A stretch of 64,000 nucleotides of DNA from Gottschalkia acidurici 9a (GTDB lineage: Bacteria; Bacillota; Clostridia; Tissierellales; Gottschalkiaceae). The notes under the pieces are model-generated. The model saw only the letters and a list, made by a program, of their open reading frames with translations. It was not told where the DNA came from and ran no database searches. The stretch spans positions 434,001-498,000 of the forward strand of contig NC_018664.1 in the NCBI RefSeq assembly GCF_000299355.1, read 5' to 3'. Position 1 is the first letter of the stretch, and every line of letters starts with the position of its first letter. This document shows positions 1 to 64,000 of this stretch, piece by piece. The translations under genes and the position numbers were made by a program.

Positions 1-6
1 TATATA

Positions 7-990
7 ATGATTAAGTCATTTAGAATTATAATATTAGTATCCGTTATGATTATAGGACTAGTGGGATGTGGGAAACAAGATAAAGAAGATTCACAGAAGT
101 CTCAAAACAACATGACAGGAGAGGAGAAGAGTATAGACAAAGGACAAATAAAAACTAGGACTGTGAGAGATGCTTTTGGTGAAGTTGAGATACCTGTAAA
201 AGCTGAGCGTATAGTAGCACCTTATTTAGAAGACTATCTAGTTGCTTTAGGAAAGGAACCGGTAGTACAGTGGTATACTCAAACTTGGGGTAAACAGGAT
301 TATTTAAATCTAGATGTACCTTTATTTGATATAAACGGAGATATAGAAGTATTATTAGATTCTAATCCAGATTTAATTATACTAGAAGGGGAGCCTGATG
401 CGGAGAAATATGAAAAATATTCAAAGATAGCCCCAACTTACTGGTTGCCTAAAGATGTAAATCAAAACATGTCAAAGACTATTCAAACTATAGGAGATAT
501 ACTAGGAGTACCAGAGAAAGCAAAAGAGGTTCTAAAAAGTTATGAGGAAAAAGCAGCTAAGGCAAAAGAAGAATTAAAAAAGACAGTTGGAAATGAAACG
601 GTAGCTGTTATTCGTGTAAATATAGGGGACAAATCATTAGCTTTATTCAGTTCAGAGAAAGGATTCATAGGATCGACAATGTATAATGATCTTGGTCTAA
701 CACCACATCAAATGGTTAAAGACGTGAAAGACTATCACAGTGTACTATCATTAGAAATTATACCACAACTTGATGCAGACCATATTTTTATCTTTCCATC
801 TAACGGAGACTGGTCTTCACCAGAAAATAAAGAGGCAATAAAGAGTGTGGAGGAAGGAAAGCTATGGCAGAACCTACCTGCTGTTAAAAATGGACATGTT
901 TATAAGGTGGATAGATCACATTGGCAAACGACAGCAATTAAAGCAAAGTCAATGCAGATAGATGATGTACTTAAGGAACTTACTAAATAG
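7..990 (+). CDS. Iron-siderophore ABC transporter substrate-binding lipoprotein
   Basis: Binds a ferric siderophore outside the membrane and hands it to an ABC importer. Seen: a lipoprotein signal peptide with lipobox L-V-G-C (Cys21), a low-complexity linker to about residue 50, then a FecB/BtuF-type periplasmic-binding fold (TVRDAFGEVEIPVKAERIV, then APYLED..LGKEP) ending in the usual VYKVD..HW region; 327 aa is the normal family length. Only six bases precede the start codon, so its promoter and RBS lie outside the window. No permease or ATPase gene follows, so partners are upstream or elsewhere. The next gene carries a homologous binding domain (shared APYLED and GKQDYL motifs), suggesting that transporter and regulator recognise the same ligand. 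The siderophore identity cannot be told from sequence. Confidence 0.88.
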   Translation: MIKSFRIIILVSVMIIGLVGCGKQDKEDSQKSQNNMTGEEKSIDKGQIKTRTVRDAFGEVEIPVKAERIVAPYLEDYLVALGKEPVVQWYTQTWGKQDYLNLDVPLFDINGDIEVLLDSNPDLIILEGEPDAEKYEKYSKIAPTYWLPKDVNQNMSKTIQTIGDILGVPEKAKEVLKSYEEKAAKAKEELKKTVGNETVAVIRVNIGDKSLALFSSEKGFIGSTMYNDLGLTPHQMVKDVKDYHSVLSLEIIPQLDADHIFIFPSNGDWSSPENKEAIKSVEEGKLWQNLPAVKNGHVYKVDRSHWQTTAIKAKSMQIDDVLKELTK

Positions 991-1020
991 AATAAAGGGG
1001 TTCTTCATGAGATTAATGGA

Positions 1021-1060
1021 AAGGAAGTCATTCAATTATTATTGAATAGCTTCCTTTTTT
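1021..1060 (+). terminator. Rho-independent terminator after the siderophore-binding gene
   Basis: Inverted repeat GGAAG-TCATTCAAT / ATTGAATA-GCTTCC closed by a short loop and followed by six T residues, starting 31 bases after the stop codon. Confidence 0.85.
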
Positions 1061-1076
1061 GATTTATAATATAAAA

Positions 1077-1091
1077 TGATAATCATTATTA
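1077..1091 (+). promoter_or_regulatory. Fur box upstream of the AraC/SBP regulator
   Basis: TGATAATCATTATTA matches the 7-1-7 Fur consensus TGATAATNATTATCA at 14 of 15 positions and sits directly before the RBS. This implies iron repression of the regulator gene. Confidence 0.75.
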
Positions 1092-1106
1092 ATTGGAGGA
1101 AAATAA

Positions 1107-2711
1107 ATGAAGGAAAAAATAGCCACATCTATAGTCAATCCTAGTTTATTTTATAAATTGATTGATATCAAATACTTCACCGAGTGGAACGAAGAGGACA
1201 AAATTCCTACAGGCTATAATATATTAATTATTACAAGTGGAAAAGGAGTAGTAAGCATAGATAATATGATATTCAGTCTTGAAAGAGGGGACTGTTTTAT
1301 TCTTACACCAGACATGACAAATAATATAAAAGAGCAAGCGGATGAACTTTGTTTTTATTTACTCACATTTGATGTAGTGATATCAGAGGAGATTAAATCA
1401 AATGATACTGTAGGGAATCTAAAGATTAAACTTCCTTGTGAAGGAAAAGTTGACTGTGCTCCATTTTCTCAATGTATTGATTTAGTAGAGAATATATTCA
1501 AAGATTGTTATCGTAAAAATGAAATAGTAGCTTTCAATAATCATGTTCGATTTCAGCAATTATTACTCTATATTTTTCAACATAATGATTCTAGAAAAGA
1601 GACAGATATATATGTGCGAGTAAGCGAATCTATTGAATATATAAAACAAAATTTTAAGGATATTTTAACCGTAGATGAATTATCTATAATTTCTGATGTT
1701 AATAGAAATAGATATACATCTTTGTTTAAAAAAATAACAGGTCAAGTTCCTCTTAATTATATAAATGAAATTCGAATTAATAGAGCTAAGCGACTATTAT
1801 TAATGACAGATGATAAACTATTTGATATTGCTCGAAATGTTGGATTTAATGATGAATATTATTTTAGTAGACGATTTAAGCAAACAGTTGGGATTTCTCC
1901 TGGTCAATATAGATATAATAATAGGCAAAATATTAGAATATTTGCCCCATATCTTGAAGACTTTCTTTTATCTCTAGGGGTTACACCTATTGCTCAGTGT
2001 TTACACTCTAATTGTGGAAAGCAAGATTATCTAGGTTTAAATGATATTCCTGCTTTAGATATTCTCAGGGAGGATCTGAAGCTTTTATCAAATAATAAAC
2101 CCGACTTTATTATGATTGATGAAGTAATTAAGCATCAGGATAATAACAGATTTAAACAACTTGCACCAACTTATGTCCTATCTCATCCTGGTGAAGATTG
2201 GCGCTCTATACTTTATACAGTTGCTGATTTAGTGGGAAAAATACAAAAAGTAGAAGATGTAATAGGTCATTACGAAGAAAAGGTAAGTCTAGCGAGAAGA
2301 ATTCTTGGTGCATCTGTTAGGGAACAAACGGTAGCATGTTTAAGGATATCTTCAATTGGTGTTGACCTTTATTCTGGTGAGAATCAAGGTTATACTGGAC
2401 CAATACTATATGGAGACCTAAAGTTAAAACCACATCCACTAGTGCAGCAACTAGCTTTTAAAGAAAGGAGAGTAAGATTAACACCAAAGTTACTTTCTCA
2501 ACTTAATGCAGATCACCTATTCATTACCTTTGATAAGCATTACAGTCAATCCGAGGGTGATGAAAGAAAAATACTTAATAATCCATTATGGAAGTCACTT
2601 TTAGCAGTTAAAAATAACCATGTGTATGAGGTTGATTTTATGACTTGGATGAATTATGGTGTAATATCACATAGTAAGAAAATTGATGATGTTCTTAAAG
2701 CATTAGCTTAA
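1107..2711 (+). CDS. AraC-family regulator fused to a siderophore-binding domain (Btr-like)
   Basis: Iron-uptake activator that senses a siderophore directly. Seen: an N-terminal cupin-like region (about 1-150), two AraC helix-turn-helix motifs (about 165-270; the second contains FDIARNVGFNDEYYFSRRFK and ends GISPGQYR), then a complete FecB-like binding domain (about 280-534). This is the domain order of Bacillus subtilis Btr, which activates a siderophore importer when loaded with its ligand (family knowledge). The C-terminal domain repeats motifs of the upstream lipoprotein (APYLED, GKQDYL, HP.V..L) without a signal peptide, so it must act in the cytoplasm. GGAGGA precedes ATG by six bases, with a Fur box just upstream. 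The target is probably the adjacent siderophore genes (inference). Confidence 0.87.
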   Translation: MKEKIATSIVNPSLFYKLIDIKYFTEWNEEDKIPTGYNILIITSGKGVVSIDNMIFSLERGDCFILTPDMTNNIKEQADELCFYLLTFDVVISEEIKSNDTVGNLKIKLPCEGKVDCAPFSQCIDLVENIFKDCYRKNEIVAFNNHVRFQQLLLYIFQHNDSRKETDIYVRVSESIEYIKQNFKDILTVDELSIISDVNRNRYTSLFKKITGQVPLNYINEIRINRAKRLLLMTDDKLFDIARNVGFNDEYYFSRRFKQTVGISPGQYRYNNRQNIRIFAPYLEDFLLSLGVTPIAQCLHSNCGKQDYLGLNDIPALDILREDLKLLSNNKPDFIMIDEVIKHQDNNRFKQLAPTYVLSHPGEDWRSILYTVADLVGKIQKVEDVIGHYEEKVSLARRILGASVREQTVACLRISSIGVDLYSGENQGYTGPILYGDLKLKPHPLVQQLAFKERRVRLTPKLLSQLNADHLFITFDKHYSQSEGDERKILNNPLWKSLLAVKNNHVYEVDFMTWMNYGVISHSKKIDDVLKALA

Positions 2712-2867
2712 AAATCTAAACACTATAGAAGTATCAAATACGATAAATAAGAAATAAAAATATAAAAATAAAGTAAAAAACAGCAATATATTAAAAAACA
2801 TCATATGAAAAATATTATATATTAGTGATATTGAATATTAATATTATTAATATATGGAGGGAAGCAT

Positions 2868-3374
2868 ATGAAGATTTTAGTTACCTATTCAAGTAAAACA
2901 GGTAATACAAAAAAAATTGCTGAAGGAATACTAGAAATATTGCCTAAGGATAGCATTATTTTACCTATAGAAGAAAATATAGAACCAGATGAATTCGATA
3001 TAATATTAATTGGTTTTTGGGTAGATAAAGGTATAGCAGATGCAAAGGCAATGAAATACATTGATAAGATAAAAGGTAAAAAAGTAGGGATTTTCGGAAC
3101 ACTAGGTGCATATCCTGATTCAGAGCATGGTAGGCAATCTATAATAAGAACAAAAGAACTTTTGGAGCCACAAAACGAAGTAATAGCAGAATTTTTATGC
3201 CAAGGTAAAGTTGACCCTAAGTTAATAGAAATGTTTGAAAAATTACCTAAAGATCATCCACATGGTATGACAGAAGAAAGAAGAAAAAGACATGAAGATG
3301 CAAGTAGTCATCCAGATGAAGATGATATTAAAAAAGCACAAGAAGTATTCAAAAAGATTTTAGTGGATAACTAA
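2868..3374 (+). CDS. Flavodoxin-family protein
   Basis: Small FMN-binding electron-transfer protein. Seen: the N-terminal flavodoxin phosphate loop TYSSKTGNTKKIAEGI (residues 6-21), the second strand and loop DIILIGFWVDKG, and GIFGTLGAYP for the isoalloxazine pocket. 168 aa is the size of flavodoxins that have a charged C-terminal extension. The extension here is His/Glu rich (DHPHGMTEERRKRHEDASSH). It resembles the flavodoxin partner (BilS) of gut bilirubin reductases, but no bilR neighbour is visible, so no gene name is given. The RBS GGAGGG lies seven bases before ATG. It stands alone between the iron regulator and a GntR gene, so its redox partner is unknown. Confidence 0.8.
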   Translation: MKILVTYSSKTGNTKKIAEGILEILPKDSIILPIEENIEPDEFDIILIGFWVDKGIADAKAMKYIDKIKGKKVGIFGTLGAYPDSEHGRQSIIRTKELLEPQNEVIAEFLCQGKVDPKLIEMFEKLPKDHPHGMTEERRKRHEDASSHPDEDDIKKAQEVFKKILVDN

Positions 3375-3848
3375 TAAAGAATAAATTTGAAAATAAAAAG
3401 TAATTATATGTAAACCTAGCACTCTTTTAAGAAAATAAATCTTATAAAAAGTATACAATTGTGCTTAAGTAGAACCTGTCAGTTAATGACAGGTTTTATT
3501 ACTTTATGATATTTTCAAAACTTCATGATATCATCGGTTACATGCAATGAATAATAGTTATAAACTAGTCTTATCTGAAAACATAACAAATTGTAGGTTA
3601 ATCACAAAAAAATATTTATAGATAAAAAAGTAGTGGTATAACTTGCAAATTTGTATATAATGAAAATAAGCTATAGTAAAATCATCTGATGACTTTATGA
3701 TTAGCTCATATTATGTTCTTCCAGTAGTGATTCTTCTGTATGTTTTTACTAATACCGTTTAAGAATTCTTAAATTTAGGATATTATATTAGTATTGAATA
3801 TAAATAAATCTCTAATATAAAAATCTAAATTTAAGGGAGACCAAAATA
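3375..3848. other. Intergenic region with one hairpin
   Basis: No coding region is supported here. It contains the terminator at 3473-3498, then about 350 AT-rich bases leading to the GntR gene, including plausible but non-consensus promoter sequence near 3780. Confidence 0.5.
3473..3498 (+). terminator. Rho-independent terminator
   Basis: AACCTGTCA / TGACAGGTT hairpin with a five-base loop followed by TTATT, about 100 bases after the flavodoxin gene. Confidence 0.65.
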
Positions 3849-4601
3849 ATGGATCAGATAAAAAGAATTAGAAGGGTTAGTAAAACTACGGCAGTGCAAA
3901 AAGCACTAGAAAATATCAGAGAGTATATAAGAAGTATAGAGAGCGAAGTTCTTCCAAATGAAGATGAGCTTTCTCAATATCTAGGAGTAAGCAGGCTTAC
4001 ATTGAGAGAAGCTATAACAGTTTTAGAAAGAGAGGGGGTAGTATCTAGGGTACAGGGTAAAGGAACTTTAATTAATTCTTTTGTAACAAAGCTTGAAAAT
4101 AGAATAGATTGTGGAAGTGATATAGAAGGTCGTCTTAGACAAAGTGGATATGATGTTAGATTTGAAGTTGATGGACTAGAATTTAGAAAACCTACAAAGA
4201 TAGAAGAGACTAAGCTTGAAATAGACTCTGAAGATAATATTCTTGTAGTAAAGAAGATACTATATGCGAATGATATGGTTGCAGCAGTTTATATAGATAG
4301 AGTACCAGAGAAGCTTTTAAAGACAAAAGACTTTACTGCAGAGGACTTAAGACCTCATATCTTCCCAATTATAGAGAACCTATGTCAGAAATCAATAACT
4401 CATGATGTAGTCCAATTATATCCTTGTGGGGCTGACGAATATTTGGCAAAACTATTTGATATTGAGATAAATACACCGATATTAAAGTTCGATGTACTTG
4501 AATATACTTCTGATAGTATAGCTTTGATGTATAATACAGAGTTTTACACTGACAAGTTCATAAAGTTTACAATATGTAGAAATGTAGCCTATAAAGAATA
4601 A
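3849..4601 (+). CDS. GntR-family transcriptional regulator (HutC/UTRA type)
   Basis: Winged-helix regulator with an effector-binding domain. Seen: an N-terminal GntR domain (about 12-78) with the recognition segment DELSQYLGVSRLTLREAI and wing GVVSRVQGKGT, followed by a UTRA-like ligand domain (about 95-245). 250 aa is the standard length. RBS AGGGAG is ten bases before ATG. It immediately precedes a YczE-like membrane protein and an amidohydrolase on the same strand, and probably regulates them in response to the amidohydrolase substrate (inference from context). Confidence 0.85.
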   Translation: MDQIKRIRRVSKTTAVQKALENIREYIRSIESEVLPNEDELSQYLGVSRLTLREAITVLEREGVVSRVQGKGTLINSFVTKLENRIDCGSDIEGRLRQSGYDVRFEVDGLEFRKPTKIEETKLEIDSEDNILVVKKILYANDMVAAVYIDRVPEKLLKTKDFTAEDLRPHIFPIIENLCQKSITHDVVQLYPCGADEYLAKLFDIEINTPILKFDVLEYTSDSIALMYNTEFYTDKFIKFTICRNVAYKE

Positions 4602-4695
4602 GTTAATAAGTTGTATAGATTAAGACGTATCATGCAAATATAACTAAGTTAGTTTATTTAAGTTATAGGAAAACGTATCTTAAGGAGGAAGGAAT

Positions 4696-5376
4696 ATGGA
4701 AAAGCAAAGACCTTCGGCAACTCAGTGGATAATTAAAATAGTTATGAATATATTTGGCTTGTTTTTATGTGGACTTGCGATTGTATTAGCTGTAAAATGC
4801 GGACTTGGAGCAAATCCTTGGGATGCATTACAAGTGGGAATGACCAACTATCTGCCCATAACTTTAGGGCAGGCTTCTCAAATAATAGCGTTTGTAATTT
4901 TAGTATTTAACCTGACTAGAAAAGTAATACCAGGTGTGGGAACAGTTTTGAACGCTTATTTTATAGGTTTCTTTATAGACGTCTCGATGAAGTTTGGAAT
5001 TGAAACACCTAGTGCAATTCCTTTACAAGCTCTTATGCTACTTGCAAGTCTTGTATTATTCGGATTTGGAATAATAATTGCACTAAAAGCTAGAATAGGA
5101 GTAGGATCTAGAGATGGGCTTATGGAGTATCTCATAAATGCAACAAAAGTATCTGTTCAATATATAAGAGCTGCATTAGAAATATTTGCTGTAATAGGAG
5201 CTATATTTTTAAAAGGACCTATGGGAATCGGAACAATAATAGCTGCTTTAACACTAGGATATTTCATACAATTGGCAGCTAAGGTACTAAATTATGACTT
5301 TGATGTTGAAAAACATTATACATTTAAAGATATGATAGATGATAGAAAAAGAAGGAAAGAACAGAATATTGGCTAA
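4696..5376 (+). CDS. YczE/YitT-like integral membrane protein
   Basis: Membrane protein with about six hydrophobic segments across 226 aa and the motif CGLGANPWDALQVGMTNYLPITLGQ near residues 34-58, typical of the YczE/YyaS family; a related GARIGVGSRDGLMEY-type repeat follows near 130-145, suggesting an internal duplication. The C-terminus is basic and cytoplasmic. Function is unestablished for the family. Its position between a GntR regulator and an amidohydrolase suggests a role in substrate or product transport (inference). RBS AAGGAGG. Confidence 0.8.
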   Translation: MEKQRPSATQWIIKIVMNIFGLFLCGLAIVLAVKCGLGANPWDALQVGMTNYLPITLGQASQIIAFVILVFNLTRKVIPGVGTVLNAYFIGFFIDVSMKFGIETPSAIPLQALMLLASLVLFGFGIIIALKARIGVGSRDGLMEYLINATKVSVQYIRAALEIFAVIGAIFLKGPMGIGTIIAALTLGYFIQLAAKVLNYDFDVEKHYTFKDMIDDRKRRKEQNIG

Positions 5377-5433
5377 TATATAATATTAGTGAGAAGTTCA
5401 TTATTAGATGATAATATTAAGGGGGTTAAAATT

Positions 5434-6795
5434 ATGACTAAATCACTTTTTATAAAGAATATTAAGACAATAGTTACATGTGATGAGAATGATGCTGTAC
5501 TAGAAAACGTTAACATTTATATAGAAGATGGTATAATTAAAAACATAAGTAAAGAAGAATTTGATGCTGATGAAGTTATAGATGGTAAGAGTATGATAGC
5601 TTATCCTGGACTTGTGAATACTCATCACCATCTATATCAAACATTTACAAGAAATCTTCCACAAGTTCAAAACATGGAGCTATTTGATTGGCTTGTTACA
5701 TTATATGAAATTTGGAAGGGATTAGATCCTGATGTTATAAGATACAGTTCATTTGTAGGTATGGGGGATTTGCTTAAGAACGGATGTACTACATGCTTTG
5801 ATCATCATTATGTATTTCCTCAAAATACAAGTGATGAGCTTATAGATACTCAGTTTCAAGCTGCATCAGAACTTGGAATTAGAATGCATGCTTCGAGAGG
5901 AAGTATGTCTCTAAGTAAAAAAGATGGTGGTCTTCCGCCGGATTCAGTAGTTCAAGAGTTAGATAAAATATTATATGATTCAGAAAGGCTTGTTAAAAAG
6001 TATCATGATAATAGTGAGTTTTCAATGAGACAGGTAGTTTTAGCTCCTTGTTCTCCATTCAGTGTAACTGGAGAACTATTGAAAGAATCTGCCATACTAG
6101 CAAGAAAACTTGGTGTTAGACTTCACACTCACTTGGCAGAAACTATTGATGAGGAGGAGTTTACACTAGAAAAGTTTAATATGAGACCTCTTGAGTATAT
6201 GGAAAGCTTGGGATGGATTGGAGAAGATGTATGGTATGCTCATGGAATACACTTTAATGACAAAGAACTAAGAAGATTAGCTGAAACTAAAACTGGAGTT
6301 GCTCATTGTCCTATATCTAACATGAAACTATCTTCAGGTATAGCTAGAATTCCAGAAATGATAGATCTTGACATACCAGTAGGGCTTGCAGTAGATGGAA
6401 GTGCAAGTAATGATGGATCAAATTTACTTGAAGAGATAAGAGTTTCATATCTTCTTCACAGATTAAACTCAAGCCGTCAGGCTCCAACAGGATATGATAT
6501 ATTAAAACTTGCTACAAAAGGTGGGGCAAGATTACTTGGAAGAAAAGATATTGGAGAACTTTCAGTAGGAAAAGCAGCAGACTTATTTATGATAGATACT
6601 AATAGACTTGAATTTGTAGGAACTCAATATGATCCTAAGTCAGTTCTAGGAACTGTAGGAGTAAAAGGAAGTGTAGACTATACTATAGTTGGAGGAAACA
6701 TTGTAGTGAAAGATGGAAAACTTATAACTATAGATGAAGAAAAAATAGTACATGAGGCAAATGCCAAAGTCGAAGAACTAATTAAAAAAGCATAA
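5434..6795 (+). CDS. TRZ/ATZ-family amidohydrolase, 8-oxoguanine deaminase-like
   Basis: Zinc-dependent deaminase of the amidohydrolase superfamily. Seen: metal motif NTHHHLYQT, the HHYVFP segment, the later metal His in RLHTHLAET, GIHFN, and metal Asp in AVDGSASNDGSN; C-terminal SVGKAADLFMID closes the composite domain. The HHHLYQT and HHYVFP signatures are those of 8-oxoguanine deaminase-like enzymes, so deamination of an oxidised purine or related N-heterocycle is the likely reaction. The start was placed at the ATG preceded by AAGGGGG; a GTG 45 bases upstream is possible but has no good RBS. 453 aa is the normal length. Probably co-transcribed with the membrane protein upstream. Confidence 0.83.
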   Translation: MTKSLFIKNIKTIVTCDENDAVLENVNIYIEDGIIKNISKEEFDADEVIDGKSMIAYPGLVNTHHHLYQTFTRNLPQVQNMELFDWLVTLYEIWKGLDPDVIRYSSFVGMGDLLKNGCTTCFDHHYVFPQNTSDELIDTQFQAASELGIRMHASRGSMSLSKKDGGLPPDSVVQELDKILYDSERLVKKYHDNSEFSMRQVVLAPCSPFSVTGELLKESAILARKLGVRLHTHLAETIDEEEFTLEKFNMRPLEYMESLGWIGEDVWYAHGIHFNDKELRRLAETKTGVAHCPISNMKLSSGIARIPEMIDLDIPVGLAVDGSASNDGSNLLEEIRVSYLLHRLNSSRQAPTGYDILKLATKGGARLLGRKDIGELSVGKAADLFMIDTNRLEFVGTQYDPKSVLGTVGVKGSVDYTIVGGNIVVKDGKLITIDEEKIVHEANAKVEELIKKA

Positions 6796-6800
6796 AATAA

Positions 6801-6836
6801 AACCCGCTTACTAAAATAAGCGGGTTTTATTTTATG
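6801..6836 (+). terminator. Rho-independent terminator
   Basis: AAAACCCGCTTA / TAAGCGGGTTTT stem with six-base loop and T-rich tail, directly after the amidohydrolase stop. Confidence 0.92.
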
Positions 6837-6961
6837 TAACTTTATAGTTTCTTTAAAAGACTCATGCTTAATGTAAATACTAGCTCTTAATTTAATTCAT
6901 TAATATTAACCATTACTTATTTCCTTCTTCTTTTAGGAGTAAAAAGAATACCCCTAAGAGT

Positions 6962-6976
6962 TGATAATCATTATCA
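6962..6976 (+). promoter_or_regulatory. Perfect Fur box before the ABC half-transporter pair
   Basis: TGATAATCATTATCA is a 15/15 match to the Fur 7-1-7 consensus and lies 38 bases before the start codon, so the following operon should be iron-repressed. Confidence 0.88.
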
Positions 6977-7013
6977 ATAGATATAAAGTTAATCATAGAA
7001 GGGAGTTGACAAG

Positions 7014-8764
7014 ATGAAAAAAGAATCAAATGTAAGCTATCTTTTATATTTAGCCGGAGGTGAAAAAAGAAATTATTTTTATCAGTTATTCTAAGTGTAA
7101 TCAGCTCAATCCTAGCTTTCGCACCTTATATTATTATATATAATATGATAATGACTTTATTTGGAGGCAACGTAAACTATAGCGAGGTGTATAGGTTAGC
7201 AATAACAGCCGTAGTATTTATTGTACTAAGAATAATATTTTTTGTAGCATCAGGTGCACTATCTCATGTAGCGGCATTTAATATTCTTTATGATATAAGA
7301 ATGAAAATAATAAAGCATATGGGTAATTTAAATTTAGGTTTCTTTACAAATAAAACTTCAGGGGAACTAAAGAAAGTTATAAATGAAGATATAGAAAAAA
7401 TGGAAAATTTCTTAGCACATCATATACCAGACATATCATCAGCTGCCATAGCACCTTTTATCATGTTTATATATCTTCTATATTTGAATTATAAGATGGC
7501 ACTAGTCTTATTAATACCTATAATCATAGGAGTAATTATTCAAAATATAATGTTTAAAAAGTTTGAAGAAAGAATGGATCACTACTATAGTTTACTTGAG
7601 AATATGAACTCTACTATAGTTCAGTTTATACAAGGTATATCAGTAATGAAGGCGTTTAACGTATCATCTTTATCGTTTAAAAAATATAGGGAATCTATAG
7701 AGTCGTATGCAGATTACTGGAAACAGATAACTGAGGAAAATTCACAATCACACTCAATATTTTTAGCTATTATGGATTCAGGACTATTGTTTACTATACC
7801 TTTGGGAGGATATTTTTATCTTAACGGTGGTATAGATTTAGGAACATATTTACTATTTATAGTTATAAGTATGGGTCTCTTTAATTCATTTAAAACGTTA
7901 CTAGAGTTAGGGTCAAACTTTTCTATGATATTTGAAGGTGTAAAAAGAGTTAGAAATATTCTAGAAATATCTAATCAAGAATCAGGCAAGAGCTCACTAT
8001 CTAAAAGTGGAAGTTACGATATACAAGTTAAAAATGTTTCGTTTAAATATGAAGATAAAAATGTATTAAGAAATATAAATACTACTCTTAAAAAAGGAAC
8101 TATAAATGCATTTGTAGGAGCATCGGGTGCAGGAAAAACCACGTTAGCTCAACTTATAGGGAGATTTTGGGATGTAAATGATGGAGAAATATTGATAGAC
8201 GGTAAGAATATAAAAGATATAAATACAGAAGATTTAATGGATTCTTTAGCATTTGTATTTCAAGATATATTCATGCTAAATGATACCATATATGAAAATA
8301 TAAGAATGGGTAATGAGAATGTTAATACAGAAGATGTCATAGATGCAGCTAAGAAAGCTCAAATTCATGACTTTATAATGACTTTACCCGATGGATACGA
8401 CACTAAAATGGGTGAGAATGGTATAAAACTAAGTGGTGGAGAAAAACAGAGAGTATCAATAGCAAGAGCGATACTTAAAGATTCACCTATAGTTATATTT
8501 GATGAAGCTACATCTTATGCAGATATAGAAAACGAAAGAAAAATACAAATAGCACTTGAAAATATGTTGAAAAATAAAACAACTATAATGATAGCTCATA
8601 GACTCCATACAATAAAGAATGTAGACAAAATAGTTGTATTTAGTGAAGGACAGATGAAAGAAGAAGGTAGTCATGATGAGCTAGTAAGTAAAAATGGGTT
8701 ATATAAAGAGATGTGGGAAACTTATGTAGAGAGTGAAAAGCTAGCAATAAAAGGGGGTGCTTAA
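7014..8764 (+). CDS. ABC transporter ATP-binding/permease protein, frameshifted near its start
   Basis: First half of a heterodimeric exporter-fold ABC transporter. An ATG at 7014 with RBS GGGAG opens the expected N-terminus (MKKESNVSYLLYLAGGEK) but runs into a stop; the reading frame continues one base back after the A6 run at 7063-7068. The long intact frame has its first ATG at 7145. Seen downstream: six membrane helices, then the nucleotide-binding domain with Walker A GASGAGKTT, signature LSGGEKQR, Walker B IVIFDEATS and an unusual D-loop SYADIENE. Pairs of this kind under a Fur box resemble YbtP/YbtQ or IrtA/IrtB, which import siderophore complexes (family knowledge). Translation from 7145 would lose most of the first membrane helix. 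It may be broken, slippage-dependent, or a sequencing error. Confidence 0.82.
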
Positions 8765-8765
8765 G

Positions 8766-10490
8766 ATGATAAGTACTATAAAGGCTATAATAGGAAAAGA
8801 TATAAAAAAGCTATATTTACCTATTACTCTTATGTTTTTAGATAGTTTAGGGATGATGACATTTATAGGAGTTCTTTATAAACTACTAATGGATATAAGT
8901 AGTGACTCATTTACTATGGATAAACTCAAAATATACACATCTATACTTATAGGGTCATTCATATTTAGATGCATTATGATAAGTGTAGGATATAAATTAA
9001 ATCATCTTAGAGGCTCAGACATTATAAAAGATATGAGAGTTAGCTTGGGAGATCATATAAGAAGTTTAAATTTAGGTTACTTTAATAAGAATAGTATCGG
9101 GAATTTAATGAATATATTGACAGCTGATGTTACCGACTTTGAAAGGATTCTAACACATAGTTTAGGAGATATTATAAAAGCAATTGTACTAATACCTTAT
9201 ATAATCATAATATCTTTCTTTATAGATACTAGAATTGCTTTAGCACAGCTTATAACTATATTAATAGCAGCACCAATCTTAATAGCAAGTGGTAAAATGG
9301 CACAAAAATTTGGATTAAGAAAAAGAGCAGTTTTAAGTGATGTAATATCTAGAATAATAGAATATATAAATGGAATAAAAGTATTTAAATCATATAATCA
9401 AACAGGAGATAAGTTTAAAAGATTAGAAGATTCGTTTAGGACATTTAAAAAAGAGAGTATAATGATAGAGCTTTCTGTAGCTCCATTTGTATTAGCATTT
9501 CAGATACTATCTGACTTCATACTTCCTGTAGTATTACTTACAGGGTCATATATACTTTTGGGTGGAAATATAGATGAAAAAACATTCATAGCTTTTTTAA
9601 TTATAAGTATTTCATTAACTAATATATTAAAAGGACTATCAGCGCAGTATCCTGAGTACAAAGCATTAAAGCTTGCAGCAGAAAAGATAATAAGCACTTA
9701 TGATAAAAAGTCACTAGAGTTTAGTAAGGACAAAGTAGACTTTAAAAACTTTGATATAGAATTTAAAGATGTTACATTTGGATACGAAGAAGAAAAAGAT
9801 ATACTGAAAAATATAAGTTTTAAAGTAAAGGAAGGAACAACTACAGCATTAGTAGGACCTTCGGGGTCTGGAAAGACTACTATAACTAGCCTAATCGCTA
9901 GATTTTGGGACAATGACAAAGGTGAAATTAAGATTGGAGAAAATAATATATCTAATATAAATCCAGATTATATACTTCAGCATATAAGTGTGGTATTTCA
10001 AGATGTATATCTTTTAAATGATACTATATACAACAATATAAAGCTTGGAAGACCGAATGCTAGTTATGAGGAAGTAGTAAAGGCTGCAAAACTTGCTAAT
10101 TGTCATGAATTTATAGAAAAACTTAAAGGTAAGTACGAAACCATGATAGGAGAAGGAGGATCTACTCTATCAGGAGGAGAAAAGCAAAGAATATCAATAG
10201 CAAGAGCAATATTGAAAGATTCTCCTATTATACTCTTAGATGAGGCAACAGCATCTCTTGATGCAGATAATGAGATAGAGATACAAAGATCACTAGAGAA
10301 ACTAACTGAAGGAAAAACTGTAATAGTAATAGCACATAAGTTAAATACAATAGTAAACTCAGATCAAATAATAGTTCTAAATGATGGGAAAATAGAAGAG
10401 ATAGGTAATCATGAAGAACTAGTTAAAAATAAAAGACGTTACTATAATATGTATAAAGAGCAAGAAGAGGCTAAGGGATGGGTAGTATAA
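8766..10490 (+). CDS. ABC transporter ATP-binding/permease protein (partner half)
   Basis: Second half-transporter of the Fur-controlled pair. Seen: N-terminal exporter-type membrane domain (about 1-310), nucleotide-binding domain with Walker A GPSGSGKTT, Q-loop VFQDVY, signature LSGGEKQR, Walker B IILLDEATA, canonical D-loop SLDADNE and switch His in IAHKLNTI. The ATG was chosen because AAGGGGG ends eight bases before it; a GTG nine bases earlier lies within the RBS. The start overlaps the upstream stop region, indicating translational coupling. Likely forms a heterodimer for siderophore or heme-type iron import; the exact substrate is not readable. Confidence 0.87.
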   Translation: MISTIKAIIGKDIKKLYLPITLMFLDSLGMMTFIGVLYKLLMDISSDSFTMDKLKIYTSILIGSFIFRCIMISVGYKLNHLRGSDIIKDMRVSLGDHIRSLNLGYFNKNSIGNLMNILTADVTDFERILTHSLGDIIKAIVLIPYIIIISFFIDTRIALAQLITILIAAPILIASGKMAQKFGLRKRAVLSDVISRIIEYINGIKVFKSYNQTGDKFKRLEDSFRTFKKESIMIELSVAPFVLAFQILSDFILPVVLLTGSYILLGGNIDEKTFIAFLIISISLTNILKGLSAQYPEYKALKLAAEKIISTYDKKSLEFSKDKVDFKNFDIEFKDVTFGYEEEKDILKNISFKVKEGTTTALVGPSGSGKTTITSLIARFWDNDKGEIKIGENNISNINPDYILQHISVVFQDVYLLNDTIYNNIKLGRPNASYEEVVKAAKLANCHEFIEKLKGKYETMIGEGGSTLSGGEKQRISIARAILKDSPIILLDEATASLDADNEIEIQRSLEKLTEGKTVIVIAHKLNTIVNSDQIIVLNDGKIEEIGNHEELVKNKRRYYNMYKEQEEAKGWVV

Positions 10491-10520
10491 TAACTCAAAT
10501 ATAAAGTTTTAAACAAATTA

Positions 10521-10575
10521 AAAGACTATTGCCAAAACTCACTTATATAATAGTGTGTTCTAGCAATAGTCAAAA
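10521..10575. terminator. Convergent hairpin terminator
   Basis: GACTATTGC / GCAATAGTC stem with inner pairing, flanked by A and T tracts, between converging genes; probably bidirectional. Confidence 0.65.
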
Positions 10576-10590
10576 TAAAAATATCTACAA

Positions 10591-11202
10591 TTATTTACTT
10601 CCAGCTTTTAATGCTTTAGCAATTTCTATAGTACGTTTAGCTTGATGCTTAACAGATGCTTCTACATCTTCTATCATTTTACCATCTTGGCCAACTGTAA
10701 CACTAGTTCCATAAGGATTACCGCCAGCTTTAAATATAGAATCATCTGTATATCCTGGTGGTACTATTATAGCTCCCCAGTGCATCATGCTCGTATATAT
10801 TGCATGAATAGTTTGCTCTTGTCCTCCATGAGGATTTTGAGCTGAACTCATTGCAGAAACTACTTTGTTTATAGTTTTTCCTTGAGCCCAGAATCCACCT
10901 TGTAAATCTAAGAACTGCTTCATTTGAGATGCTATATTTCCAAAGCGAGTTGGTGATGAAAATATAATAGCATCTGCCCATTCTAAATCCTGTGATGTAG
11001 CAACAGGAATATCTTTAGTCATCTCAGTTGTAGCTCTCCAGACTTCATTAGATTGAACAACTGAATCTGGTGCTAATTCTTGTACTTTTAGTAATCTAAC
11101 TTCTGCACCAACTTCTTTTCCAGCTTCTTCAGCCCACTTTGCTAGCTGATAGTTTGTGCCACCCATACTATAATATATTATAGCTAACTTAATATTATCC
11201 AT
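10591..11202 (-). CDS. NAD(P)H:quinone oxidoreductase, type IV (WrbA-like flavoprotein)
   Basis: FMN-dependent two-electron quinone reductase. Seen: flavodoxin-like phosphate loop IIYYSMGGTNYQLAKW, SPTRFGNIASQMKQFLD and the conserved histidine region GGQEQTIHAIYTSMMHWG. About 203 aa fits the family. The start was placed at the ATG preceded by AGAGAGGAG; an upstream in-frame ATG would place that RBS inside the protein. Monocistronic, with terminator-like hairpins on both sides. Probably acts in oxidative or electrophile stress defence. Confidence 0.88.
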   Translation of the reverse strand: MDNIKLAIIYYSMGGTNYQLAKWAEEAGKEVGAEVRLLKVQELAPDSVVQSNEVWRATTEMTKDIPVATSQDLEWADAIIFSSPTRFGNIASQMKQFLDLQGGFWAQGKTINKVVSAMSSAQNPHGGQEQTIHAIYTSMMHWGAIIVPPGYTDDSIFKAGGNPYGTSVTVGQDGKMIEDVEASVKHQAKRTIEIAKALKAGSK

Positions 11203-11443
11203 TAAAAAATCTCCTCTCTGGTATTCCAATACTAGTAATTATATGATTAATATACCCAAGGAACATTTTTTTAAAAGTAGAAAAATAATAAATTATAAGT
11301 TACAAACTATAATTATCTAATAAAATAATTTAGTATATAGTAGGTACTAAGATGAATTAAATATAAAATATTGAGTTGAAAGTAGATTTATTAGATAAGT
11401 AAATAAAATAAAAAAGTGTATATACTTAAAGTAGACTAAGATA

Positions 11444-11488
11444 TAAAAAAACCAGTACAGAGAAGTTGTCAATGTACTGGTTTTTTTA
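11444..11488. terminator. Terminator downstream of metY
   Basis: AAAAAACCAGTACA / TGTACTGGTTTTTT hairpin just beyond the stop codon of the minus-strand MetY gene; flanking A and T tracts allow use in both directions. Confidence 0.9.
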
Positions 11489-11489
11489 T

Positions 11490-12761
11490 TTATTTAAACG
11501 CAATATTTAAAGCTTGATCTATATCTTCAATTATATCATCTATATTTTCAAGACCAACAGAAATTCTAACAAGTCCAGGAGTTATACCTGCTGCTATAAG
11601 TTGCTCATCTGAAAGTTGTCTGTGAGTTGCACTAGCTGGATGAAGTACACAAGTACGAATATCCGCTACATGAACAACATTTGAGGCAAGTTTTAAATTA
11701 TCCATAAATTTAACTGCAGTTTCTCTTCCACCTTTAATAGAGAATGAGATAACACCGCTACATCCTGAAGGTAAGTATTTTTGCTGAAGATCATGGTACT
11801 TACTGCCTTCTAATGCTGGATAGTTCACAAATTCAATTTTATCACATTCATTTAAATAAGAAGCTACTTTTTCAGCATTTCTACAGTGTTTTTCCATTCT
11901 AACTGGAAGTGTTTCAAGACCTAAGTTTAAAAGAAAAGCTGCATTAGCAGATGGATATGCGCCAAGGTCTCTCATAAGTTGAACTCTGGCTTTAACAATA
12001 TATGCGGATTCACCAAATTCTTTTGTATAAACTACTCCGTGATAAGATTCATCAGGTTCAGTAAACTCTGGGAACTTACCATTTGTCCAATCAAATTTTC
12101 CGCTATCTACAATAACTCCTCCAACTTGAATAGCGTGTCCATCCATATACTTAGTTGTAGAGTGAATAACTATATCAGCTCCAAATTCAAATGGTCTACA
12201 AAGTATAGGTGTAGCAAAAGTATTATCTACTATAAGAGGAACACCATTTTTATGAGCAATATTAGCAAACTTCTCAATATCGAAAACAGATAAGGCTGGA
12301 TTTGCAATAGTCTCGCCGAATACAGCTTTTGTATTTGGTCTAAATTCTTTTTGAATATCTTCTTCAGACGCATTAGTATCAACAAAAGTGCATTCTATAC
12401 CAAACCTTTTAAGAGTTACAGCAAATAGGTTTATAGTTCCTCCATATATTGTAGATACACTTATAAAATGATCTCCGACACTCATAATATTAAGAATACT
12501 AATTAGTGAAGCTGCTTGTCCAGAAGTAGTACATAAGGCACCTACTCCACCTTCAAGTGCTGCTATTTTATCTTCAACTGCTCCAACTGTTGGATTTGAG
12601 ATACGGGAATACATATGTCCCTCAGCTGTAAGGTCAAACAGCTTTCCAATATGTTCAGTAGAATCATAAGTATAAGTCGTGCTTTGATATATAGGTAGAG
12701 CTCTAGTTTCACCATTTCCAGGATGATATCCTTCATGTAAACATTTTGTTTCTATTTTCAT
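11490..12761 (-). CDS. metY: O-acetylhomoserine aminocarboxypropyltransferase / cysteine synthase (MetY-like)
   Basis: PLP enzyme that joins O-acetylhomoserine with sulfide to make homocysteine for methionine synthesis. Seen: N-terminal HEGYHPGNGETRALPIYQSTTY, VGAVEDKIAALEGG, PLP-site VIHSTTKYMDGH with the Schiff-base lysine, and C-terminal SVGLENIDDIIEDIDQAL. 423 aa is the family length, longer than MetB/MetC, which supports MetY. RBS GGAGGG precedes ATG by six bases. Only 100 bases separate it from the next gene, and I see no SAM riboswitch or T-box. Confidence 0.9.
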   Translation of the reverse strand: MKIETKCLHEGYHPGNGETRALPIYQSTTYTYDSTEHIGKLFDLTAEGHMYSRISNPTVGAVEDKIAALEGGVGALCTTSGQAASLISILNIMSVGDHFISVSTIYGGTINLFAVTLKRFGIECTFVDTNASEEDIQKEFRPNTKAVFGETIANPALSVFDIEKFANIAHKNGVPLIVDNTFATPILCRPFEFGADIVIHSTTKYMDGHAIQVGGVIVDSGKFDWTNGKFPEFTEPDESYHGVVYTKEFGESAYIVKARVQLMRDLGAYPSANAAFLLNLGLETLPVRMEKHCRNAEKVASYLNECDKIEFVNYPALEGSKYHDLQQKYLPSGCSGVISFSIKGGRETAVKFMDNLKLASNVVHVADIRTCVLHPASATHRQLSDEQLIAAGITPGLVRISVGLENIDDIIEDIDQALNIAFK

Positions 12762-12860
12762 ATTTTTCCCTCCATAACTTTAAACAAATCAACTAACTAG
12801 TTTAGATAATATAAATTATATCACTACACTTTAATCAATTAAAGTATATTGTATGAGAAA

Positions 12861-13463
12861 TCATGCGTGCTCTAAGGTCAATTCACCCCATAAGGATTCC
12901 ATACTTTCCACAATGGTAGGATCAAATTGAATTCCTTTATTCTTAATTATCTCTACTCTACATTCATTCCATGACAAAGCTTTTCTATACGGTCTATTAG
13001 AGGTCATGGCATCAATAGCATCACAAACGGCAATAATTCTTGAGCCGAGAGGTATGTCACTACCTTTAAGTCCCCAAGGATAGCCTGATCCATCCCAACG
13101 TTCATGGTGGTAAAGAACTATCTTAGCCATACTTTTCAGATCCTTAGAGCGGGTTAAAATATTATAGCCTATAGCAGGATGCTCTTGTATGTACTTCCAT
13201 TCATCGGGAAGAAGCTTTCCGCGTTTATTAAGAATCATATCAGGAACACCTATTTTTCCTATATCATGAAGATGGGCTGATATATGAATCTCTTCGAGGT
13301 GTTTCCCATCAATCCCCATATGCTTAGCTAGTTTATATGACATATCAGCCACTCTAGAAGAGTGGCCGCAAGTGTAGGAATCTTTTGCTTCTAATGCACC
13401 AACAAGGCATTCAATAATATCGTGACAAATCTTATAAAAGCATTGACCTCCATAATCCTCCAT
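12861..13463 (-). CDS. HD-GYP domain phosphohydrolase
   Basis: Metal-dependent HD-GYP protein, a family whose active members degrade cyclic di-GMP. Seen: HSSRV, HLHDIGKIGVPD (HD motif), EHPAIGY, HHERWDGSGYPWGLKGSDIPLGSRIIAV carrying the GYP signature, and DAIDAMTSNRPYRKALS. All catalytic motifs look intact, so it is probably active. No sensor or receiver domain is attached, only about 20 residues before the domain. The start was placed at the ATG after AAAGGAGG; an earlier in-frame ATG overlaps that RBS. A near-consensus Fur box lies about 100 bases upstream. Confidence 0.88.
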   Translation of the reverse strand: MEDYGGQCFYKICHDIIECLVGALEAKDSYTCGHSSRVADMSYKLAKHMGIDGKHLEEIHISAHLHDIGKIGVPDMILNKRGKLLPDEWKYIQEHPAIGYNILTRSKDLKSMAKIVLYHHERWDGSGYPWGLKGSDIPLGSRIIAVCDAIDAMTSNRPYRKALSWNECRVEIIKNKGIQFDPTIVESMESLWGELTLEHA

Positions 13464-13566
13464 AAAATGCCTCCTTTTGTTTATCATATGTATTTATAAA
13501 TAAGTACTAATAAGCTACTTTTTATGTTGTTAAATTAGCAAGTTAATAATGATTAGATGTTATAAA

Positions 13567-13581
13567 TGATAATCATAATCA
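13567..13581. promoter_or_regulatory. Near-consensus Fur box in a divergent region
   Basis: TGATAATCATAATCA differs from the Fur 7-1-7 consensus at one position. It lies between the divergent HD-GYP gene (104 bases away) and the AGCS symporter (165 bases away); either could be the target. Confidence 0.5.
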
Positions 13582-13745
13582 ATATCTGATGATTACATAT
13601 TAATTTATTTAAATGTTTATGTCAAGAATGGAGTAAATGTTACTAAGTGAACAGAGTAAAAATATTTCAAATAAATAAGTTAACTTATCGGAAAAGGGTA
13701 TAATAAAACTAAAAGAAAATAATAAATTAGGGAGGATTAAATAAT

Positions 13746-15086
13746 ATGGATAAATTCGTAGATGTAGTAAATACATTTTTATGGGATAATTTCTTAATAT
13801 ATGCACTATTAGGAATAGGTATTTACTACACTATAAGACTTAAAGTTCCGCAATTAAGCAAAATAGTACCAGGATTTAAGCAAACATTTGGGAGTATATT
13901 TAAGAAAGACAAAGATTCGGATGTAAGTGGAATGACTTCCTTTCAGGCATTATCAACAGCAGTAGCTGCACAAGTAGGTACAGGAAATTTAGCAGGGGTA
14001 GCAACAGCCATATCTTCGGGAGGACCGGGAGCTATTTTTTGGATGTGGGTATCTGCTGTACTTGGAATGGCTACAAATTTTGGAGAAGCTGTACTAGCGC
14101 AAAAGTATTCAACTGAAATAGATGGGGAAAGAACAGGGGGACCTGCATACTATATATCTAAAGGTGTGAAGAGTAAATTTTTAGCGACATTCTTTGCTGT
14201 AACCATAATTATAGCTCTAGGATTTGTAGGAAGTATGGTACAATCAAATTCAATATCAACAGCGGTATATTCAGCTTTTGGAGTTAATAAAATAGTTGTA
14301 GGAATAATAACTTCTATAATAGTAGCTCTCATATTAGTGGGTGGAATGAAGCGAATAGCTAATTTTGCAGAATTAGTAGTACCTATAATGGCAGGATTCT
14401 ACATACTAGGAAGTATTGTAATTTTATTTAAGTTTCATGACCAAGTATTAATAGCTTTAAAAAGTATATTTGTTGGGGCATTCTCTCCTAGAGCTGCAGT
14501 CGGTGGAGCATTAGGTATAACTGTTAAAAATGCAGTAAGATTCGGTATTGCAAGAGGACTTTTCTCAAATGAAGCAGGAATGGGTTCAACTCCACATGCT
14601 CATGCTGTAGCAAAAGTAGCTCATCCAGCACAACAAGGTATGGTTGCTATGGTTGGAGTTATAATAGATACAGTTATTATATGTACAGTTACAGCACTAA
14701 TAAATTTAGTTACGCAGGCAAACACTTTAGGACTTACGGGTATTGAAATGACTCAAAAAGCTTTTGAATTAGGTTTGGGTAGTTTTGGATTAACCTTTAT
14801 TGCTATAGGGCTATTCTTCTTTGCACTTACAACTATAATTGGCTGGTACTTTTTTGGCGAGGCAAATATAAAATTTTTATTTGGAATTAAAGGAATAAAA
14901 GCTTATAGAGTATTAGTACTAGTTTTCATAGTATTAGGTTCTTTTTTAGATGTAGATTTTGTATGGAAATTGGCAGATATGTTTAATGGTCTAATGGTTA
15001 TTCCAAACTTAATAGCACTGTTGATCTTAGCACCACAAGCATCAGCGATAATTAAGGATTATGATAATAATTTTTTAAAAAGATAA
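13746..15086 (+). CDS. AGCS-family sodium:alanine/glycine symporter
   Basis: Sodium-coupled amino acid carrier of the cytoplasmic membrane. Seen: family signature AAQVGTGNLAGVATAISSGG and ATNFGEAVLAQKY (about 75-120), FSNEAGMGSTPHAHA, GWYFFGEANIKFLFG and about ten hydrophobic segments; 446 aa matches AlsT/DagA/GlnT-type carriers. RBS GGGAGG precedes ATG. Transcribed alone and ended by a strong terminator. The substrate is probably alanine, glycine or glutamine, which cannot be separated by sequence here. Confidence 0.9.
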   Translation: MDKFVDVVNTFLWDNFLIYALLGIGIYYTIRLKVPQLSKIVPGFKQTFGSIFKKDKDSDVSGMTSFQALSTAVAAQVGTGNLAGVATAISSGGPGAIFWMWVSAVLGMATNFGEAVLAQKYSTEIDGERTGGPAYYISKGVKSKFLATFFAVTIIIALGFVGSMVQSNSISTAVYSAFGVNKIVVGIITSIIVALILVGGMKRIANFAELVVPIMAGFYILGSIVILFKFHDQVLIALKSIFVGAFSPRAAVGGALGITVKNAVRFGIARGLFSNEAGMGSTPHAHAVAKVAHPAQQGMVAMVGVIIDTVIICTVTALINLVTQANTLGLTGIEMTQKAFELGLGSFGLTFIAIGLFFFALTTIIGWYFFGEANIKFLFGIKGIKAYRVLVLVFIVLGSFLDVDFVWKLADMFNGLMVIPNLIALLILAPQASAIIKDYDNNFLKR

Positions 15087-15104
15087 AATGCACTTATTAA
15101 TAAT

Positions 15105-15148
15105 AAAAAAAGATGATTTCCATTAAACATGGAAATCATCTTTTTTTA
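15105..15148 (+). terminator. Strong rho-independent terminator
   Basis: AAAAAAGATGATTTCCAT / ATGGAAATCATCTTTTTT stem with a five-base loop and T run, between the AGCS symporter and the NifX/MinD cluster. Confidence 0.95.
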
Positions 15149-15149
15149 T

Positions 15150-15187
15150 TATTGGCATTTGACAATAACTATTTCTTGATTTATAAT
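15150..15187 (+). promoter_or_regulatory. Consensus promoter with a repeated operator-like element
   Basis: TTGACA (15159-15164), 17-base spacer, TATAAT (15182-15187): a perfect sigma-A promoter for the NifX/MinD operon. The -35 is embedded in a 24-base element that recurs with one mismatch at 17668-17691. An inverted, slightly altered copy (GTCATATGCCAATAAC) lies at 15200-15215 before the RBS. Confidence 0.85.
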
Positions 15188-15232
15188 CAAAAAGTAAATG
15201 TCATATGCCAATAACTTATGGGAGGAATAAAT

Positions 15233-15589
15233 ATGAAAATATTAGTTTCATCGGTTGGTAAACAAAGTACAGATTCAGTAGATCCTAGATTTGGTAGAGG
15301 TGATTATTTTCAAATATTTGATACAGAAGCTAGAGCGTATAAAGCAATAGAGAATGTAGGAAAAAGTTCAGACCATGGAGCAGGTATAGGAGCCTCACAA
15401 CAAGTCATAGATGAAAATGTGGATGTAGTTATAACAGGCCATCTTGGACCAAATGCATATAATCTTTTATCTGAATCTAATATAGAAACTTATAGCTGCA
15501 ATGAGGGAAGCGTAGAACAAGCCATAAATCTATATATTGAAAATAAACTAGAAAAAATAAATAAAGCAGGGTCACCACATAGAGCATAA
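15233..15589 (+). CDS. NifX/NifB-type dinitrogenase iron-molybdenum cofactor family protein
   Basis: Small RNase-H-fold protein of the family that binds iron-sulfur or mixed-metal clusters. Seen: DPRFGRGDYFQIFD, the glycine-rich SSDHGAGIGASQQVIDENVDVVITGHLGPNAYNLL segment and SVEQAINLYIENKL. About 118 aa, the family norm. The start was placed at the ATG preceded by GGGAGG, five codons into the longest frame. First gene of a cluster with two ferredoxin-MinD ATPases and a second NifX-like protein, an arrangement like the orange-protein (ORP) genes of Desulfovibrio. Probably carries or delivers a metal cluster (inference). Confidence 0.85.
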   Translation: MKILVSSVGKQSTDSVDPRFGRGDYFQIFDTEARAYKAIENVGKSSDHGAGIGASQQVIDENVDVVITGHLGPNAYNLLSESNIETYSCNEGSVEQAINLYIENKLEKINKAGSPHRA

Positions 15590-15608
15590 CTAGAAGGGAG
15601 AGAAAACT

Positions 15609-16427
15609 TTGAATATAGGTGTTTTAAGTGGAAAAGGGGGTACAGGAAAAACTCTAATATCTACAAACTTAGCACTAGCCATGAGCGGAAATTATATAGA
15701 CTGTGATGTTGAAGAGCCCAACGGATTTATTTTTTTAAATCCTACGAACATAGATAGCAAAGATGTGCTAGTCGACTATCCAACTGTAGACAGTACAAAG
15801 TGTACGTTGTGCGGACAATGTGTAAGTATCTGTGAGTTTAATGCACTTGCTAAATCAAAGAAAATATTTATATTTGAAACACTTTGCCATAGCTGTGGTG
15901 CATGTGAAATGATATGTCCAACAAATGCTTTAAAATATGAAAAGAGAAGAATAGGAAAAATAGACGAGGGAAAATACAAAGATATTAAGTGTATCCAAGG
16001 AACTTTAAATATAGGCGAGGCAATGGCTGTACCTGTTGTAAAAGAGTTACTAAGAAACTTACCAGATAAATTAAATATTATAGATTGTTCTCCTGGAACG
16101 TCTTGCAATGTTGTAACCTCTCTTGAATATATAGATAAAGCTATACTTGTAACAGAGTCTACAGAATTTGGACTGCATGACTTAAAAAGAGCAGTAGAGC
16201 TTTGTAAAAAGCTTAATGTATCATATGGAGTAGTTATAAATCGATCTACAGATGACAAAACACTAATTCACCAATATTGTGAAGATGAAAATATAAAGAT
16301 ATTATCCACTATACCTTATAGCAAAGAAATCGCTGAAATTTATTCTAAAGGAGAACTATTAGTAGAAACAGATAAATATAAGGATATATTTATAAACCTA
16401 GGCGAAAAGTTAAGGGGGTGGGTATAA
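15609..16427 (+). CDS. MinD-superfamily P-loop ATPase with inserted ferredoxin domain
   Basis: Deviant-Walker ATPase with two [4Fe-4S] motifs. Seen: P-loop LSGKGGTGKT at residues 5-14, then CTLCGQCVSIC and CHSCGACEMICP (about 60-105) forming a bacterial ferredoxin insert, Walker B-like NIIDCSPG, and VLVTESTEFGLHDLKRA. It starts with TTG, five bases after GAAGGGAGAG. The stop is one base from the next ATG, so the two ATPases are translationally coupled. Family role: ATP-driven handling of Fe-S or heterometal clusters. Paired paralogs like these probably form a heterodimer. Confidence 0.87.
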   Translation: MNIGVLSGKGGTGKTLISTNLALAMSGNYIDCDVEEPNGFIFLNPTNIDSKDVLVDYPTVDSTKCTLCGQCVSICEFNALAKSKKIFIFETLCHSCGACEMICPTNALKYEKRRIGKIDEGKYKDIKCIQGTLNIGEAMAVPVVKELLRNLPDKLNIIDCSPGTSCNVVTSLEYIDKAILVTESTEFGLHDLKRAVELCKKLNVSYGVVINRSTDDKTLIHQYCEDENIKILSTIPYSKEIAEIYSKGELLVETDKYKDIFINLGEKLRGWV

Positions 16428-16428
16428 T

Positions 16429-17286
16429 ATGAAGATTGTAGTTTTAAGTGGAAAAGGTGGAACTGGAAAAACTACAATTGCTATTGCCTTATCTGAACTT
16501 ATAGGAAATACAATTAAGATAGACTGTGATGTAGATGCGGCTAATATGCACTTATATTATAACGGAGAAATAATAGAACAAAGACAATATATGGGGAACA
16601 AGATATCTTTTGTAGATAAAGATTTATGTACTGAGTGTGGTAAATGTACTGACTACTGTAAGTTTGATAGCATAAACTCAGGTAAAGTAAATAGTCTTAC
16701 TTGTGAAGGGTGTGGAGTATGTAAGATAGTATGTCCTAATGATGCTATAGAACTAAAGGAAATTAGAAACGCAGATACATTTATAATAAAAACTAATAAT
16801 GGAATAATATCTAAAGCAGATATGGATATAGGAGCTGAAGGCTCTGGTAAGCTAATAAATGAAATTAAACAAATGGCAAAAAAATATACTTCTGAAAACG
16901 ATATAACCATAATAGATGGCTCACCTGGAATCGGATGTCCAGTTATAGCATCAATTACAGGAAGTGATATAGCTCTATTAGTTATAGAACCGTCTAAGTC
17001 GGGTTTAAGTGATTTCTTTAGAATTAAAGAACTTTGTGATCACTTTAGTATGCCAGTTTTAGTCTGCATAAATAAATACGATATGAACAAAGAAATTTCA
17101 AAACAAATAGAAGAATACTGTAAAGAGGGTGATATCAATATAGTTGGAAGAATATCATTTGATGATATGGTATTAGAATCAATTAATAGCTTTAGGCCAA
17201 TAGTATACTATCCAGATAGTAAAGCTAACAAAGAAATAAGATTTATGTGGGAAACTATAAAAAACAAATTAAATTTGGAGGGATAA
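16429..17286 (+). CDS. MinD-superfamily P-loop ATPase with inserted ferredoxin domain (paralog)
   Basis: Second ATPase of the pair. Seen: P-loop VLSGKGGTGKTT near residue 5, CTECGKCTDYC and CEGCGVCKIVCP for two [4Fe-4S] clusters (about 64-105), NTIKIDCDVDAANMHLYY and DITIIDGSPGIGCPV as Walker B region. Slightly longer than its partner (285 aa) and keeps the DVDAAN motif typical of this subfamily. Starts one base after the partner's stop and is followed by four bases, then the second NifX-like gene, so the four genes form one operon. Confidence 0.87.
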   Translation: MKIVVLSGKGGTGKTTIAIALSELIGNTIKIDCDVDAANMHLYYNGEIIEQRQYMGNKISFVDKDLCTECGKCTDYCKFDSINSGKVNSLTCEGCGVCKIVCPNDAIELKEIRNADTFIIKTNNGIISKADMDIGAEGSGKLINEIKQMAKKYTSENDITIIDGSPGIGCPVIASITGSDIALLVIEPSKSGLSDFFRIKELCDHFSMPVLVCINKYDMNKEISKQIEEYCKEGDINIVGRISFDDMVLESINSFRPIVYYPDSKANKEIRFMWETIKNKLNLEG

Positions 17287-17289
17287 GTA

Positions 17290-17649
17290 ATGAGAATAGC
17301 AGTAGCAAGTGAAGAAAATAAAGTAAGTGGACATTTTGGACATTGTGAAGGTTTTACAATATATGAAGTTAAAGATAGAGATATATTAGGAAGTGTATTT
17401 CTTGACAACCCAGGGCATAAACCAGGATTCTTACCTAAGTATTTAGGTGAACAAAATGTAGATGTAATTATAACTGGTGGAATGGGAGAAAAGGCTCAAG
17501 CACTGTTTAGTGAAAATAATATAAAAGTAGTAGTTGGAGTACAGGGAAATATCGAAGAAGCAGTTAAAGAATATATAAGCGGAAATCTAAAATCAACAGG
17601 TAGCGTATGTAATAAACACGAACATTCAGGTAGTTGTGGAAATCATTAA
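17290..17649 (+). CDS. NifX/NifB-type cofactor-binding family protein (second copy)
   Basis: 119 aa, same fold as the first NifX-like protein: VSGHFGHCEGFTIYEV, PGHKPGFLPKYLGEQNVDVIITGGMGEKAQALF and EEAVKEYISG. Unlike the first copy it has a Cys/His-rich tail (CNKHEHSGSCGNH), a plausible metal-binding extension. GGAGGG RBS overlaps the end of the ATPase gene. Ends the first transcription unit of the cluster. Confidence 0.85.
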   Translation: MRIAVASEENKVSGHFGHCEGFTIYEVKDRDILGSVFLDNPGHKPGFLPKYLGEQNVDVIITGGMGEKAQALFSENNIKVVVGVQGNIEEAVKEYISGNLKSTGSVCNKHEHSGSCGNH

Positions 17650-17660
17650 GTAGAGTAGAA

Positions 17661-17706
17661 CAATAGTTATTGGCATTTGACAGTAACTATTGTTTTAACT
17701 TATAAT
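17661..17706 (+). promoter_or_regulatory. Second copy of the NifX/MinD promoter element
   Basis: TTGACA (17677-17682), 18-base spacer, TATAAT (17701-17706). The -35 sits between CAATAGTTA (17661-17669) and TAACTATTG (17684-17692), a perfect 9-base inverted repeat. The stretch 17668-17691 differs from 15150-15173 at one base. Confidence 0.82.
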
Positions 17707-17751
17707 TAAATGGTTAAACTATTATAAGTATAACTAATGAGGAGTGATAAT

Positions 17752-18582
17752 ATGTCAGAGTGTCAAACATGCCCATCAAGTAGTAGTTGTAGTGAACAAG
17801 ATAAAGAAAACTGCGGAAGCATGATAGTAAATAATCCACATAGCAAAATAGGAAAAATAATAGGAGTTATGAGTGGAAAAGGTGGAGTAGGTAAGTCTAC
17901 AGTATCAGTTCTTTTAGCTAAAGAATTAAAAAAACAAGGATATAAAGTAGGTGTATTGGACGCAGATATAACAGGACCTAGTATACCAAGACTTTTAGAT
18001 ATAAGTGAAGAAAGAGCTTACGGTAAAGAAGATGGAACATTAATTCCAGTTGAAACAAAAGAAGGCATAAAAGTAATGTCTTTAAATCTGTTAATTAAGG
18101 AAGAAAGTGACCCTGTAATATGGAGAGGACCTATGATCGGTGAAATAGTTAAACAATTCTATAAAGACGTAATATGGGAAGAACTTGACTATTTAGTTAT
18201 AGATATGCCACCTGGAACAGGAGATGTTGCACTTACGGCAATGCAGTCAATACCTATAGATGGAATAGTAATGGTTTCAATTCCACAAGACTTAGTTTCA
18301 ATGATAGTTGCTAAAGCAGTTAATATGACTAAGACTATGAAAATAGACGTAATAGGACTAATTCAAAACATGAGTTATATAATTTGTCCAGACTGTGATA
18401 AAAAGATAAGAATGTTTGAAAACGAAGATATAGATGCATTCTTAAAAGATATGAATTTAAAACTATTAGGTGAATTACCTATGACTAGAGAAGTAAATAA
18501 TATAAATAAAGAAAAATTAAGTGCAGATGTAGATGCTACTATAAAAGATATTACTAAACAAATAGTTTCTTCATTATCATAA
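17752..18582 (+). CDS. Mrp/NBP35-family Fe-S cluster carrier ATPase
   Basis: Scaffold or carrier ATPase for [4Fe-4S] clusters. Seen: an N-terminal Cys-rich segment (CQTCPSSSSCSEQDKENC) as in Nbp35-type proteins, P-loop MSGKGGVGKSTVS (about 37-49), DADITGPSIPRLL, VIDMPPGTGD and a C-terminal CPDC cluster-binding motif. 276 aa from the ATG preceded by AGGAG. Driven by its own promoter, the near-copy of the one upstream of the first operon, so the cluster is probably co-regulated. Confidence 0.9.
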   Translation: MSECQTCPSSSSCSEQDKENCGSMIVNNPHSKIGKIIGVMSGKGGVGKSTVSVLLAKELKKQGYKVGVLDADITGPSIPRLLDISEERAYGKEDGTLIPVETKEGIKVMSLNLLIKEESDPVIWRGPMIGEIVKQFYKDVIWEELDYLVIDMPPGTGDVALTAMQSIPIDGIVMVSIPQDLVSMIVAKAVNMTKTMKIDVIGLIQNMSYIICPDCDKKIRMFENEDIDAFLKDMNLKLLGELPMTREVNNINKEKLSADVDATIKDITKQIVSSLS

Positions 18583-18668
18583 TGAAAGAGATATATGTAA
18601 AGATTCTAGAAAATGATCATCACTCTTTGATATACTATATCTGTATATAGAGTAAGGGAGATGAAATA

Positions 18669-19106
18669 ATGGCTAGACCTAAAAAATGTAGAAGAGTAGA
18701 ATTTTTCCCAGAGAATACTAGCTTTATACCATTAGGAAAACCTAAGTGCAGTATAGAAAGCGTAACTTTAAAAATAGAAGAACTTGAGGCTATAAGACTT
18801 AAAGACATGGAAGGGCTAAATCAAGAAGAGTGTGCTAAAAGTATGGAAGTATCTAGACAGACATTTCAAAATATAATATATAATGCCCACAAAAAAATAG
18901 CTATAGCATTAACGGAAGGAAAAGCGATAGAAATAAGCGGAGGGCACTACACTACAGGAGATTGCAAGTTTAAATGTAAACACTGTGGAAAAACATATGA
19001 TATAAGCTACGAGCAAGACAGAGATTCATGTCCTTCGTGTGGATCTGAGGAAGTTCTTTGTAATAAAAACAATAAACAATGTCATAAATGGTGTGAAAGT
19101 ATATAA
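18669..19106 (+). CDS. DUF134 helix-turn-helix protein with zinc ribbon
   Basis: Probable DNA-binding regulator. Seen: the DUF134 opening MARPKKCRRV, a sigma-70-region-4-like helix-turn-helix (LNQEECAKSMEVSRQTFQNI, about 56-75), and a C-terminal four-Cys zinc ribbon (CKHCG...CPSCG). 145 aa. DUF134 genes commonly neighbour NifX-type genes, so it is the obvious candidate to bind the element repeated at 15150 and 17668 (inference). RBS AGGGAG. Followed by a terminator. Confidence 0.85.
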   Translation: MARPKKCRRVEFFPENTSFIPLGKPKCSIESVTLKIEELEAIRLKDMEGLNQEECAKSMEVSRQTFQNIIYNAHKKIAIALTEGKAIEISGGHYTTGDCKFKCKHCGKTYDISYEQDRDSCPSCGSEEVLCNKNNKQCHKWCESI

Positions 19107-19108
19107 AC

Positions 19109-19160
19109 TAAAACTTAGTATTTAGGCAGGTTAATAATTAGTCTAAATACTAAGTTTTAT
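19109..19160 (+). terminator. Rho-independent terminator
   Basis: AAAACTTAGTATTTAG / CTAAATACTAAGTTTT, a 16-base stem directly after the DUF134 gene. Confidence 0.9.
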
Positions 19161-19200
19161 TGCATATAAAACTTTAATACTTTGATAAGGGGATGATGAG

Positions 19201-19944
19201 TTGATTATTGATGAACTTATAAAAGTAGCTTTAGAAAGTTGCGGTAATAAAAAAGTAGCTGATTTACGCTTAGGGTTAGGCTATACAGGGGTTCTTTTAG
19301 ATGATAATAGCTGTGGATTAGCATATACTTTTAGAAGTGAGCTAGGTTCTTGTTGTAGCGTTTTCGGACAAGCTGGAAAAATGAAAGGAAGGTCTGCTGA
19401 GGAACTTATACTGTGGGGTAGAGATGAGAATTTAGCAAAGTCTACTATAGGAATAGCAACAATTAATGCAATTATTAATAGTAAGATTGATGTAATTGAG
19501 AAAAGTGGAATAGTAGACTTAATAGATGTAAAAGAAAATGAGAGATTCGGTATGGTAGGTAATTTTAAACCTATTTTGAAAGAGGTAAAAAAAAGGACAG
19601 AAAACATATACATATTTGAAAGACAGAAAACTGACAATCCTGAAATATATCCAGAGTCAGCAATGGATGAATATTTGACTAAATGCGATGTAGTTCTAAT
19701 AACAGCTACTAGTATTATAAATAAAACTATAGATGAAGTATTGAAAAAAACTAAAAATGCTAGAGAAGTATATATAGTGGGATCCTCTACACCCCTATGC
19801 CCAGAGGTATTTAAAAAATATGGTGTAAGTGTTTTAGCTGGAGCAATAGTAAGAAAACCTCTTGAGCTACTAGATATAATAAGTCAAGGTGGAGGAACAA
19901 GGGCAATGAAAGGTGCTATAGATCAGGTAAACTTAAAAATTTAG
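19201..19944 (+). CDS. DUF364/DUF4213 Rossmann-like protein, putative heavy-metal chelation family
   Basis: 247 aa with an N-terminal DUF4213 region (LRLGLGYTGVLLDD...YTFRSELGSCC) and a Rossmann-like DUF364 C-terminal part containing VGNFKPIL, CDVVLITATSIINKTIDEVL and GSSTPLCPEVFKKYGVSVLAGA. Members are described as putative heavy-metal chelators; no reaction is established. Starts with TTG, preceded by AAGGGGATGATG. An in-frame A8 run near 19587 is intact. Its place beside the metal-cluster operon suggests a metal-cofactor role (inference). Confidence 0.78.
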   Translation: MIIDELIKVALESCGNKKVADLRLGLGYTGVLLDDNSCGLAYTFRSELGSCCSVFGQAGKMKGRSAEELILWGRDENLAKSTIGIATINAIINSKIDVIEKSGIVDLIDVKENERFGMVGNFKPILKEVKKRTENIYIFERQKTDNPEIYPESAMDEYLTKCDVVLITATSIINKTIDEVLKKTKNAREVYIVGSSTPLCPEVFKKYGVSVLAGAIVRKPLELLDIISQGGGTRAMKGAIDQVNLKI

Positions 19945-19970
19945 GATTAAATATTTGTAATCATTGAAAG

Positions 19971-20010
19971 AACTCTTAAGGAAAGTTAATACTGTTATTA
20001 AGAGTTTTTT
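19971..20010 (+). terminator. Rho-independent terminator
   Basis: AACTCTTAA / TTAAGAGTT stem followed by TTTTT, 27 bases after the DUF364 gene. Confidence 0.85.
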
Positions 20011-20140
20011 AGTTTCAGTAAAATGAATATTTTGTAGTAGATCATTGATTGCTTAAAAGATATAAGGTATTATTTGGTTATAAAGAAGGATTTAAAACTA
20101 AAATTATTTATATTTTATCTAGGAGAAAAAAGGTGAGAAT

Positions 20141-20899
20141 ATGAACATTATTACTGTAGATAGTGAAAACCTTGAGAAAGAGCATATATGCTGTGCTATA
20201 GCTGATAAAAAAGGAGAGTGTCAAGTAGCTTCTAAGAAGGCCTGGTTGAAAGAAAGATTTAAAGATGGACTTACTTTTAAGAAAGCAGATGTTAGAGGAA
20301 AAGTTTTTATTGAGTATATTCCTGCTGAAAATGCATGGTGTCCAATTGTTGCTGATGGATATATGTTTATTAATTGCTTATGGGTGTCAGGGAAATATAA
20401 AGGACAGGGAATCTCTACTAAGTTGTTAAATGAGTGTATTATTGATAGTAAAAGTAAGGGTAAAAAAGGATTAGTTATTTTGTCTTCAAAGAAAAAAATC
20501 CCTTATATATCAGATCCTAAGTTTTTAAGTTATAAAGGATTTATAGTAGCTGATAATGCAGAACCTTACTATCAACTTATGTATCTTCCATTTGAAGAAA
20601 ATGAAGAAAAACCTTATTTTAAATCTTGTGCAAAAGCAGGAAAAATAGAAGAAAAAGGATTCGTGCTTTACTACAGTAATCAATGTCCTTTTACTGCTAA
20701 GTATGTTCCATTGATTGAAGAAATAGCTAAGGATAAGAAAATTGAATTTAAAGTTATAAAATATGAGACAACAGAACAAGCACAAAATGCGCCAGCTCCA
20801 TTTACTACATATAGTTTATTTTATAATGGTGAGTTTATAACAAATGATATTTTAAGTGATAAAAAGTTTGAAAAGATACTTGAAGAAAAGGGATTGTAG
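20141..20899 (+). CDS. GNAT N-acetyltransferase with YoaP-like C-terminal domain
   Basis: Two-domain protein: a GNAT acetyltransferase (about 20-150; acetyl-CoA loop VSGKYKGQGISTKLLNECI) and a YoaP-type thioredoxin-like C-terminal domain (about 165-250; YYSNQCPFTAKYVPLIEEIA). Similar architecture is annotated in Bacillus YoaP. Substrate unknown. RBS region AGGAGAAAAAAGGTGAG. Monocistronic. Confidence 0.82.
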   Translation: MNIITVDSENLEKEHICCAIADKKGECQVASKKAWLKERFKDGLTFKKADVRGKVFIEYIPAENAWCPIVADGYMFINCLWVSGKYKGQGISTKLLNECIIDSKSKGKKGLVILSSKKKIPYISDPKFLSYKGFIVADNAEPYYQLMYLPFEENEEKPYFKSCAKAGKIEEKGFVLYYSNQCPFTAKYVPLIEEIAKDKKIEFKVIKYETTEQAQNAPAPFTTYSLFYNGEFITNDILSDKKFEKILEEKGL

Positions 20900-21058
20900 T
20901 TATAGTGCAGAATCCAAAGTAAAGTTAAAATCTTTGATAAGATACTATATAGACAATATCAGAGGCTTAGGCATGTTTCTTTTACGATGAAGAATGTAAA
21001 AAAATTTAATTATTATGGAAGTAATTTATTAAGGGATAAGAATAGAGGTGGTCACTAA

Positions 21059-21499
21059 ATGAATAAAGGTGAATTTGAAGAGTTTCTATATCAACAAATA
21101 CCAATAACAAAAGAAATGGGATTTAATATTTTAGAATTTACACAATCAAAAGTAAGGATATCAGCAAGGCTAGAACCAAATATTAATCATAAATCAACAG
21201 CATTTGGGGGAAGTATAAATAGCTTAATGACTGTATGTGGATGGGCATTAGTGTTTAAAAATATTAAAGAAATAGATCCATATGCACATATAGTTATTCA
21301 AAAAAGCAATATAAATTATGTTCAACCTATTAGAGAGGACTTTGTTGCAGAGTGCAGTTTAACCGATGAAGAGAGCAAAAGAAAATTTTTAAATATGTAT
21401 GAAAGACATAAAAAAAGTAGAATAAATATTAATGTTTATTGCTACAAACAAGAAACCCTATTAGCGGAGTATGAAGGACAGTACGTTGTATTTAGATAA
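21059..21499 (+). CDS. YiiD C-terminal-domain thioesterase (hot-dog fold)
   Basis: 146 aa hot-dog-fold protein matching the thioesterase domain found at the C-terminus of YiiD: IPITKEMGFNILEF, NHKSTAFGGSINSLMTVCGWALVF, VIQKSNINYVQPI. Predicted to hydrolyse an acyl-CoA or acyl-ACP thioester; substrate unknown. RBS AGAGGTGG. Stands alone, with a strong convergent terminator downstream. Confidence 0.8.
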   Translation: MNKGEFEEFLYQQIPITKEMGFNILEFTQSKVRISARLEPNINHKSTAFGGSINSLMTVCGWALVFKNIKEIDPYAHIVIQKSNINYVQPIREDFVAECSLTDEESKRKFLNMYERHKKSRININVYCYKQETLLAEYEGQYVVFR

Positions 21500-21569
21500 A
21501 AGATAATGATTGCCTTATTATACTAACATCACAATAATTCTTAAAATATATTTTCATTTAGTATATAGA

Positions 21570-21621
21570 GTTGAAATGATAAATCAAAATTACTTGATTT
21601 ATTATTTCAACCCTTTTTTTA
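21570..21621. terminator. Bidirectional terminator
   Basis: GTTGAAATGATAAATCAA / TTGATTTATTATTTCAAC near-perfect stem followed by a seven-T run, between converging genes. Confidence 0.9.
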
Positions 21622-21671
21622 TTCCATTCATTATTGTTTTCCTATAATAAAAATCATTTATATGCTAAACA

Positions 21672-22568
21672 CTAATCACATTTTTTACGATACTCTGTAG
21701 GAGTATAACCAGTAAATCTCTTAAATATTTTTGTAAAATAGCTTGCATCATTAAATCCCACTAAGCTCATAACTTCAGATAAAGATTTACTGGTAGTCTT
21801 AAGAATATTAGATGCTTCTATAACTCTATATTGCATTAGATATTCAAATGGTGACATTCTTAGGTACTTTTTAAAACATCTACAGCACTCTGACTTACTA
21901 ATATGAACTGATGTGGCTATGTCTTCAAGAGTAACTTTGTTTGAGAAATTATTATGAATATATTCAAGCATTGTTTTAATCCGTTCTCCATCAAGCTTAT
22001 TATGTGGTGTAGACTTTGAATTTAAGTTTGGAACTAATTTGGAAGCTAGAGTTAGCCACAAACTACACAGAGAGTTCTTTATTGAAAGTTCATATGCAAA
22101 TTCTTTTTTTTCATATAAGTCGTAAATCTCAAATAGTTTCATAACTATATCTTTATGCCAGTCGATACTATTATCGAAAATCATAAAATCAAGACTATCG
22201 TTACTTATAATAGGATATACATACTTTTTATCTATAACAGACAAATTGTGTCCACTTATCAAAACTGGATCAAATACTATATCAATTACTATACTATCCT
22301 GAGTTATAGGTTTTACTTGATGAAGTACATTTGAATTAATAAATATGCCACTTCCTTCTGGTAAGGTAAAAGATCTATCAAAAAATGATAGTTCAACGAC
22401 ACCTCTCTTTACAAATGCAAACTGTACCTCTTTATGCCAATGCCAACGAATAAAACCTATATCATATTTATATGGCTCGTCAAAAAAAACTTCTAAGGGG
22501 AATTCGAAAGAACCATATTCTATTTCTGATTGTAAATTACTATCAACATCCAAATTATTCAAGCGCAT
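21672..22568 (-). CDS. AraC-family regulator with N-terminal cupin
   Basis: Transcription factor with a cupin effector domain (about 20-150; FIRWHWHKEVQFAFVKRG, INSNVLHQVKP) and C-terminal double HTH (about 195-298; DIATSVHISKSECCRCFKKYL, LVGFNDASYFTKIFKRFTGYTPTEYRK). Divergent from the cyclase/dihydropyrimidinase operon with about 125 bases between starts, so it probably controls that operon. The start was placed at ATG, eight bases after GAGG; a GTG nine bases upstream abuts the RBS. Confidence 0.88.
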   Translation of the reverse strand: MRLNNLDVDSNLQSEIEYGSFEFPLEVFFDEPYKYDIGFIRWHWHKEVQFAFVKRGVVELSFFDRSFTLPEGSGIFINSNVLHQVKPITQDSIVIDIVFDPVLISGHNLSVIDKKYVYPIISNDSLDFMIFDNSIDWHKDIVMKLFEIYDLYEKKEFAYELSIKNSLCSLWLTLASKLVPNLNSKSTPHNKLDGERIKTMLEYIHNNFSNKVTLEDIATSVHISKSECCRCFKKYLRMSPFEYLMQYRVIEASNILKTTSKSLSEVMSLVGFNDASYFTKIFKRFTGYTPTEYRKKCD

Positions 22569-22694
22569 ACTAAGCACCTCGCTAATATAGTTTTATTTTA
22601 GGGTAATATACTTATGGTTTTCAACTAGTTTATAATAATATAATTATAACAGATAGATAAGTTAAAAATACATTAGAAAGGAGAGAAAATTATT

Positions 22695-23387
22695 ATGGGC
22701 TTACGTATGGTTGATTTAACGCAAGATATTTATGAAGGTATGCCTCTATATGGAATACATCAAAAAACATTTATAATGACGAATCAAACTCATGAACAAA
22801 GTAAAGCTGCTACAGGAAGTGATTTAGGATTTTATGCTAGAAATCTTCTCATAAGCGAGCATTGTGGAACTCATAGTGATGCTGTACTTGAATTCAAGCC
22901 AGGTGGTATGGATATAGTGGAAATGCCTATGGAATGTTTCTATGGTAGCGCAATATGTGTAGACTTAACTCACAAAAGATATCCTGAATATATAGAGGTT
23001 AAAGATTTAAAGGAAGCTATTGCTAAGTCTGGGCAAGAGTTAAGAAAAGGTGACATATTCCTTATGTACACTGGACTATATGACAGAGAATATCCAGGTG
23101 CAGGATATAGAAATCATTATACAGGTTTAACATATGAAGCTGCTAAATGGTTAGCAGAAAACGGAGTAGTAAATATAGGAGTTGATTCTCCAGCTATAGA
23201 CCAAACTCCAGATGACTTAACTTTTGCAGGACATAAAGTTTGTGGAGAATATGGTATTACCAATACGGAAAACCTTTGCAATTTAGATCAACTTGTAAAT
23301 AAGAGATTTTTATACTTTGGTCTTCCATTAAAAATACCTGGAGGAACTGCTTCACCTATTCGTGCAGTAGCACTACTGGAGGAATAG
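22695..23387 (+). CDS. Cyclase family protein (kynurenine formamidase-like)
   Basis: Metal-dependent hydrolase of the putative-cyclase family. Seen: the family motif SEHCGTHSDAVLEF (HxGTHxD type), GDIFLMYTGLYDREYPG, NIGVDSPAID and C-terminal PLKIPGGTASPIRAVALL. 230 aa, normal length. Family members open formamide or cyclic-amide bonds. Its partner downstream is a dihydropyrimidinase-like hydrolase, so the pair may degrade a cyclic ureide or similar N-heterocycle in two steps (inference). RBS AAAGGAGAG. Confidence 0.83.
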   Translation: MGLRMVDLTQDIYEGMPLYGIHQKTFIMTNQTHEQSKAATGSDLGFYARNLLISEHCGTHSDAVLEFKPGGMDIVEMPMECFYGSAICVDLTHKRYPEYIEVKDLKEAIAKSGQELRKGDIFLMYTGLYDREYPGAGYRNHYTGLTYEAAKWLAENGVVNIGVDSPAIDQTPDDLTFAGHKVCGEYGITNTENLCNLDQLVNKRFLYFGLPLKIPGGTASPIRAVALLEE

Positions 23388-23454
23388 TAAAATATTTAAA
23401 ACTAAGCTCTAGGAAGAATAAAAGTTATACTTTAAATTATTAGGAGGAATTAAA

Positions 23455-25122
23455 ATGAGTTATGATGTAATAATTAAAAATGCTAGAATACCGCAAGGAG
23501 ATAATACTGTACTAACTAATATCTTAGTTAAGGATGAGAAAATAGCAGGTTTTATCAACTGTATTGACGGAATAGAAGCAAAAAATATAATAGATGCAGA
23601 AGGAAATTTAACAGCTCCAGGATTTATAGATTCACACACTCACTATATGTATCAAGGATTTCCTCACAGAGAAAACTTCTTAACAGGGTCAGCAGCATCT
23701 GCAAGAGGAGGAATAACAACAGTTGTAGATATGCCATGTTGTTCAGTTCCATCAGCAAGAAGTGTTGATCAATTAAAACTAAAAATAGATGTTTGTGCTC
23801 CACAAGCTGTAATAGACTATGCTATGTGGGGAGGAGTAACTGGAGAAGATGTTAGAGAAGGTTGGCTTCACAATGTTAAAGAACAAGCTGATTACGGAGT
23901 AGTTGGTTTTAAAGTTTATATGACTCCATCAGTGCCAACTTATCCAAGAGTTACTGATCCAGAAATGCTTGAAATTTTTAAGGCTGTTGCAAAAACAGGA
24001 CTTCCAGTAGGAGTTCATGCTGAGAACTTTGCTATATGTGATTATTACGTTAAGAAGTTTCAAGAAGAAGGAAGAATGGATGCTCCAGCTTGGTCAGAAG
24101 CAAGAAATGAGTTAGCAGAAAAGGTTGCTATAGAATTAGGAATAAGTTTTGCTGAAGCTACAGGAGCAAGATACCATGTAGTTCATATGAGCACAGGAAT
24201 TGGTGCAAAACTAGTAGCAGATGCTAAGAGAAGAGGAATTAATGTAACTGCAGAGTCTTGTCCTCACTATTTAACACTTAATTATCAAGATACTTTAACT
24301 AAGTTTGGTTCATTTGCTAAAGTTGCTCCTCCACTAAGAACTTCAGCGGATATTGAAGAACAATGGGAAGGATTAAGAGATGGAAGTATAGACTTTATGG
24401 CTACTGACCATGCTCCTTACGAGATAGAATCAGAGAAAAAGAAAGAAGGAATGAATATTTGGACTGCGTTCCCAGGATTCCCTGGAACAGAAACTATGGC
24501 TCCAATAATAATATCAGAAGGATTAAATAAGGGTAGATTATCACTTAGTAGAACTATAGAAGTGTTATCAACAAGTGCTGCAAAACAATATGGACTATAC
24601 CCTAAAAAAGGTGCATTAGAAATAGGTTCGGATGCTGACTTTGCTATAGTTGACCTTGATAAAGAATGGGTAATAGATTCAAAAGAAAACCAAGCTTCAA
24701 TGTGCGGATATACTCCACTTGAAGGAATGAAATTAAAAGGTAGAATAGTTAAAACAATAGTTCGTGGAAATATAGTATTTGATGATACACAAGAAGGTGT
24801 ATTACCATCATTAACTGATGAAGAAATGAAAACAATAGTTCATAACTATCCAGCAGGAGTTGAAGAAGATTATGCAGACATATTCGAACAATTCCCTAAC
24901 TTACACTCAGCTGAATACGATAGAAGCTATAGAAAAGAGCACCCTGAAAAAATAGATGAAGATGTAAGAAGAATAAAAGGAATAATGGTTAAGCCTGGAT
25001 TCGGACAATTAGTAAAAAGACAAAGTATTCAGGAGTTACCAAAAACACTAACTTATGATGTTAAAGCTCCTACAGGAATAAATAGAAGAGAAAGAGAGTC
25101 TCTACCAGAGTTTAATAAGTAA
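23455..25122 (+). CDS. Dihydropyrimidinase/allantoinase-like amidohydrolase with C-terminal extension
   Basis: Cyclic-amide hydrolase of the amidohydrolase superfamily. Seen: metal motif GFIDSHTHYM, the carboxylated-lysine region GFKVYMTPS, VHAENF, VVHMSTG, and the final metal Asp in DFMATDHAPYE. The catalytic domain ends near residue 450 (MKLKGRIVKTIVRGNIVF). About 105 residues follow (EEMKTIVHNYPAGVEEDY..., VRRIKGIMVKPGFGQLV), an unusual tail for allantoinase or dihydropyrimidinase. RBS TAGGAGG. Divergent AraC regulator and upstream cyclase gene define the unit. Confidence 0.85.
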   Translation: MSYDVIIKNARIPQGDNTVLTNILVKDEKIAGFINCIDGIEAKNIIDAEGNLTAPGFIDSHTHYMYQGFPHRENFLTGSAASARGGITTVVDMPCCSVPSARSVDQLKLKIDVCAPQAVIDYAMWGGVTGEDVREGWLHNVKEQADYGVVGFKVYMTPSVPTYPRVTDPEMLEIFKAVAKTGLPVGVHAENFAICDYYVKKFQEEGRMDAPAWSEARNELAEKVAIELGISFAEATGARYHVVHMSTGIGAKLVADAKRRGINVTAESCPHYLTLNYQDTLTKFGSFAKVAPPLRTSADIEEQWEGLRDGSIDFMATDHAPYEIESEKKKEGMNIWTAFPGFPGTETMAPIIISEGLNKGRLSLSRTIEVLSTSAAKQYGLYPKKGALEIGSDADFAIVDLDKEWVIDSKENQASMCGYTPLEGMKLKGRIVKTIVRGNIVFDDTQEGVLPSLTDEEMKTIVHNYPAGVEEDYADIFEQFPNLHSAEYDRSYRKEHPEKIDEDVRRIKGIMVKPGFGQLVKRQSIQELPKTLTYDVKAPTGINRRERESLPEFNK

Positions 25123-25220
25123 TTTTAAATAATAAAAAGCCTTGAGGAAAATAAATTTTTAAATAAATTCTATATAACAGTCAAAATTACCAAATTATGA
25201 TAAAGTATAATTAAGAAGCC

Positions 25221-25258
25221 AGAATAGAGGATAAGTATATATCCTCTATTCTTTATTT
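25221..25258 (+). terminator. Rho-independent terminator
   Basis: AGAATAGAGGATA / TATCCTCTATTCT stem followed by TTATTTTA, about 100 bases after the amidohydrolase. Confidence 0.85.
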
Positions 25259-25293
25259 TATAATCATTTAAAATATAGAAAGGAGATAGTATA

Positions 25294-25851
25294 TTGGACA
25301 TATTAGAATGCATTAATGGTAGAAGGAGTGTTAGAAAATATACAGATAAACTAATACCTGAGGAAACTTTAACTAATATTATAGAACTTGGTACAAAGTC
25401 TGCTACTGGTTCTGGAATGGAACCATGGGGATTTGTGATAATTCAAGATAAAAATGAAATCGACTCTTTATCTGAAATGACGAAAAAATATTTATTAGAT
25501 AATTTTGAAGAATATCCATATTTACATCAGTATAAAAGTTGGCTAGAAAATCCTAAATACAGTGTTTTTAATCATTCAAATACGTTATTAATTATTTATG
25601 GAAATACAGAATCACACTGGTATGTTTATGACTGTAGTATGGCAGCAGGGAATATCATGTTAGCTGCTCATAATATGGGGATTGGAACTTGTTGGATTGG
25701 TTTTGCGGAACATACTTTAAATACTAAAGAATTTAAAGCAAAATATGGGGTACCAGAACAATATGAATTAGTTTGTCCTATGAGCATGGGGTATATGGAA
25801 AATAAACTAACACCATCTAAAAGAAAAAAGCCAATAGTGTTTAATAAATAG
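25294..25851 (+). CDS. Nitroreductase family protein
   Basis: FMN-dependent oxidoreductase. Seen: N-terminal INGRRSVRKYTDKLIPEETL, SATGSGMEPWGFVIIQD, DCSMAAGNIMLAAHNMGIGTCWIGFAE and PMSMGYMENK. 185 aa is typical of small NfnB-like nitroreductases. Starts with TTG, six bases after AAAGGAGAT. Monocistronic. Substrates are usually nitro compounds or quinones. Confidence 0.86.
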   Translation: MDILECINGRRSVRKYTDKLIPEETLTNIIELGTKSATGSGMEPWGFVIIQDKNEIDSLSEMTKKYLLDNFEEYPYLHQYKSWLENPKYSVFNHSNTLLIIYGNTESHWYVYDCSMAAGNIMLAAHNMGIGTCWIGFAEHTLNTKEFKAKYGVPEQYELVCPMSMGYMENKLTPSKRKKPIVFNK

Positions 25852-26002
25852 TACTTAAAAGTATCTAAAATTATTGAAGTTTAGATACTTAAACTATTAT
25901 AACTTTTAATGTAAAACTACATTGGGAATTTAAGCCACGAATATTAAGCGTAAAGGCAAATCGAAGCTTCATTAAAAAATTATAAGTCAAAGGGGTAGTT
26001 TT

Positions 26003-26257
26003 ATGATTATGATTTGGAATAGAAAAGAAGTTTTTGTTGGACATTCATTGCAGAGCTTTAATGAGGTATGTCAGATTCTTAATGCAAATCAAATTAAGTA
26101 TGAATACAAGATAGTTAATAATAGCAATCCATATGTGTTTGGATCAGGAAGGGGAAGAAGGGGTACATTTGGGGAAAACATGAGTTATTCAAACTTATAC
26201 TATATCTATGTTCATAAGAATGACTATGACCATGCCCTTGCAATACTACATCAATAA
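26003..26257 (+). CDS. Small hypothetical protein, DUF2007-like
   Basis: 84 aa; N-terminal MIWNRKEVFVGHSLQSFNEVCQILNANQIKYEYKI and C-terminal YYIYVHKNDYDHALAILH resemble the signal-transducing DUF2007 fold, with a Gly/Arg-rich central loop. AGGGGT precedes the first ATG; a second ATG two codons later is also possible. No function can be assigned. Confidence 0.65.
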   Translation: MIMIWNRKEVFVGHSLQSFNEVCQILNANQIKYEYKIVNNSNPYVFGSGRGRRGTFGENMSYSNLYYIYVHKNDYDHALAILHQ

Positions 26258-26348
26258 CTGGTATAGATATGAATTATATAATGCATTTATCGTAAAAATC
26301 AATATAATTGTTAGATGTGTAAAATTAGAATTTATCCATAAAAGTAGA

Positions 26349-26382
26349 TAAAAGAGCTATCATTAATGATGGCTCTTTTTAA
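26349..26382 (+). terminator. Rho-independent terminator
   Basis: AAAGAGCTATCAT / ATGATGGCTCTTT hairpin followed by TTAAC, between the small hypothetical gene and the next promoter. Confidence 0.75.
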
Positions 26383-26405
26383 CTTTATTAAACATAAAAT
26401 ACATA

Positions 26406-26448
26406 TTGACTTTAATAAAGTTAAATGTTATATTTAATTTTATTAAAG
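26406..26448 (+). promoter_or_regulatory. Promoter overlapped by a 17-base palindromic operator
   Basis: TTGACT (26406-26411), 17-base spacer, TATATT (26429-26434). Arms 26410-26426 and 26432-26448 form a 17-base inverted repeat with one mismatch covering the spacer and -10, so a dimeric repressor probably binds here. Confidence 0.7.
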
Positions 26449-26597
26449 ATAATGTTTAACTAATATATTGTATTAGTTTATTTAATAACTAAAGTTTTAA
26501 GTGACGGTAGGCAAATAGCAACATTTTATATGAAGTACTTATTCAAAAATCTACAATGCTATAAAGCTAATATAGAGTAGTATAAGGAGAGTTTAAG

Positions 26598-27757
26598 ATG
26601 AAACAAAAATCTAAAAAATTTTTAAGGTTATTTTAATAGGTATGTTTTTATTGATTGGGATTAACTTAGGTTTTAATAAGTTAGTTAACACAGAGTATCA
26701 ATCATTAAATGATATGGACAAGAATATGCTAAAGCAAATTTCACAAGTTTATGAAACATATAATAATGAATCTCAAAATATATGGAAAGAAGGATATAAC
26801 TTTAATAATATTCCTCTTGTACTGACACCTGTTAATAAAGATAAAGGAATGATACATGCATATTCATATGTGATAGGGGTGGATAAATTAGAAAAATCTA
26901 TATTTTCTAAGAGAATTGAAGTGCCAAAAGAAGTAAAGTTGCCACCAATATATAGGGTATCATCTTTATCTCCATCGTTAATTCGGTCGTGGATACCAGC
27001 TAATTTCTCGTTTAAGAACATAGGAGAGCAGCATGTTACATTTTTTAAATATAATCCTACTACTATTCAAACATCAAATACAGAAAGATCTTTTAAATAT
27101 TTTTTAATGCATGAAGTATTTCATGAATATAGACAGGTTCCAGTATGGAAGAATGTGAATGAGTTAAGTTCAAGTATATATGTAGAAGAAAGAAATAAGG
27201 AACAATATCAACTTTTACTAACAGAGCTTTCTATTTTAGATAAAGCGTGGGCTACAAGTAATAAAAATGAGTTAATAAATATTTTAAGTGACTTTATAAC
27301 TATAAGAGATGATCGCTATAGTAAATTTGAATATATGAAACAAGAAAAATCTGTTGAAACTTTGGAAGGATGTGCCCAATATACAGAATATAAATATTCA
27401 AATCAAGTAGGAGATATTGTTACGCCACCACTTACTGCAAATGGGAAAACCTATAAATTTACAGATGTATTTAGTAAAAAATCATTACAGGATTTCACTA
27501 GTAAAAGTAGCTTAAATGGTTTTATGGATAAAGATCTATACTATTATGTAGGTTCTTTAGAAGGAATGCTTTTAGATAAACTACAAGTTAACTGGAAAGA
27601 TAGAGTAGAAAATAATGAATTAATTTATGATGTTCTTAGAGATGAAGTACTTATACAAAAAAGTGATAGTGAAAAAAGCTTAGAATATATAAAAAATGAG
27701 TATGGATATGATAATTTTAGTCAGCAAGCTGAAATTATAATTAATAATTTAAAGTAA
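26598..27757 (+). CDS. Membrane-anchored putative zinc metallopeptidase, frameshifted at codon 7
   Basis: Unrecognised family with an HEVFHEY (HExxH) zinc-protease motif in the middle of the protein. An ATG at 26598 with RBS AAGGAGAG encodes MKQKSK, but the frame then stops after six more codons. Shifting one base at the adjacent A6/T5 runs (about 26611-26621) joins it to a continuous frame whose residues KKIFKVILIGMFLLIGINLG form a signal anchor. Without the shift, translation could only start at 26642, inside that helix. The rest (about 370 aa) is hydrophilic with Tyr-rich segments, so an extracytoplasmic enzyme is likely. Fate of the frameshift is unknown. Confidence 0.68.
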
Positions 27758-27908
27758 AGTATTTATTCAATTAAAAGCTAAATTATAGTAGCGATATATA
27801 ATGAATATGTTCTGAACTAACTTAATCTTATTCATTATTATATTTTTTATAGATATTAACTTTAACTAGAACAAAAGATTAAATGACTAATTTAAAAGGA
27901 GATGCATT

Positions 27909-28211
27909 ATGACAATTGAAGTTGTACCTGAATGGATGATTAATTTAGATGATGAAGATATTAACTTTATAAAGAATTTTCTTCTTACGTCTGGGTCTTT
28001 AAAAGAAATAGCGAAGCAGTATGGCGTTACTTATCCAACAGTAAGACTTAGACTTGATAGACTTATACAAAAGATTCAAACTAATGAAGAGAATATAAAT
28101 GAACCATATATTTCTTTGGTTAAGAGATTGGCATTGGACGAGAAAATTGATTTTGATACAGCTAAGTTATTAATTTCAGAGTATAAAAAAGTTAAAAAGG
28201 AGAACGACTAA
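27909..28211 (+). CDS. DUF2089-family HTH protein
   Basis: 100 aa: VPEWMINLDDEDINFIKNFLLTSGSLKEIAKQYGVTYPTVRLRLDRLIQKI is the DUF2089 signature with a helix-turn-helix at about 30-55. The usual N-terminal zinc ribbon of longer members is absent. AAAAGGAG RBS. Two bases separate its stop from the next gene, a small membrane protein, so the pair is probably an operon and the HTH protein its regulator. Confidence 0.82.
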   Translation: MTIEVVPEWMINLDDEDINFIKNFLLTSGSLKEIAKQYGVTYPTVRLRLDRLIQKIQTNEENINEPYISLVKRLALDEKIDFDTAKLLISEYKKVKKEND

Positions 28212-28212
28212 A

Positions 28213-28530
28213 ATGTTTATTATAAGTAATATAATAATTTCACTATTGCTCCTTGCAGGAGTAGTAATTTTACAAATATTTTTATCACAGAAAGAAAATA
28301 AATGGCTTGGACTTATACTTCCAATTATAAACGTAATACTTTCAATTATGGTATTACTAGGGATAGTTTCTTACTCAAATGAAGCATTTGGTATAATTGT
28401 GATACAGAATGTAATGTTATTTTTAATGTGCAATATTCCAACAATGATACTATTAGCAATTTATTTTGGATGCCGTAAGAAGTTTAAAAAGAATAGAGAA
28501 ATTGATAAGATGAATATTCAAGATTTATAA
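28213..28530 (+). CDS. Small membrane protein partnered with DUF2089
   Basis: 105 aa with three hydrophobic helices (about 3-25, 34-55 and 62-90) and a basic C-terminal tail. No family recognised. RBS AAAAGGAG lies at the end of the DUF2089 gene. The HTH plus small-membrane-protein arrangement resembles regulator and membrane-sensor pairs. Confidence 0.7.
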   Translation: MFIISNIIISLLLLAGVVILQIFLSQKENKWLGLILPIINVILSIMVLLGIVSYSNEAFGIIVIQNVMLFLMCNIPTMILLAIYFGCRKKFKKNREIDKMNIQDL

Positions 28531-28624
28531 TGACTTTAAGTTTGGTTAATAAGTTATAACTAATTGCTTCATTAATTATAACTTATTAAATACTATGAGA
28601 TGAACATAATGAAGACAAACATAA

Positions 28625-28660
28625 AGCCTATATCTTTATTTGTAAATAAAGATATAGGCT
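28625..28660. terminator. Convergent terminator
   Basis: AGCCTATATCTTTATT / AATAAAGATATAGGCT perfect 16-base stem seven bases from the stop of the minus-strand activase gene. Confidence 0.85.
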
Positions 28661-28666
28661 ATTTTA

Positions 28667-29446
28667 TTATCTACGTTTTCTTCTAAGCATATCCTGACCT
28701 ATAACAGCAGCCCCTATAGCTCCATTATATTGAGAATAAGGTGAAGTATAAATTTTCTTATTACCTAGTTTCTCGCTTATAATATTAGTAAGCTCTTTAC
28801 TTTTAGCTAGTCCACCAGTAAAAGCAATACCTTCTTCAACACCCATTTTGTTAGCTAAATTAGCTATACGATTAGCTATAGAGTGAAGAATTCCACAAGC
28901 AACAGACTCTTTAGTAGATCCACTAGCAAGTAAACTTATAACTTCAGATTCTGCAAATACAGTACACATACTGTTAATATTTTCAGGAGTTGCTCCTTTA
29001 GTTAAACTATCAATGTCACTTATATCAGACCCTAATAGATTAGACATAACTTCAAGAAATCTACCAGTACCCGCAGCACATTTATCATTCATAAGGAAAT
29101 CAGCTAGATTACCGTCTCTATCAAGCTTTATAACCTTACTATCTTGACCCCCAATATCAAGTATAGTTCTAACATCACTGTTTAAATAATGGGCTCCTTT
29201 ACCATGACAAGTTATTTCAGTAATATCCTTATCCGCAAAATCAATAGAAACTCTACCATAACCAGTTGAGACTATAAAAACATCTTCCCTTTTAAGATTA
29301 GCTTTAGATAATAAAGAATTTAAGGCTTCAGTACAAGCATTTTTTGGACTCCATCCAGTAGGAAGAATAATATATTCAAAGTTTTCACCATCGAATAAGA
29401 CTCCCTTAGTAGCAACTGATCCAGAGTCAATACCTACAGAGTACAA
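28667..29446 (-). CDS. Acyl-CoA dehydratase activase / double-cubane reductase ATPase (HgdC/YjiL-like)
   Basis: ASKHA-fold ATPase that injects low-potential electrons into its partner using a [4Fe-4S] cluster at a dimer interface. Seen: phosphate-1 motif GIDSGSVATKGVLFDG, LDIGGQDSKVI, the cluster-binding Cys in MNDKCAAGTGRFLE and MCTVFAESEV, and FTGGLAKSKEL. 259 aa is normal for HgdC/BadG-type activators. It ends the two-gene unit with the dehydratase-like gene upstream, 12 bases apart. Confidence 0.87.
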   Translation of the reverse strand: MYSVGIDSGSVATKGVLFDGENFEYIILPTGWSPKNACTEALNSLLSKANLKREDVFIVSTGYGRVSIDFADKDITEITCHGKGAHYLNSDVRTILDIGGQDSKVIKLDRDGNLADFLMNDKCAAGTGRFLEVMSNLLGSDISDIDSLTKGATPENINSMCTVFAESEVISLLASGSTKESVACGILHSIANRIANLANKMGVEEGIAFTGGLAKSKELTNIISEKLGNKKIYTSPYSQYNGAIGAAVIGQDMLRRKRR

Positions 29447-29458
29447 TTATAACACCTC

Positions 29459-30610
29459 CTAAAGCATCTCAACAAATGCAGATATACGAGTTTGAAGTTG
29501 TCCGATATCAGATTGAGAATAGTCTGTTTCTAAACTCATGTAAGGGATATTTTTCTCACCGTTAACAAAGTTTTTAATTCTAAAAGTTTCAACGTTATAA
29601 GTGTGGCAAGCTTGAAGAATCATATCTATAACACCATCAACCTTATATTCATCAACTAAATTATCAAGTAGTTTTAATCTACCATCATTAGGAGACATAC
29701 AAGAACAAGGTATATTTAGATATTTTTTAGTTAAAGCATCGTATGGTTCTATAGTTTCATCTACTAATTCCTCGTAACTTTTAACTCCAGTACAGTTTTC
29801 GTAACATACTACAACACCACCAGCTTCTTCTATTAGCTTAACTACTTTTTGAGTAGCACCACCTATAGGACATCCTGTTATAAGGATTCTAGGAGCATCT
29901 TCACTAACTTTTCTAACTCCACTATTGTATTCATCCATTATATTTTTAGAAACTTCTTTTATACTGTTTATCTTCTCAGCTTGATCAGTTTTAAAAGTAG
30001 ATCCGAAAAGTACACTAAGCATTTCCATACCTGTCATTGGAGGAGGACAAAGCTTAGATAATTCATAAAATTCTTTAAGAGCTACTCTTTCTTCATTACG
30101 TGATTTTATAGCTTTTTTTAGATCCTCATCAGTTATAGTAACATTAAGTTCTTTTTCAATTCTCTCTTTTAATCTAACCATTTCGTTACGCCATAAGTTA
30201 AAAGCATCTTCAGTGTCAGAAACTTGAGGTAATTGCATTACATGAACAGGTTTAACTTCGTTCATATATTCGAACATTTTCTTTTTACCATCACAAGTAG
30301 TTTCTCCAACTATAAGATCAGCAAAATAGAAATAAGGACATGTATCAGTGATAGCAAAACCGTAGCTTGCTTTAATAAGAGGACAAAGATTTCTTGGTAA
30401 GTGTTTTTCTGCCGCAGGTATAGATTCGTCGCTCATAGAACAAAGTGATATAGGAATAGCTCCTCCAGCTATCATTATTTCATAAGGAGTATATACACAA
30501 TAAGTTCCTATTATATGTTTACCTTGTTCCTTCAACTCTTTTATGTTCATAAATCCTTGTTGTCTAGCTTCATCAAATTCATTAAAAGCTTTTGGTAAAT
30601 TAAAATTCAT
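29459..30610 (-). CDS. 2-hydroxyacyl-CoA dehydratase-family protein, YjiM/double-cubane-protein type
   Basis: HgdB-like iron-sulfur protein, 383 aa. Seen: YTPYEIMIAGGAIPISLC, NLCPLIKASYGF, TTCDGKKKMFEY, CPPPMTGMEML, ITGCPIGGATQKVVKLIEEAGGVVVCYENCTG and ILQACHTYNVET, with about ten cysteines. A single such subunit paired with one activase, with no second dehydratase subunit or CoA-transferase nearby, matches the YjiM/YjiL and double-cubane-cluster protein arrangement rather than a true hydroxyglutaryl-CoA dehydratase. The substrate is therefore unknown. RBS on the minus strand is weak in the leader. Confidence 0.82.
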   Translation of the reverse strand: MNFNLPKAFNEFDEARQQGFMNIKELKEQGKHIIGTYCVYTPYEIMIAGGAIPISLCSMSDESIPAAEKHLPRNLCPLIKASYGFAITDTCPYFYFADLIVGETTCDGKKKMFEYMNEVKPVHVMQLPQVSDTEDAFNLWRNEMVRLKERIEKELNVTITDEDLKKAIKSRNEERVALKEFYELSKLCPPPMTGMEMLSVLFGSTFKTDQAEKINSIKEVSKNIMDEYNSGVRKVSEDAPRILITGCPIGGATQKVVKLIEEAGGVVVCYENCTGVKSYEELVDETIEPYDALTKKYLNIPCSCMSPNDGRLKLLDNLVDEYKVDGVIDMILQACHTYNVETFRIKNFVNGEKNIPYMSLETDYSQSDIGQLQTRISAFVEML

Positions 30611-30941
30611 ATGTCAGCCGTTATATAAAACTCATAAGATGAATAATAAGCTTTACTAACAGCATTCACCCCTTTTCATTATATTTTATAAAAAATACAT
30701 ATTTATTTAAACATCTACTTATATCTAATTCTATTAAAATAAGTCGTTTGGTGTCTAATAGAAAAAACTTATAGGTATCAAAATATGTATAGAAAAAGGG
30801 AATGGGCAAGAAATCAAATAGTGAGCATAGTAGAGAATTTAGAATTTTAATTTTTAGATACTGTAAGAAAAAATTAAAAAGATAAAATTATTAATTTTAT
30901 GCTGTTAGTAAATTTATAATATATTTATGAGTTAGCTAGCT
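30611..30941. other. Intergenic region
   Basis: 330 AT-rich bases between two minus-strand genes. They contain the upstream region of the dehydratase-like gene, but I see no convincing operator, RNA or small gene. Confidence 0.4.
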
Positions 30942-32201
30942 TTATAGTAATTTTTCTAGATTTTGCGTAGGATTATTTGGATAGTCTACAACTTTTCCTT
31001 CCCATGTTCTTATTTTTATCGAATCTTTTCCTCTTGAAATTAAGTACTGTGGAGCAATAGGAGTTTTTCCGTCTCCATCAGGAGCATTTAAAATATAAGT
31101 AGGCACAGCCATACCAGAAGTATAACCCCTTAAGTATTCCACTATTTCTATTCCATCATCAACAGATGTATTAAAGTGCGTAGTTCCAATTACTTCTTTA
31201 GCATGGAATATATAATAAGGTCTAATTCTACATTTTAAAAGTTCATGATTTAAAAGTCGCATTACATATTTATCGTTATTGACACCATTTAGAAGAACAG
31301 CTTGATTTCCTAGTGGAATACCTGAAAGAGATAATTTATCACAGGCTTTTTTTACTTCTTTAGTTATTTCCATAGGATGATTGAACTGAGTGTTTATATA
31401 CAGTGGGGGATACTTTTTTAAAATATTTACTAGATTATCAGTAATTCTTTGAGGTAATGTGACTAGAGTTCTAGTTCCAAGTCTAATATATTCAACTGAA
31501 GGAATGGCATGAATCTCTCCCAAAAGCCAATCGAGTCTTTCATCAGAAAGAGCTAGGGCATCCCCACCAGTAATTAGAACATCTCTTATTTCTGGATTTT
31601 CTTTTATATAATCTATAGATTCTTTAAGAGCTTCGATTGAGGTATCATTATCACATGAACCTATATTTCTTCTCCTTTGGCAGTGTCTACAATACATAGC
31701 ACATTCATTAGTAACGTTTATGATAAGTCTATCAGGATATCTTCTAGTTATAGAGCCTGCTGGATTGGTGAACTCTTCACCCATAGGATCATCTATACCT
31801 TCACCTAATAGTTCAAGACTTGTTGGAATTGATTGTAGTTTGATTGGATCAAGTTTATTATCATCGTCTATTAATGATAAATAGTAGGGTGAAATTCCCC
31901 AACGATAGCTTTTCTCTACATTTTTTATACCTTCAATTTCTTCTGCATCAAGTGATATAACTTGAGTTAATATATTTACATCTGAGATTCTATTAGATAA
32001 CTGCCATTTATAATTATTCCAATCATCTTCAGTTGCATTTAAGATAGAGAGTAGTTTTTGTTTTTCTTTTACTTTTTTCTCTTGTTCTAATGACATTCCT
32101 TTCGAAATATTTTTTTTCGCATCAAGATAATCTTGAATTCTAGACTTTAGTTCTTTAGCTCTATCAAGAGCTATTTGCCTTCTTTTGATAGTTCTATCCA
32201 T
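30942..32201 (-). CDS. eam: Glutamate 2,3-aminomutase (lysine 2,3-aminomutase family)
   Basis: Radical-SAM, PLP-dependent aminomutase that converts L-glutamate to beta-glutamate, a possible osmolyte. Seen: radical-SAM motif CAMYCRHC (CxxxCxxC), ITGGDALALSD, PLP-site region and C-terminal NAPDGDGKTPIAPQY. In lysine aminomutase two Asp residues bind the substrate amino group; here they are replaced by Lys (FHAKEVIG) and Asn (LNAPDG), spaced 37 residues apart, as reported for glutamate 2,3-aminomutase of C. difficile. The start was placed at the ATG after AAGGAGG; an ATG 18 bases upstream overlaps the RBS. 419 aa. Confidence 0.85.
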   Translation of the reverse strand: MDRTIKRRQIALDRAKELKSRIQDYLDAKKNISKGMSLEQEKKVKEKQKLLSILNATEDDWNNYKWQLSNRISDVNILTQVISLDAEEIEGIKNVEKSYRWGISPYYLSLIDDDNKLDPIKLQSIPTSLELLGEGIDDPMGEEFTNPAGSITRRYPDRLIINVTNECAMYCRHCQRRRNIGSCDNDTSIEALKESIDYIKENPEIRDVLITGGDALALSDERLDWLLGEIHAIPSVEYIRLGTRTLVTLPQRITDNLVNILKKYPPLYINTQFNHPMEITKEVKKACDKLSLSGIPLGNQAVLLNGVNNDKYVMRLLNHELLKCRIRPYYIFHAKEVIGTTHFNTSVDDGIEIVEYLRGYTSGMAVPTYILNAPDGDGKTPIAPQYLISRGKDSIKIRTWEGKVVDYPNNPTQNLEKLL

Positions 32202-32462
32202 CCAAAGTTCCTCCTTCATTTAAGTTAAGTGCGGTTGCGAATTAAAGTAGTCCAATTATATCTTATCATAATATGTAGTAAAACCCAAATAAGCTAGATT
32301 AATGACATTATGGAAGATAACAATGATAAGTAAGACTAAAAGTAAAAATGAAGACTTATCTTTGCTTTAAAACTATGGTAAAATCATATGAAAAGATTGT
32401 TAAAATAATATAGAAAATAACGGTTAAATTATATATAAATAGACAGGAATGAGGAATGTTAA

Positions 32463-33827
32463 ATGGTTAAAAAAAATGAAATAATAGATCTATATATAAA
32501 AGAAGTAAAGTTTCCAAACAAAGGTTTAGCATATGTAGATGACAAAGAGATAACTGTAAAAAATGCTATTAAAGATCAAAAAGTTAGAGCGAGAATAACT
32601 AAGAATAAGAAGGACAAGGTAGAAGCTAAAATATTAGAAGTGATAGAAAAATCACCAATAGAAGTAGATTCAGAATGTACTCACTTTGGTAAATGTGGAG
32701 GTTGTTCATATCAAACATTACCATACGAAGAACAGCTTAAATTAAAACAAAGTCAAGTTAAAGAGCTTTTAGATAGTGCGGACATAGGGGATTATGAATT
32801 CTTAGATATAGTACCTAGTCCGAATAAATTTGAATATAGAAATAAGATGGAATTTACTTTTGGAGATGTGGAAAAGGGTGGAGAACTAGCCTTGGGTATG
32901 CATGAGAAAGGTAGATTTTATGAAATTGTAGTAGTAGATGACTGTAAAATAGTTGATGAAGACTTCACTAGCATACTAACTACTATTCTAGAATACTTCA
33001 GAGAAAAGAAGACACCATTCTATAATAAAAATAGACATGAAGGAATATTAAGACACTTAGTGGTTAGAAAAGCTATAAAAGAAAAGCAAATACTAATAAA
33101 CTTAGTAACTAGCTCACAAGGAGAGTTACAATTAGATGAATTAGTTGAAAAGATTAAAGATCTAAAATTAAATAGTAAGTTAAAAGGAATCCTACACACT
33201 ATAAATGACGGACTATCAGATACTGTTCAAAGCGATGAAACTAGAATACTATATGGACAAGATTATATAACTGAAGAATTGCTAGGACTTAAATTTAAAA
33301 TATCCGCATTTTCATTCTTCCAGACAAATTCACTAGGAGCTGAAAAGCTATATTCAGTAGTAAGAGATTTCGCAGGTGAGACTAAAGATAAAGTAGTATT
33401 TGACCTTTATTGTGGAACTGGAACTATAGCTCAGATAGTAGCACCTATAGCTAAGAAAGTTTATGGAATAGAGATCGTTGAAGAAGCTGTAGAAAGAGCT
33501 AAGGAAAATGCAGAATTAAATGGACTAGATAATTGTGAATTTATAGCTGGAGATGTTATGGAAAAGGTTAAGGAACTAACAGAAAAACCGGATATAATAA
33601 TACTAGATCCACCAAGAGATGGAATACATCCAAAAGCTATACACAAGATAATAGACTTCGCACCAGAGGAATTCGTATATGTATCTTGTAAGCCTACTTC
33701 ACTAGCTAGAGACTTACCAGTGTTTATAGAAAGAGGATATAAAGTAGAGAAAGTCCAGTGTGTGGATATGTTTCCTATGACGCCACATGTGGAGAGTGTG
33801 ATACTACTACATCGGAAAAGTATCTAA
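32463..33827 (+). CDS. rlmD: 23S rRNA (uracil-5-)-methyltransferase RlmD/RumA
   Basis: Methylates a uracil of 23S rRNA using SAM. Seen: N-terminal TRAM domain (about 1-60), four-Cys Fe-S motif in CTHFGKCGGCSYQTL, SAM-binding VFDLYCGTGTIAQIV, IILDPPRDG and catalytic CKPTSLARDL, ending MTPHVESVILLHRKSI. 454 aa, complete. The 3' end is a known integration site of clostridial and streptococcal elements. The last eleven codons appear to be supplied by an inserted element, since alternative rlmD ends occur at 43.93 and 45.79 kb. Confidence 0.92.
   Translation: MVKKNEIIDLYIKEVKFPNKGLAYVDDKEITVKNAIKDQKVRARITKNKKDKVEAKILEVIEKSPIEVDSECTHFGKCGGCSYQTLPYEEQLKLKQSQVKELLDSADIGDYEFLDIVPSPNKFEYRNKMEFTFGDVEKGGELALGMHEKGRFYEIVVVDDCKIVDEDFTSILTTILEYFREKKTPFYNKNRHEGILRHLVVRKAIKEKQILINLVTSSQGELQLDELVEKIKDLKLNSKLKGILHTINDGLSDTVQSDETRILYGQDYITEELLGLKFKISAFSFFQTNSLGAEKLYSVVRDFAGETKDKVVFDLYCGTGTIAQIVAPIAKKVYGIEIVEEAVERAKENAELNGLDNCEFIAGDVMEKVKELTEKPDIIILDPPRDGIHPKAIHKIIDFAPEEFVYVSCKPTSLARDLPVFIERGYKVEKVQCVDMFPMTPHVESVILLHRKSI
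33783..33795 (+). repeat. attL-like direct repeat at the rlmD 3' end
   Basis: CCACATGTGGAGA, encoding Pro-His-Val-Glu of RlmD. An identical 13-mer is at 45786-45798, and a variant CACGTGGAGA is at 43925-43934. Confidence 0.75.
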
Positions 33828-34103
33828 GAGTCCTTGATTTTAGGCACTTTGAGGGGTTTTTTCAATTTTCACAAAGTGACCGAAAAGGGAAGAAAAAAAC
33901 AATTTCTGACGGTATGAACGTGTCAGTGGTTCTTGATATGGTGTCTGGGAACACATCTAAGTAAGGTTAACATTTTTACTATTTTTTTATTATTCAACTA
34001 AATAAGAACATGTCGTGAAATCGTTCATTTTCAAGCTAAATTGAGAATGGACGGTCTCTTTTTGTTTTCAGAAATTTATTTTAGAAAGGATGTGATTTCA
34101 GGT

Positions 34104-34547
34104 ATGGGTAGGAAAATGAAGGAGTATTCTTCTTCGCAAGAAGAGGTTGTGATAGAAGGCAAAACGAATACACAGGTGGATAAAATCAAGAATTTAAGGC
34201 TAAATCAGCTTGTAAATTTTAAAGATCATCCGTTTAAGGTAGAGACGAATACAGAGTTGTTTGAATTAATGCAGAGCATAGAAAAGGATGGAGTTCTCGT
34301 TCCACTGCTAGCCAGACCTAATCCGAATGGAGAAGGCTATGAGTTGATTTCTGGTCATAGAAGAAAAGCTGCTTGTGAGTGGACAGGGGTGACGGAAGTG
34401 CCTGTTATTATTCGTGAACTTGATAATTGTCAGGCGGCCATTGCGAAGGTTGATAGCAACTTACAGAGAGAGAACATTAGGCCAAGTGAGAAAGCATTTG
34501 CATACCGAATGAAATTAGAAGCAATAGAACAGCAGGGAAGGTTGTAA
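34104..34547 (+). pseudogene. ParB/Spo0J-family partition protein, C-terminally truncated
   Basis: 147 aa remain of a roughly 300-aa ICE-type ParB. Seen: the ParB nuclease-like domain with LRLNQLVNFKDHPFKV, IEKDGVLVPLLARPN, GYELISGHRRKAACEWTG (the GHRR box) and NLQRENIRPSEKAFAYRMKLEA. It ends abruptly at EAIEQQGRL, where recombinase sequence begins in another frame. The DNA-binding HTH and dimerisation region are lost, so it is not expected to function. Start taken at MGRKMKEYSS after AAAGGATG; the spacing is long. Confidence 0.75.
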
Positions 34548-35495
34548 AACGAATTTATCGAGAGTATTTAGAAGGTGCAAGTCTGATAGAAATAGCAAGA
34601 GGGTTGATGGCTGATAATATTCTGACTTCTGCCGGGAAAGCGAAGTGGCGACCAGAAACCATAAAAAATCCTTCAGAATGAGAAGTATATCGGCGATGCT
34701 CTTTTGCAGAAAACTTACACAGTAGATTTTCTTACCAAAAATCGAGTAAAGAATGATGGCATTGTTCCTCAGTATTATGTAGAGAACAACCATGAGGCAA
34801 TCATACCGAGAGATTTATTTATGCAGGTGCAGGAGGAAATGGAGCGTAGGATCAATATACACAGTGGAAAAAGTGGAAAGAAACGAGTCTACAGCAGTAA
34901 ATATGCTTTATCCACCATAGTAGTCTGCGGACATTGTGGAGATATTTTTCAAAGAATTCACTGGAATAATCATGGTTGTAAATCTATTGTATGGAGGTGT
35001 GCGAGCAGGCTTGATAAAACAGAGGTGGATTGTCCAGCACGAACTATGCGAGAAGAAGATTTGCAGAATGCGGTGGTGCAGGCGGTCAATAAGGTTTTCG
35101 AATCCAAGACACAGTTCACGAGTATTCTGAGTCGAAAAATTGCGGTAGTCATGAGCCAGGTTGATGGCGGTGAGGTAGAACTGATTAATCAGAAGTTGGA
35201 ACAGCTGCAGAAGGAACTGCTCAAACTAGCGAATAACAATCAGGATTATTCTATTCTTACTGATGAGATTTATCGACTTCGAGATGAGAAAGAGGCTGCA
35301 TTGGCTAAGAATGCGGGATTTGCAAGTCAGAAACAGCGAATGGGCGAAATGACAAAATTTCTTAAAGAGCAGAAAGGCGTCCTACAGGAGTATGACGAGT
35401 AGATTGTGCGTAAGCTGATAGAAAAAATTACGGTTTACGATGAGAAAATCACAGTAGAATTTAAATCAGGAATGGAGATAGACGTGGAGGTGTAA
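34548..35495 (+). pseudogene. Large serine recombinase, 3' remnant
   Basis: The resolvase catalytic domain is missing. Remaining: VVKRIYREYLEGASLIEIARGL (recombinase domain), KWRPETIKN, a two-base deletion near 34672, then EKYIGDALLQKTYTVDFLTK, the zinc-ribbon region VVCGHCGDIFQRIHW...CPARTMRE and a coiled coil (34704-35402). After an in-frame TAG at 35400 the frame continues QIVRKLIEKITVYDEKITVEFKSG to 35495. It was probably the integrase of this element before deletion; it cannot catalyse excision now. Confidence 0.8.
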
Positions 35496-35519
35496 AATTC
35501 AATATCAAAATATAGTGAT

Positions 35520-35562
35520 AACACCCTGGTAGTTTGTAATAAACTAGCAGGGTGTTATTTTG
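35520..35562 (+). terminator. Terminator between recombinase remnant and cargo cassette
   Basis: AACACCCTG-GTAGTTT / AAACTA-GCAGGGTGTT stem-loop followed by ATTTTGCTT. Confidence 0.75.
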
Positions 35563-35596
35563 CTTAAATAAAATAAAGTTAATTAGGTAAAATAAT

Positions 35597-35625
35597 TTGA
35601 CAATAATAAAAGCATTATATATAAT
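35597..35625 (+). promoter_or_regulatory. Perfect sigma-A promoter for the cargo cassette
   Basis: TTGACA (35597-35602), 17-base spacer, TATAAT (35620-35625); TAGGAGG and ATG follow within 22 bases, so the leader is short. Confidence 0.85.
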
Positions 35626-35646
35626 TAGATTATTAGGAGGTAGACT

Positions 35647-36132
35647 ATGGAAAAAAATACTCAAATACAAATAAATCATTTGCAACAAAATCTTATGGCT
35701 ATTAGAAAAATAGCAGGTTGGACAGCAGAAGAGTTTGGTGCGAAAATAGGTGTAACTAAACAAACAATCAGTAATTTAGAAAACAAAAGAACTCCTATGA
35801 ATCTTACACAATATATAGCTATTCGAGCAATATTAGATTATGAGATTGCCAATAACAAAGAAAATACAGTACTTCCACAAGTGGTCACTATTTTACTTGA
35901 TAAAGCGGACGAGTTTGATGAAAAAGATTATAATAAATTAAAAGAAGCCATTTCAGCAGTTTCGATTTCTGCTGCTGGAGGCATTACTGGAGCTACTCTT
36001 GCGTCTATGTTTGCTGGATTATTAGCTCCCATTGGAATAATAGGTGCGGGGTTGTTAGGACCAATAGGATCGATTGCTGGTGGTACAGCTTATTGGTTAA
36101 AAAAAATAATAGGTAAAACGGATAAAAAATAA
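35647..36132 (+). CDS. XRE-type HTH protein with glycine-zipper membrane tail
   Basis: 161 aa. N-terminal Cro/C1 helix-turn-helix (about 12-66: LMAIRKIAGWTAEEFGAKIGVTKQTISNLENKR), a short acidic linker (LLDKADEFDEKDYNKLKEAI), then a hydrophobic Gly/Ala-rich stretch (about 105-152: AAGGITGATLASMFAGLL, IGAGLLGPIGSIAGGTAYW) and a basic end. Glycine-zipper segments of this kind pack tightly in membranes. A DNA-binding domain tethered to such a tail is unusual and could couple promoter control to membrane state, or be a pore-forming component. First gene of the cassette with a perfect promoter. Confidence 0.72.
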   Translation: MEKNTQIQINHLQQNLMAIRKIAGWTAEEFGAKIGVTKQTISNLENKRTPMNLTQYIAIRAILDYEIANNKENTVLPQVVTILLDKADEFDEKDYNKLKEAISAVSISAAGGITGATLASMFAGLLAPIGIIGAGLLGPIGSIAGGTAYWLKKIIGKTDKK

Positions 36133-36212
36133 TTTATAAAAACTTATATATATACGGGTATAAATGAAAGACAACTTTATATTATAATTTATTTGTCAAA
36201 AGGAGATTTAAT

Positions 36213-37811
36213 ATGTTGACAACAACACAAGAGAAATCTTTGATTAAGTTGGAAATAGATGATTACACTACTCTACCTAATGATGTGTATGAGGATGAAA
36301 CTTCAACTGATTTAAAAGGAATTGAATTTGAAATGATAACTCCTATAGATTTTTCCGATAGAAGAAAAGTTGAGATCTATAATGGCATTGCTGAAGTTGA
36401 CGAAAGATTAGCAATAATAAACCACAAGGTTGAAGAATTAAACGCAGAAATTGATAGATTAACGAATCATGCAGATGGGTTAGACTATACTATTGCTGTT
36501 GCAAGTGGTATTATTGCAGGTGCCATTGATATTTTTTATGTGAGGGAGTTTTCACTTGACAGAGGTAAGGAATGGAGTAATGGCAAAGTAAATAATTTTG
36601 TCATGAACTTAGCAAAGAAGAAAGGCTACAAAGGAGATGATCTTCAAGGTGCTATAAGACACCTTGAACAGTTTGGAACTCCAAGTGATAGTGTAACAGC
36701 ACAATTTGGTGGAGGTAAGCAACATCATTTAAGGGATTTTGCTCATCATCCAACTCCTGTTGGTTTAACATTTTCATTACTTACTCAATTTACAGGTATG
36801 GCTTATGGTACAAATACCTTGGGTGCATTTCAAGTTGTTCCCGTTGAGAATAAGTCTTTCATAGGGGAAAACTTCCCTGAAAAGATAACTTTTGGACTTG
36901 TATATTGGTTTTTACATATGGCAAGTGATATGGTGGGTTCTAATGTAAATGCAGGTGCAGGAACAGGGTTGCCGGGTCCTATATTATCTCTTGTGAAAGA
37001 ATTATCTTCTCTTCCCATCTTTAATAACAGTAAGGCAATTCAAGAATTAAGGGTTAACATATCCAAATTGTTTAATGGAACATTATTAGCAAAACGAGAT
37101 GAAAACGGTAAGATTATGAAAGGTCCTGATGGAAAGCCATTAATTGAAAAGTTTGATTTAAGAACAGAAGTGGGTGTAGCGTACGAAATTGGAAGACAAG
37201 CCATTCCTGTTGTTGTAAATGAAGCTTTGGTAAGAGGTTTCTATTTTCTTCGTCGCTTAATACAGCAATTAAAAGAAAAGGAAAGTTTAAAGCATATTGA
37301 ATGGAAGAAGACATTACCATTTAAAAATAGAACTATTGTTAGAATGATGACAATTGCAACAGGCACATTTACAGCAATAGATTTAGCAGATGCAGGTATT
37401 CGTGCTGTAATTAAGTCTGGTGGTTTTAATCCGGCAACATTGGGTAATTTTATATTAAGAGTAAACTTTGTTGGCATTGGACGTTTTGCTATTGCTGTTA
37501 CTACTGATGTAGCAATGGGCATAAAGAAAAGCAAAAAGGAAAATGAGAGGATACGTTTAAGGGGAGAGGGATTACAACTCTTAAATGCAAAAGTATTTTA
37601 TAAAGAAGCTGATATGTGGATTGCTGCAGAAAACATCGATAAGGCAATTGAAGAAGTCTATGTTATTATGGAGAAAGCTGCAGAAGATTTTGTAGACACA
37701 TGGAATGAAATAAGAGAAGGTTCAGAAAAAAGAAGAGAATACATTGATAAGATAAATAAAGATGATGGTGACTTTGCACAAGAACTATTAGATTTGATTG
37801 AGTGGGGGTAA
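36213..37811 (+). CDS. Uncharacterised 532-aa membrane-associated protein of the cargo cassette
   Basis: No family recognised. Seen: an N-terminal hydrophilic part with a short coiled coil (AIINHKVEELNAEIDRLTNH, about 68-87), a hydrophobic segment YTIAVASGIIAGAIDIFYV (about 90-110), HHLRDFAHHPTPVGLTFSLL with a His cluster (about 171-190), LVYWFLHMASDMVGSNVNAG, and more weakly hydrophobic helices near 375-440 (MMTIATGTFTAIDLADAGI, IGRFAIAVTTDVAMGI). RBS AAAGGAG. It is six bases from the next gene, so the two proteins are probably made in concert. Context suggests a defence-type module (inference). Confidence 0.68.
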   Translation: MLTTTQEKSLIKLEIDDYTTLPNDVYEDETSTDLKGIEFEMITPIDFSDRRKVEIYNGIAEVDERLAIINHKVEELNAEIDRLTNHADGLDYTIAVASGIIAGAIDIFYVREFSLDRGKEWSNGKVNNFVMNLAKKKGYKGDDLQGAIRHLEQFGTPSDSVTAQFGGGKQHHLRDFAHHPTPVGLTFSLLTQFTGMAYGTNTLGAFQVVPVENKSFIGENFPEKITFGLVYWFLHMASDMVGSNVNAGAGTGLPGPILSLVKELSSLPIFNNSKAIQELRVNISKLFNGTLLAKRDENGKIMKGPDGKPLIEKFDLRTEVGVAYEIGRQAIPVVVNEALVRGFYFLRRLIQQLKEKESLKHIEWKKTLPFKNRTIVRMMTIATGTFTAIDLADAGIRAVIKSGGFNPATLGNFILRVNFVGIGRFAIAVTTDVAMGIKKSKKENERIRLRGEGLQLLNAKVFYKEADMWIAAENIDKAIEEVYVIMEKAAEDFVDTWNEIREGSEKRREYIDKINKDDGDFAQELLDLIEWG

Positions 37812-37817
37812 TGAAGT

Positions 37818-38975
37818 ATGAGTGAAGAAGTAAACGTTTTAGACGTAAGTACCGTAAACCATCAAGAGTTGCCTTCCATACTCACCTCACAGTTTGACAA
37901 ACTTGTTGTCTTAGAAACCAATGTGCAAAAGGCAGTAAATATGGCAGTAGAAGCGAAAAATAAAGCTGAAAATGCACAGGTGAAAATAGGTTTGTTTGAT
38001 TTCAGCAAAAAAGAAGCAATAAATTTGCTTCAGTCAGCATCTGAAGGATTAGCAGAGGGGCTAATGACAGCAGCAGAAGCGCAGAAAGTTTCTTTTGAGT
38101 ATCAGACAAAACTTACTGAAATTTCAAAGTTTTTGTTTGGTCTTGGTGTAAGTAACCTTGCAATGAATAGAAGTGTTGTAAGAGAATTAGAGTTGAAATT
38201 AAAGGGCGCGTCAGAAGAGGAAATCTCTGATTTGGCAAGGCAAGAGTTAAAGAATGTTATTATACAGCTTAAAGCTCAAGAAGATATGATGAAGAAACAA
38301 GCGGAATTAACAGTTAAGGTTAAAAAACATCAAGGTCAACTTGAAAGCATAAATAGACAGTTGGATAATATTGAGAAATTGGACGAGCAGCAGGATAACA
38401 TAATAGTCTCCCATTTTGAAAAACTGTTGAAGCATGACAAAGATTTTGAAGAACAACAGAAAAAGAATGCTAAACTTGAACAGGAAACTAGTCATAATAC
38501 AGATAAAATAAAAGGTCTTAAAAACTCTTTAAAACACCAAGAACAAGCATTGACAGAAAAAATTAGTACATTGGATAAAAAGTATGCAGATACAACAAAA
38601 CAGATAAAAGATGAATTATCCAATTTAACGGATACTACTAATAAAGATAGTGAAACAATTAAGGGAAATATTTCCTCGATTTTGGAAAGTGTGAATACTC
38701 AAATATCTTCGGTTAAAGAGGACCTATCTAAAGTAGAAGTTGATTTATCAGATGAAATTAATTCCGTTGAGGAAAAGTTAATAAATACTATTACCGAGTT
38801 AAAGGAAGAAATTTTAAATAAAGATAAAGAAGTTTATAATAAACTCACAGATTTAAAAGATAGAATAGAAAGCCTTGATGCTATAACAAGTAAATTAGGT
38901 TGGAAGATTGGGATTGCTGTTGTTGCAGCAGGGTCTTTAATACTTAATATTCTTCAGATTTGTGGTATTCTTTAA
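37818..38975 (+). CDS. Tail-anchored coiled-coil protein of the cargo cassette
   Basis: 385 aa, no family recognised. A short globular N-terminal part (IGLFDFSKKEAINLLQSASE, about 55-75, then KFLFGLGVSNLAMNRSVV), then about 230 residues of heptad-rich Lys/Glu/Gln coiled coil (about 130-360), ending in one hydrophobic segment IGIAVVAAGSLILNIL (about 366-381). This is a tail-anchored topology with the coiled coil in the cytoplasm. RBS GGGGG at the end of the previous gene. Probably a scaffold or sensor rod working with the 532-aa protein. Confidence 0.7.
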   Translation: MSEEVNVLDVSTVNHQELPSILTSQFDKLVVLETNVQKAVNMAVEAKNKAENAQVKIGLFDFSKKEAINLLQSASEGLAEGLMTAAEAQKVSFEYQTKLTEISKFLFGLGVSNLAMNRSVVRELELKLKGASEEEISDLARQELKNVIIQLKAQEDMMKKQAELTVKVKKHQGQLESINRQLDNIEKLDEQQDNIIVSHFEKLLKHDKDFEEQQKKNAKLEQETSHNTDKIKGLKNSLKHQEQALTEKISTLDKKYADTTKQIKDELSNLTDTTNKDSETIKGNISSILESVNTQISSVKEDLSKVEVDLSDEINSVEEKLINTITELKEEILNKDKEVYNKLTDLKDRIESLDAITSKLGWKIGIAVVAAGSLILNILQICGIL

Positions 38976-39082
38976 TTCACTAATTAATAACTATTCACAA
39001 ATGAAATTAGACGGACCTAAGAGTCGTGGTAAAATATTTGAGGATGATGCCAAACAGTAACTATTTGGCAGGAGTTGAAGAT

Positions 39083-39118
39083 ATGCTTATGAAATGCAAA
39101 AACAGTTTTTGCAACTGA
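39083..39118 (+). CDS. Possible 11-codon leader ORF before the NO VEIN gene
   Basis: MLMKCKNSFCN with RBS GGCAGGAG, within the 160-base gap that also holds a GCCAAA/TTTGGC hairpin (39049-39071) and the CAAAAAC/GTTTTTG inverted repeat inside the ORF itself. Could be a leader peptide or chance. Confidence 0.25.
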   Translation: MLMKCKNSFCN

Positions 39119-39137
39119 GTCTGGGGGAGATATATCT

Positions 39138-42100
39138 ATGGAGTTGTGTTTTTATAATTACAAAGAAAAGAGGGAAAGTCAGAAATATATTGAAAAATTA
39201 TGTAATGAGTACATTGCTAATCATATAAGAGAACAAGAACGTGATGAACTTATAACTGAAAATAACATTGAAAAGAGAGATATTAAAGGGTATCACGGTC
39301 GTGAAATACTTGAACTTTTGCAGAATGCAGACGATGCATATCAAAAGAGCATTGACATGGGTGAAAAGCCTGAATGTGAATTAGAGTTATTAATAGAGTA
39401 TAAAAATAATATCCTTACGGTTTCGAATACAGGAACATTTTTTGATAAAGAAGGAATCAAGGCTATTGTTCAAGGAAACAATAGTCCAAAATCAGGTAAA
39501 TATATAGGAAATAAAGGAACGGGGTTTCGTTCAATTTTGAATTGGGCGGATAAAGTAAAGATTTATTCAGGCGATTTTAATATTGAATTTTCTAAAGAAA
39601 TTGCAGCAGCCAAATTACGAGAAATTAAGAATGAAAAACAAATTCAAAGACAAATGTTAAAACAATCTGATCTATATATTCCGATGTTGGCAGTGCCTGC
39701 GAATATAGAGGGAAACGGAAATAAAGATAGAACTACAATTGAAATTACTATAAATCCAAAAAAATCAAATGACGATTATGGAGTATCAAAGCAAATAGAA
39801 AATATTGATTTGAGAATCCTATTGTTTCTGCCCAATATAAGAAAAATTGAAATTGTAACAGAAGATATGCAAATTATTTATGAACGAACAAGATCTGAAA
39901 CTGAGCTTAAATATATCACTTTGCAAAAACTTGTTAACAATGAAATTAAAACAAAAGAGCAATTTTATTTATATAATAAAACAATTGAAAAAGCAATTGA
40001 GGAAGATAACACAAAGAAAGATATACGACTTGCAATAGCAGTTCCAAGAAATTTTGACTCATTTCAAAGTGGATATTTATATTCGTTTTTTCCTTTATTA
40101 GATACAGAATCTCCATTCAATTGTGTAATGCATGCTTCATATGCTTTGGGGGATCATCGTGATACAATTAATAGAGATGCTGTAAATAAGAGGATAGTGA
40201 TTGAACAGCTGTATTTCCTAATTGAAATTGCAAATCAATTCATAGAATGTCAGCAGCATAACATCGCTTTATCTTTACTAACACCAATTAATTTTACAGG
40301 AAAAAATTGGAAATTTTTTTCGGCTTTCTCAAAATTTGAAGTAGAGGAAGTTTACTTAAATCTGATAGAAAAAGTAAAGATGCTTCTAACAGTGAATGAT
40401 GAGTATATATCTGTGGAAGGCAATCCAAAAATGTTCGATTGTGATTTCCCACATTTTTTTACTGGTTCTGAGTTTAGCACTTTGCTCAAACCAGTGTTAA
40501 ATGAAAAAGCTATTTTACTAATTCAAACAATATCTAATCGTCTTAGCAAAAATCTTAAGATAACCGAAAGTGAATTATTGCCGATTATTAATAACCTAAC
40601 AAATATTTGGAAACCATCTCAGCAGATTGAAGTATTTGACTGGTGGAATCGCAATTATAAGGAGTCTTTGCCGAAATTGTTAAAAACTCAAACAGGAAAA
40701 TGGTTAGAGTATGGTGAGGAGTGCTATTTTCTGGTTGGAGATTTTACTAACAAAGGGCTTCCATCTTGGGTAAAAGTACCGTCATTGGACGATGAATATC
40801 AAGAATTACTTTTTAGGCATGCAGAAACGTCAGAAGAAATACAAAAAGTGAGAGAAAATGATAAAGTAACACATATTTCGCGCTTGATTTCTCAAAAAAA
40901 CGTTTATCCATTGGTCAAATTTGCTTATCGTGATCGTAGCAACATTATCTCTACGGTAAATAGTTCCGTAGATAGCTATAACAAATCGATAGACTTTGTA
41001 AATTGGCTTTGGAGTAATTATCGAGAAGAAAGTGAAGATTGGACACCACCAGGACGTTCTGACAATTTCTCATTTAAATATAAGTTTCCAAGTGCCGATG
41101 AAAAAGCTGTGAAAAACAGCGAAAATTTATATTTTGGTTCTGATTATGGAAATGATTTATCTGAAAAATTGTTCGATGGAAATTATAACGCATTTCCTAA
41201 TCTAGAAACTTTTTCAGTAAATAAAAAAGACCTTGATATATTTCAAGAGTTTATAGCAAAGTTTGGGGTTAAAAAATTCCCTATAATTGAAAAACAGAAA
41301 GTTTATCCGTTAGATTCGTATCAAGTGGAATATGATAAAATAATAAAGTTAAACGGTGATATTGGTTCATCATCTTATATATATATTACTTATAATATAC
41401 CGTTTATTAAACAACTTGAAGACAAGTTAAAAGAATTGACTACAGCAGAAATTGTTAAATGGATTTATGAGGATTATACACTTAATTCTTATTTAAGTAG
41501 TCCGTATTATTCAGAGAATGCGGAGATAAGTTATTATGGGAATTTACAAAAATTATCTCGTAAATATTATGGTAAAGTTAGGAATTATATTTTAGCTGTT
41601 TTTAATGAGATAAAATGGCTTGAAATAGATGGAAAAAGATATTCGCCGAAACAAATATTAAAAGATATAAACTCAAGGAATAATCAAAAATTTTCTGAGT
41701 TGCTACCTGTGATAAACACTGAATTTTTGAAAGATATAGCTCAATGTCTGAAAATAGATTATATTGAAGTCCTTAAAATTATGGAACTCTTTGATTTTTG
41801 TGATAGGGTTACTGATTTGAATTCTGATGATTTTTATGGGTTGATGTTACAGCTTCCAGAGTATGATTTTCAAAAAAGTGTTGAACTATCGAAAATGATA
41901 TACAGAATTATCGAACAAGCGAATTTTACAAAAAACTATGAAGCATCTGAAAACAAGAATAAGTTCTTTAAAAGTGGTAATGTTTTAGTTCAATACCAGG
42001 GAAAACTTCAATATTATGCATCTAAAGAATCGTATCTGCCAAGCACTAAGATTATTAGTAAACAGAATGTTCCAATCGTAGAAAAGGGACAACGTACGAA

Positions 42101-43739
42101 TACTGATAATTTTGTACGAATATTTGGATGTCAGCAATATAATAAAGAATACTCTATTAAAAAAGAAACTATTTCAGAGGGCAAAAGCAATCCAGTTTTT
42201 CAGCATTATTTTAGTGAGTTTCTAAAGTATGCCAGGGCTTATAGTGAGCGAAATGAAAATTTTGAACGTGATATTGGAAAGCTTTCTATAATCTTAGTGG
42301 ATAAAATTACTATTATTGAAAATGATCAAGTGGTAAAAATTACCGATGAATATGTCTGCATCAGAGAAAGTGCTACAAGCTGGTATATCACGGTATTGGG
42401 AAATGAATATGGCATTAACCAAATTTCCGAAGCAATAGAAAATATTTGTGCCAACATTGCAAATACACCAGGATTTGAATCTGGCAAGCTAGGAGAGCTA
42501 TTCAGAGCTAAAGAAAAAGCAGACAGAGAATTTCTTATTAAAAAGGAGTTTGGTTCGTTGGATGTAATTGCAGACGAATCTTATAAAAATGAGATTAGGA
42601 ATAACTTTATTGAAACTATTCAAAAAACGAATAAAAACTATCCTATCGACGAAATTGATATTGATTTTGAGAATTTCTCCAGTGAACAAAATTCTGAAAA
42701 GCTAATAAAACTACTTTTAGATATTGAAACGGATATAGATCAATTTAAGAAGGCAGGTTTTGTATTTACAATAAATTTAATTCCACACTACAAAGTCAAG
42801 TTAATGAACTTCATAAACAACGAAAAAAGAAGATTTAAAAACAGTTTATATAACAAGGCGGTTAAGGACGAAAGTTTGCAGGGCAGCTTCTTAGAAAATG
42901 TAAGAAGATTTGAAAACTTTGAAATTGAGAAGTACGAGAATTCAATTTATTTCGATGTTGAGACATTCGTAAGAGGGTTCTTTGGTAATTGGAACAATGA
43001 CGAGTTTGAGGGTAACAAATTATTAGACTCGAATACAGAATACTCAAAAAACTACGAATTACTTAACCTAGATAGACTCTTTGAAGATGAAATTTCAAAT
43101 AATTCTAATGTCCAACAAATGATTTATTTTAATAAAGCTAAGAAATTTGAAACTTGGTTAGATGCACAAAAGAATGCCCAACAATCAAATACAAACAAAC
43201 CGGCAGATATTTATTCAAAATATAAGGGTGTTATTCCTCAAAAAGAAGAAGCTGTATTCAGAGACCCTGGTAGCATGGAGAGTCCAAGTAAACCTAGATC
43301 GAATGGCACCTATACTCAAGGTTCAGCGGAGCGTAGAAATAGAAACCAAAAGGTGTTTGGTAACAAAGGCGAATTAGTTATATATAATCTATTATGCGAA
43401 CAGTTCGGGGAAGAAAATGTATTTCCGAAATCGGAAGCATTTGTTGAAGTTGGTATATTAAAACCTGGTCAGGCGAGTTCTGGAAAGTATGATCTTTCCT
43501 ATAAGGATGAGTCAGGAACAGAATTCTTTGTTGAAGTGAAAACAGGTGACGGAAAATCTTTCATGATCAGTCCTGGTGAATTGGAATTCGCAAAACAAAA
43601 CCCGAATCAGTTTAAGCTGTTTCTGGTATATGAGATCGATAGTGAAACACCTAAGTATATTGAGCTGCCTGTGAAGTTTTGGGAAGATAAAAAATTCCGT
43701 AAAACTGAAATTGTTGAAAGAATTGAGTTTAAGTTTTAA
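39138..43739 (+). CDS. Sacsin-like GHKL ATPase with C-terminal NO VEIN (DUF3883) nuclease-like domain
   Basis: 1533 aa. N-terminal Hsp90/sacsin-type GHKL ATPase: Bergerat N-box EILELLQNADDA (56-67, Asn63 for Mg), VSNTGTFFDKEGI, and the lid GNKGTGFRSILNW (124-136). A long middle region (about 330-1380) has no recognised domain. C-terminal DUF3883 (about 1405-1533): GNKGELVIYNLL, GKYDLSY with Asp, and EVKTG (Glu1466, Lys1468), the D..ExK pattern of a PD-(D/E)XK nuclease fold. Such ATPase/NO VEIN giants occur in defence islands (family knowledge). RBS GGGGGAG. Likely a nucleotide-driven effector, though activity is unproven. Confidence 0.8.
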   Translation: MELCFYNYKEKRESQKYIEKLCNEYIANHIREQERDELITENNIEKRDIKGYHGREILELLQNADDAYQKSIDMGEKPECELELLIEYKNNILTVSNTGTFFDKEGIKAIVQGNNSPKSGKYIGNKGTGFRSILNWADKVKIYSGDFNIEFSKEIAAAKLREIKNEKQIQRQMLKQSDLYIPMLAVPANIEGNGNKDRTTIEITINPKKSNDDYGVSKQIENIDLRILLFLPNIRKIEIVTEDMQIIYERTRSETELKYITLQKLVNNEIKTKEQFYLYNKTIEKAIEEDNTKKDIRLAIAVPRNFDSFQSGYLYSFFPLLDTESPFNCVMHASYALGDHRDTINRDAVNKRIVIEQLYFLIEIANQFIECQQHNIALSLLTPINFTGKNWKFFSAFSKFEVEEVYLNLIEKVKMLLTVNDEYISVEGNPKMFDCDFPHFFTGSEFSTLLKPVLNEKAILLIQTISNRLSKNLKITESELLPIINNLTNIWKPSQQIEVFDWWNRNYKESLPKLLKTQTGKWLEYGEECYFLVGDFTNKGLPSWVKVPSLDDEYQELLFRHAETSEEIQKVRENDKVTHISRLISQKNVYPLVKFAYRDRSNIISTVNSSVDSYNKSIDFVNWLWSNYREESEDWTPPGRSDNFSFKYKFPSADEKAVKNSENLYFGSDYGNDLSEKLFDGNYNAFPNLETFSVNKKDLDIFQEFIAKFGVKKFPIIEKQKVYPLDSYQVEYDKIIKLNGDIGSSSYIYITYNIPFIKQLEDKLKELTTAEIVKWIYEDYTLNSYLSSPYYSENAEISYYGNLQKLSRKYYGKVRNYILAVFNEIKWLEIDGKRYSPKQILKDINSRNNQKFSELLPVINTEFLKDIAQCLKIDYIEVLKIMELFDFCDRVTDLNSDDFYGLMLQLPEYDFQKSVELSKMIYRIIEQANFTKNYEASENKNKFFKSGNVLVQYQGKLQYYASKESYLPSTKIISKQNVPIVEKGQRTNTDNFVRIFGCQQYNKEYSIKKETISEGKSNPVFQHYFSEFLKYARAYSERNENFERDIGKLSIILVDKITIIENDQVVKITDEYVCIRESATSWYITVLGNEYGINQISEAIENICANIANTPGFESGKLGELFRAKEKADREFLIKKEFGSLDVIADESYKNEIRNNFIETIQKTNKNYPIDEIDIDFENFSSEQNSEKLIKLLLDIETDIDQFKKAGFVFTINLIPHYKVKLMNFINNEKRRFKNSLYNKAVKDESLQGSFLENVRRFENFEIEKYENSIYFDVETFVRGFFGNWNNDEFEGNKLLDSNTEYSKNYELLNLDRLFEDEISNNSNVQQMIYFNKAKKFETWLDAQKNAQQSNTNKPADIYSKYKGVIPQKEEAVFRDPGSMESPSKPRSNGTYTQGSAERRNRNQKVFGNKGELVIYNLLCEQFGEENVFPKSEAFVEVGILKPGQASSGKYDLSYKDESGTEFFVEVKTGDGKSFMISPGELEFAKQNPNQFKLFLVYEIDSETPKYIELPVKFWEDKKFRKTEIVERIEFKF

Positions 43740-43921
43740 GTACTAATTTATTGTGAGCAAATATGAAATTATGCCTATCGCCGCAACCTTTAGGAGGTCA
43801 ACGATATGCCTTAGGAACTTGAGGTATTTATTACACAATATGGAGAATATAAGGGCAAAAAGCAGTCGAATTTATTCTCGAATGTTACCTAAACAGGTTT
43901 GACATCATATAAATCCTCTCG

Positions 43922-43957
43922 TGCCACGTGGAGACCATGGTTAAACTAACTCGATAA
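43922..43957 (+). repeat. Second rlmD 3' end, att-like site between two elements
   Basis: Reads C-H-V-E-T-M-V-K-L-T-R-stop in frame, the C-terminus of a RlmD; core CACGTGGAGA matches the att core at 33783 except for the T/C third base of the His codon. Confidence 0.6.
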
Positions 43958-43997
43958 AATACATGTTTATGAATTGTTTTAAACTAAAAACATAGCA

Positions 43998-44046
43998 AAC
44001 TTCCACCATTTTTCCACTAGGAATTTTATTTGGTGGGAGTTTTATC
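43998..44046 (+). terminator. Hairpin terminator
   Basis: ACTTCCACC / GGTGGGAGT stem (one G-T pair) followed by TTTATCTT. Confidence 0.6.
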
Positions 44047-44213
44047 TTATTATAGATTCAAATATGACTCCAAGTGCAGCTCATGAAGCTGCATAGGATT
44101 CAACATATTCATTAATCTTTTTGTGTCTACTGTATTGAAACAAATTCGAAAATTTGGTAACTAACATAAATTGAAATATAATAAAGTTAAATAGAATATG
44201 AAGGTTCACAACT

Positions 44214-44672
44214 ATGGGTAATATGTGGAAATCAGTCATATCTACAGAGCTAGAGCAGGGAATAAGAGATATACAAAGAGAGCTTACAGAGGTTAGTTTC
44301 AAAACTTGGATAGAGTCTATTGAAAAAATGTATAGAGAAGGAAATACTCTAATTATAGTTGTTCCCAATGAATTTACCAAAGGTATAATAGAATCTAGAT
44401 ATTCACAAATATTCAAGCCGACTTTTAAAATGATAGGCATAGAAGAAGTTAATGTATTTACTGATGAGTCTAGTGAAAGAAATGTTTCATATAAGCCTTA
44501 TGTAAAAAATGAGTATATAGGGATTAATATAGAACATGAAAAACTTTTAGATGCTATATCAGAAATTATAGATAGTAAATTAGAGCCAATTAAGGTAATT
44601 CAACAAGAGTAGATGGAGTTGTTAAAATCACTAGATGATAGAATTTCTAACTTGGAAAAAAATAAGGGTTAA
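44214..44672 (+). CDS. DnaA N-terminal domain-like protein with an in-frame TAG
   Basis: Residues 1-90 match DnaA domain I, the DnaB/partner-binding module: LTEVSFKTWIESIEKM...NTLIIVVPNEFTKGIIESRY. No AAA+ or DNA-binding domain follows. A TAG at 44610-44612 ends a 132-aa product; the same frame continues for 19 codons (MELLKSLDDRISNLEKNKG), completing an amphipathic helix. The ancestral codon was plausibly CAG. Stand-alone DnaA-domain-I proteins occur on clostridial mobile elements, possibly to capture host replication factors (inference). Confidence 0.65.
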
Positions 44673-45244
44673 AAGTTAATGGTATGATATAATTTATAAT
44701 TATAAACTGAAAGCGGAGTTGTAGAAGTCAACCCTTCTGGAATGGAAATAAAAGAACTAGCATAATAAGTGCAAATAAGTTTTTAATATCACAAGGTAAA
44801 GGAATATCAATGATTGAAGAAAAAAATTGGCAAGGTTTAATAGAAGGCTTACGGATTTTTACAATACCAATGATTATAGTAAAATAGATGACTTTTTATA
44901 TAGTGAATGTATATATGGGATAATTTTTGATCTAGATTTAAAAGAGAAGAACATTAGTGAAAAGCACTAAGTTCTGTAAATATAGGAACATATCTCTGAT
45001 TATTTTGTTCTACTAGGGAAGAAAGTTAAAGTTAATACTTCTTCTACTGACTTATCAAAAACCTTAGCAATATCATAGAAAGTTGGTTGTAAAAACAATC
45101 TGAAGATAGCTTTGAAATTATGAGTAAACAATTAAATGAAACTAATATTATATTATCTATTGAATTTAATAAAGACGCTTAGAAGCAAATTGCATAAATT
45201 GGTAAAAATGAATAATGGCAAACTATACTTAAAGGGGATAAATT
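44673..45244. other. Degenerate sequence inside element B
   Basis: No open frame is supported. Short stretches read like coding sequence (for example DFLYSECIYGIIFDLDLKEKN near 44890-44955), but stops and frame changes interrupt them. Probably decayed cargo. Confidence 0.45.
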
Positions 45245-45640
45245 ATGAATAAGGAAGTTAAAGAAATAATTGATAAATATATGAATAATATTGAATTAAG
45301 AAAGTTCTCAAATCAGTATTATCCTAATTATGACTATAATGAGGGCACTAAATCTAAAGAAGAGATTAATAGAATGACAATAGGAATAGATGCTAGTTTA
45401 AACTATTACTTACAACAGGAGGGTTTAAATAATCAAGAGATAGAAATTATGGAGAGAAAAGTAGCAGAATATGAACTAATAGTGTCTAAAATATTTTTAG
45501 ATAGTATGAATGATAAGATTGATTACAATGCATATGAGCTACAAAGGTTTATAGATAGTATATATCTATATTATGAAAAATTAAATAATGTATATAAAAT
45601 AAAAAGAACAACTGAACCAAATATAGGATATAAATTTTAA
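45245..45640 (+). CDS. Hypothetical protein (131 aa)
   Basis: No family recognised. Acidic/aromatic, mostly helical (YYLQQEGLNNQEIEIMERKVAEYELIVSKIF), with many Tyr and Asn residues. AAGGGGATAAATT precedes ATG. Lies near the right end of element B; the only intact frame there besides the DnaA-like gene. Confidence 0.55.
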   Translation: MNKEVKEIIDKYMNNIELRKFSNQYYPNYDYNEGTKSKEEINRMTIGIDASLNYYLQQEGLNNQEIEIMERKVAEYELIVSKIFLDSMNDKIDYNAYELQRFIDSIYLYYEKLNNVYKIKRTTEPNIGYKF

Positions 45641-45785
45641 AAGCTCTTATCTAGTTTGAATTATTATTTGATTTGAACCCTGTCAAGTAGAGGGTTATTA
45701 ATGCTAAGATAATACTGGTTCTTTCGAAAGTATGAGAAAGAATTATCAGTTTTAATTTATAAAAAGCATCTGTGATAAACACTCC

Positions 45786-45827
45786 CCACATGTGGAGATG
45801 GTTGTGTCAATCAAAAAAAGCTTATAA
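45786..45827 (+). repeat. Third rlmD 3' end, attR-like site
   Basis: Reads P-H-V-E-M-V-V-S-I-K-K-S-L-stop in frame. Starts with the 13-mer identical to 33783-33795. Probably the original chromosomal end of rlmD displaced by the insertions. Confidence 0.7.
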
Positions 45828-45890
45828 CTCCAAAATAAACCCTTGCTTTCAACAATAAGCCTTTGTTTTAAACATAATAAAGTTTTGCTT

Positions 45891-45925
45891 AGGCTCATGG
45901 GCTTTGCCCAATGAGCCTTTTTCTT
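45891..45925 (+). terminator. Rho-independent terminator
   Basis: AGGCTCATGGGC / GCCCAATGAGCCT stem with TTT loop followed by TTTTCTTTT. Confidence 0.85.
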
Positions 45926-45948
45926 TTCCAAAAAGAGAGAGGAAAATT

Positions 45949-46080
45949 ATGATTAAGGGAAAAGGTTCAAGGGGGAAGAGTAGGAGAAGAGCTTGGAAAT
46001 CCAACGTATATAGAGCTGTAGAGATAAGGAAGGGGAAAGGGCAAGGGTTAAGAATTAAGAGGATAGAACTGAGAAAATGA
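45949..46080 (+). CDS. Possible very basic 43-aa peptide
   Basis: ATG follows AGAGAGAGG by six bases. The product is more than one-third Lys/Arg (GSRGKSRRRAWKSN, IRKGKGQGLRIKRIELRK), so it would bind nucleic acid if made. No homology recognised. Confidence 0.3.
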   Translation: MIKGKGSRGKSRRRAWKSNVYRAVEIRKGKGQGLRIKRIELRK

Positions 46081-46900
46081 TTGAACAAAAGCAAGACTTT
46101 ATTATTAAATTTGACGAAGTTATCAGAATTTGAGGTGTGTAAAAAAGCAAAAGTTTATTATGACGGTTCATAGTAGGTAACGAAGAAGGGTTAAAAAATA
46201 TGAACAAGAATAAAGCCGTAGAATTAAACGGGAGATACCTTCTTATCTTTAAGATTTGAGGGATTAGGAGTTAGGTAAAAAATAAATACAGTTGAAATAG
46301 TTATAGCTTTTTACCATGCCTTATGTAATATATGACAAACGTAGAATGAAGTTGTATAATGGAAATCAGAGTATGATGGGTAAAAAAGATATCTATATTA
46401 TTAAAGAATTTAATAATATAGATAGTACTTTGAAAGAGATAAAGACTTTGGATATATTAGGAATATTAAAATAAATTGAGTAAGAGGTTGGGTTATTGAG
46501 CAGGTACAACAAGTAATACTGAAATTAAAACAAGATATTAAAAAGAGAAAAAATGGAAAAATTAAATATTAAATTTAGAGCATTTCTTAATAAACTTGGA
46601 TATAAGGATAAATAGAACTTATGCTTAGGGGATATAAAAAAGAATATAATAAAGCAATGTGGATATGTAGTGGATTATTATGGTATATATAATTTTTCTG
46701 AAGAAGCACTGGCTATATTTGATAAAGAAGAATGGCGTTATAATGGACTTGTAAATGGTAAAATATTCAATCATTCTATTTTTGTGCTATTATCAGCTCT
46801 GCCTGCTTTAAAATATCATTCGTCATTTAAAATTTTTGATTTTTTAAGGAGTTTAATAAGTTTATTGTATTACTCAGTTTAAATGTGAGTAACTATAAGT
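46081..46900. other. Degenerate accessory DNA with short frames
   Basis: Several short frames with weak or no RBS, including 46316-46474 (52 aa, MPYVIYDKRRMKLYNGNQ...) and 46670-46882 (70 aa). None is convincing; the stretch looks like eroded phage or plasmid genes. Confidence 0.4.
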
Positions 46901-46902
46901 TG

Positions 46903-46993
46903 TTGAGGCTTTGCATAATTTATGATATAATGAAAATTGGTGAGAATACTAGATAATCTTAAGATTGGAATTAAAAGTTTCAATCTTTTTTTG
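46903..46993 (+). promoter_or_regulatory. Promoter and early transcription attenuator of the antiporter gene
   Basis: TTGAGG (46903-46908), 17-base spacer, TATAAT (46926-46931). Only about 25 bases into the transcript, AAGATTGGAA (46961-46970) pairs with TTTCAATCTT and is followed by a seven-T run: an intrinsic terminator before the start codon. Confidence 0.72.
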
Positions 46994-47026
46994 TGTTTTA
47001 ATAATAAAGTGAGAAAGGAGTTTATT

Positions 47027-48628
47027 ATGAGTTATTTATTTATAGGTATTGTTTTTATACTTGCACTCTTCGCCATTCGTTTTTCCAATAAACATGGAAT
47101 TCCTGCACTATTATTATTTATTGTGCTGGGTATGGTCTTTGGTGTACTGGGGTTAGAATTTGAGAATTTTGAATTTGCTGATAAATTTGCTACCGTCGCA
47201 CTTATGGTCATTATGTTTTATGGCGGGTTTGGTACTAACTGGAGGATGGCTAAACCAGTTGCAAAAGAAGCGATTGTTCTTAGTTCCTTGGGTGTTATTG
47301 CCACCGCTTTAGTCACAGGTTTGTTCTGTCATTATGTTCTAGGTTTCAAATTATTGGAAGGTATGCTAATTGGTTCTATTGTTGGATCAACCGACTATGC
47401 GAGTGTCTCAAATATTTTGCGTTCAAGAAATTTGAACTTGAAATACAGCACAGCACCTCTACTAGAACTTGAGAGCGGATCAAACGATCCGACTGCTTAT
47501 ACAATGACAATGGTATTCTTATCTGTAATTATAGGGTCGAAAGTGTCTATCCCAATTTTGATTTTATCTCAGGTAGCCCTTGGTGTTGTTATGGGTTTTG
47601 TCTTTGCATTTGTTATTGGAAAACTGCTTAAGAATCTTCGTCTAGAAGCTGATGGTCTTTATGCTGTCTTTATGGCCGCAGCTATGCTAATTACTTATGA
47701 TGCTACAAGTCTTATAGGCGGAAATGGTTACCTAGCTCTTTATATCTTAGGTATTTATCTTGGTAATATGGAATTTCAAGGTAAGCGTGATGTTGTTTTC
47801 TTTTTTGACGGTTTTACCGAAATCATGCAGATTGGTCTATTTTTCATATTAGGTCTATTATCTAACTTAACAGATTTTATTGCGACATTCCCCATAGCGC
47901 TTGCTATTATGTTATTTATGACCATCATTGCACGACCAGTAACCGTTTATGGTCTTATGTTGCCATTTCGCCTCGAACGTAATAAATTGAACATTATTTC
48001 ATTGGCGGGTATACGAGGTGCTGCTGCCATTGCCTTTGCAATAATGGCTGTGAATAGTGATGCCATTATTTCTGTAGACATTTATCATATTGTATTTGGT
48101 ATATGTGTGCTTTCTTCCTTGGCACAAGGTTACTTAATGTCACCAGCAGCAAAAAGATGGAATATGCTTGACCCTAGTGATACTGTCTTAAAAACCTTTA
48201 ACTACTATCAGTATAAAGCTAAAATTGGATTCTTAGAAACAAGAATTCATCCGAATAGTAGTTTAATTGGTAGTGAGGTAAAGGATTTGAATCTTACATT
48301 AGACTTAATCGTAGCTAAGATTGAACGCAATGGCACAACAATTGTTCCTAGAGGAAAAACAATCATTGAGGAAAATGACCTGCTTGTTTTAGGTGGTGAA
48401 ACACACTTTGATGAAAGTGGACAAGACCTCATTGAATTCACTATTCCAAGTGGTCACCAATGGGAAAACAAACATATCAAAGAGTTAGAATTGCCACATG
48501 ATCGCCTCATCATTATGGTGCAACGTAATAGTAATGACATAATTGTTCCGGATGGTGATACATTGTTCTTAGAAGATGATAAGGTCATTATGATAAAAGT
48601 TGAGCATGACACTGAAGTTGATATGTAG
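47027..48628 (+). CDS. Potassium/sodium-proton antiporter (CPA1, NhaP2/CvrA-like) with TrkA-C domain
   Basis: Membrane cation/H+ exchanger. Seen: about twelve hydrophobic segments (1-390), GIPALLLFIVLGMVFG, MLIGSIVGSTDYASV and ELESGSNDPTAYTMTMV (conserved acidic ion site), AGIRGAAAIAFAI, then C-terminal TrkA-C-like regulatory region (about 405-533; IVAKIERNGTTIVPRG, DDKVIMIK). Start placed at ATG after AAAGGAG; the longer frame has no RBS. Codon use (more GCC, CGT, GTC) differs from the backbone, suggesting transfer. TrkA-C domains bind cyclic di-AMP in relatives. The attenuator upstream implies regulated read-through. Confidence 0.86.
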   Translation: MSYLFIGIVFILALFAIRFSNKHGIPALLLFIVLGMVFGVLGLEFENFEFADKFATVALMVIMFYGGFGTNWRMAKPVAKEAIVLSSLGVIATALVTGLFCHYVLGFKLLEGMLIGSIVGSTDYASVSNILRSRNLNLKYSTAPLLELESGSNDPTAYTMTMVFLSVIIGSKVSIPILILSQVALGVVMGFVFAFVIGKLLKNLRLEADGLYAVFMAAAMLITYDATSLIGGNGYLALYILGIYLGNMEFQGKRDVVFFFDGFTEIMQIGLFFILGLLSNLTDFIATFPIALAIMLFMTIIARPVTVYGLMLPFRLERNKLNIISLAGIRGAAAIAFAIMAVNSDAIISVDIYHIVFGICVLSSLAQGYLMSPAAKRWNMLDPSDTVLKTFNYYQYKAKIGFLETRIHPNSSLIGSEVKDLNLTLDLIVAKIERNGTTIVPRGKTIIEENDLLVLGGETHFDESGQDLIEFTIPSGHQWENKHIKELELPHDRLIIMVQRNSNDIIVPDGDTLFLEDDKVIMIKVEHDTEVDM

Positions 48629-48980
48629 ATTAACGACAAAGAAGCCTTTTCAAGTAAGAGAGTTTTTTTGTCTATGTATTGCTTTATATTTTGAATAATC
48701 ATCAAATTGATAAGTATTATTTGAATACATAGCTAATGATTTTATAAATATATATCACAAGAAAGACTCAATATAATTAAAAGATGTTAAATCCCCGCTT
48801 TTTTCATAGATTCTTCTACAACATTCATTGTTTAAATGAATGTTGTTGGGATTTTATTTTGAAGTTGATTGAGGAACTGTTTGACTTTCTATTCATGAAG
48901 CCCAAGCAGTAGGAATGGTTTTTAAGAAAAATTTCTGAAAATATAGAATACAGTATTAATAGATTCTGTTAAAGTATTGA
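48629..48980. other. Intergenic region after the antiporter
   Basis: No gene seen. Holds the hairpin at 48818-48860 and scattered short frames only. Confidence 0.45.
48818..48860 (+). terminator. Hairpin terminator
   Basis: ACAACATTCATT / AATGAATGTTGT perfect stem, then TGGGATTTTATTTT. Confidence 0.7.
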
Positions 48981-49025
48981 AAAGACAAGCTCTATTTTCC
49001 ATCAAGGTTAATAGAGCTTGTCTTT
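48981..49025 (-). terminator. Terminator of the minus-strand XRE gene
   Basis: AAAGACAAGCTCTATT / AATAGAGCTTGTCTTT stem abutting the XRE stop codon; symmetrical A/T flanks. Confidence 0.8.
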
Positions 49026-49266
49026 ATTCATCCTCAAAAGCAGCTTCATTCATCTCCGGAAAATCGAGTAACTCAGAAACAGTCATATCTAATCCTACAG
49101 CAAGTTTATGTAGAGTTTTCAACTTAGGATTCTTAGTTTTACCTTTCATCAAATTATCTACAGTGGACTGTGTAATGCCGGATAAAGTTGCAAGTTTATT
49201 TATAGTTATATTACGCTTGGCACATAATTCAGTTAATCTCTTGATAATAGCATCAGAATAAGTCAT
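49024..49266 (-). CDS. XRE-family HTH repressor
   Basis: 80-aa Cro/C1 protein: IIKRLTELCAKRNITINKLATLSGITQSTVDNLMKGKTKNPKLKTLHKLAVGL covers the whole five-helix domain, with an acidic tail. AGGAGG RBS. Divergent from a 158-aa gene across a region with three related operator-like sites, so it probably represses both itself and that gene. Confidence 0.85.
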   Translation of the reverse strand: MTYSDAIIKRLTELCAKRNITINKLATLSGITQSTVDNLMKGKTKNPKLKTLHKLAVGLDMTVSELLDFPEMNEAAFEDE

Positions 49267-49281
49267 AGTCTCCTCCTTAAC

Positions 49282-49383
49282 TTTGTACGGTTAACAAAAG
49301 TATATGATGTTTTGTTAAACAATATTAACGGTGTACCGTTGACTTGTGCATGAAACTATGATAGATTAACCGTATACCGATAA
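49282..49383. promoter_or_regulatory. Divergent operator-promoter region of the XRE pair
   Basis: Three related sites: TTGTACGGTTAACAA (49282-49296), AACGGTGTACCGTT (49327-49340, inverted repeat) and TTAACCGTATACCGATAA (49366-49383). A rightward promoter TTGACT (49339-49344), 17 bases, TAGATT (49362-49367) overlaps sites two and three. Confidence 0.65.
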
Positions 49384-49397
49384 TTGGAGGAGAAAAA

Positions 49398-49874
49398 ATG
49401 GGATATGTAGATCAAATATTTGAGCGAGCTACAATAAAGGGCATAATAGACTATTTACTTTATCAAGAGAAGACACAGGGGGAAGATAAAGACTATGAAA
49501 TAAGGATGGATAAAGCATTTGAAGAGTTTGAGAAAGTAGCATTAACCTATGACGATGATAGAAAATCCAAACTGATAAACTCTATGAATAGATTAGCCAG
49601 TGAGATAACCGATGTTTACACAGAAATAGTTATAAAAGTAGGTTTTTTAATTATGCTGGATATGATGAAAAAGATGGATATTGATAGAGATGATTGCATA
49701 GATGAGACATCAGATATAGTTTATCGAAAAATGTATGATTCCATATTTGCTGATGTATCCACGGTATTGACGTTATTACAGGAAAAAGGAAGTGAAGTAG
49801 TACAAGAATCAGTAATAATGCTAAGAGAATCACAGCGTAAGACAGAACAAATATACATAGACTTTGAAAAGTAG
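49398..49874 (+). CDS. Hypothetical helical protein divergent from XRE
   Basis: 158 aa, no family recognised. Strongly helical and charged (YEIRMDKAFEEFEKVALTYDDDRKSKLINSMNRLASEI), with one hydrophobic patch VGFLIMLDMMKK near the middle. TTGGAGGAG RBS. Under the operators shared with the XRE repressor; similar pairs occur on clostridial prophage-like islands. Confidence 0.68.
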   Translation: MGYVDQIFERATIKGIIDYLLYQEKTQGEDKDYEIRMDKAFEEFEKVALTYDDDRKSKLINSMNRLASEITDVYTEIVIKVGFLIMLDMMKKMDIDRDDCIDETSDIVYRKMYDSIFADVSTVLTLLQEKGSEVVQESVIMLRESQRKTEQIYIDFEK

Positions 49875-50117
49875 TAGTGAGAGTTATGGAAAAAGATAAA
49901 CGTATTTGTACATGTAGAATTTATTCTCTCGACTACTATTGCTGCTAGCTCAACTGTGGTAAAATACTCTAAGTTATATACAATATATGGTTGGAATTCA
50001 GCTGAATCTATTAAGAAATAGTTTAATGATGAAAAGGCTGAATTTCTGCTAAAGTTTCGATGATGGAACTGTTATGTAATAGGTAGCTTAAAAATAATAG
50101 AAAATTGGAGGATTATC

Positions 50118-50485
50118 ATGGAAATAAGTACTATAAGAGAAAATAATATAGAAATTGCCATTATAAAAAGTAATGAGTTATTGATAACAGATGTTCAGTC
50201 AGCTTTAGACTTTATAGCAACAGTAAGATATGAGACTGGATGTGATCGTATAGTTTTAAATAAGTCAGCAATATGTGAAGATTTTTTCATTTAAGAACAA
50301 AACTTGCAGGAGAAATACTACAAAAGTTTATCAACTATTATGTGAAGATAGTCATTGTAGGAGATTTCTCTGTGTATACGAGTAAGAGTTTGAATGATTT
50401 TATCTATGAATGTAATAATGGAAAAGATATATTTTTCTTACCTAATGAAAAGCAGGCTATTGAAAAATTAAGCATAATTAGATAA
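50118..50485 (+). pseudogene. DUF4180-family gene with single-base frameshift
   Basis: Starts after TTGGAGGA and encodes MEISTIRENNIEIAIIKSNELLITDVQSALDFIATVRYETGCDRIVLNKSAICEDFF, then stops. One extra T in the T6 run at 50282-50287 would restore HLRTKLAGEILQKFINYYVKIVIVGDFSVYTSKSLNDFI... to the stop at 50485, the full DUF4180 length of about 122 aa. Function of DUF4180 is unknown. Confidence 0.75.
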
Positions 50486-50517
50486 GACAGAAATTTAATA
50501 TAGAATTGAATAGATTA

Positions 50518-50560
50518 AAAAATACCGGTTAGTGGAATTCACTTTGACCGGTATTTTTTA
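50518..50560 (+). terminator. Rho-independent terminator
   Basis: AAAATACCGGT / ACCGGTATTTT stem with TTTTA tail, downstream of the DUF4180 remnant. Confidence 0.85.
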
Positions 50561-50651
50561 TGGATAAGCTAAAAATATTAGAAAAATTTTAATCGGGTAA
50601 AATAAAAGCACCACAAGTCGCTTGTAAGAACTTATAATTTTATATTATATA

Positions 50652-50719
50652 TTGACAAATTAATTATACACCCCTATACTAAAATAGACAGTGTTATCTA
50701 TTTTAGTATAGGGGTGTAT
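50652..50719 (+). promoter_or_regulatory. TetR promoter with a perfect 23-base inverted repeat
   Basis: TTGACA (50652-50657), 17-base spacer, TATACT (50675-50680). Arms 50666-50688 and 50697-50719 are exact reverse complements separated by eight bases. The -10 lies in the left arm and the RBS (AGGGGTG) in the right arm, so a bound regulator would cover both. Confidence 0.88.
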
Positions 50720-50722
50720 TTC

Positions 50723-51319
50723 ATGCCACAGGTAAGTGAGAAGTATTTAGAAGCTCGAAAGAATAAGATAGCAAAGGCTGCTATTAACGTATTTTCTAAG
50801 AAAGGTTACTCTAATGCCTCAATGAAAGATATTATGGATGAGGCAAAAGTGTCAAGAGGCGGTTTATATGCACATTTTAAAAATATTGATTCTGTTTTTA
50901 TAGCTGCATTAAAATATGATGATTCTTTATCATGTGATCAGTTATTAGTCCCTAATCCAAAAGAACCTTTATTACCTCAATTAAAATACTGGATTTATAA
51001 AATGAGGTTGTCAATTGAAAATAATGAAGCAAGTTTAGTACGTGCAAAATCCGAATTTTTTCTTTCTCATAATGTTGTAGAAGTTCCATATTTACGAGAA
51101 AGACATGAAAAACTTGCACAGGATATTCAACTATTTATTAGTATGGGGATTAAGACAGGAGAATTTAAAAATCAAATTGATGTAAGTTCTTTTTCTGAGC
51201 TGATTATTGCAATGATTGATGGGGTTATGCTGCATCAATATTATCAATATTCTTTGAGTATTAATCTTTCGGGAATATTTGATTTAATAGATACGATGAT
51301 TGAGAATATTCTATCTTAA
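50723..51319 (+). CDS. TetR-family transcriptional regulator
   Basis: About 198 aa. N-terminal TetR HTH (about 8-54: ARKNKIAKAAINVFSKKGYSNASMKDIMDEAKVSRGGLYAHFKNIDSVF), then a helical ligand-binding domain with no recognised specificity. Start placed at ATG, six bases after AGGGGTG. The large palindrome over its promoter is the obvious autoregulatory operator. A GNAT gene follows 14 bases after the stop and is probably co-transcribed. Confidence 0.88.
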   Translation: MPQVSEKYLEARKNKIAKAAINVFSKKGYSNASMKDIMDEAKVSRGGLYAHFKNIDSVFIAALKYDDSLSCDQLLVPNPKEPLLPQLKYWIYKMRLSIENNEASLVRAKSEFFLSHNVVEVPYLRERHEKLAQDIQLFISMGIKTGEFKNQIDVSSFSELIIAMIDGVMLHQYYQYSLSINLSGIFDLIDTMIENILS

Positions 51320-51333
51320 AGGAGAGTTATTAA

Positions 51334-51873
51334 ATGTTTGAAAATAAAATTATTAAGCTACGAAGATTATCTCCTAATGATTACACTACTTATCATAATT
51401 GGCGTAACGATACGGAGGTCATGCAAAGCACTAGTCCTCAACTTGAAATATATACTTTAGAAGAAACGGAACAATACATTTCAACGATAGCCTCTCAACC
51501 TAATGCCAAAGGTTATATTATTGAATATAAAAAAACTGAGCAATCAGTTGGTATTGTTTCTTTAATTAATATAGATTATAAAAATCGCTCTGCTGAATGT
51601 ATTATTGATATTGGCGAAAAAGATATGTGGGGAAAGGGTATTGGAACATCAGCTATTTCTTTAATTCTTGAGTTTGCCTTTAATGAGTTAAATTTGCATC
51701 GAATATATTTGCAAGTATTCTCATTCAATGAAAGAGCAATTAAGCTCTATGAGAAAATAGGATTTGTACATGAAGGAAGATTAAGGCAGGCACTTTATCG
51801 TGCTGGGAATTGGCATGATATCATTATTATGAGTATTTTGAAGAATGAATATAAATCTGATTTTGTTGAATGA
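51334..51873 (+). CDS. GNAT N-acetyltransferase (RimJ/RimL-like)
   Basis: 179-aa acetyltransferase: IKLRRLSPNDYTTYHNWRND, GIVSLINIDYKNRSAECIIDIGEKDMWGKGIGTSAISLILEFAF (acetyl-CoA loop), NLHRIYLQVFSFNERAIKLYEKIGFVHEGRLRQA. This subgroup acetylates protein N-termini, polyamines or antibiotics; substrate is unassigned. AAAGGAGAG RBS. Pairing with a TetR regulator suggests an inducible detoxification function (inference). Confidence 0.85.
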   Translation: MFENKIIKLRRLSPNDYTTYHNWRNDTEVMQSTSPQLEIYTLEETEQYISTIASQPNAKGYIIEYKKTEQSVGIVSLINIDYKNRSAECIIDIGEKDMWGKGIGTSAISLILEFAFNELNLHRIYLQVFSFNERAIKLYEKIGFVHEGRLRQALYRAGNWHDIIIMSILKNEYKSDFVE

Positions 51874-52197
51874 TTTGCACATTTATCACTTGATTTTTCC
51901 GTTTCAAAACAACTAAAGTACGAAAATGAAAAAGCTTTATTCACCAAATAACATACAAAAAGGTAACATAGGTATCGCAGTCTGGTTTTAAGCAAAAAAG
52001 AGGGAATAACTAGAAGATTGCATAAGATCAAATATGGCTGTAAAAAGCTTCTATCTGTTTGAAATTATCACTTTTGCTTTTTCCCTTATTTTATAATATC
52101 ATTAGCCATAGATTTCATAAGTACCAGCTTTTTTCAGTAAAACTACCCATCTGCTTTTTGTCATTTTAATATAATGAAACTTAAAGGAGTGATTAGC

Positions 52198-52395
52198 TTG
52201 ATTACTTTTTTAAAAAGTATAAAAGAATTATCTTTTTTATTAATGTTTATTTCTAGTGTTGTTTATAATAGAGAACTTAAACTAACTAAATGGAAAAGAA
52301 AGCTTACTAAAGGTGAAATGACAATGTATATAATTACTTCAATTTCAATTCTTGTTTATCCAACTGTTTATATTCTTATTCTTTTTGGAACATAA
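52198..52395 (+). CDS. Possible small membrane protein
   Basis: 65 codons from a TTG after AAAGGAGTGA. Two hydrophobic stretches (LSFLLMFISSVVY and MYIITSISILVYPTVYILILFG) separated by a basic loop. No homology recognised; the RBS is good but expression is uncertain. Confidence 0.4.
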   Translation: MITFLKSIKELSFLLMFISSVVYNRELKLTKWKRKLTKGEMTMYIITSISILVYPTVYILILFGT

Positions 52396-52913
52396 AGTTC
52401 GTTTTTATTTCTATTAACTGAAACTTTTTATATGTTAAATTTTAGTTTTAACTGACCAATTGCTATATCATAATCTTCTTTTAGTTCTTTTTTAAGATAG
52501 CTATATTTATTTCTAATTGCTTTGTTTTTCAGCATATGTAAGGTAGAGTAAATAATAGGATATACTTTCCTTTAGAGATAGACTGTTTCTATCTCTTCTT
52601 TATTATTATTTTAGGTTGTTGAACAACTATTTTTACCAATGGTGAAAACGCAAGATTAGCTAAGCTTAATATAAAAACTTTAAGAAAATTATAGTATATA
52701 AGGTGTGGATAATTACCTGTTTTGTTATTTCCAAATTTAGCTATTCAACAAGGTAATCTAAGTCTATGGTAATTCATTAATTAAATAGCAGTTAGGATTC
52801 GTCAATAGATATTTTATCTATTTATTAAGCACTAGTGGTGAATATTCTTGTTATAAAAGAAATATGTTTCTGATAACGAGCATAATTTGGAGTTGGTAAA
52901 TCTTAACTTATTA
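52396..52913. other. Intergenic region with weak remnants
   Basis: No convincing gene. A 35-codon minus-strand frame near 52438-52545 (MLKNKAIRNKYSYLKKELKE...) is probably an eroded gene piece. Confidence 0.4.
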
Positions 52914-53456
52914 TTATAAAAGTATGATTTCTCTTCTATGAAAAATGATAATAATAGAATTTGTAATTATAAAGCAGAAAGCTAGTGTAGAATTACCATA
53001 AAAATTAAGGTGATAGAAAGAGATAGCTTTTATTTCTTGTTTTAAGATAGTATTTTTGAGGCTTCTTTTACTAGCTTTATTCCCTTTAAAATGATGATAT
53101 GTACTCCTTGCACTTCCTAATACTTTACACATTAAATATACATTATGTTCTTCTTTAGAATTATCAATCAGATCAACTATAGAGCCTAGTTTTTTGCTAG
53201 TATGATCATAGTCTTTTTAATATTTCGTTTTCCTCTTTAATTTTGCTTAGTTTTTTTCTAGTGCTTTAAATTCTTTTAGAGCCATAGAATCTTCACAAGA
53301 TGATACCACTGGTGAATTTTCCTTAGCCCAAGTAGATATTGTTGATGTTGAAATGCCATACTCAGCATTAAGCTCTGCTAACGATTTACCAGATTTATAT
53401 AATTCAATAATTATATCTTTAAATTCTTTTGTATATTTTTCTTTTTTATTACTCAC
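52914..53456 (-). pseudogene. IS3-family transposase remnant (orfA plus start of orfB)
   Basis: OrfA N-terminus SNKKEKYTKEFKDIIIELYKSGKSLAELNAEYGISTSTISTWAKE (HTH) is followed by a frame change at an A-run after KALEKN, a leucine-zipper region recoverable only by adding single A bases (SKIKEENEILKK), then OrfB start MCKVLGSARSTYHHFKG. The DDE catalytic part of OrfB is absent. Not functional. Terminal inverted repeats not identified. Confidence 0.8.
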
Positions 53457-53690
53457 TTTTGACCCATCCTTTCCAACATAGCTTTATTATAGTCAGTTCG
53501 ATTAAATGTAGCTTATTATACTAACATCATAGCTACTGTTGATGACACCTAATTTTCCTTCAAGAAGAAGTGGAAAGCTTGAAGTATCAGTATCCTTTGA
53601 AAAAAGACTTATTCCTAGTATTAAAATAAAAATAAAAACAATCTCAGGCTATATTCCGAAGTTTAAAAAATTAAAGCTATAAAAGAATAG

Positions 53691-53743
53691 TTGACAATAT
53701 TTTTTTATAGGTTATACTCAAATAGAATTGAGAATCACTATCA
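53691..53743 (+). promoter_or_regulatory. Promoter and Fur-like box of the siderophore importer operon
   Basis: TTGACA (53691-53696), 16-base spacer, TATACT (53713-53718); TGAGAATCACTATCA (53729-53743) matches the Fur consensus at 13 of 15 positions, just downstream of the -10. Confidence 0.72.
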
Positions 53744-53880
53744 AAACGTTTATATTGTCTCTGTTCAATATAGTGAAATAGGGATAATTATTACTTAAAT
53801 CAAATATAAAAATATAACATAGATATTGATTTTATCAATTCTATCATAATTATATAAATTATATAAAGGAGAGATTATGT

Positions 53881-54894
53881 ATGAAAAAATCTAAATTTTT
53901 CAAATTAGCTATTGTTATGTCAATCTTTACTTTGATGCTGACAGCTTGTACAAATTCAAGTAATGAAGATAATAATTCCGAGCAAACAAGTGGGTCTACT
54001 AAAGCTTCAACAGTTGAAATCACAGATCTTCATGGAAAGGTTACTGTTCCTGTAAATCCAAAAAAGGTAGTTGCTTTGGATAGTAGAGCTTTTGAAACTT
54101 TAGCTGATTGGGGAATCGAATTAGCAGCTGCTCCAAAGGCTGTAATGCCTGCAGATTCACCATATGTGGCTGATGAGTCAGTTCAAGATATTGGAGATCA
54201 TCGTGAACCAAATCTTGAAATTATAGCAGCTGCAGATCCTGAACTTGTAATTGTAGGTCAAAGATTTGCTAATTACTATGAGGAAATAAAAAAATTAGTG
54301 CCAAATGCAACTGTTATTGATCTTAATTTTGATATTTCTGAGGAAACTGATAAACCCGGAGAAAACTTAGTAAATGGACTTAAAAATTCTACAATTGCTT
54401 TAGGACAAATTTTTGATAAAAATAAAGAGGCTGAAAAATTGGTAGCTGATTTTGATCAAGCTATCAAGGATGCTAAGTCTGCATATAATGGAACGGATAC
54501 AGTTATGAGTGTTGTAGTTTCTGGTGGAGATATTGGTTTTTCAGCTCCTGGTTCTGGACGTGTTTGGGGACCAATGTATGAAATCTTTGGATGGGTTTCG
54601 TCATTAGAAGTTAATGGTGCTTCCTCAGATCATAAAGGTGATGATATTTCTGTTGAAGCTATTGCACAAAGTAATCCTGATTGGATTTTCGTACTAGATC
54701 GTGATGCTGCAGTATCTTCTACGACTGATAAAGTTCCTGCTCAGGATGTTATCGATAATTCACCTGCCCTTAAAAGCACAACTGCTGTTTCTGAAGGGAA
54801 AATCGTTTATGCACCAGATGACACTTACACAAATGAGTCAATACAAACTTATTTAGAGTTATTTAAAGAAATTAAGGATGCTTTAGCTAAATAG
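53881..54894 (+). CDS. Siderophore ABC transporter substrate-binding lipoprotein (YclQ/FatB-like)
   Basis: 337 aa lipoprotein: signal peptide with lipobox L-T-A-C (Cys23), Ser/Thr/Asn linker, then the binding fold ITDLHGKVTVPVNPKKVVALDSRAFETLADWGIE, DIGDHREPNLEIIAAADPELVIVGQRFANYYEEIKKL and WIFVLDRDAAV. This subfamily (YclQ, FatB, CeuE relatives) binds catecholate or mixed siderophores such as petrobactin. First gene of a four-gene operon behind a Fur-like box. RBS AAAGGAGAG. Confidence 0.88.
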   Translation: MKKSKFFKLAIVMSIFTLMLTACTNSSNEDNNSEQTSGSTKASTVEITDLHGKVTVPVNPKKVVALDSRAFETLADWGIELAAAPKAVMPADSPYVADESVQDIGDHREPNLEIIAAADPELVIVGQRFANYYEEIKKLVPNATVIDLNFDISEETDKPGENLVNGLKNSTIALGQIFDKNKEAEKLVADFDQAIKDAKSAYNGTDTVMSVVVSGGDIGFSAPGSGRVWGPMYEIFGWVSSLEVNGASSDHKGDDISVEAIAQSNPDWIFVLDRDAAVSSTTDKVPAQDVIDNSPALKSTTAVSEGKIVYAPDDTYTNESIQTYLELFKEIKDALAK

Positions 54895-54913
54895 CATAAA
54901 GGAGTATAACATA

Positions 54914-55927
54914 GTGTTGAAGAGTACAATAAAAAAAATGTATAGGGCTGAGAATTCTCAGCCCCAACATTATAATCACAATAAAATATGGACGAAACCT
55001 TTTATATTAACAGTTATGGTTGTTATTATATTAGGTATTATATCACTGTTTACTGGAGTATATGACATATTAGGACAAGAGGATGGAATTAATATGTTTT
55101 TCATAACTCGTGTTCCAAGAACAGCTGCACTAATGCTTACTGGAGCTGCAATGTCAATGGCAGGATTGGTAATGCAACTTATTACACAGAATCGTTTAGT
55201 TGAATCTACTACAACAGGAACTATTGAATGGGCAGGCTTAGGGCTTGTTTTTGTTTATTTATTATTTCCTGCACCAACTTTAGTTCAACGAATGACTGGT
55301 GCAATCTTGTTTTCTTTTATAGGAACTATGATTTTCTTTTTATTTTTAAGAAAAATTAGACTTCGTTCGTCTTTAATTGTACCGATCATTGGTATGATGC
55401 TTGGAGCTGTGATCTCTGCAATTTCCACTTTTATTGGACTTGTTTTTCAAATGACGCAAAATATTGAATCTTGGTTTGTAGGTTCTTTTGCATCAGTTCA
55501 AATTGGAAGGTATGAATACTTGTGGCTAATTGTTATAGTTACTGTTCTTATTTTTATCTATGCTAATAGATTGACTTTAGCTGGACTAGGGGAAGATGTT
55601 ACAACAAGTCTAGGTTTAAACTATAATAGGATAGTTCTTTTGGGTACTGGTCTTATTTCTTTTGCAGTTGGAATTGTTGCAGCTGTTATTGGAAACTTAC
55701 CTTTCTTAGGGTTAATTGTACCGAATATTGTTTCAATGTATAGAGGAGATGATCTTAGGACTAATTTACCCTGGGTATGTGTATTAGGAATGGGTACGAT
55801 AACTGTTTGTGACATAATTTCTCGAACGATTATAAAGCCTTTTGAAGTACCTGTCTCTTTGATACTTGGAACAGTAGGGTCAGTCGTATTTATTACTGTT
55901 TTATTGAGAAAAAGGAGGCTAAGATGA
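54914..55927 (+). CDS. Siderophore ABC transporter permease (YclN/FatD-like)
   Basis: FecCD-type permease with about nine membrane segments; MLTGAAMSMAGLVMQLITQNRLVESTTTGTIEWAGLG is the conserved permease signature, and GNLPFLGLIVPNIVSMYRGDDLRTNLPW the coupling region. 337 aa. GTG start ten bases after AAAGGAG; a TTG is the next codon and also possible. It overlaps the second permease gene by four bases. Confidence 0.87.
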   Translation: MLKSTIKKMYRAENSQPQHYNHNKIWTKPFILTVMVVIILGIISLFTGVYDILGQEDGINMFFITRVPRTAALMLTGAAMSMAGLVMQLITQNRLVESTTTGTIEWAGLGLVFVYLLFPAPTLVQRMTGAILFSFIGTMIFFLFLRKIRLRSSLIVPIIGMMLGAVISAISTFIGLVFQMTQNIESWFVGSFASVQIGRYEYLWLIVIVTVLIFIYANRLTLAGLGEDVTTSLGLNYNRIVLLGTGLISFAVGIVAAVIGNLPFLGLIVPNIVSMYRGDDLRTNLPWVCVLGMGTITVCDIISRTIIKPFEVPVSLILGTVGSVVFITVLLRKRRLR

Positions 55928-56955
55928 GCGGATTAGAATATCTTAATAATGAAAATAGATCAGCTAGAGCTTTTCGTTCTAAGAAAGAAGAAAAGCGTTA
56001 TTGGATTTTGCTGATAACATTGATTGCTTTGGGTGCTCTTTCTTCCTATGGACTTTTGGTTTACAACAATCCAGTTCCAATAGATTCTCCTTCTTTTATT
56101 CCAGTTGTTAGAAGAAGGGTGGTAGCTCTTGTTGCAATGATTATTGCTGCAATTTGTCAGAGCTTGTCAACCGTTGCTTTCCAATCGACTACGAATAATA
56201 GAGTTATAACCCCTTCACTCTTAGGTTTTGAAGCTCTTTACTCAACAATTCAGACCAGTACAATATTTTTCTTTGGAGCTAATACATTTATAAATTTTAG
56301 TGGAATTGAATCATTTGTATTTCAAGTTGTTGCTATGGTTCTGATGTGCTTGATACTTTATGGGTGGTTGCTTTCTGGAAAGTATGGAAATTTACAACTT
56401 ATGCTTTTAGTTGGAGTTATTATTGGAACTGGGCTAAGGTCTTTGTCATCTTTTATGAGGAGAGTCCTTTCGCCGTCTGAGTTTGATATATTACAGGCAA
56501 GATTGTTTGGTTCTGTAAACAATGCAGAATCTGAATATTTTTCTATTGCAATTCCAATTGTAGTAATTGCAGCATTACTCATTCTTATTTATTCTAAGAA
56601 ATTAAACGTATTATCACTTGGAAAGGATATATGTGCTTCTTTAGGAGTTAATCATCAGCGTGGTGTGATTTATACTCTTGTATTAGTTTCTGTTTTGATG
56701 TCAATTTCCACAGCTTTGATTGGACCACTTACTTTCTATGGGTTTTTAGTTGCAACTTTGAGTTATCAAGTGGCGCCAACTTATGATCACAGATATGTTT
56801 TTCCGATGGCTCTTGCTATAGGATTTTTGATATTAACGGGTGCATACTTTTTTATGAATCATGTATTTTCTGCTCAAGGTGTAGTTTCAGTTATTATCGA
56901 AATGTTTGGTGGTATAACGTTTTTAATTGTAATTTTAAGGAAGGGGACTCTATGA
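55924..56955 (+). CDS. Siderophore ABC transporter permease (YclO/FatC-like)
   Basis: Second FecCD-type permease: VALVAMIIAAICQSLSTVAFQSTTNNRVITPSLLGFEALYS and GPLTFYGFLVATLSYQVAPTYDHRYVFPMAL. 343 aa, about nine membrane helices, with a charged cytoplasmic N-terminus (RSKKEEKRYW). ATG overlaps the previous stop and its own end overlaps the ATPase start, so all are translationally coupled. Confidence 0.87.
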   Translation: MSGLEYLNNENRSARAFRSKKEEKRYWILLITLIALGALSSYGLLVYNNPVPIDSPSFIPVVRRRVVALVAMIIAAICQSLSTVAFQSTTNNRVITPSLLGFEALYSTIQTSTIFFFGANTFINFSGIESFVFQVVAMVLMCLILYGWLLSGKYGNLQLMLLVGVIIGTGLRSLSSFMRRVLSPSEFDILQARLFGSVNNAESEYFSIAIPIVVIAALLILIYSKKLNVLSLGKDICASLGVNHQRGVIYTLVLVSVLMSISTALIGPLTFYGFLVATLSYQVAPTYDHRYVFPMALAIGFLILTGAYFFMNHVFSAQGVVSVIIEMFGGITFLIVILRKGTL

Positions 56956-57704
56956 TAAAAATTGATAATGTTAAAAAGGCATATTCTGATGAGGTAAAAA
57001 TAGGACCTTTGAATATTAAGATACCAAAAGCTGGTCTTACTGCTTTAATTGGGCCAAATGGTGCTGGAAAGTCTACCACACTTTTGATGATCGGAAGACT
57101 TTTAGATATGGATGAAGGTCAAATCAAGGTGGCAAATATAGATGTCTCTGAATCTAAATCAGAAGACTTAGCAAAAATTTTGACTATTTTGCGACAAGAA
57201 AATCATTTTGTAACCAGGCTTACTGTTAGACAATTAGCTGGATTTGGACGTTTTCCTTATTCAAAGGGAAGATTAACGAAAGAGGATGAGGCTATTATTT
57301 CTAAATATATCGACTTTTTAGGCTTGACTGATCTAGAAAATAGATATTTAGATGAGCTTTCTGGTGGTCAAAGGCAAAGGGCATATGTAGCAATGGTTTT
57401 GTGCCAAGAGACTGAATATGTACTTTTGGACGAGCCGCTGAACAATCTTGATGTTGCTCGTTCTGTTCAAATGATGGAGCATTTAAGGCGTGCTGCTAAT
57501 GAATTTGGAAGAACAATTCTGACTGTTCTCCATGATATAAATTTTGCAGCCAAATATTCTGATAGAATTTGTGCTATGAAAAATGGACAAATTGCCGCTT
57601 TTGGAACAGCAGAAGAGGTTATGGACTCGGAAATTTTGTCGGATATTTTTGAAACAAAAATAGAAATTATTGATGGTCCGTATGGGCCAGTAGCAATTTA
57701 TTAG
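56952..57704 (+). CDS. Siderophore ABC transporter ATPase (YclP-like)
   Basis: 250 aa importer ATPase: Walker A GPNGAGKSTT, Q-loop LRQENHF, signature LSGGQRQRAYVAMVL, Walker B YVLLDEPLNNLD and switch His in TVLHDINFAAKYSDRI. Completes a binding-protein/permease/permease/ATPase siderophore importer. Codon use and neighbouring IS remnants suggest the operon came with accessory DNA. Confidence 0.9.
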   Translation: MIKIDNVKKAYSDEVKIGPLNIKIPKAGLTALIGPNGAGKSTTLLMIGRLLDMDEGQIKVANIDVSESKSEDLAKILTILRQENHFVTRLTVRQLAGFGRFPYSKGRLTKEDEAIISKYIDFLGLTDLENRYLDELSGGQRQRAYVAMVLCQETEYVLLDEPLNNLDVARSVQMMEHLRRAANEFGRTILTVLHDINFAAKYSDRICAMKNGQIAAFGTAEEVMDSEILSDIFETKIEIIDGPYGPVAIY

Positions 57705-57879
57705 TTATAAAATTAAATAAAAAAAGAGAGGCATCTCAAAAAAATGAGTATGCTTAAGAGACCAAATATAAAATTAGATTATTCTTTATATTTGTATTTA
57801 ACACCACGAATATCAGTATATGATTATTCTAATTTACTCATTGACAAAGTTACTCATCAGAAGTATATTTTTAAAAATT

Positions 57880-57932
57880 AAGAGGCTAAGTTCTAGATCG
57901 ATCTTATGATTTATAAACTTAGCCTCTTTTTT
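57880..57932 (+). terminator. Rho-independent terminator
   Basis: AAGAGGCTAAGTT / AACTTAGCCTCTT stem followed by TTTT, about 180 bases after the siderophore operon. Confidence 0.85.
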
Positions 57933-58423
57933 ACACTCAAAAAAGAAAGAAAGGAATGGAAACAATATCAAAATTATTTATGTATGGTACTGGATCTATG
58001 TCAATATCATAGACACAAAAAATCGAATTTTAATTTACTCTAGATAAGATTTCCTATTCATGGAGTTATAAATTCTATCCTTTTATGAATTCTTTTTTCT
58101 ATTGCACCATACCTCGGTATACTCAAATAGTTTTATTCTTGCTGTGACATAATCAAAATACTTAAATCTATATACTTCTATATGTGGCTTTAACCTTGAC
58201 ATTAAATAACGTTAAAACATTTACAAATATAGCACAGTATTAAGTGTCAACAAACACTACATGTGGATATTCATAGTGTTGTTGCATAGAAAAAACAGTT
58301 AAAATATTGCGAAAAAATTAATAAAATGAGTTACAATTGAAGACATGAGAGTAAAGGCTTTCATGTCTTTTTTATATAAAAATATATGAGATACTCATTA
58401 TGTATAGAAGTTGGTGATTGATT
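57933..58423. other. Intergenic accessory DNA
   Basis: No gene. Contains an inverted repeat CAACAAACACTA / TAGTGTTGTTG (about 58248-58285), possibly an old transposon end, and the terminator at 58340-58373. Confidence 0.4.
58340..58373 (+). terminator. Rho-independent terminator
   Basis: AAGACATGA / TTCATGTCTT stem followed by a T run. Confidence 0.7.
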
Positions 58424-58703
58424 TATAGAAAAGATAATAGTCATACCAGCTAAATCGCCAGAATATAAAAAGTTGAGAGTCACAGCATGTTATTGAGTTG
58501 GCACATTAAGCTTGGTTCAGAAGCGTAGTCTTGATTGGTAAATCAAATCTTATACAATGATGATATCAGAGCAGCTGGACTGGATTTTTGCCAGTGTATT
58601 TTATGATCCTATCATAGCTAACACTATCTTAGATAATATTTTACATCATGCATATTTAATGGCAAATCATATCGTTTAAAAGATCATCTTAAAGAAGAGG
58701 ATG
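58424..58703 (+). pseudogene. Fused remnants of a serine recombinase and an IS21 IstB gene
   Basis: 58424-58515 reads IEKIIVIPAKSPEYKKLRVTACY-stop-VGT, the N-terminus of a transposon serine recombinase (usually LRVAAYCRVST). 58590-58703 reads FYDPIIANTILDNILHHAYLMANH and then, in another frame, KSYRLKDHLKEEDE-stop, the C-terminus of an IstB-type ATPase. Both are fragments. Confidence 0.6.
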
Positions 58704-58833
58704 AGTAAAAAGTTACATTCTAACATTGACATTTATCCCCACTTTATTAGATGAAATTTGAGCAAGAATTATCAAGAATTAACTTATGACTGAGTATATA
58801 ATATATGATATATTCTTGGAAAGGAGAATGCAT

Positions 58834-59226
58834 ATGGATTATCACTTAAAAGTACGTGATTCACTTGAGTATATTGAAAAAAATCTGGATAATAAGATTA
58901 AACTTAATGACCTTGCTCAAAAAGCTTATCTGTCAAAATATCATTATCATAGACTTTTTCGCAGAATAACAGGTGAATCCGTCACCAGATATATTACTAA
59001 GAGGCGTATGGAGAAGGCTGCAGAAGAGCTTGTTCAAACAGAACAGCCGATTATTGATATTGCACTGAAGTATCAATATGCTTCTCAGGAATCCTTTTCT
59101 AGAGCCTTTATGAGGATTTATGATTTGACACCTGGAAAATATCGGAGAGTATATAGAAGTGGCAAATTCAATAATGTTATCGAATTCAGTTCTGACTTCA
59201 ACAGAATCACGAATATGGCTGCATAA
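58834..59226 (+). CDS. Short AraC-family HTH regulator
   Basis: 130 aa, essentially only the AraC DNA-binding domain: [48 protein letters not shown] and [34 protein letters not shown], as in MarA/SoxS-size proteins. Start placed at ATG after GAAAGGAG; the longer frame lacks an RBS. Followed 19 bases later by clpP, likely co-transcribed, at the head of a ribosome-resistance module. No effector domain, so its own synthesis may be the control point. Confidence 0.8.
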
Positions 59227-59245
59227 GCAGCGAATGGAGGTTAAT

Positions 59246-59839
59246 ATGAGTAATCTTATACCAGTGGTAATTGAACAAACATCTCGAGGAGAACGCTCTT
59301 ACGATATTTTTTCGAGGTTGTTAAACGATAGGATTATCATGCTTAACGGCATGGTAACAAATGAGTCTGCGAGTTTAATTATTGCCCAAATGCTCTTCTT
59401 GGAATCTGCTGACTGTGACAAGGACATTCATTTCTACATTAACAGTCCAGGTGGCTCAGTAACAGACGGCTTTGCTATTATAGATACAATGAATTATATT
59501 AAATGCGATGTTTCTACAATCAGTGTAGGCCAATCAGGGAGCGCAGCTTCATTACTTCTGGCGTCGGGGAAGAAAGGTAAACGTTTTGCCCTGAAAAACA
59601 GTGAAGTGATGATTCATCAGCCATCAATATCTGGCGGACTACAGGGGCAGGCCACAGATATTAAAATTCATAGTGACTGGCTTGAAAAAACAAAAGAAAC
59701 TCTGAATGGAATATATAGTAGGCTTACAGGCCAGCCAATCCAAAAGATTAATGAAGACATGGAAAGAGACTGTTATATGACGGCTGAGCAAGCAAAAGAA
59801 TATGGGTTAATTGATAAGATTTTATTATATCGTACGTAA
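59246..59839 (+). CDS. ClpP-family serine protease (accessory copy)
   Basis: 197 aa ClpP. Seen: [35 protein letters not shown], nucleophile Ser in [16 protein letters not shown], catalytic His in MIHQPS, and Asp in [20 protein letters not shown]. The segment before the nucleophile ([10 protein letters not shown]) differs from the usual CxGMAASM. Start placed at ATG after GGAGG. As it lies in transferred DNA beside resistance genes, it is more likely a specialised paralog than the housekeeping clpP. Confidence 0.85.
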
Positions 59840-59949
59840 CATTATATTTAAAAACCGGGATTAAAACGAAGCTTTAAATTGGATATCTGTATTTAATCAG
59901 TTATTTAAAATCTTATTTTTAAAACACTTAACAGAAACTTCACCCTTTA

Positions 59950-60029
59950 TTGACTTTTTAGACGTATTATAGTACAATAATAGAAAATTTGAAATTTGAG
60001 GTGAAAAAATGATTAATTTTTCTTGCTAA
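59950..60029 (+). promoter_or_regulatory. Promoter with a six-codon leader ORF upstream of the ABC-F gene
   Basis: TTGACT (59950-59955), 17-base spacer, TACAAT (59973-59978), then GAGGTG and a tiny frame MINFSC-stop (60009-60029). Downstream, CAAAAATAAACAG pairs with CTGTTTGTTTTG (about 60050-60082). Looks like the start of a long regulatory leader. Confidence 0.6.
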
Positions 60030-60136
60030 TTTTTAAAGTACATTTAATACAAAAATAAACAGGTGTGTTCTGTTTGTTTTGTTGTACTTGTGCAAGAAAG
60101 TTATTCTTTTTTCTCTTAATATACAAACTTGTGTTA

Positions 60137-60210
60137 TGCTATAATGATTAGCTTAACTACGCATGTTTAAGAGCTGTAAGAATAATTAATTCTTGCAGCT
60201 CTTATTTTTT
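60137..60210 (+). promoter_or_regulatory. Extended -10 promoter followed by an intrinsic terminator (attenuator)
   Basis: TGCTATAAT (60137-60145) is an extended -10. AAGAGCTGTAAGAA (60169-60182) pairs with TTCTTGCAGCTCTT (60190-60203), followed by ATTTTTT: a terminator placed about 20 bases into the transcript and before the leader peptide. Confidence 0.7.
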
Positions 60211-60244
60211 ATAAATAATTCAAATAAGGAGGATGAATAATACT

Positions 60245-60325
60245 ATGGTAAATAAAGACACTTTGATAACACATGATAATCTCCATATAGAGTCGGATAT
60301 TGCAGGCGACACTCATATGGAGTAA
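60245..60325 (+). CDS. 26-aa leader peptide of the ABC-F gene
   Basis: ATG follows AAGGAGGATG. Product ends with the pattern ITH..LH...D..GD..ME, shared with the leader before the cfr-like gene; both are exactly 26 codons. Alternative pairings: CTCCATAT (60281-60288) with ATATGGAG (60315-60322), against AGTCGGA (60291-60297) with TCCGACT (60345-60351) enclosing GGCGAC/GTCGCC. Ribosome position on this frame would select between them. Confidence 0.72.
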   Translation: MVNKDTLITHDNLHIESDIAGDTHME

Positions 60326-60390
60326 TAACGAGGTCGCCTATTGTTCCGACTTTGTTATTTATACTATTAAATACAGAGGGGGACAAAAAT

Positions 60391-61869
60391 ATGTCTTTAA
60401 TAAGTGTTACAAACCTAACCTTTGCTTATGAAGGTAGCTATGATAATATTTTTGAAAATGTAAGTTTTCAAATTGATACTGATTGGAAATTAGGATTCAC
60501 TGGAAGGAATGGAAGAGGAAAGACTACTTTTATGAATCTTTTGCTTGGAAAATACGAATATAGTGGAAACATTTCAGCTGATGTGACTTTTGAATATTTT
60601 CCTTATGAGGTGCATGATCAAAGCAAATTCACCATAGATGTTATAAGGGAGATTAGTCCAAATTCAATGGATTGGGAAATAGTAAAAGAATTATCTTTGT
60701 TAGATATGGATTACGATGCTTTATATAGAGAGTTTTATACACTATCTAAAGGAGAGCAAACCAAAGCATTGTTGGCTGCTATGTTTTTGAAAGAAAACTC
60801 CTTCTTGCTTATTGATGAGCCTACTAATCATTTGGATACTGAAGCTAGGCAAAAACTATGTAGTTACTTGAAAAAAAAGAAAGGATTTATTCTGATTTCA
60901 CATGATAGATCTTTTTTAGATAATTGTATTGATCATATCTTATCTATTAATAAAACTAATATTGAAATACAAAAAGGAAATTTTTCTTCATGGTGGAGAA
61001 ACAAAGAATTACAAGATGGTTTTGAGCTAGCAGAAAACGAAAAATTGAAAAAGGATATTAACAGACTTTCCAGATCGGCAAAACGTACGTCTACGTGGTC
61101 AGATAGCGTTGAAAGCAGCAAGCATGGAACTACTAATTCTGGAAGCAAATTAGATAAAGGATTTGTTGGACATAAAGCTGCAAAAATGATGAAGCGTGCT
61201 AAAAATATAGAAGCTAGACAACAAAACATGATTGAGGAAAAATCAAAGCTTCTTAAAAATATTGAATCCAATGAAAGTTTAAAAATAGTACCACTTACTT
61301 TCCATGATAAAAAGCTTGTAGAGCTTATGGATGTTGCAATTGAATACGATGATAGAATTGTCTGTGAAGGAGTAAATTTTACTATAGAACAAGGTGAAAG
61401 AATTGCTATTCAAGGAAAGAATGGCAGCGGAAAATCAAGTATATTGAAATTAATTTATGGAGAAGACATCCCCCATAGTGGAAATGTAAGAAAAAATAAT
61501 AAGTTAATCATTTCATATGTTTCACAAGATACTTCAGATTTATATGGTAACTTATCCGAGTATGCAGGTAAACACTGTATTGACGAGAGTCTATTTAAAT
61601 CTATGCTTAGAAAGCTTGATTTTTCAAGAGAACAGTTTGAAAAGAATATAGAAGATTTTAGCGGAGGGCAGAAGAAAAAGGTATTGATTGCCCAAAGTTT
61701 GTGTGAACGGGCACATTTGTATATTTGGGATGAACCATTGAATTTTATTGATGTCATTTCTCGTATGCAGATTGAACAATTGTTAATTGAACATGAACCT
61801 ACAATTTTGTTTGTTGAGCATGATAGCGCATTTTGTGAAAATGTTGCAACAAAAATAATAAAATTATAA
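60391..61869 (+). CDS. ABC-F ribosomal protection protein, Lsa-type
   Basis: 492 aa with two ATPase domains and no membrane domain. First: Walker A GRNGRGKTT, signature LSKGEQTKALLAA, Walker B FLLIDEPTNHLD. A charged linker (about 205-300; antibiotic-resistance-domain position) follows. Second: GKNGSGKSS, FSGGQKKKVLIAQ, YIWDEPLNFID. Length and DEPLNFID motif match the Lsa/CplR group, which displaces lincosamides, pleuromutilins and streptogramin A from the ribosome (family knowledge). Start placed at ATG after GAGGGGG. Preceded by an attenuator-type leader and followed by a cfr-like gene. Confidence 0.87.
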   Translation: MSLISVTNLTFAYEGSYDNIFENVSFQIDTDWKLGFTGRNGRGKTTFMNLLLGKYEYSGNISADVTFEYFPYEVHDQSKFTIDVIREISPNSMDWEIVKELSLLDMDYDALYREFYTLSKGEQTKALLAAMFLKENSFLLIDEPTNHLDTEARQKLCSYLKKKKGFILISHDRSFLDNCIDHILSINKTNIEIQKGNFSSWWRNKELQDGFELAENEKLKKDINRLSRSAKRTSTWSDSVESSKHGTTNSGSKLDKGFVGHKAAKMMKRAKNIEARQQNMIEEKSKLLKNIESNESLKIVPLTFHDKKLVELMDVAIEYDDRIVCEGVNFTIEQGERIAIQGKNGSGKSSILKLIYGEDIPHSGNVRKNNKLIISYVSQDTSDLYGNLSEYAGKHCIDESLFKSMLRKLDFSREQFEKNIEDFSGGQKKKVLIAQSLCERAHLYIWDEPLNFIDVISRMQIEQLLIEHEPTILFVEHDSAFCENVATKIIKL

Positions 61870-61889
61870 AGGTAGGAATGACAATTAAC

Positions 61890-61970
61890 ATGTTTAATGG
61901 AAATATAAAAATAACACATAATAGGCTCCATGCAAAGCCAGATGTTTTGGGCGACGCTTGCATGGAGTAA
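61890..61970 (+). CDS. 26-aa leader peptide of the cfr-like gene
   Basis: Shares ITH..LH...D..GD..ME and the exact length with the ABC-F leader (12 of 26 residues identical). Pairings: CTCCATGCAA (61926-61935) with TTGCATGGAG (61958-61967), against GCAAAGCCAG (61932-61941) with CTGGCTTTGC (61991-62000); the left arms overlap, so only one can form. An ATG four codons upstream is an alternative start. Confidence 0.7.
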   Translation: MFNGNIKITHNRLHAKPDVLGDACME

Positions 61971-62033
61971 TATAAGTCGCACTAATTATACTGGCTTTGC
62001 TTCCTAACTATTAATAGTGAGGAGGAAGCCTAC

Positions 62034-63068
62034 ATGAAACAGACAAAAACGAAATATGAGAAAATAAAACAAATAGTATCAAATTTAAAATTACCTGACT
62101 ATAGGTACGAACAAGTTACAAAAGCTATTTTTCATCAAAGAATAGATAATTTTGATGATATGCGTATACTGCCAAAGGCTTTAAGGATAGCTTTAGTAAA
62201 TGAGTTTGGAAAGAATGTATCTAGTATAATACCTGTTTTTTCACAAGATTCTAAACAAGTTCAAAAATTGTTATTCGAATTGACTGATGGAGAAAGAATA
62301 GAAGCTGTTGCGCTAAAATATAAGCAGGGGTGGGAATCGTTTTGTGTTTCTTCCCAATGTGGTTGTGGCTTTGGATGTAGTTTTTGTGCAACGGGAAGTG
62401 CTGGGTTCAAGCGCAATCTTACTGCTGATGAGATAACTGACCAATTACTTTATTTCTATTTTAATAACCATAGACTGAATAGTATTTCATTTATGGGAAT
62501 GGGTGAGGCTTTTGCAAATCCAGAGTTATTTGATGCAGTAAAAATTTTGACTGATCGAAATTTATTTGGATTAAGTCAAAGAAGAATTACTATTTCAACA
62601 ATTGGTATTATACCAGGAATTCAAAGATTGACCAAAGAATTTCCACAAGTGAATCTGGCTTTTTCACTTCATTCACCATTTGAAAGTCAACGAAGTGATT
62701 TAATGCCTATAAATAAAACATTTCCATTGAATGATGTAATGAAGGCATTAGATGAACATGTCATTCATACGGGACGGCGAGTGTTTATTGCTTATATTAT
62801 GCTTAAAGGAATTAATGATTCGAAAGAACATGCAGAGGCAGTTATAGGTCTATTGAAAAGTCGAGGTTCATGGAAGCATTTATATCATATTGATTTGATA
62901 CCTTATAATTCTACGGACAAAACAACTTTTAAATTTCAACCTTCAAGTGATATCAAGCAATTTTATAGTACACTAAAGAAAGCTGGTATTAATGCAACTG
63001 TTAGAACACAATTTGGTTCTGAGATTAGTGCTGCTTGTGGACAGTTGTGTTATGAAAATGAATTATAA
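62034..63068 (+). CDS. cfr: Cfr-like 23S rRNA A2503 C8-methyltransferase
   Basis: Radical-SAM methylase, 344 aa. Seen: GWESFCVSSQCGCGFGCSFCATGSAGFKRNL containing CxxxCxxC, the MGMGEAFANP segment, ISTIGIIPGI, NLAFSLHSPFESQRSDLMPIN, and the catalytic Cys in EISAACGQL. The opening, GWESFC and GMGEA motifs follow Cfr rather than housekeeping RlmN, and the context (Lsa-type ABC-F, leader peptide) agrees. Cfr gives resistance to phenicols, lincosamides, oxazolidinones, pleuromutilins and streptogramin A (family knowledge). Which class (B, C, D, E) cannot be decided here. RBS GAGGAGG. Confidence 0.82.
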   Translation: MKQTKTKYEKIKQIVSNLKLPDYRYEQVTKAIFHQRIDNFDDMRILPKALRIALVNEFGKNVSSIIPVFSQDSKQVQKLLFELTDGERIEAVALKYKQGWESFCVSSQCGCGFGCSFCATGSAGFKRNLTADEITDQLLYFYFNNHRLNSISFMGMGEAFANPELFDAVKILTDRNLFGLSQRRITISTIGIIPGIQRLTKEFPQVNLAFSLHSPFESQRSDLMPINKTFPLNDVMKALDEHVIHTGRRVFIAYIMLKGINDSKEHAEAVIGLLKSRGSWKHLYHIDLIPYNSTDKTTFKFQPSSDIKQFYSTLKKAGINATVRTQFGSEISAACGQLCYENEL

Positions 63069-63350
63069 TGTTAGTTTTAAGATATATACTTGAGTAAAAA
63101 AATAGGCTCATTTTAGATCTTGAAGGTTTTTAATTGAATGAGGTATGTGTAAAATAATGTTGTTATTTAAAATGAGTGTAGTGTCGAATCGATTTATTAA
63201 CTAGCATGTTTAAAAAAATGAATAAGGGGGCTGTTTCAAAACTAATTGATTAATGAGTAGAGAAACAGCTTCCTTTTTCGTTTCTTAAAGACAAAAATAC
63301 AGATTCCGTATAATTCATAAAAAAGATAGAAACAGTTGTTAAAATTAAAC

Positions 63351-63773
63351 TTAAAAATCTGAATCATTATCCGTATATTCGCAACAGGTTGGAATTGGCG
63401 AGTCTGTATCATATGCCTGGCAGGCATCATGGTAATAATCAAGTTTTCGATCAATCGAGCGAAGATATTTTTTTAAGTCTTCGATTTGCTTCAAGACATC
63501 ATCTTTGTGGTTGATTAACATATCGTTACGTGCATGAAGAGTATCATTTCCTTCATTTTGCCAATCCATAAATTGCTTTATTTTCTTAATAGGCATTCCA
63601 GTATTCTTAAGACAGCATATGAGTGAGAGCATTTCCATATCATCCCTTGTGAAAATACGGTTGCCTGATTTATCTCTTTTAACATTAGTGAGTAGTCCTT
63701 CACGGTCATAGTATCTTAATGTGTATGTTGTTAAATTCATTTTTTTAGCGGCCTGCGCTATGGTATAGTTCAC
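63351..63773 (-). CDS. MerR-family transcriptional regulator
   Basis: About 140 aa: MerR HTH (YTIAQAAKKMNLTTYTLRYYDREGLLTNVKRDKSGNRIFTRDDMEML), helical linker (LKNTGMPIKKIKQFMDW, dimerisation coiled coil) and a short Cys-containing tail (CQAYDTD...CCEYTD). The start is probably the GTG eight bases after GAGG (another GTG lies nine bases upstream). Its own promoter and the divergent one both have 19-base spacers with a shared dyad, so it probably activates both. Confidence 0.85.
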   Translation of the reverse strand: MNYTIAQAAKKMNLTTYTLRYYDREGLLTNVKRDKSGNRIFTRDDMEMLSLICCLKNTGMPIKKIKQFMDWQNEGNDTLHARNDMLINHKDDVLKQIEDLKKYLRSIDRKLDYYHDACQAYDTDSPIPTCCEYTDNDSDF

Positions 63774-63800
63774 GTTTATCACCTCAGATAGTTTTTATAT

Positions 63801-63831
63801 ATTATATAACTTACACTTAGCTTTAAGTCAA
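63801..63831 (-). promoter_or_regulatory. MerR-type promoter of the merR gene
   Basis: On the minus strand TTGACT (63831-63826), 19-base spacer with CTTAAAGCTAAGTGTAAG dyad, TATAAT (63806-63801). The long spacer is typical of MerR control. Confidence 0.75.
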
Positions 63832-63930
63832 GGATGATTATGAAAATTGTTAAATGCAATGCTATATCTGTCCTGCCTTGGAAGAAGGGGTATGCATTTA
63901 TGAATATGAAAAAAATTTTCACATATACTA

Positions 63931-63961
63931 TTGACTTAGAGTTAAGTGTAAGGTCTATACT
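63931..63961 (+). promoter_or_regulatory. MerR-type divergent promoter
   Basis: TTGACT (63931-63936), 19-base spacer containing CTTAGAGTTAAGTGTAAGG, TATACT (63956-63961). Same dyad as the merR promoter. Confidence 0.78.
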
Positions 63962-63992
63962 TGGCATATAGAAGAAAAAGGAGTGTGGATTT

Positions 63993-64000
63993 ATGAAAGT
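63993..64000 (+). CDS. Start of a gene cut by the window edge
   Basis: ATGAAAGT after AAAAGGAGTG, behind the MerR-type promoter. Only two codons are visible, so no product can be named. Confidence 0.55.

Follow-up and report, generated by a model that had tools for sequence, protein, structure and literature searches.

The window analysed here (64,000 nucleotides of the Gottschalkia acidurici 9a genome, contig NC_018664.1, positions 434,001 to 498,000) carries on its plus strand a gene for an Lsa-family ABC-F ribosome protection protein (60391..61869; NF000167, 772.6 bits, cut-off 750), followed by a gene for a Cfr-family 23S rRNA A2503 methyltransferase (62034..63068; NF011024, 672.7 bits, cut-off 468; NF000424, 600.5 bits, cut-off 530). 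According to PMC10201436, cfr often adjoins lsa. A sequence-only reading of this DNA had placed a 26-codon leader ahead of each of the two genes, and this was borne out: both gene assignments exceed the cut-offs curated by NCBI, and leader 1 (60245..60325, stop codon 60323-60325; MVNKDTLITHDNLHIESDIAGDTHME) and leader 2 (61890..61970, stop codon 61968-61970; MFNGNIKITHNRLHAKPDVLGDACME), likewise on the plus strand, end 65 nt before the ABC-F gene and 63 nt before cfr, respectively. An in-frame ATG lies 12 nt 5' of each leader start and its use would give 30 codons; since these upstream ATGs are missing from some homologues, a length of 26 codons is preferred. The region immediately 5' of the operon (58786-59839) contains a gene for a Rob/SoxS-like AraC regulator and one of the ClpP family, and a MerR-type regulator is encoded on the minus strand downstream of cfr (63351-63782).

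The two leader peptides have 12 of 26 residues in common, in register, exactly as had been claimed, and this number was reached by none of 20,000 shuffles of peptide 2. At the DNA level, 73 of 110 aligned bases are identical and the local score is 33, compared with a maximum of 15 in 2,000 dinucleotide shuffles, which supports the common origin that had been proposed for the pair. A search of the whole genome with the covariance model R2 returned the two leader sites, which match by construction because both were in the alignment of R2; a third copy was not found with this model, the next best place having E=0.19. In Rfam 15, no family reached its gathering threshold in the window or in 20 other leader loci, and the only matches of a permissive scan, two with E 1.2 and 2.5, stayed far under their gathering scores.

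Both leaders had also been described as containing the same mutually exclusive hairpins, with one right arm encoding the final Met-Glu. Indeed, helix P1 is formed by 60281-60288 with 60315-60322 in leader 1 (CUCCAUAU/AUAUGGAG) and by 61926-61933 with 61960-61967 in leader 2 (CUCCAUGC/GCAUGGAG), and its right arm codes for Met-Glu in both. Helix P2 comprises 60287-60297 with 60345-60355 plus 60305-60310 with 60333-60338 in leader 1, and 61932-61941 with 61991-62000 plus 61951-61955 with 61976-61980 in leader 2. P2 reuses the 3' part of the left arm of P1, so the two are mutually exclusive, and the covariation described below upholds both. A third pairing, P3, was read by eye. It is weak in leader 1, where TTTGTT (60351-60356) can pair with GACAAA (60382-60387), flanking the Shine-Dalgarno (SD) sequence at 60376-60382; in leader 2, GGCTT (61993-61997) and CTTCC (62000-62004) can pair with GGAGG (62021-62025) and AAGCC (62026-62030), which would bury the SD of cfr. 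Expressed in segments, segment 1 (CUCCAUGCAAG-like) would pair with segment 2 to give P1 or, via its 3' part, with segment 3 to give P2, and segment 3 or adjoining bases could pair with the downstream start site to give P3. At the level of sequence, a short leader ORF is thus combined with an SD that overlaps alternative helices, as in translational attenuators of the ermC/cat kind. The start site of cfr has a further possible partner: the pairing of TAGGCTCC with GGAAGCCTA, in which both sides are altered in locus L015/L093 and which is broken or weakened in L011 and L092, would favour a logic other than that of the P1/P2/P3 model.

Beyond what the sequence-only reading contained, leader 1 is preceded on the same strand by another unit (59950-60211). 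It starts with a putative promoter, recognised by eye (TTGACT, 17 nt, TACAAT; 59950..59978), an arrangement that is also visible upstream in L020. A TATAAT at 60139 was dropped as a promoter because it is not conserved. The small uORF1 (60009..60029), with the SD GAGGTG, encodes MINFSC and is the presumed sensor; MINFSC or close variants are likewise placed in Clostridia homologues. The stem SL1 (60019..60099) pairs, by eye, TTTCTTGC (60019-60026) with GCAAGAAA (60092-60099) and AAAGTACA (60035-60042) with TGTACTT (60083-60089). Its GCAAGAA can alternatively pair, again by eye, with TTCTTGC (60190-60196), an arm of an intrinsic-terminator-like hairpin followed by a T tract (60169..60211; 14 pairs including one G.U, by eye). 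The motif TTCTTGC..GCAAGAA is found in 67 of 88 ABC-F upstream regions, and 63 of the 88 also have the terminator-like arm and the T tract. A tiny uORF in a stem, a 3' arm that can pair with the terminator and a T tract give the unit, as far as its layout goes, the form of a vmlR-type attenuator. In 27 of the 67 loci with these arms, mostly from Paenibacillus and Cohnella (e.g. L034, L040, L043), a candidate uORF is AUG-stop, which would be in line with a sensor of start-codon arrest.

How far the leaders themselves extend was asked of homologous genes. A protein scan of genome contigs was evaluated for the best 80 of the ABC-F loci. Among these, 16 loci (L011-L026) have an ABC-F protein of at least 77% identity and 15 of them have the leader; in L020 it is missing although the ABC-F protein is 87.6% identical, and the upstream attenuator adjoins the gene directly there. 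In L022, a partly palindromic insert of about 100 nt (about 2818-2920) splits the leader before the P1 right arm. Among the remaining 64 of the best 80, a clear match to the leader model was seen only in L044 (Acetobacterium bakii, E=1.1e-7), where the 26-codon type of leader stands without a vmlR-type upstream unit; L027 (E=0.043) retains at most part of P2 and was set aside. Leader 2 precedes all nine distinct cfr genes of the Clostridia type that were looked at and is absent from the Paenibacillus cfr-like genes L059 and L070. These two are preceded by a leader with the motif VVDVxVxLS, which is also found before Lsa-type ABC-F genes in three other Paenibacillus genomes (L058, L071, L088), apparently a second case of one leader type before both ABC-F and cfr-like genes. 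Plasmid records contained no match to the leader peptide or to the DNA of leader 2, and the Cfr genes from 178 plasmid records are all less than 60% identical; two exact patterns searched in viral contigs were not found.

Model R1, built on the 26-codon leaders, had matches in 7 of 249 genomes at the level of the order and in 5 of 391 at that of the class; one match is ahead of a truncated Mef-like MFS gene (L113). MFS relatives were found at 21 places in 20 of 245 genomes, plus L117 and L118 on plasmid records. Mostly they keep the layout with a leader of 12 codons, typically MKLCIAxAPCKV; no leader was seen in L131, L133, L136 and L137 are compact, and L138, L139 and L113 have longer ORFs. 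The match of R1 to the MFS leaders is weak (E=0.0022 at best, and E<=10 for 7 matches in 22 loci). What links the long leaders to the short ones is therefore the layout, a segment 1 that is nearly identical, and the intermediates L113, L138 and L139, and convergence instead of common ancestry could still account for the likeness. The mixed model R2, trained on many MFS places and the two leaders of the window, matched at 43 places in 36 of 391 genomes of the class (E<=0.01), three of the 36 by a chance-like match alone. Altogether 39 of the 43 places lie before five gene families: 20 MFS, 5 ABC-F, 3 cfr, 3 CatA-like and 8 CD3324-like, the CatA and CD3324 places being outside the training set. 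Three of these families go beyond the two genes of the earlier reading. The other four places are one before no nameable gene (L165) and three that are chance-like. In the phylum, R2 gave 12 places in 11 of 398 genomes (5 CD3324-like, 2 MFS, one apparent MFS remnant, 2 ABC-F, of which L176 is a weak match with E=0.0016, 1 cfr and 1 chance-like). The chance-like matches L181, L182 and L185 (class) and L178 (phylum), with E 0.002-0.007, are not at the head of a fitting gene and were rejected. The leader is also retained before a truncated MFS gene (L113:3486-4058) and before what appear, by eye, to be MFS remnants (L165, L170).

The CatA-like proteins are under the NCBIfam CatA cut-off (210-214 vs 270 bits, 3 of 3), and the one that was scanned has a Pfam CAT match with E=2e-59. 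The small Mor-like proteins of the CD3324 type stand behind the switch at 13 loci (L167, L169, L171, L173-L175, L177, L180, L183, L184, L186-L188). All four that were scanned passed NF040785, and the Pfam Mor score fell just short of the cut-off in 3 of 3; for the remaining nine, the assignment is based on obvious sequence similarity. None of the papers listed by a literature search contains the name CD3324.

The helices were examined in alignments of these homologues. Alignment A1 consists of 26 leaders aligned by plain MAFFT; it leaves out L015 (sequence identical to L093), L022 (insert) and L020 (no leader), as well as L044, L108, L109, L112, L115 and L116, which were found later. In A1, 99.5% of the P1 cells and 95.7% of the P2 cells are paired, compared with 25-57% and 29-50% when the partners are slid by 1-3 columns, and the covariation score is reached by 0 of 500 shuffles for P1 and likewise for P2. 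Column 43 pairs with column 72 in P1 and with column 113 in P2, and the three change together from A/U/U to G/C/C; this joint change is what alternative pairing of one base predicts. Several covarying pairs, with many cells, reflect the single split between ABC-F and cfr leaders. Separate compensatory changes are found in L023, where GGCGAC/GTCGCC has become GGTGAC/GTCACC, in L021, where it has become GGCTAT/GTAGCC, and in L116 (CUCCGUAU/AUACGGAG), where Met25 is replaced by Thr and the pair restored. Against P2, columns 49/107 are C.A in 6 of the 26 leaders, and against P1, one pair is broken in L109 (Glu26 to Lys).

The mixed alignment A4 (22 leaders, only four of them with 26 codons; L117, with a long extra hairpin, L131, L133, L136 and L137 are left out) shows both partners changed in 5 of the 9 pairs of P1 and in 6 of the 10 of P2, and its covariation score is again reached by 0 of 500 shuffles. 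In the 16 CatA and CD3324 leaders, which were outside model building, 94.4% of the P2 cells are paired, a figure that leans towards P2 since the alignment was fitted to it; 5 of 10 pairs are doubly changed (0 of 500 shuffles). P1, which is absent from the model, is present in 16 of 16 with 10-11 bp, G.U allowed and counted without a shuffled control. The sequence-only reading had staked itself beforehand on compensatory changes in homologous leaders. These are present in P1 and in P2, and the helices are conserved and mutually exclusive, as expected for a translational attenuator.

That reading had taken both peptide and RNA to be conserved. The RNA part stands, but for most of its length the peptide is not independent evidence. 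The reading frame of segment 1 (CUCCAUGCAAG) differs between the leader types: it gives an LHA(K/R)-like sequence (LHAK) in those of 26 codons and APCK in those of 12. Much of the similarity at the C termini of the peptides is therefore due to RNA pairing. Of the 48 steps in codons 13-26 of the ABC-F and cfr leaders, 8 are synonymous where 24% are expected, i.e. there is no excess (all such counts are minimum single-base steps, made without a tree); this count, the Met25Thr change of L116 and the frame changes are what the correction is based on. One could suppose that the leaders encode functional small peptides and that the hairpins are incidental. This would account for the 12 common residues, but the covariation, the frame changes and M25T with its restored pair speak against it, and we give it next to no credence. 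Before P1 the picture is another one: in the short leaders 24 of 56 steps in codons 2-7 are synonymous (25% expected), and these residues are kept as peptide. For the long leaders the corresponding counts are 10 of 45 in codons 2-7 (18% expected) and 5 of 11 in codons 8-11 (24% expected), the latter perhaps a hint of peptide constraint. Thr9 is found in 20 of 22 ABC-F and 9 of 9 cfr leaders and His10 in 31 of 31; in 21 of 23 short leaders, position 4 is occupied by Cys, Ala, Ser or Gly. Exceptions at residue -1 are Val in L044, Met in L130 and Ile in L134, and in the four CD3324 leaders that were read by eye this residue is not a small one (L184 F, L186 Q, L187 M, L188 V).

From the conserved layout, the covariation, the genomic distribution and the computed opening of start sites we infer that the leaders are translated, that ribosomes stall on them and that stalling switches the downstream gene on. 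It is fairly probable that both leaders of the window belong to one uncatalogued family of translational attenuators, which would act as follows. Without drug, P1 and P3 would hold the start site closed. A ribosome stalled by the drug 9-12 nt 5' of segment 1, which means at codons 8-10 here and at codons 4-5 in leaders of 12 codons, would cover the 5' half of this segment; P1 would be blocked, P2 would form, P3 would be lost and the resistance gene would be translated. The predicted stall site, codons T9-H10, is at 60269..60274 in leader 1 and at 61914..61919 in leader 2 (plus strand). Upstream of leader 1, the vmlR-type attenuator would control transcription of the operon via stalling at its 6-codon uORF.

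The opening of the start site was computed by folding with a masked ribosome footprint (-12 to +15), the measure being the cost of opening. The scan covered 20 standard 12-codon MFS leaders (without L113, L131, L133, L136-L139 and L172), 3 CatA, 9 cfr and 20 ABC-F leaders (without L015, L016, L017 and L022; in L016 and L017 the stretch ahead of the gene is about 95 nt longer). With target codons that were picked after a first look at SD accessibility, the mean cost fell from 8.1 to 3.0 kcal/mol at codons 4-5 of the MFS leaders, where the minimum lies in 20 of 20, and from 8.4 to 3.9 kcal/mol at codons 4-5 of the CatA leaders (minimum there in 2 of 3). For the cfr leaders it fell from 10.3 to 7.6 kcal/mol at codons 9-10, below the cost without ribosome in 7 of 9, and the minima of single sequences are at codons 8-9 in 8 of 9. 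For the ABC-F leaders the decrease was from 6.6 to 5.65 kcal/mol; 19 of 20 had a lower cost than without ribosome, and the single-sequence minimum was at codons 8-10 in 11 of 20. The gain clearly exceeded that of shuffled sequences for MFS (5.1 vs 0.45; in 15 of 20 it surpassed each of the leader's own 12 shuffles), CatA (4.4 vs 0.2; likewise in 2 of 3) and cfr (2.9 vs 0.1; 6 of 9), and was weak for ABC-F (1.0 vs 0.4 kcal/mol; 3 of 20). A ribosome on the start codon raised the mean cost in all four classes. Other footprints shift the best codon by one or two, and SD accessibility alone gives smaller peaks (cfr 0.23 to 0.33). In the 13 CD3324 leaders, the lowest mean, 8.0 instead of 10.35 kcal/mol, is at 12 nt before segment 1, with variable minima, which are at -12 or -9 nt in 7 of these leaders and at +36 or +42 in 3. 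According to these models, then, the start site is opened when a ribosome stands some 9-12 nt 5' of P1, at codons 8-10 or, in leaders of 12 codons, at codons 4-5, but not when it stands on the start codon. In the compact variants L133, L136 and L137, the start site seems, by eye, to be buried by segment 1 itself.

The CD3324 leaders have a second low region when segment 2 is masked (8.7-9.6 vs 10.35 kcal/mol). This, together with the P1 right arm coding for Met-Glu, would fit a stall at the end of the 26-codon leader (Met-Glu-stop) that covers segment 2. The 12-codon MFS and CatA leaders, however, stop before segment 2, the cfr leaders gain little at codons 24-26 (9.65-10.05 vs 10.28), Met25 is lost in L116 and codons 13-26 have no synonymous excess, which leaves a stall at this position a slim chance. 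The weak opening effect in the ABC-F leaders, and the T-rich stretch seen by eye after P2 in the ABC-F and many MFS leaders, are reasons to consider transcription attenuation as well: P2 would then be a weak intrinsic terminator and P1 the antiterminator, and early stalling would lead to P1 and readthrough. We regard this as unlikely; the cfr leader is without a T tract after P2, segment 3 complements the start site in the MFS and CatA leaders (by eye), and the computed optimum of opening is similarly placed in all five classes on average.

If early stalling opens the start site by translational attenuation, as we prefer, induction would most likely come from drugs, such as phenicols and oxazolidinones, by which elongation is arrested after a small residue. 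With the P site at codon 10, Thr9 is the penultimate residue. Chloramphenicol and linezolid arrest best with penultimate Ala and less with Ser or Thr, according to the accessible text of PMC8987054. These drugs are favoured because the penultimate residue would be Thr9 or, in the short leaders, the residue at position 4, which is mostly Cys, Ala, Ser or Gly, and because one of the targets is CatA-like. The identity of the drug is nevertheless a guess, since Cys is outside the list of Ala, Ser and Thr given in that part of PMC8987054 and four CD3324 leaders do not fit. Some members precede CD3324 Mor-like proteins of unassigned role, and a sensor of general translation stress or amino-acid starvation could be imagined there; but Cfr, Lsa, CatA-like and Mef-like genes make up the rest of the named targets, and we see only a very slim chance for a sensor of this kind. 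The shared switch looks like an uncatalogued sensor of ribosome-blocking drugs.

Literature searches by title and abstract, with most subscription papers outside their reach, found no description of this leader, nor of Cfr control by such a leader, and nothing relevant on Lachnospiraceae cat leaders. The kind of mechanism is already known; the new part is the shared, re-framed module across gene families. More speculatively, one ancestral switch may have been reused before at least five families (Cfr, Lsa ABC-F, Mef-like pump, CatA-like enzyme, CD3324 regulator) with the leader ORF re-framed round a conserved RNA segment, and may here be stacked behind a start-codon sensor, so that full expression would need arrest at initiation and in early elongation, a two-signal gate; we advance this tentatively and would not yet count on it. 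If rRNA methylation, ribosome protection, efflux and drug modification are governed by one switch, this would account for the coordination of inducible resistance in Clostridia and would provide a sequence test for silent inducible resistance in genomes. Such a shared switch also predicts that the Mor-like CD3324 family belongs to an antibiotic response, and it would be an example of an attenuator that keeps its RNA while the encoded peptide changes.

As in the translational attenuators of cat, cmlA and fexA, the proposed switch has a short leader on which a stalled ribosome would free the start site, and phenicol resistance is among the targets. Thr9-His10 of the window leaders presumably resembles the stall site of the cat leader. 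In ermC, the closed state consists of 1:2 plus 3:4; here, the open state would be 1:3, with segment 1 common to both pairings, a comparison of layout and not of sequence. Leader-controlled hairpins that bury the start site are common to both (ermC as described in the accessible part of PMC5418344). The same part of PMC5418344 lists cat, cmlA and fexA as individual table entries, whereas one layout is found here before five gene families. The mef/mel (msrD) leader, likened by description and not by sequence, is also an attenuator ahead of a Mef pump and an ABC-F protein, but works by transcription attenuation (PMC5418344, accessible part). The uORFs of vmlR (Bacillus subtilis, MIN), cplR (Clostridioides difficile, MR[I/M]) and lsaA (MAGN) have 3-4 codons and are presumably stalled by drugs whose action falls just after initiation, as far as the accessible text of PMC9226507 and PMC10201436 goes; a 26-codon second-stage leader such as that found here is not mentioned for them in this text. 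What they have in common with the locus is a uORF ahead of an ABC-F gene, antibiotic-responsive in the known systems and putatively so here, with alternative hairpins in vmlR and cplR, and the vmlR layout recurs in the window element 59950-60211, with the uORF MINFSC in place of MIN.
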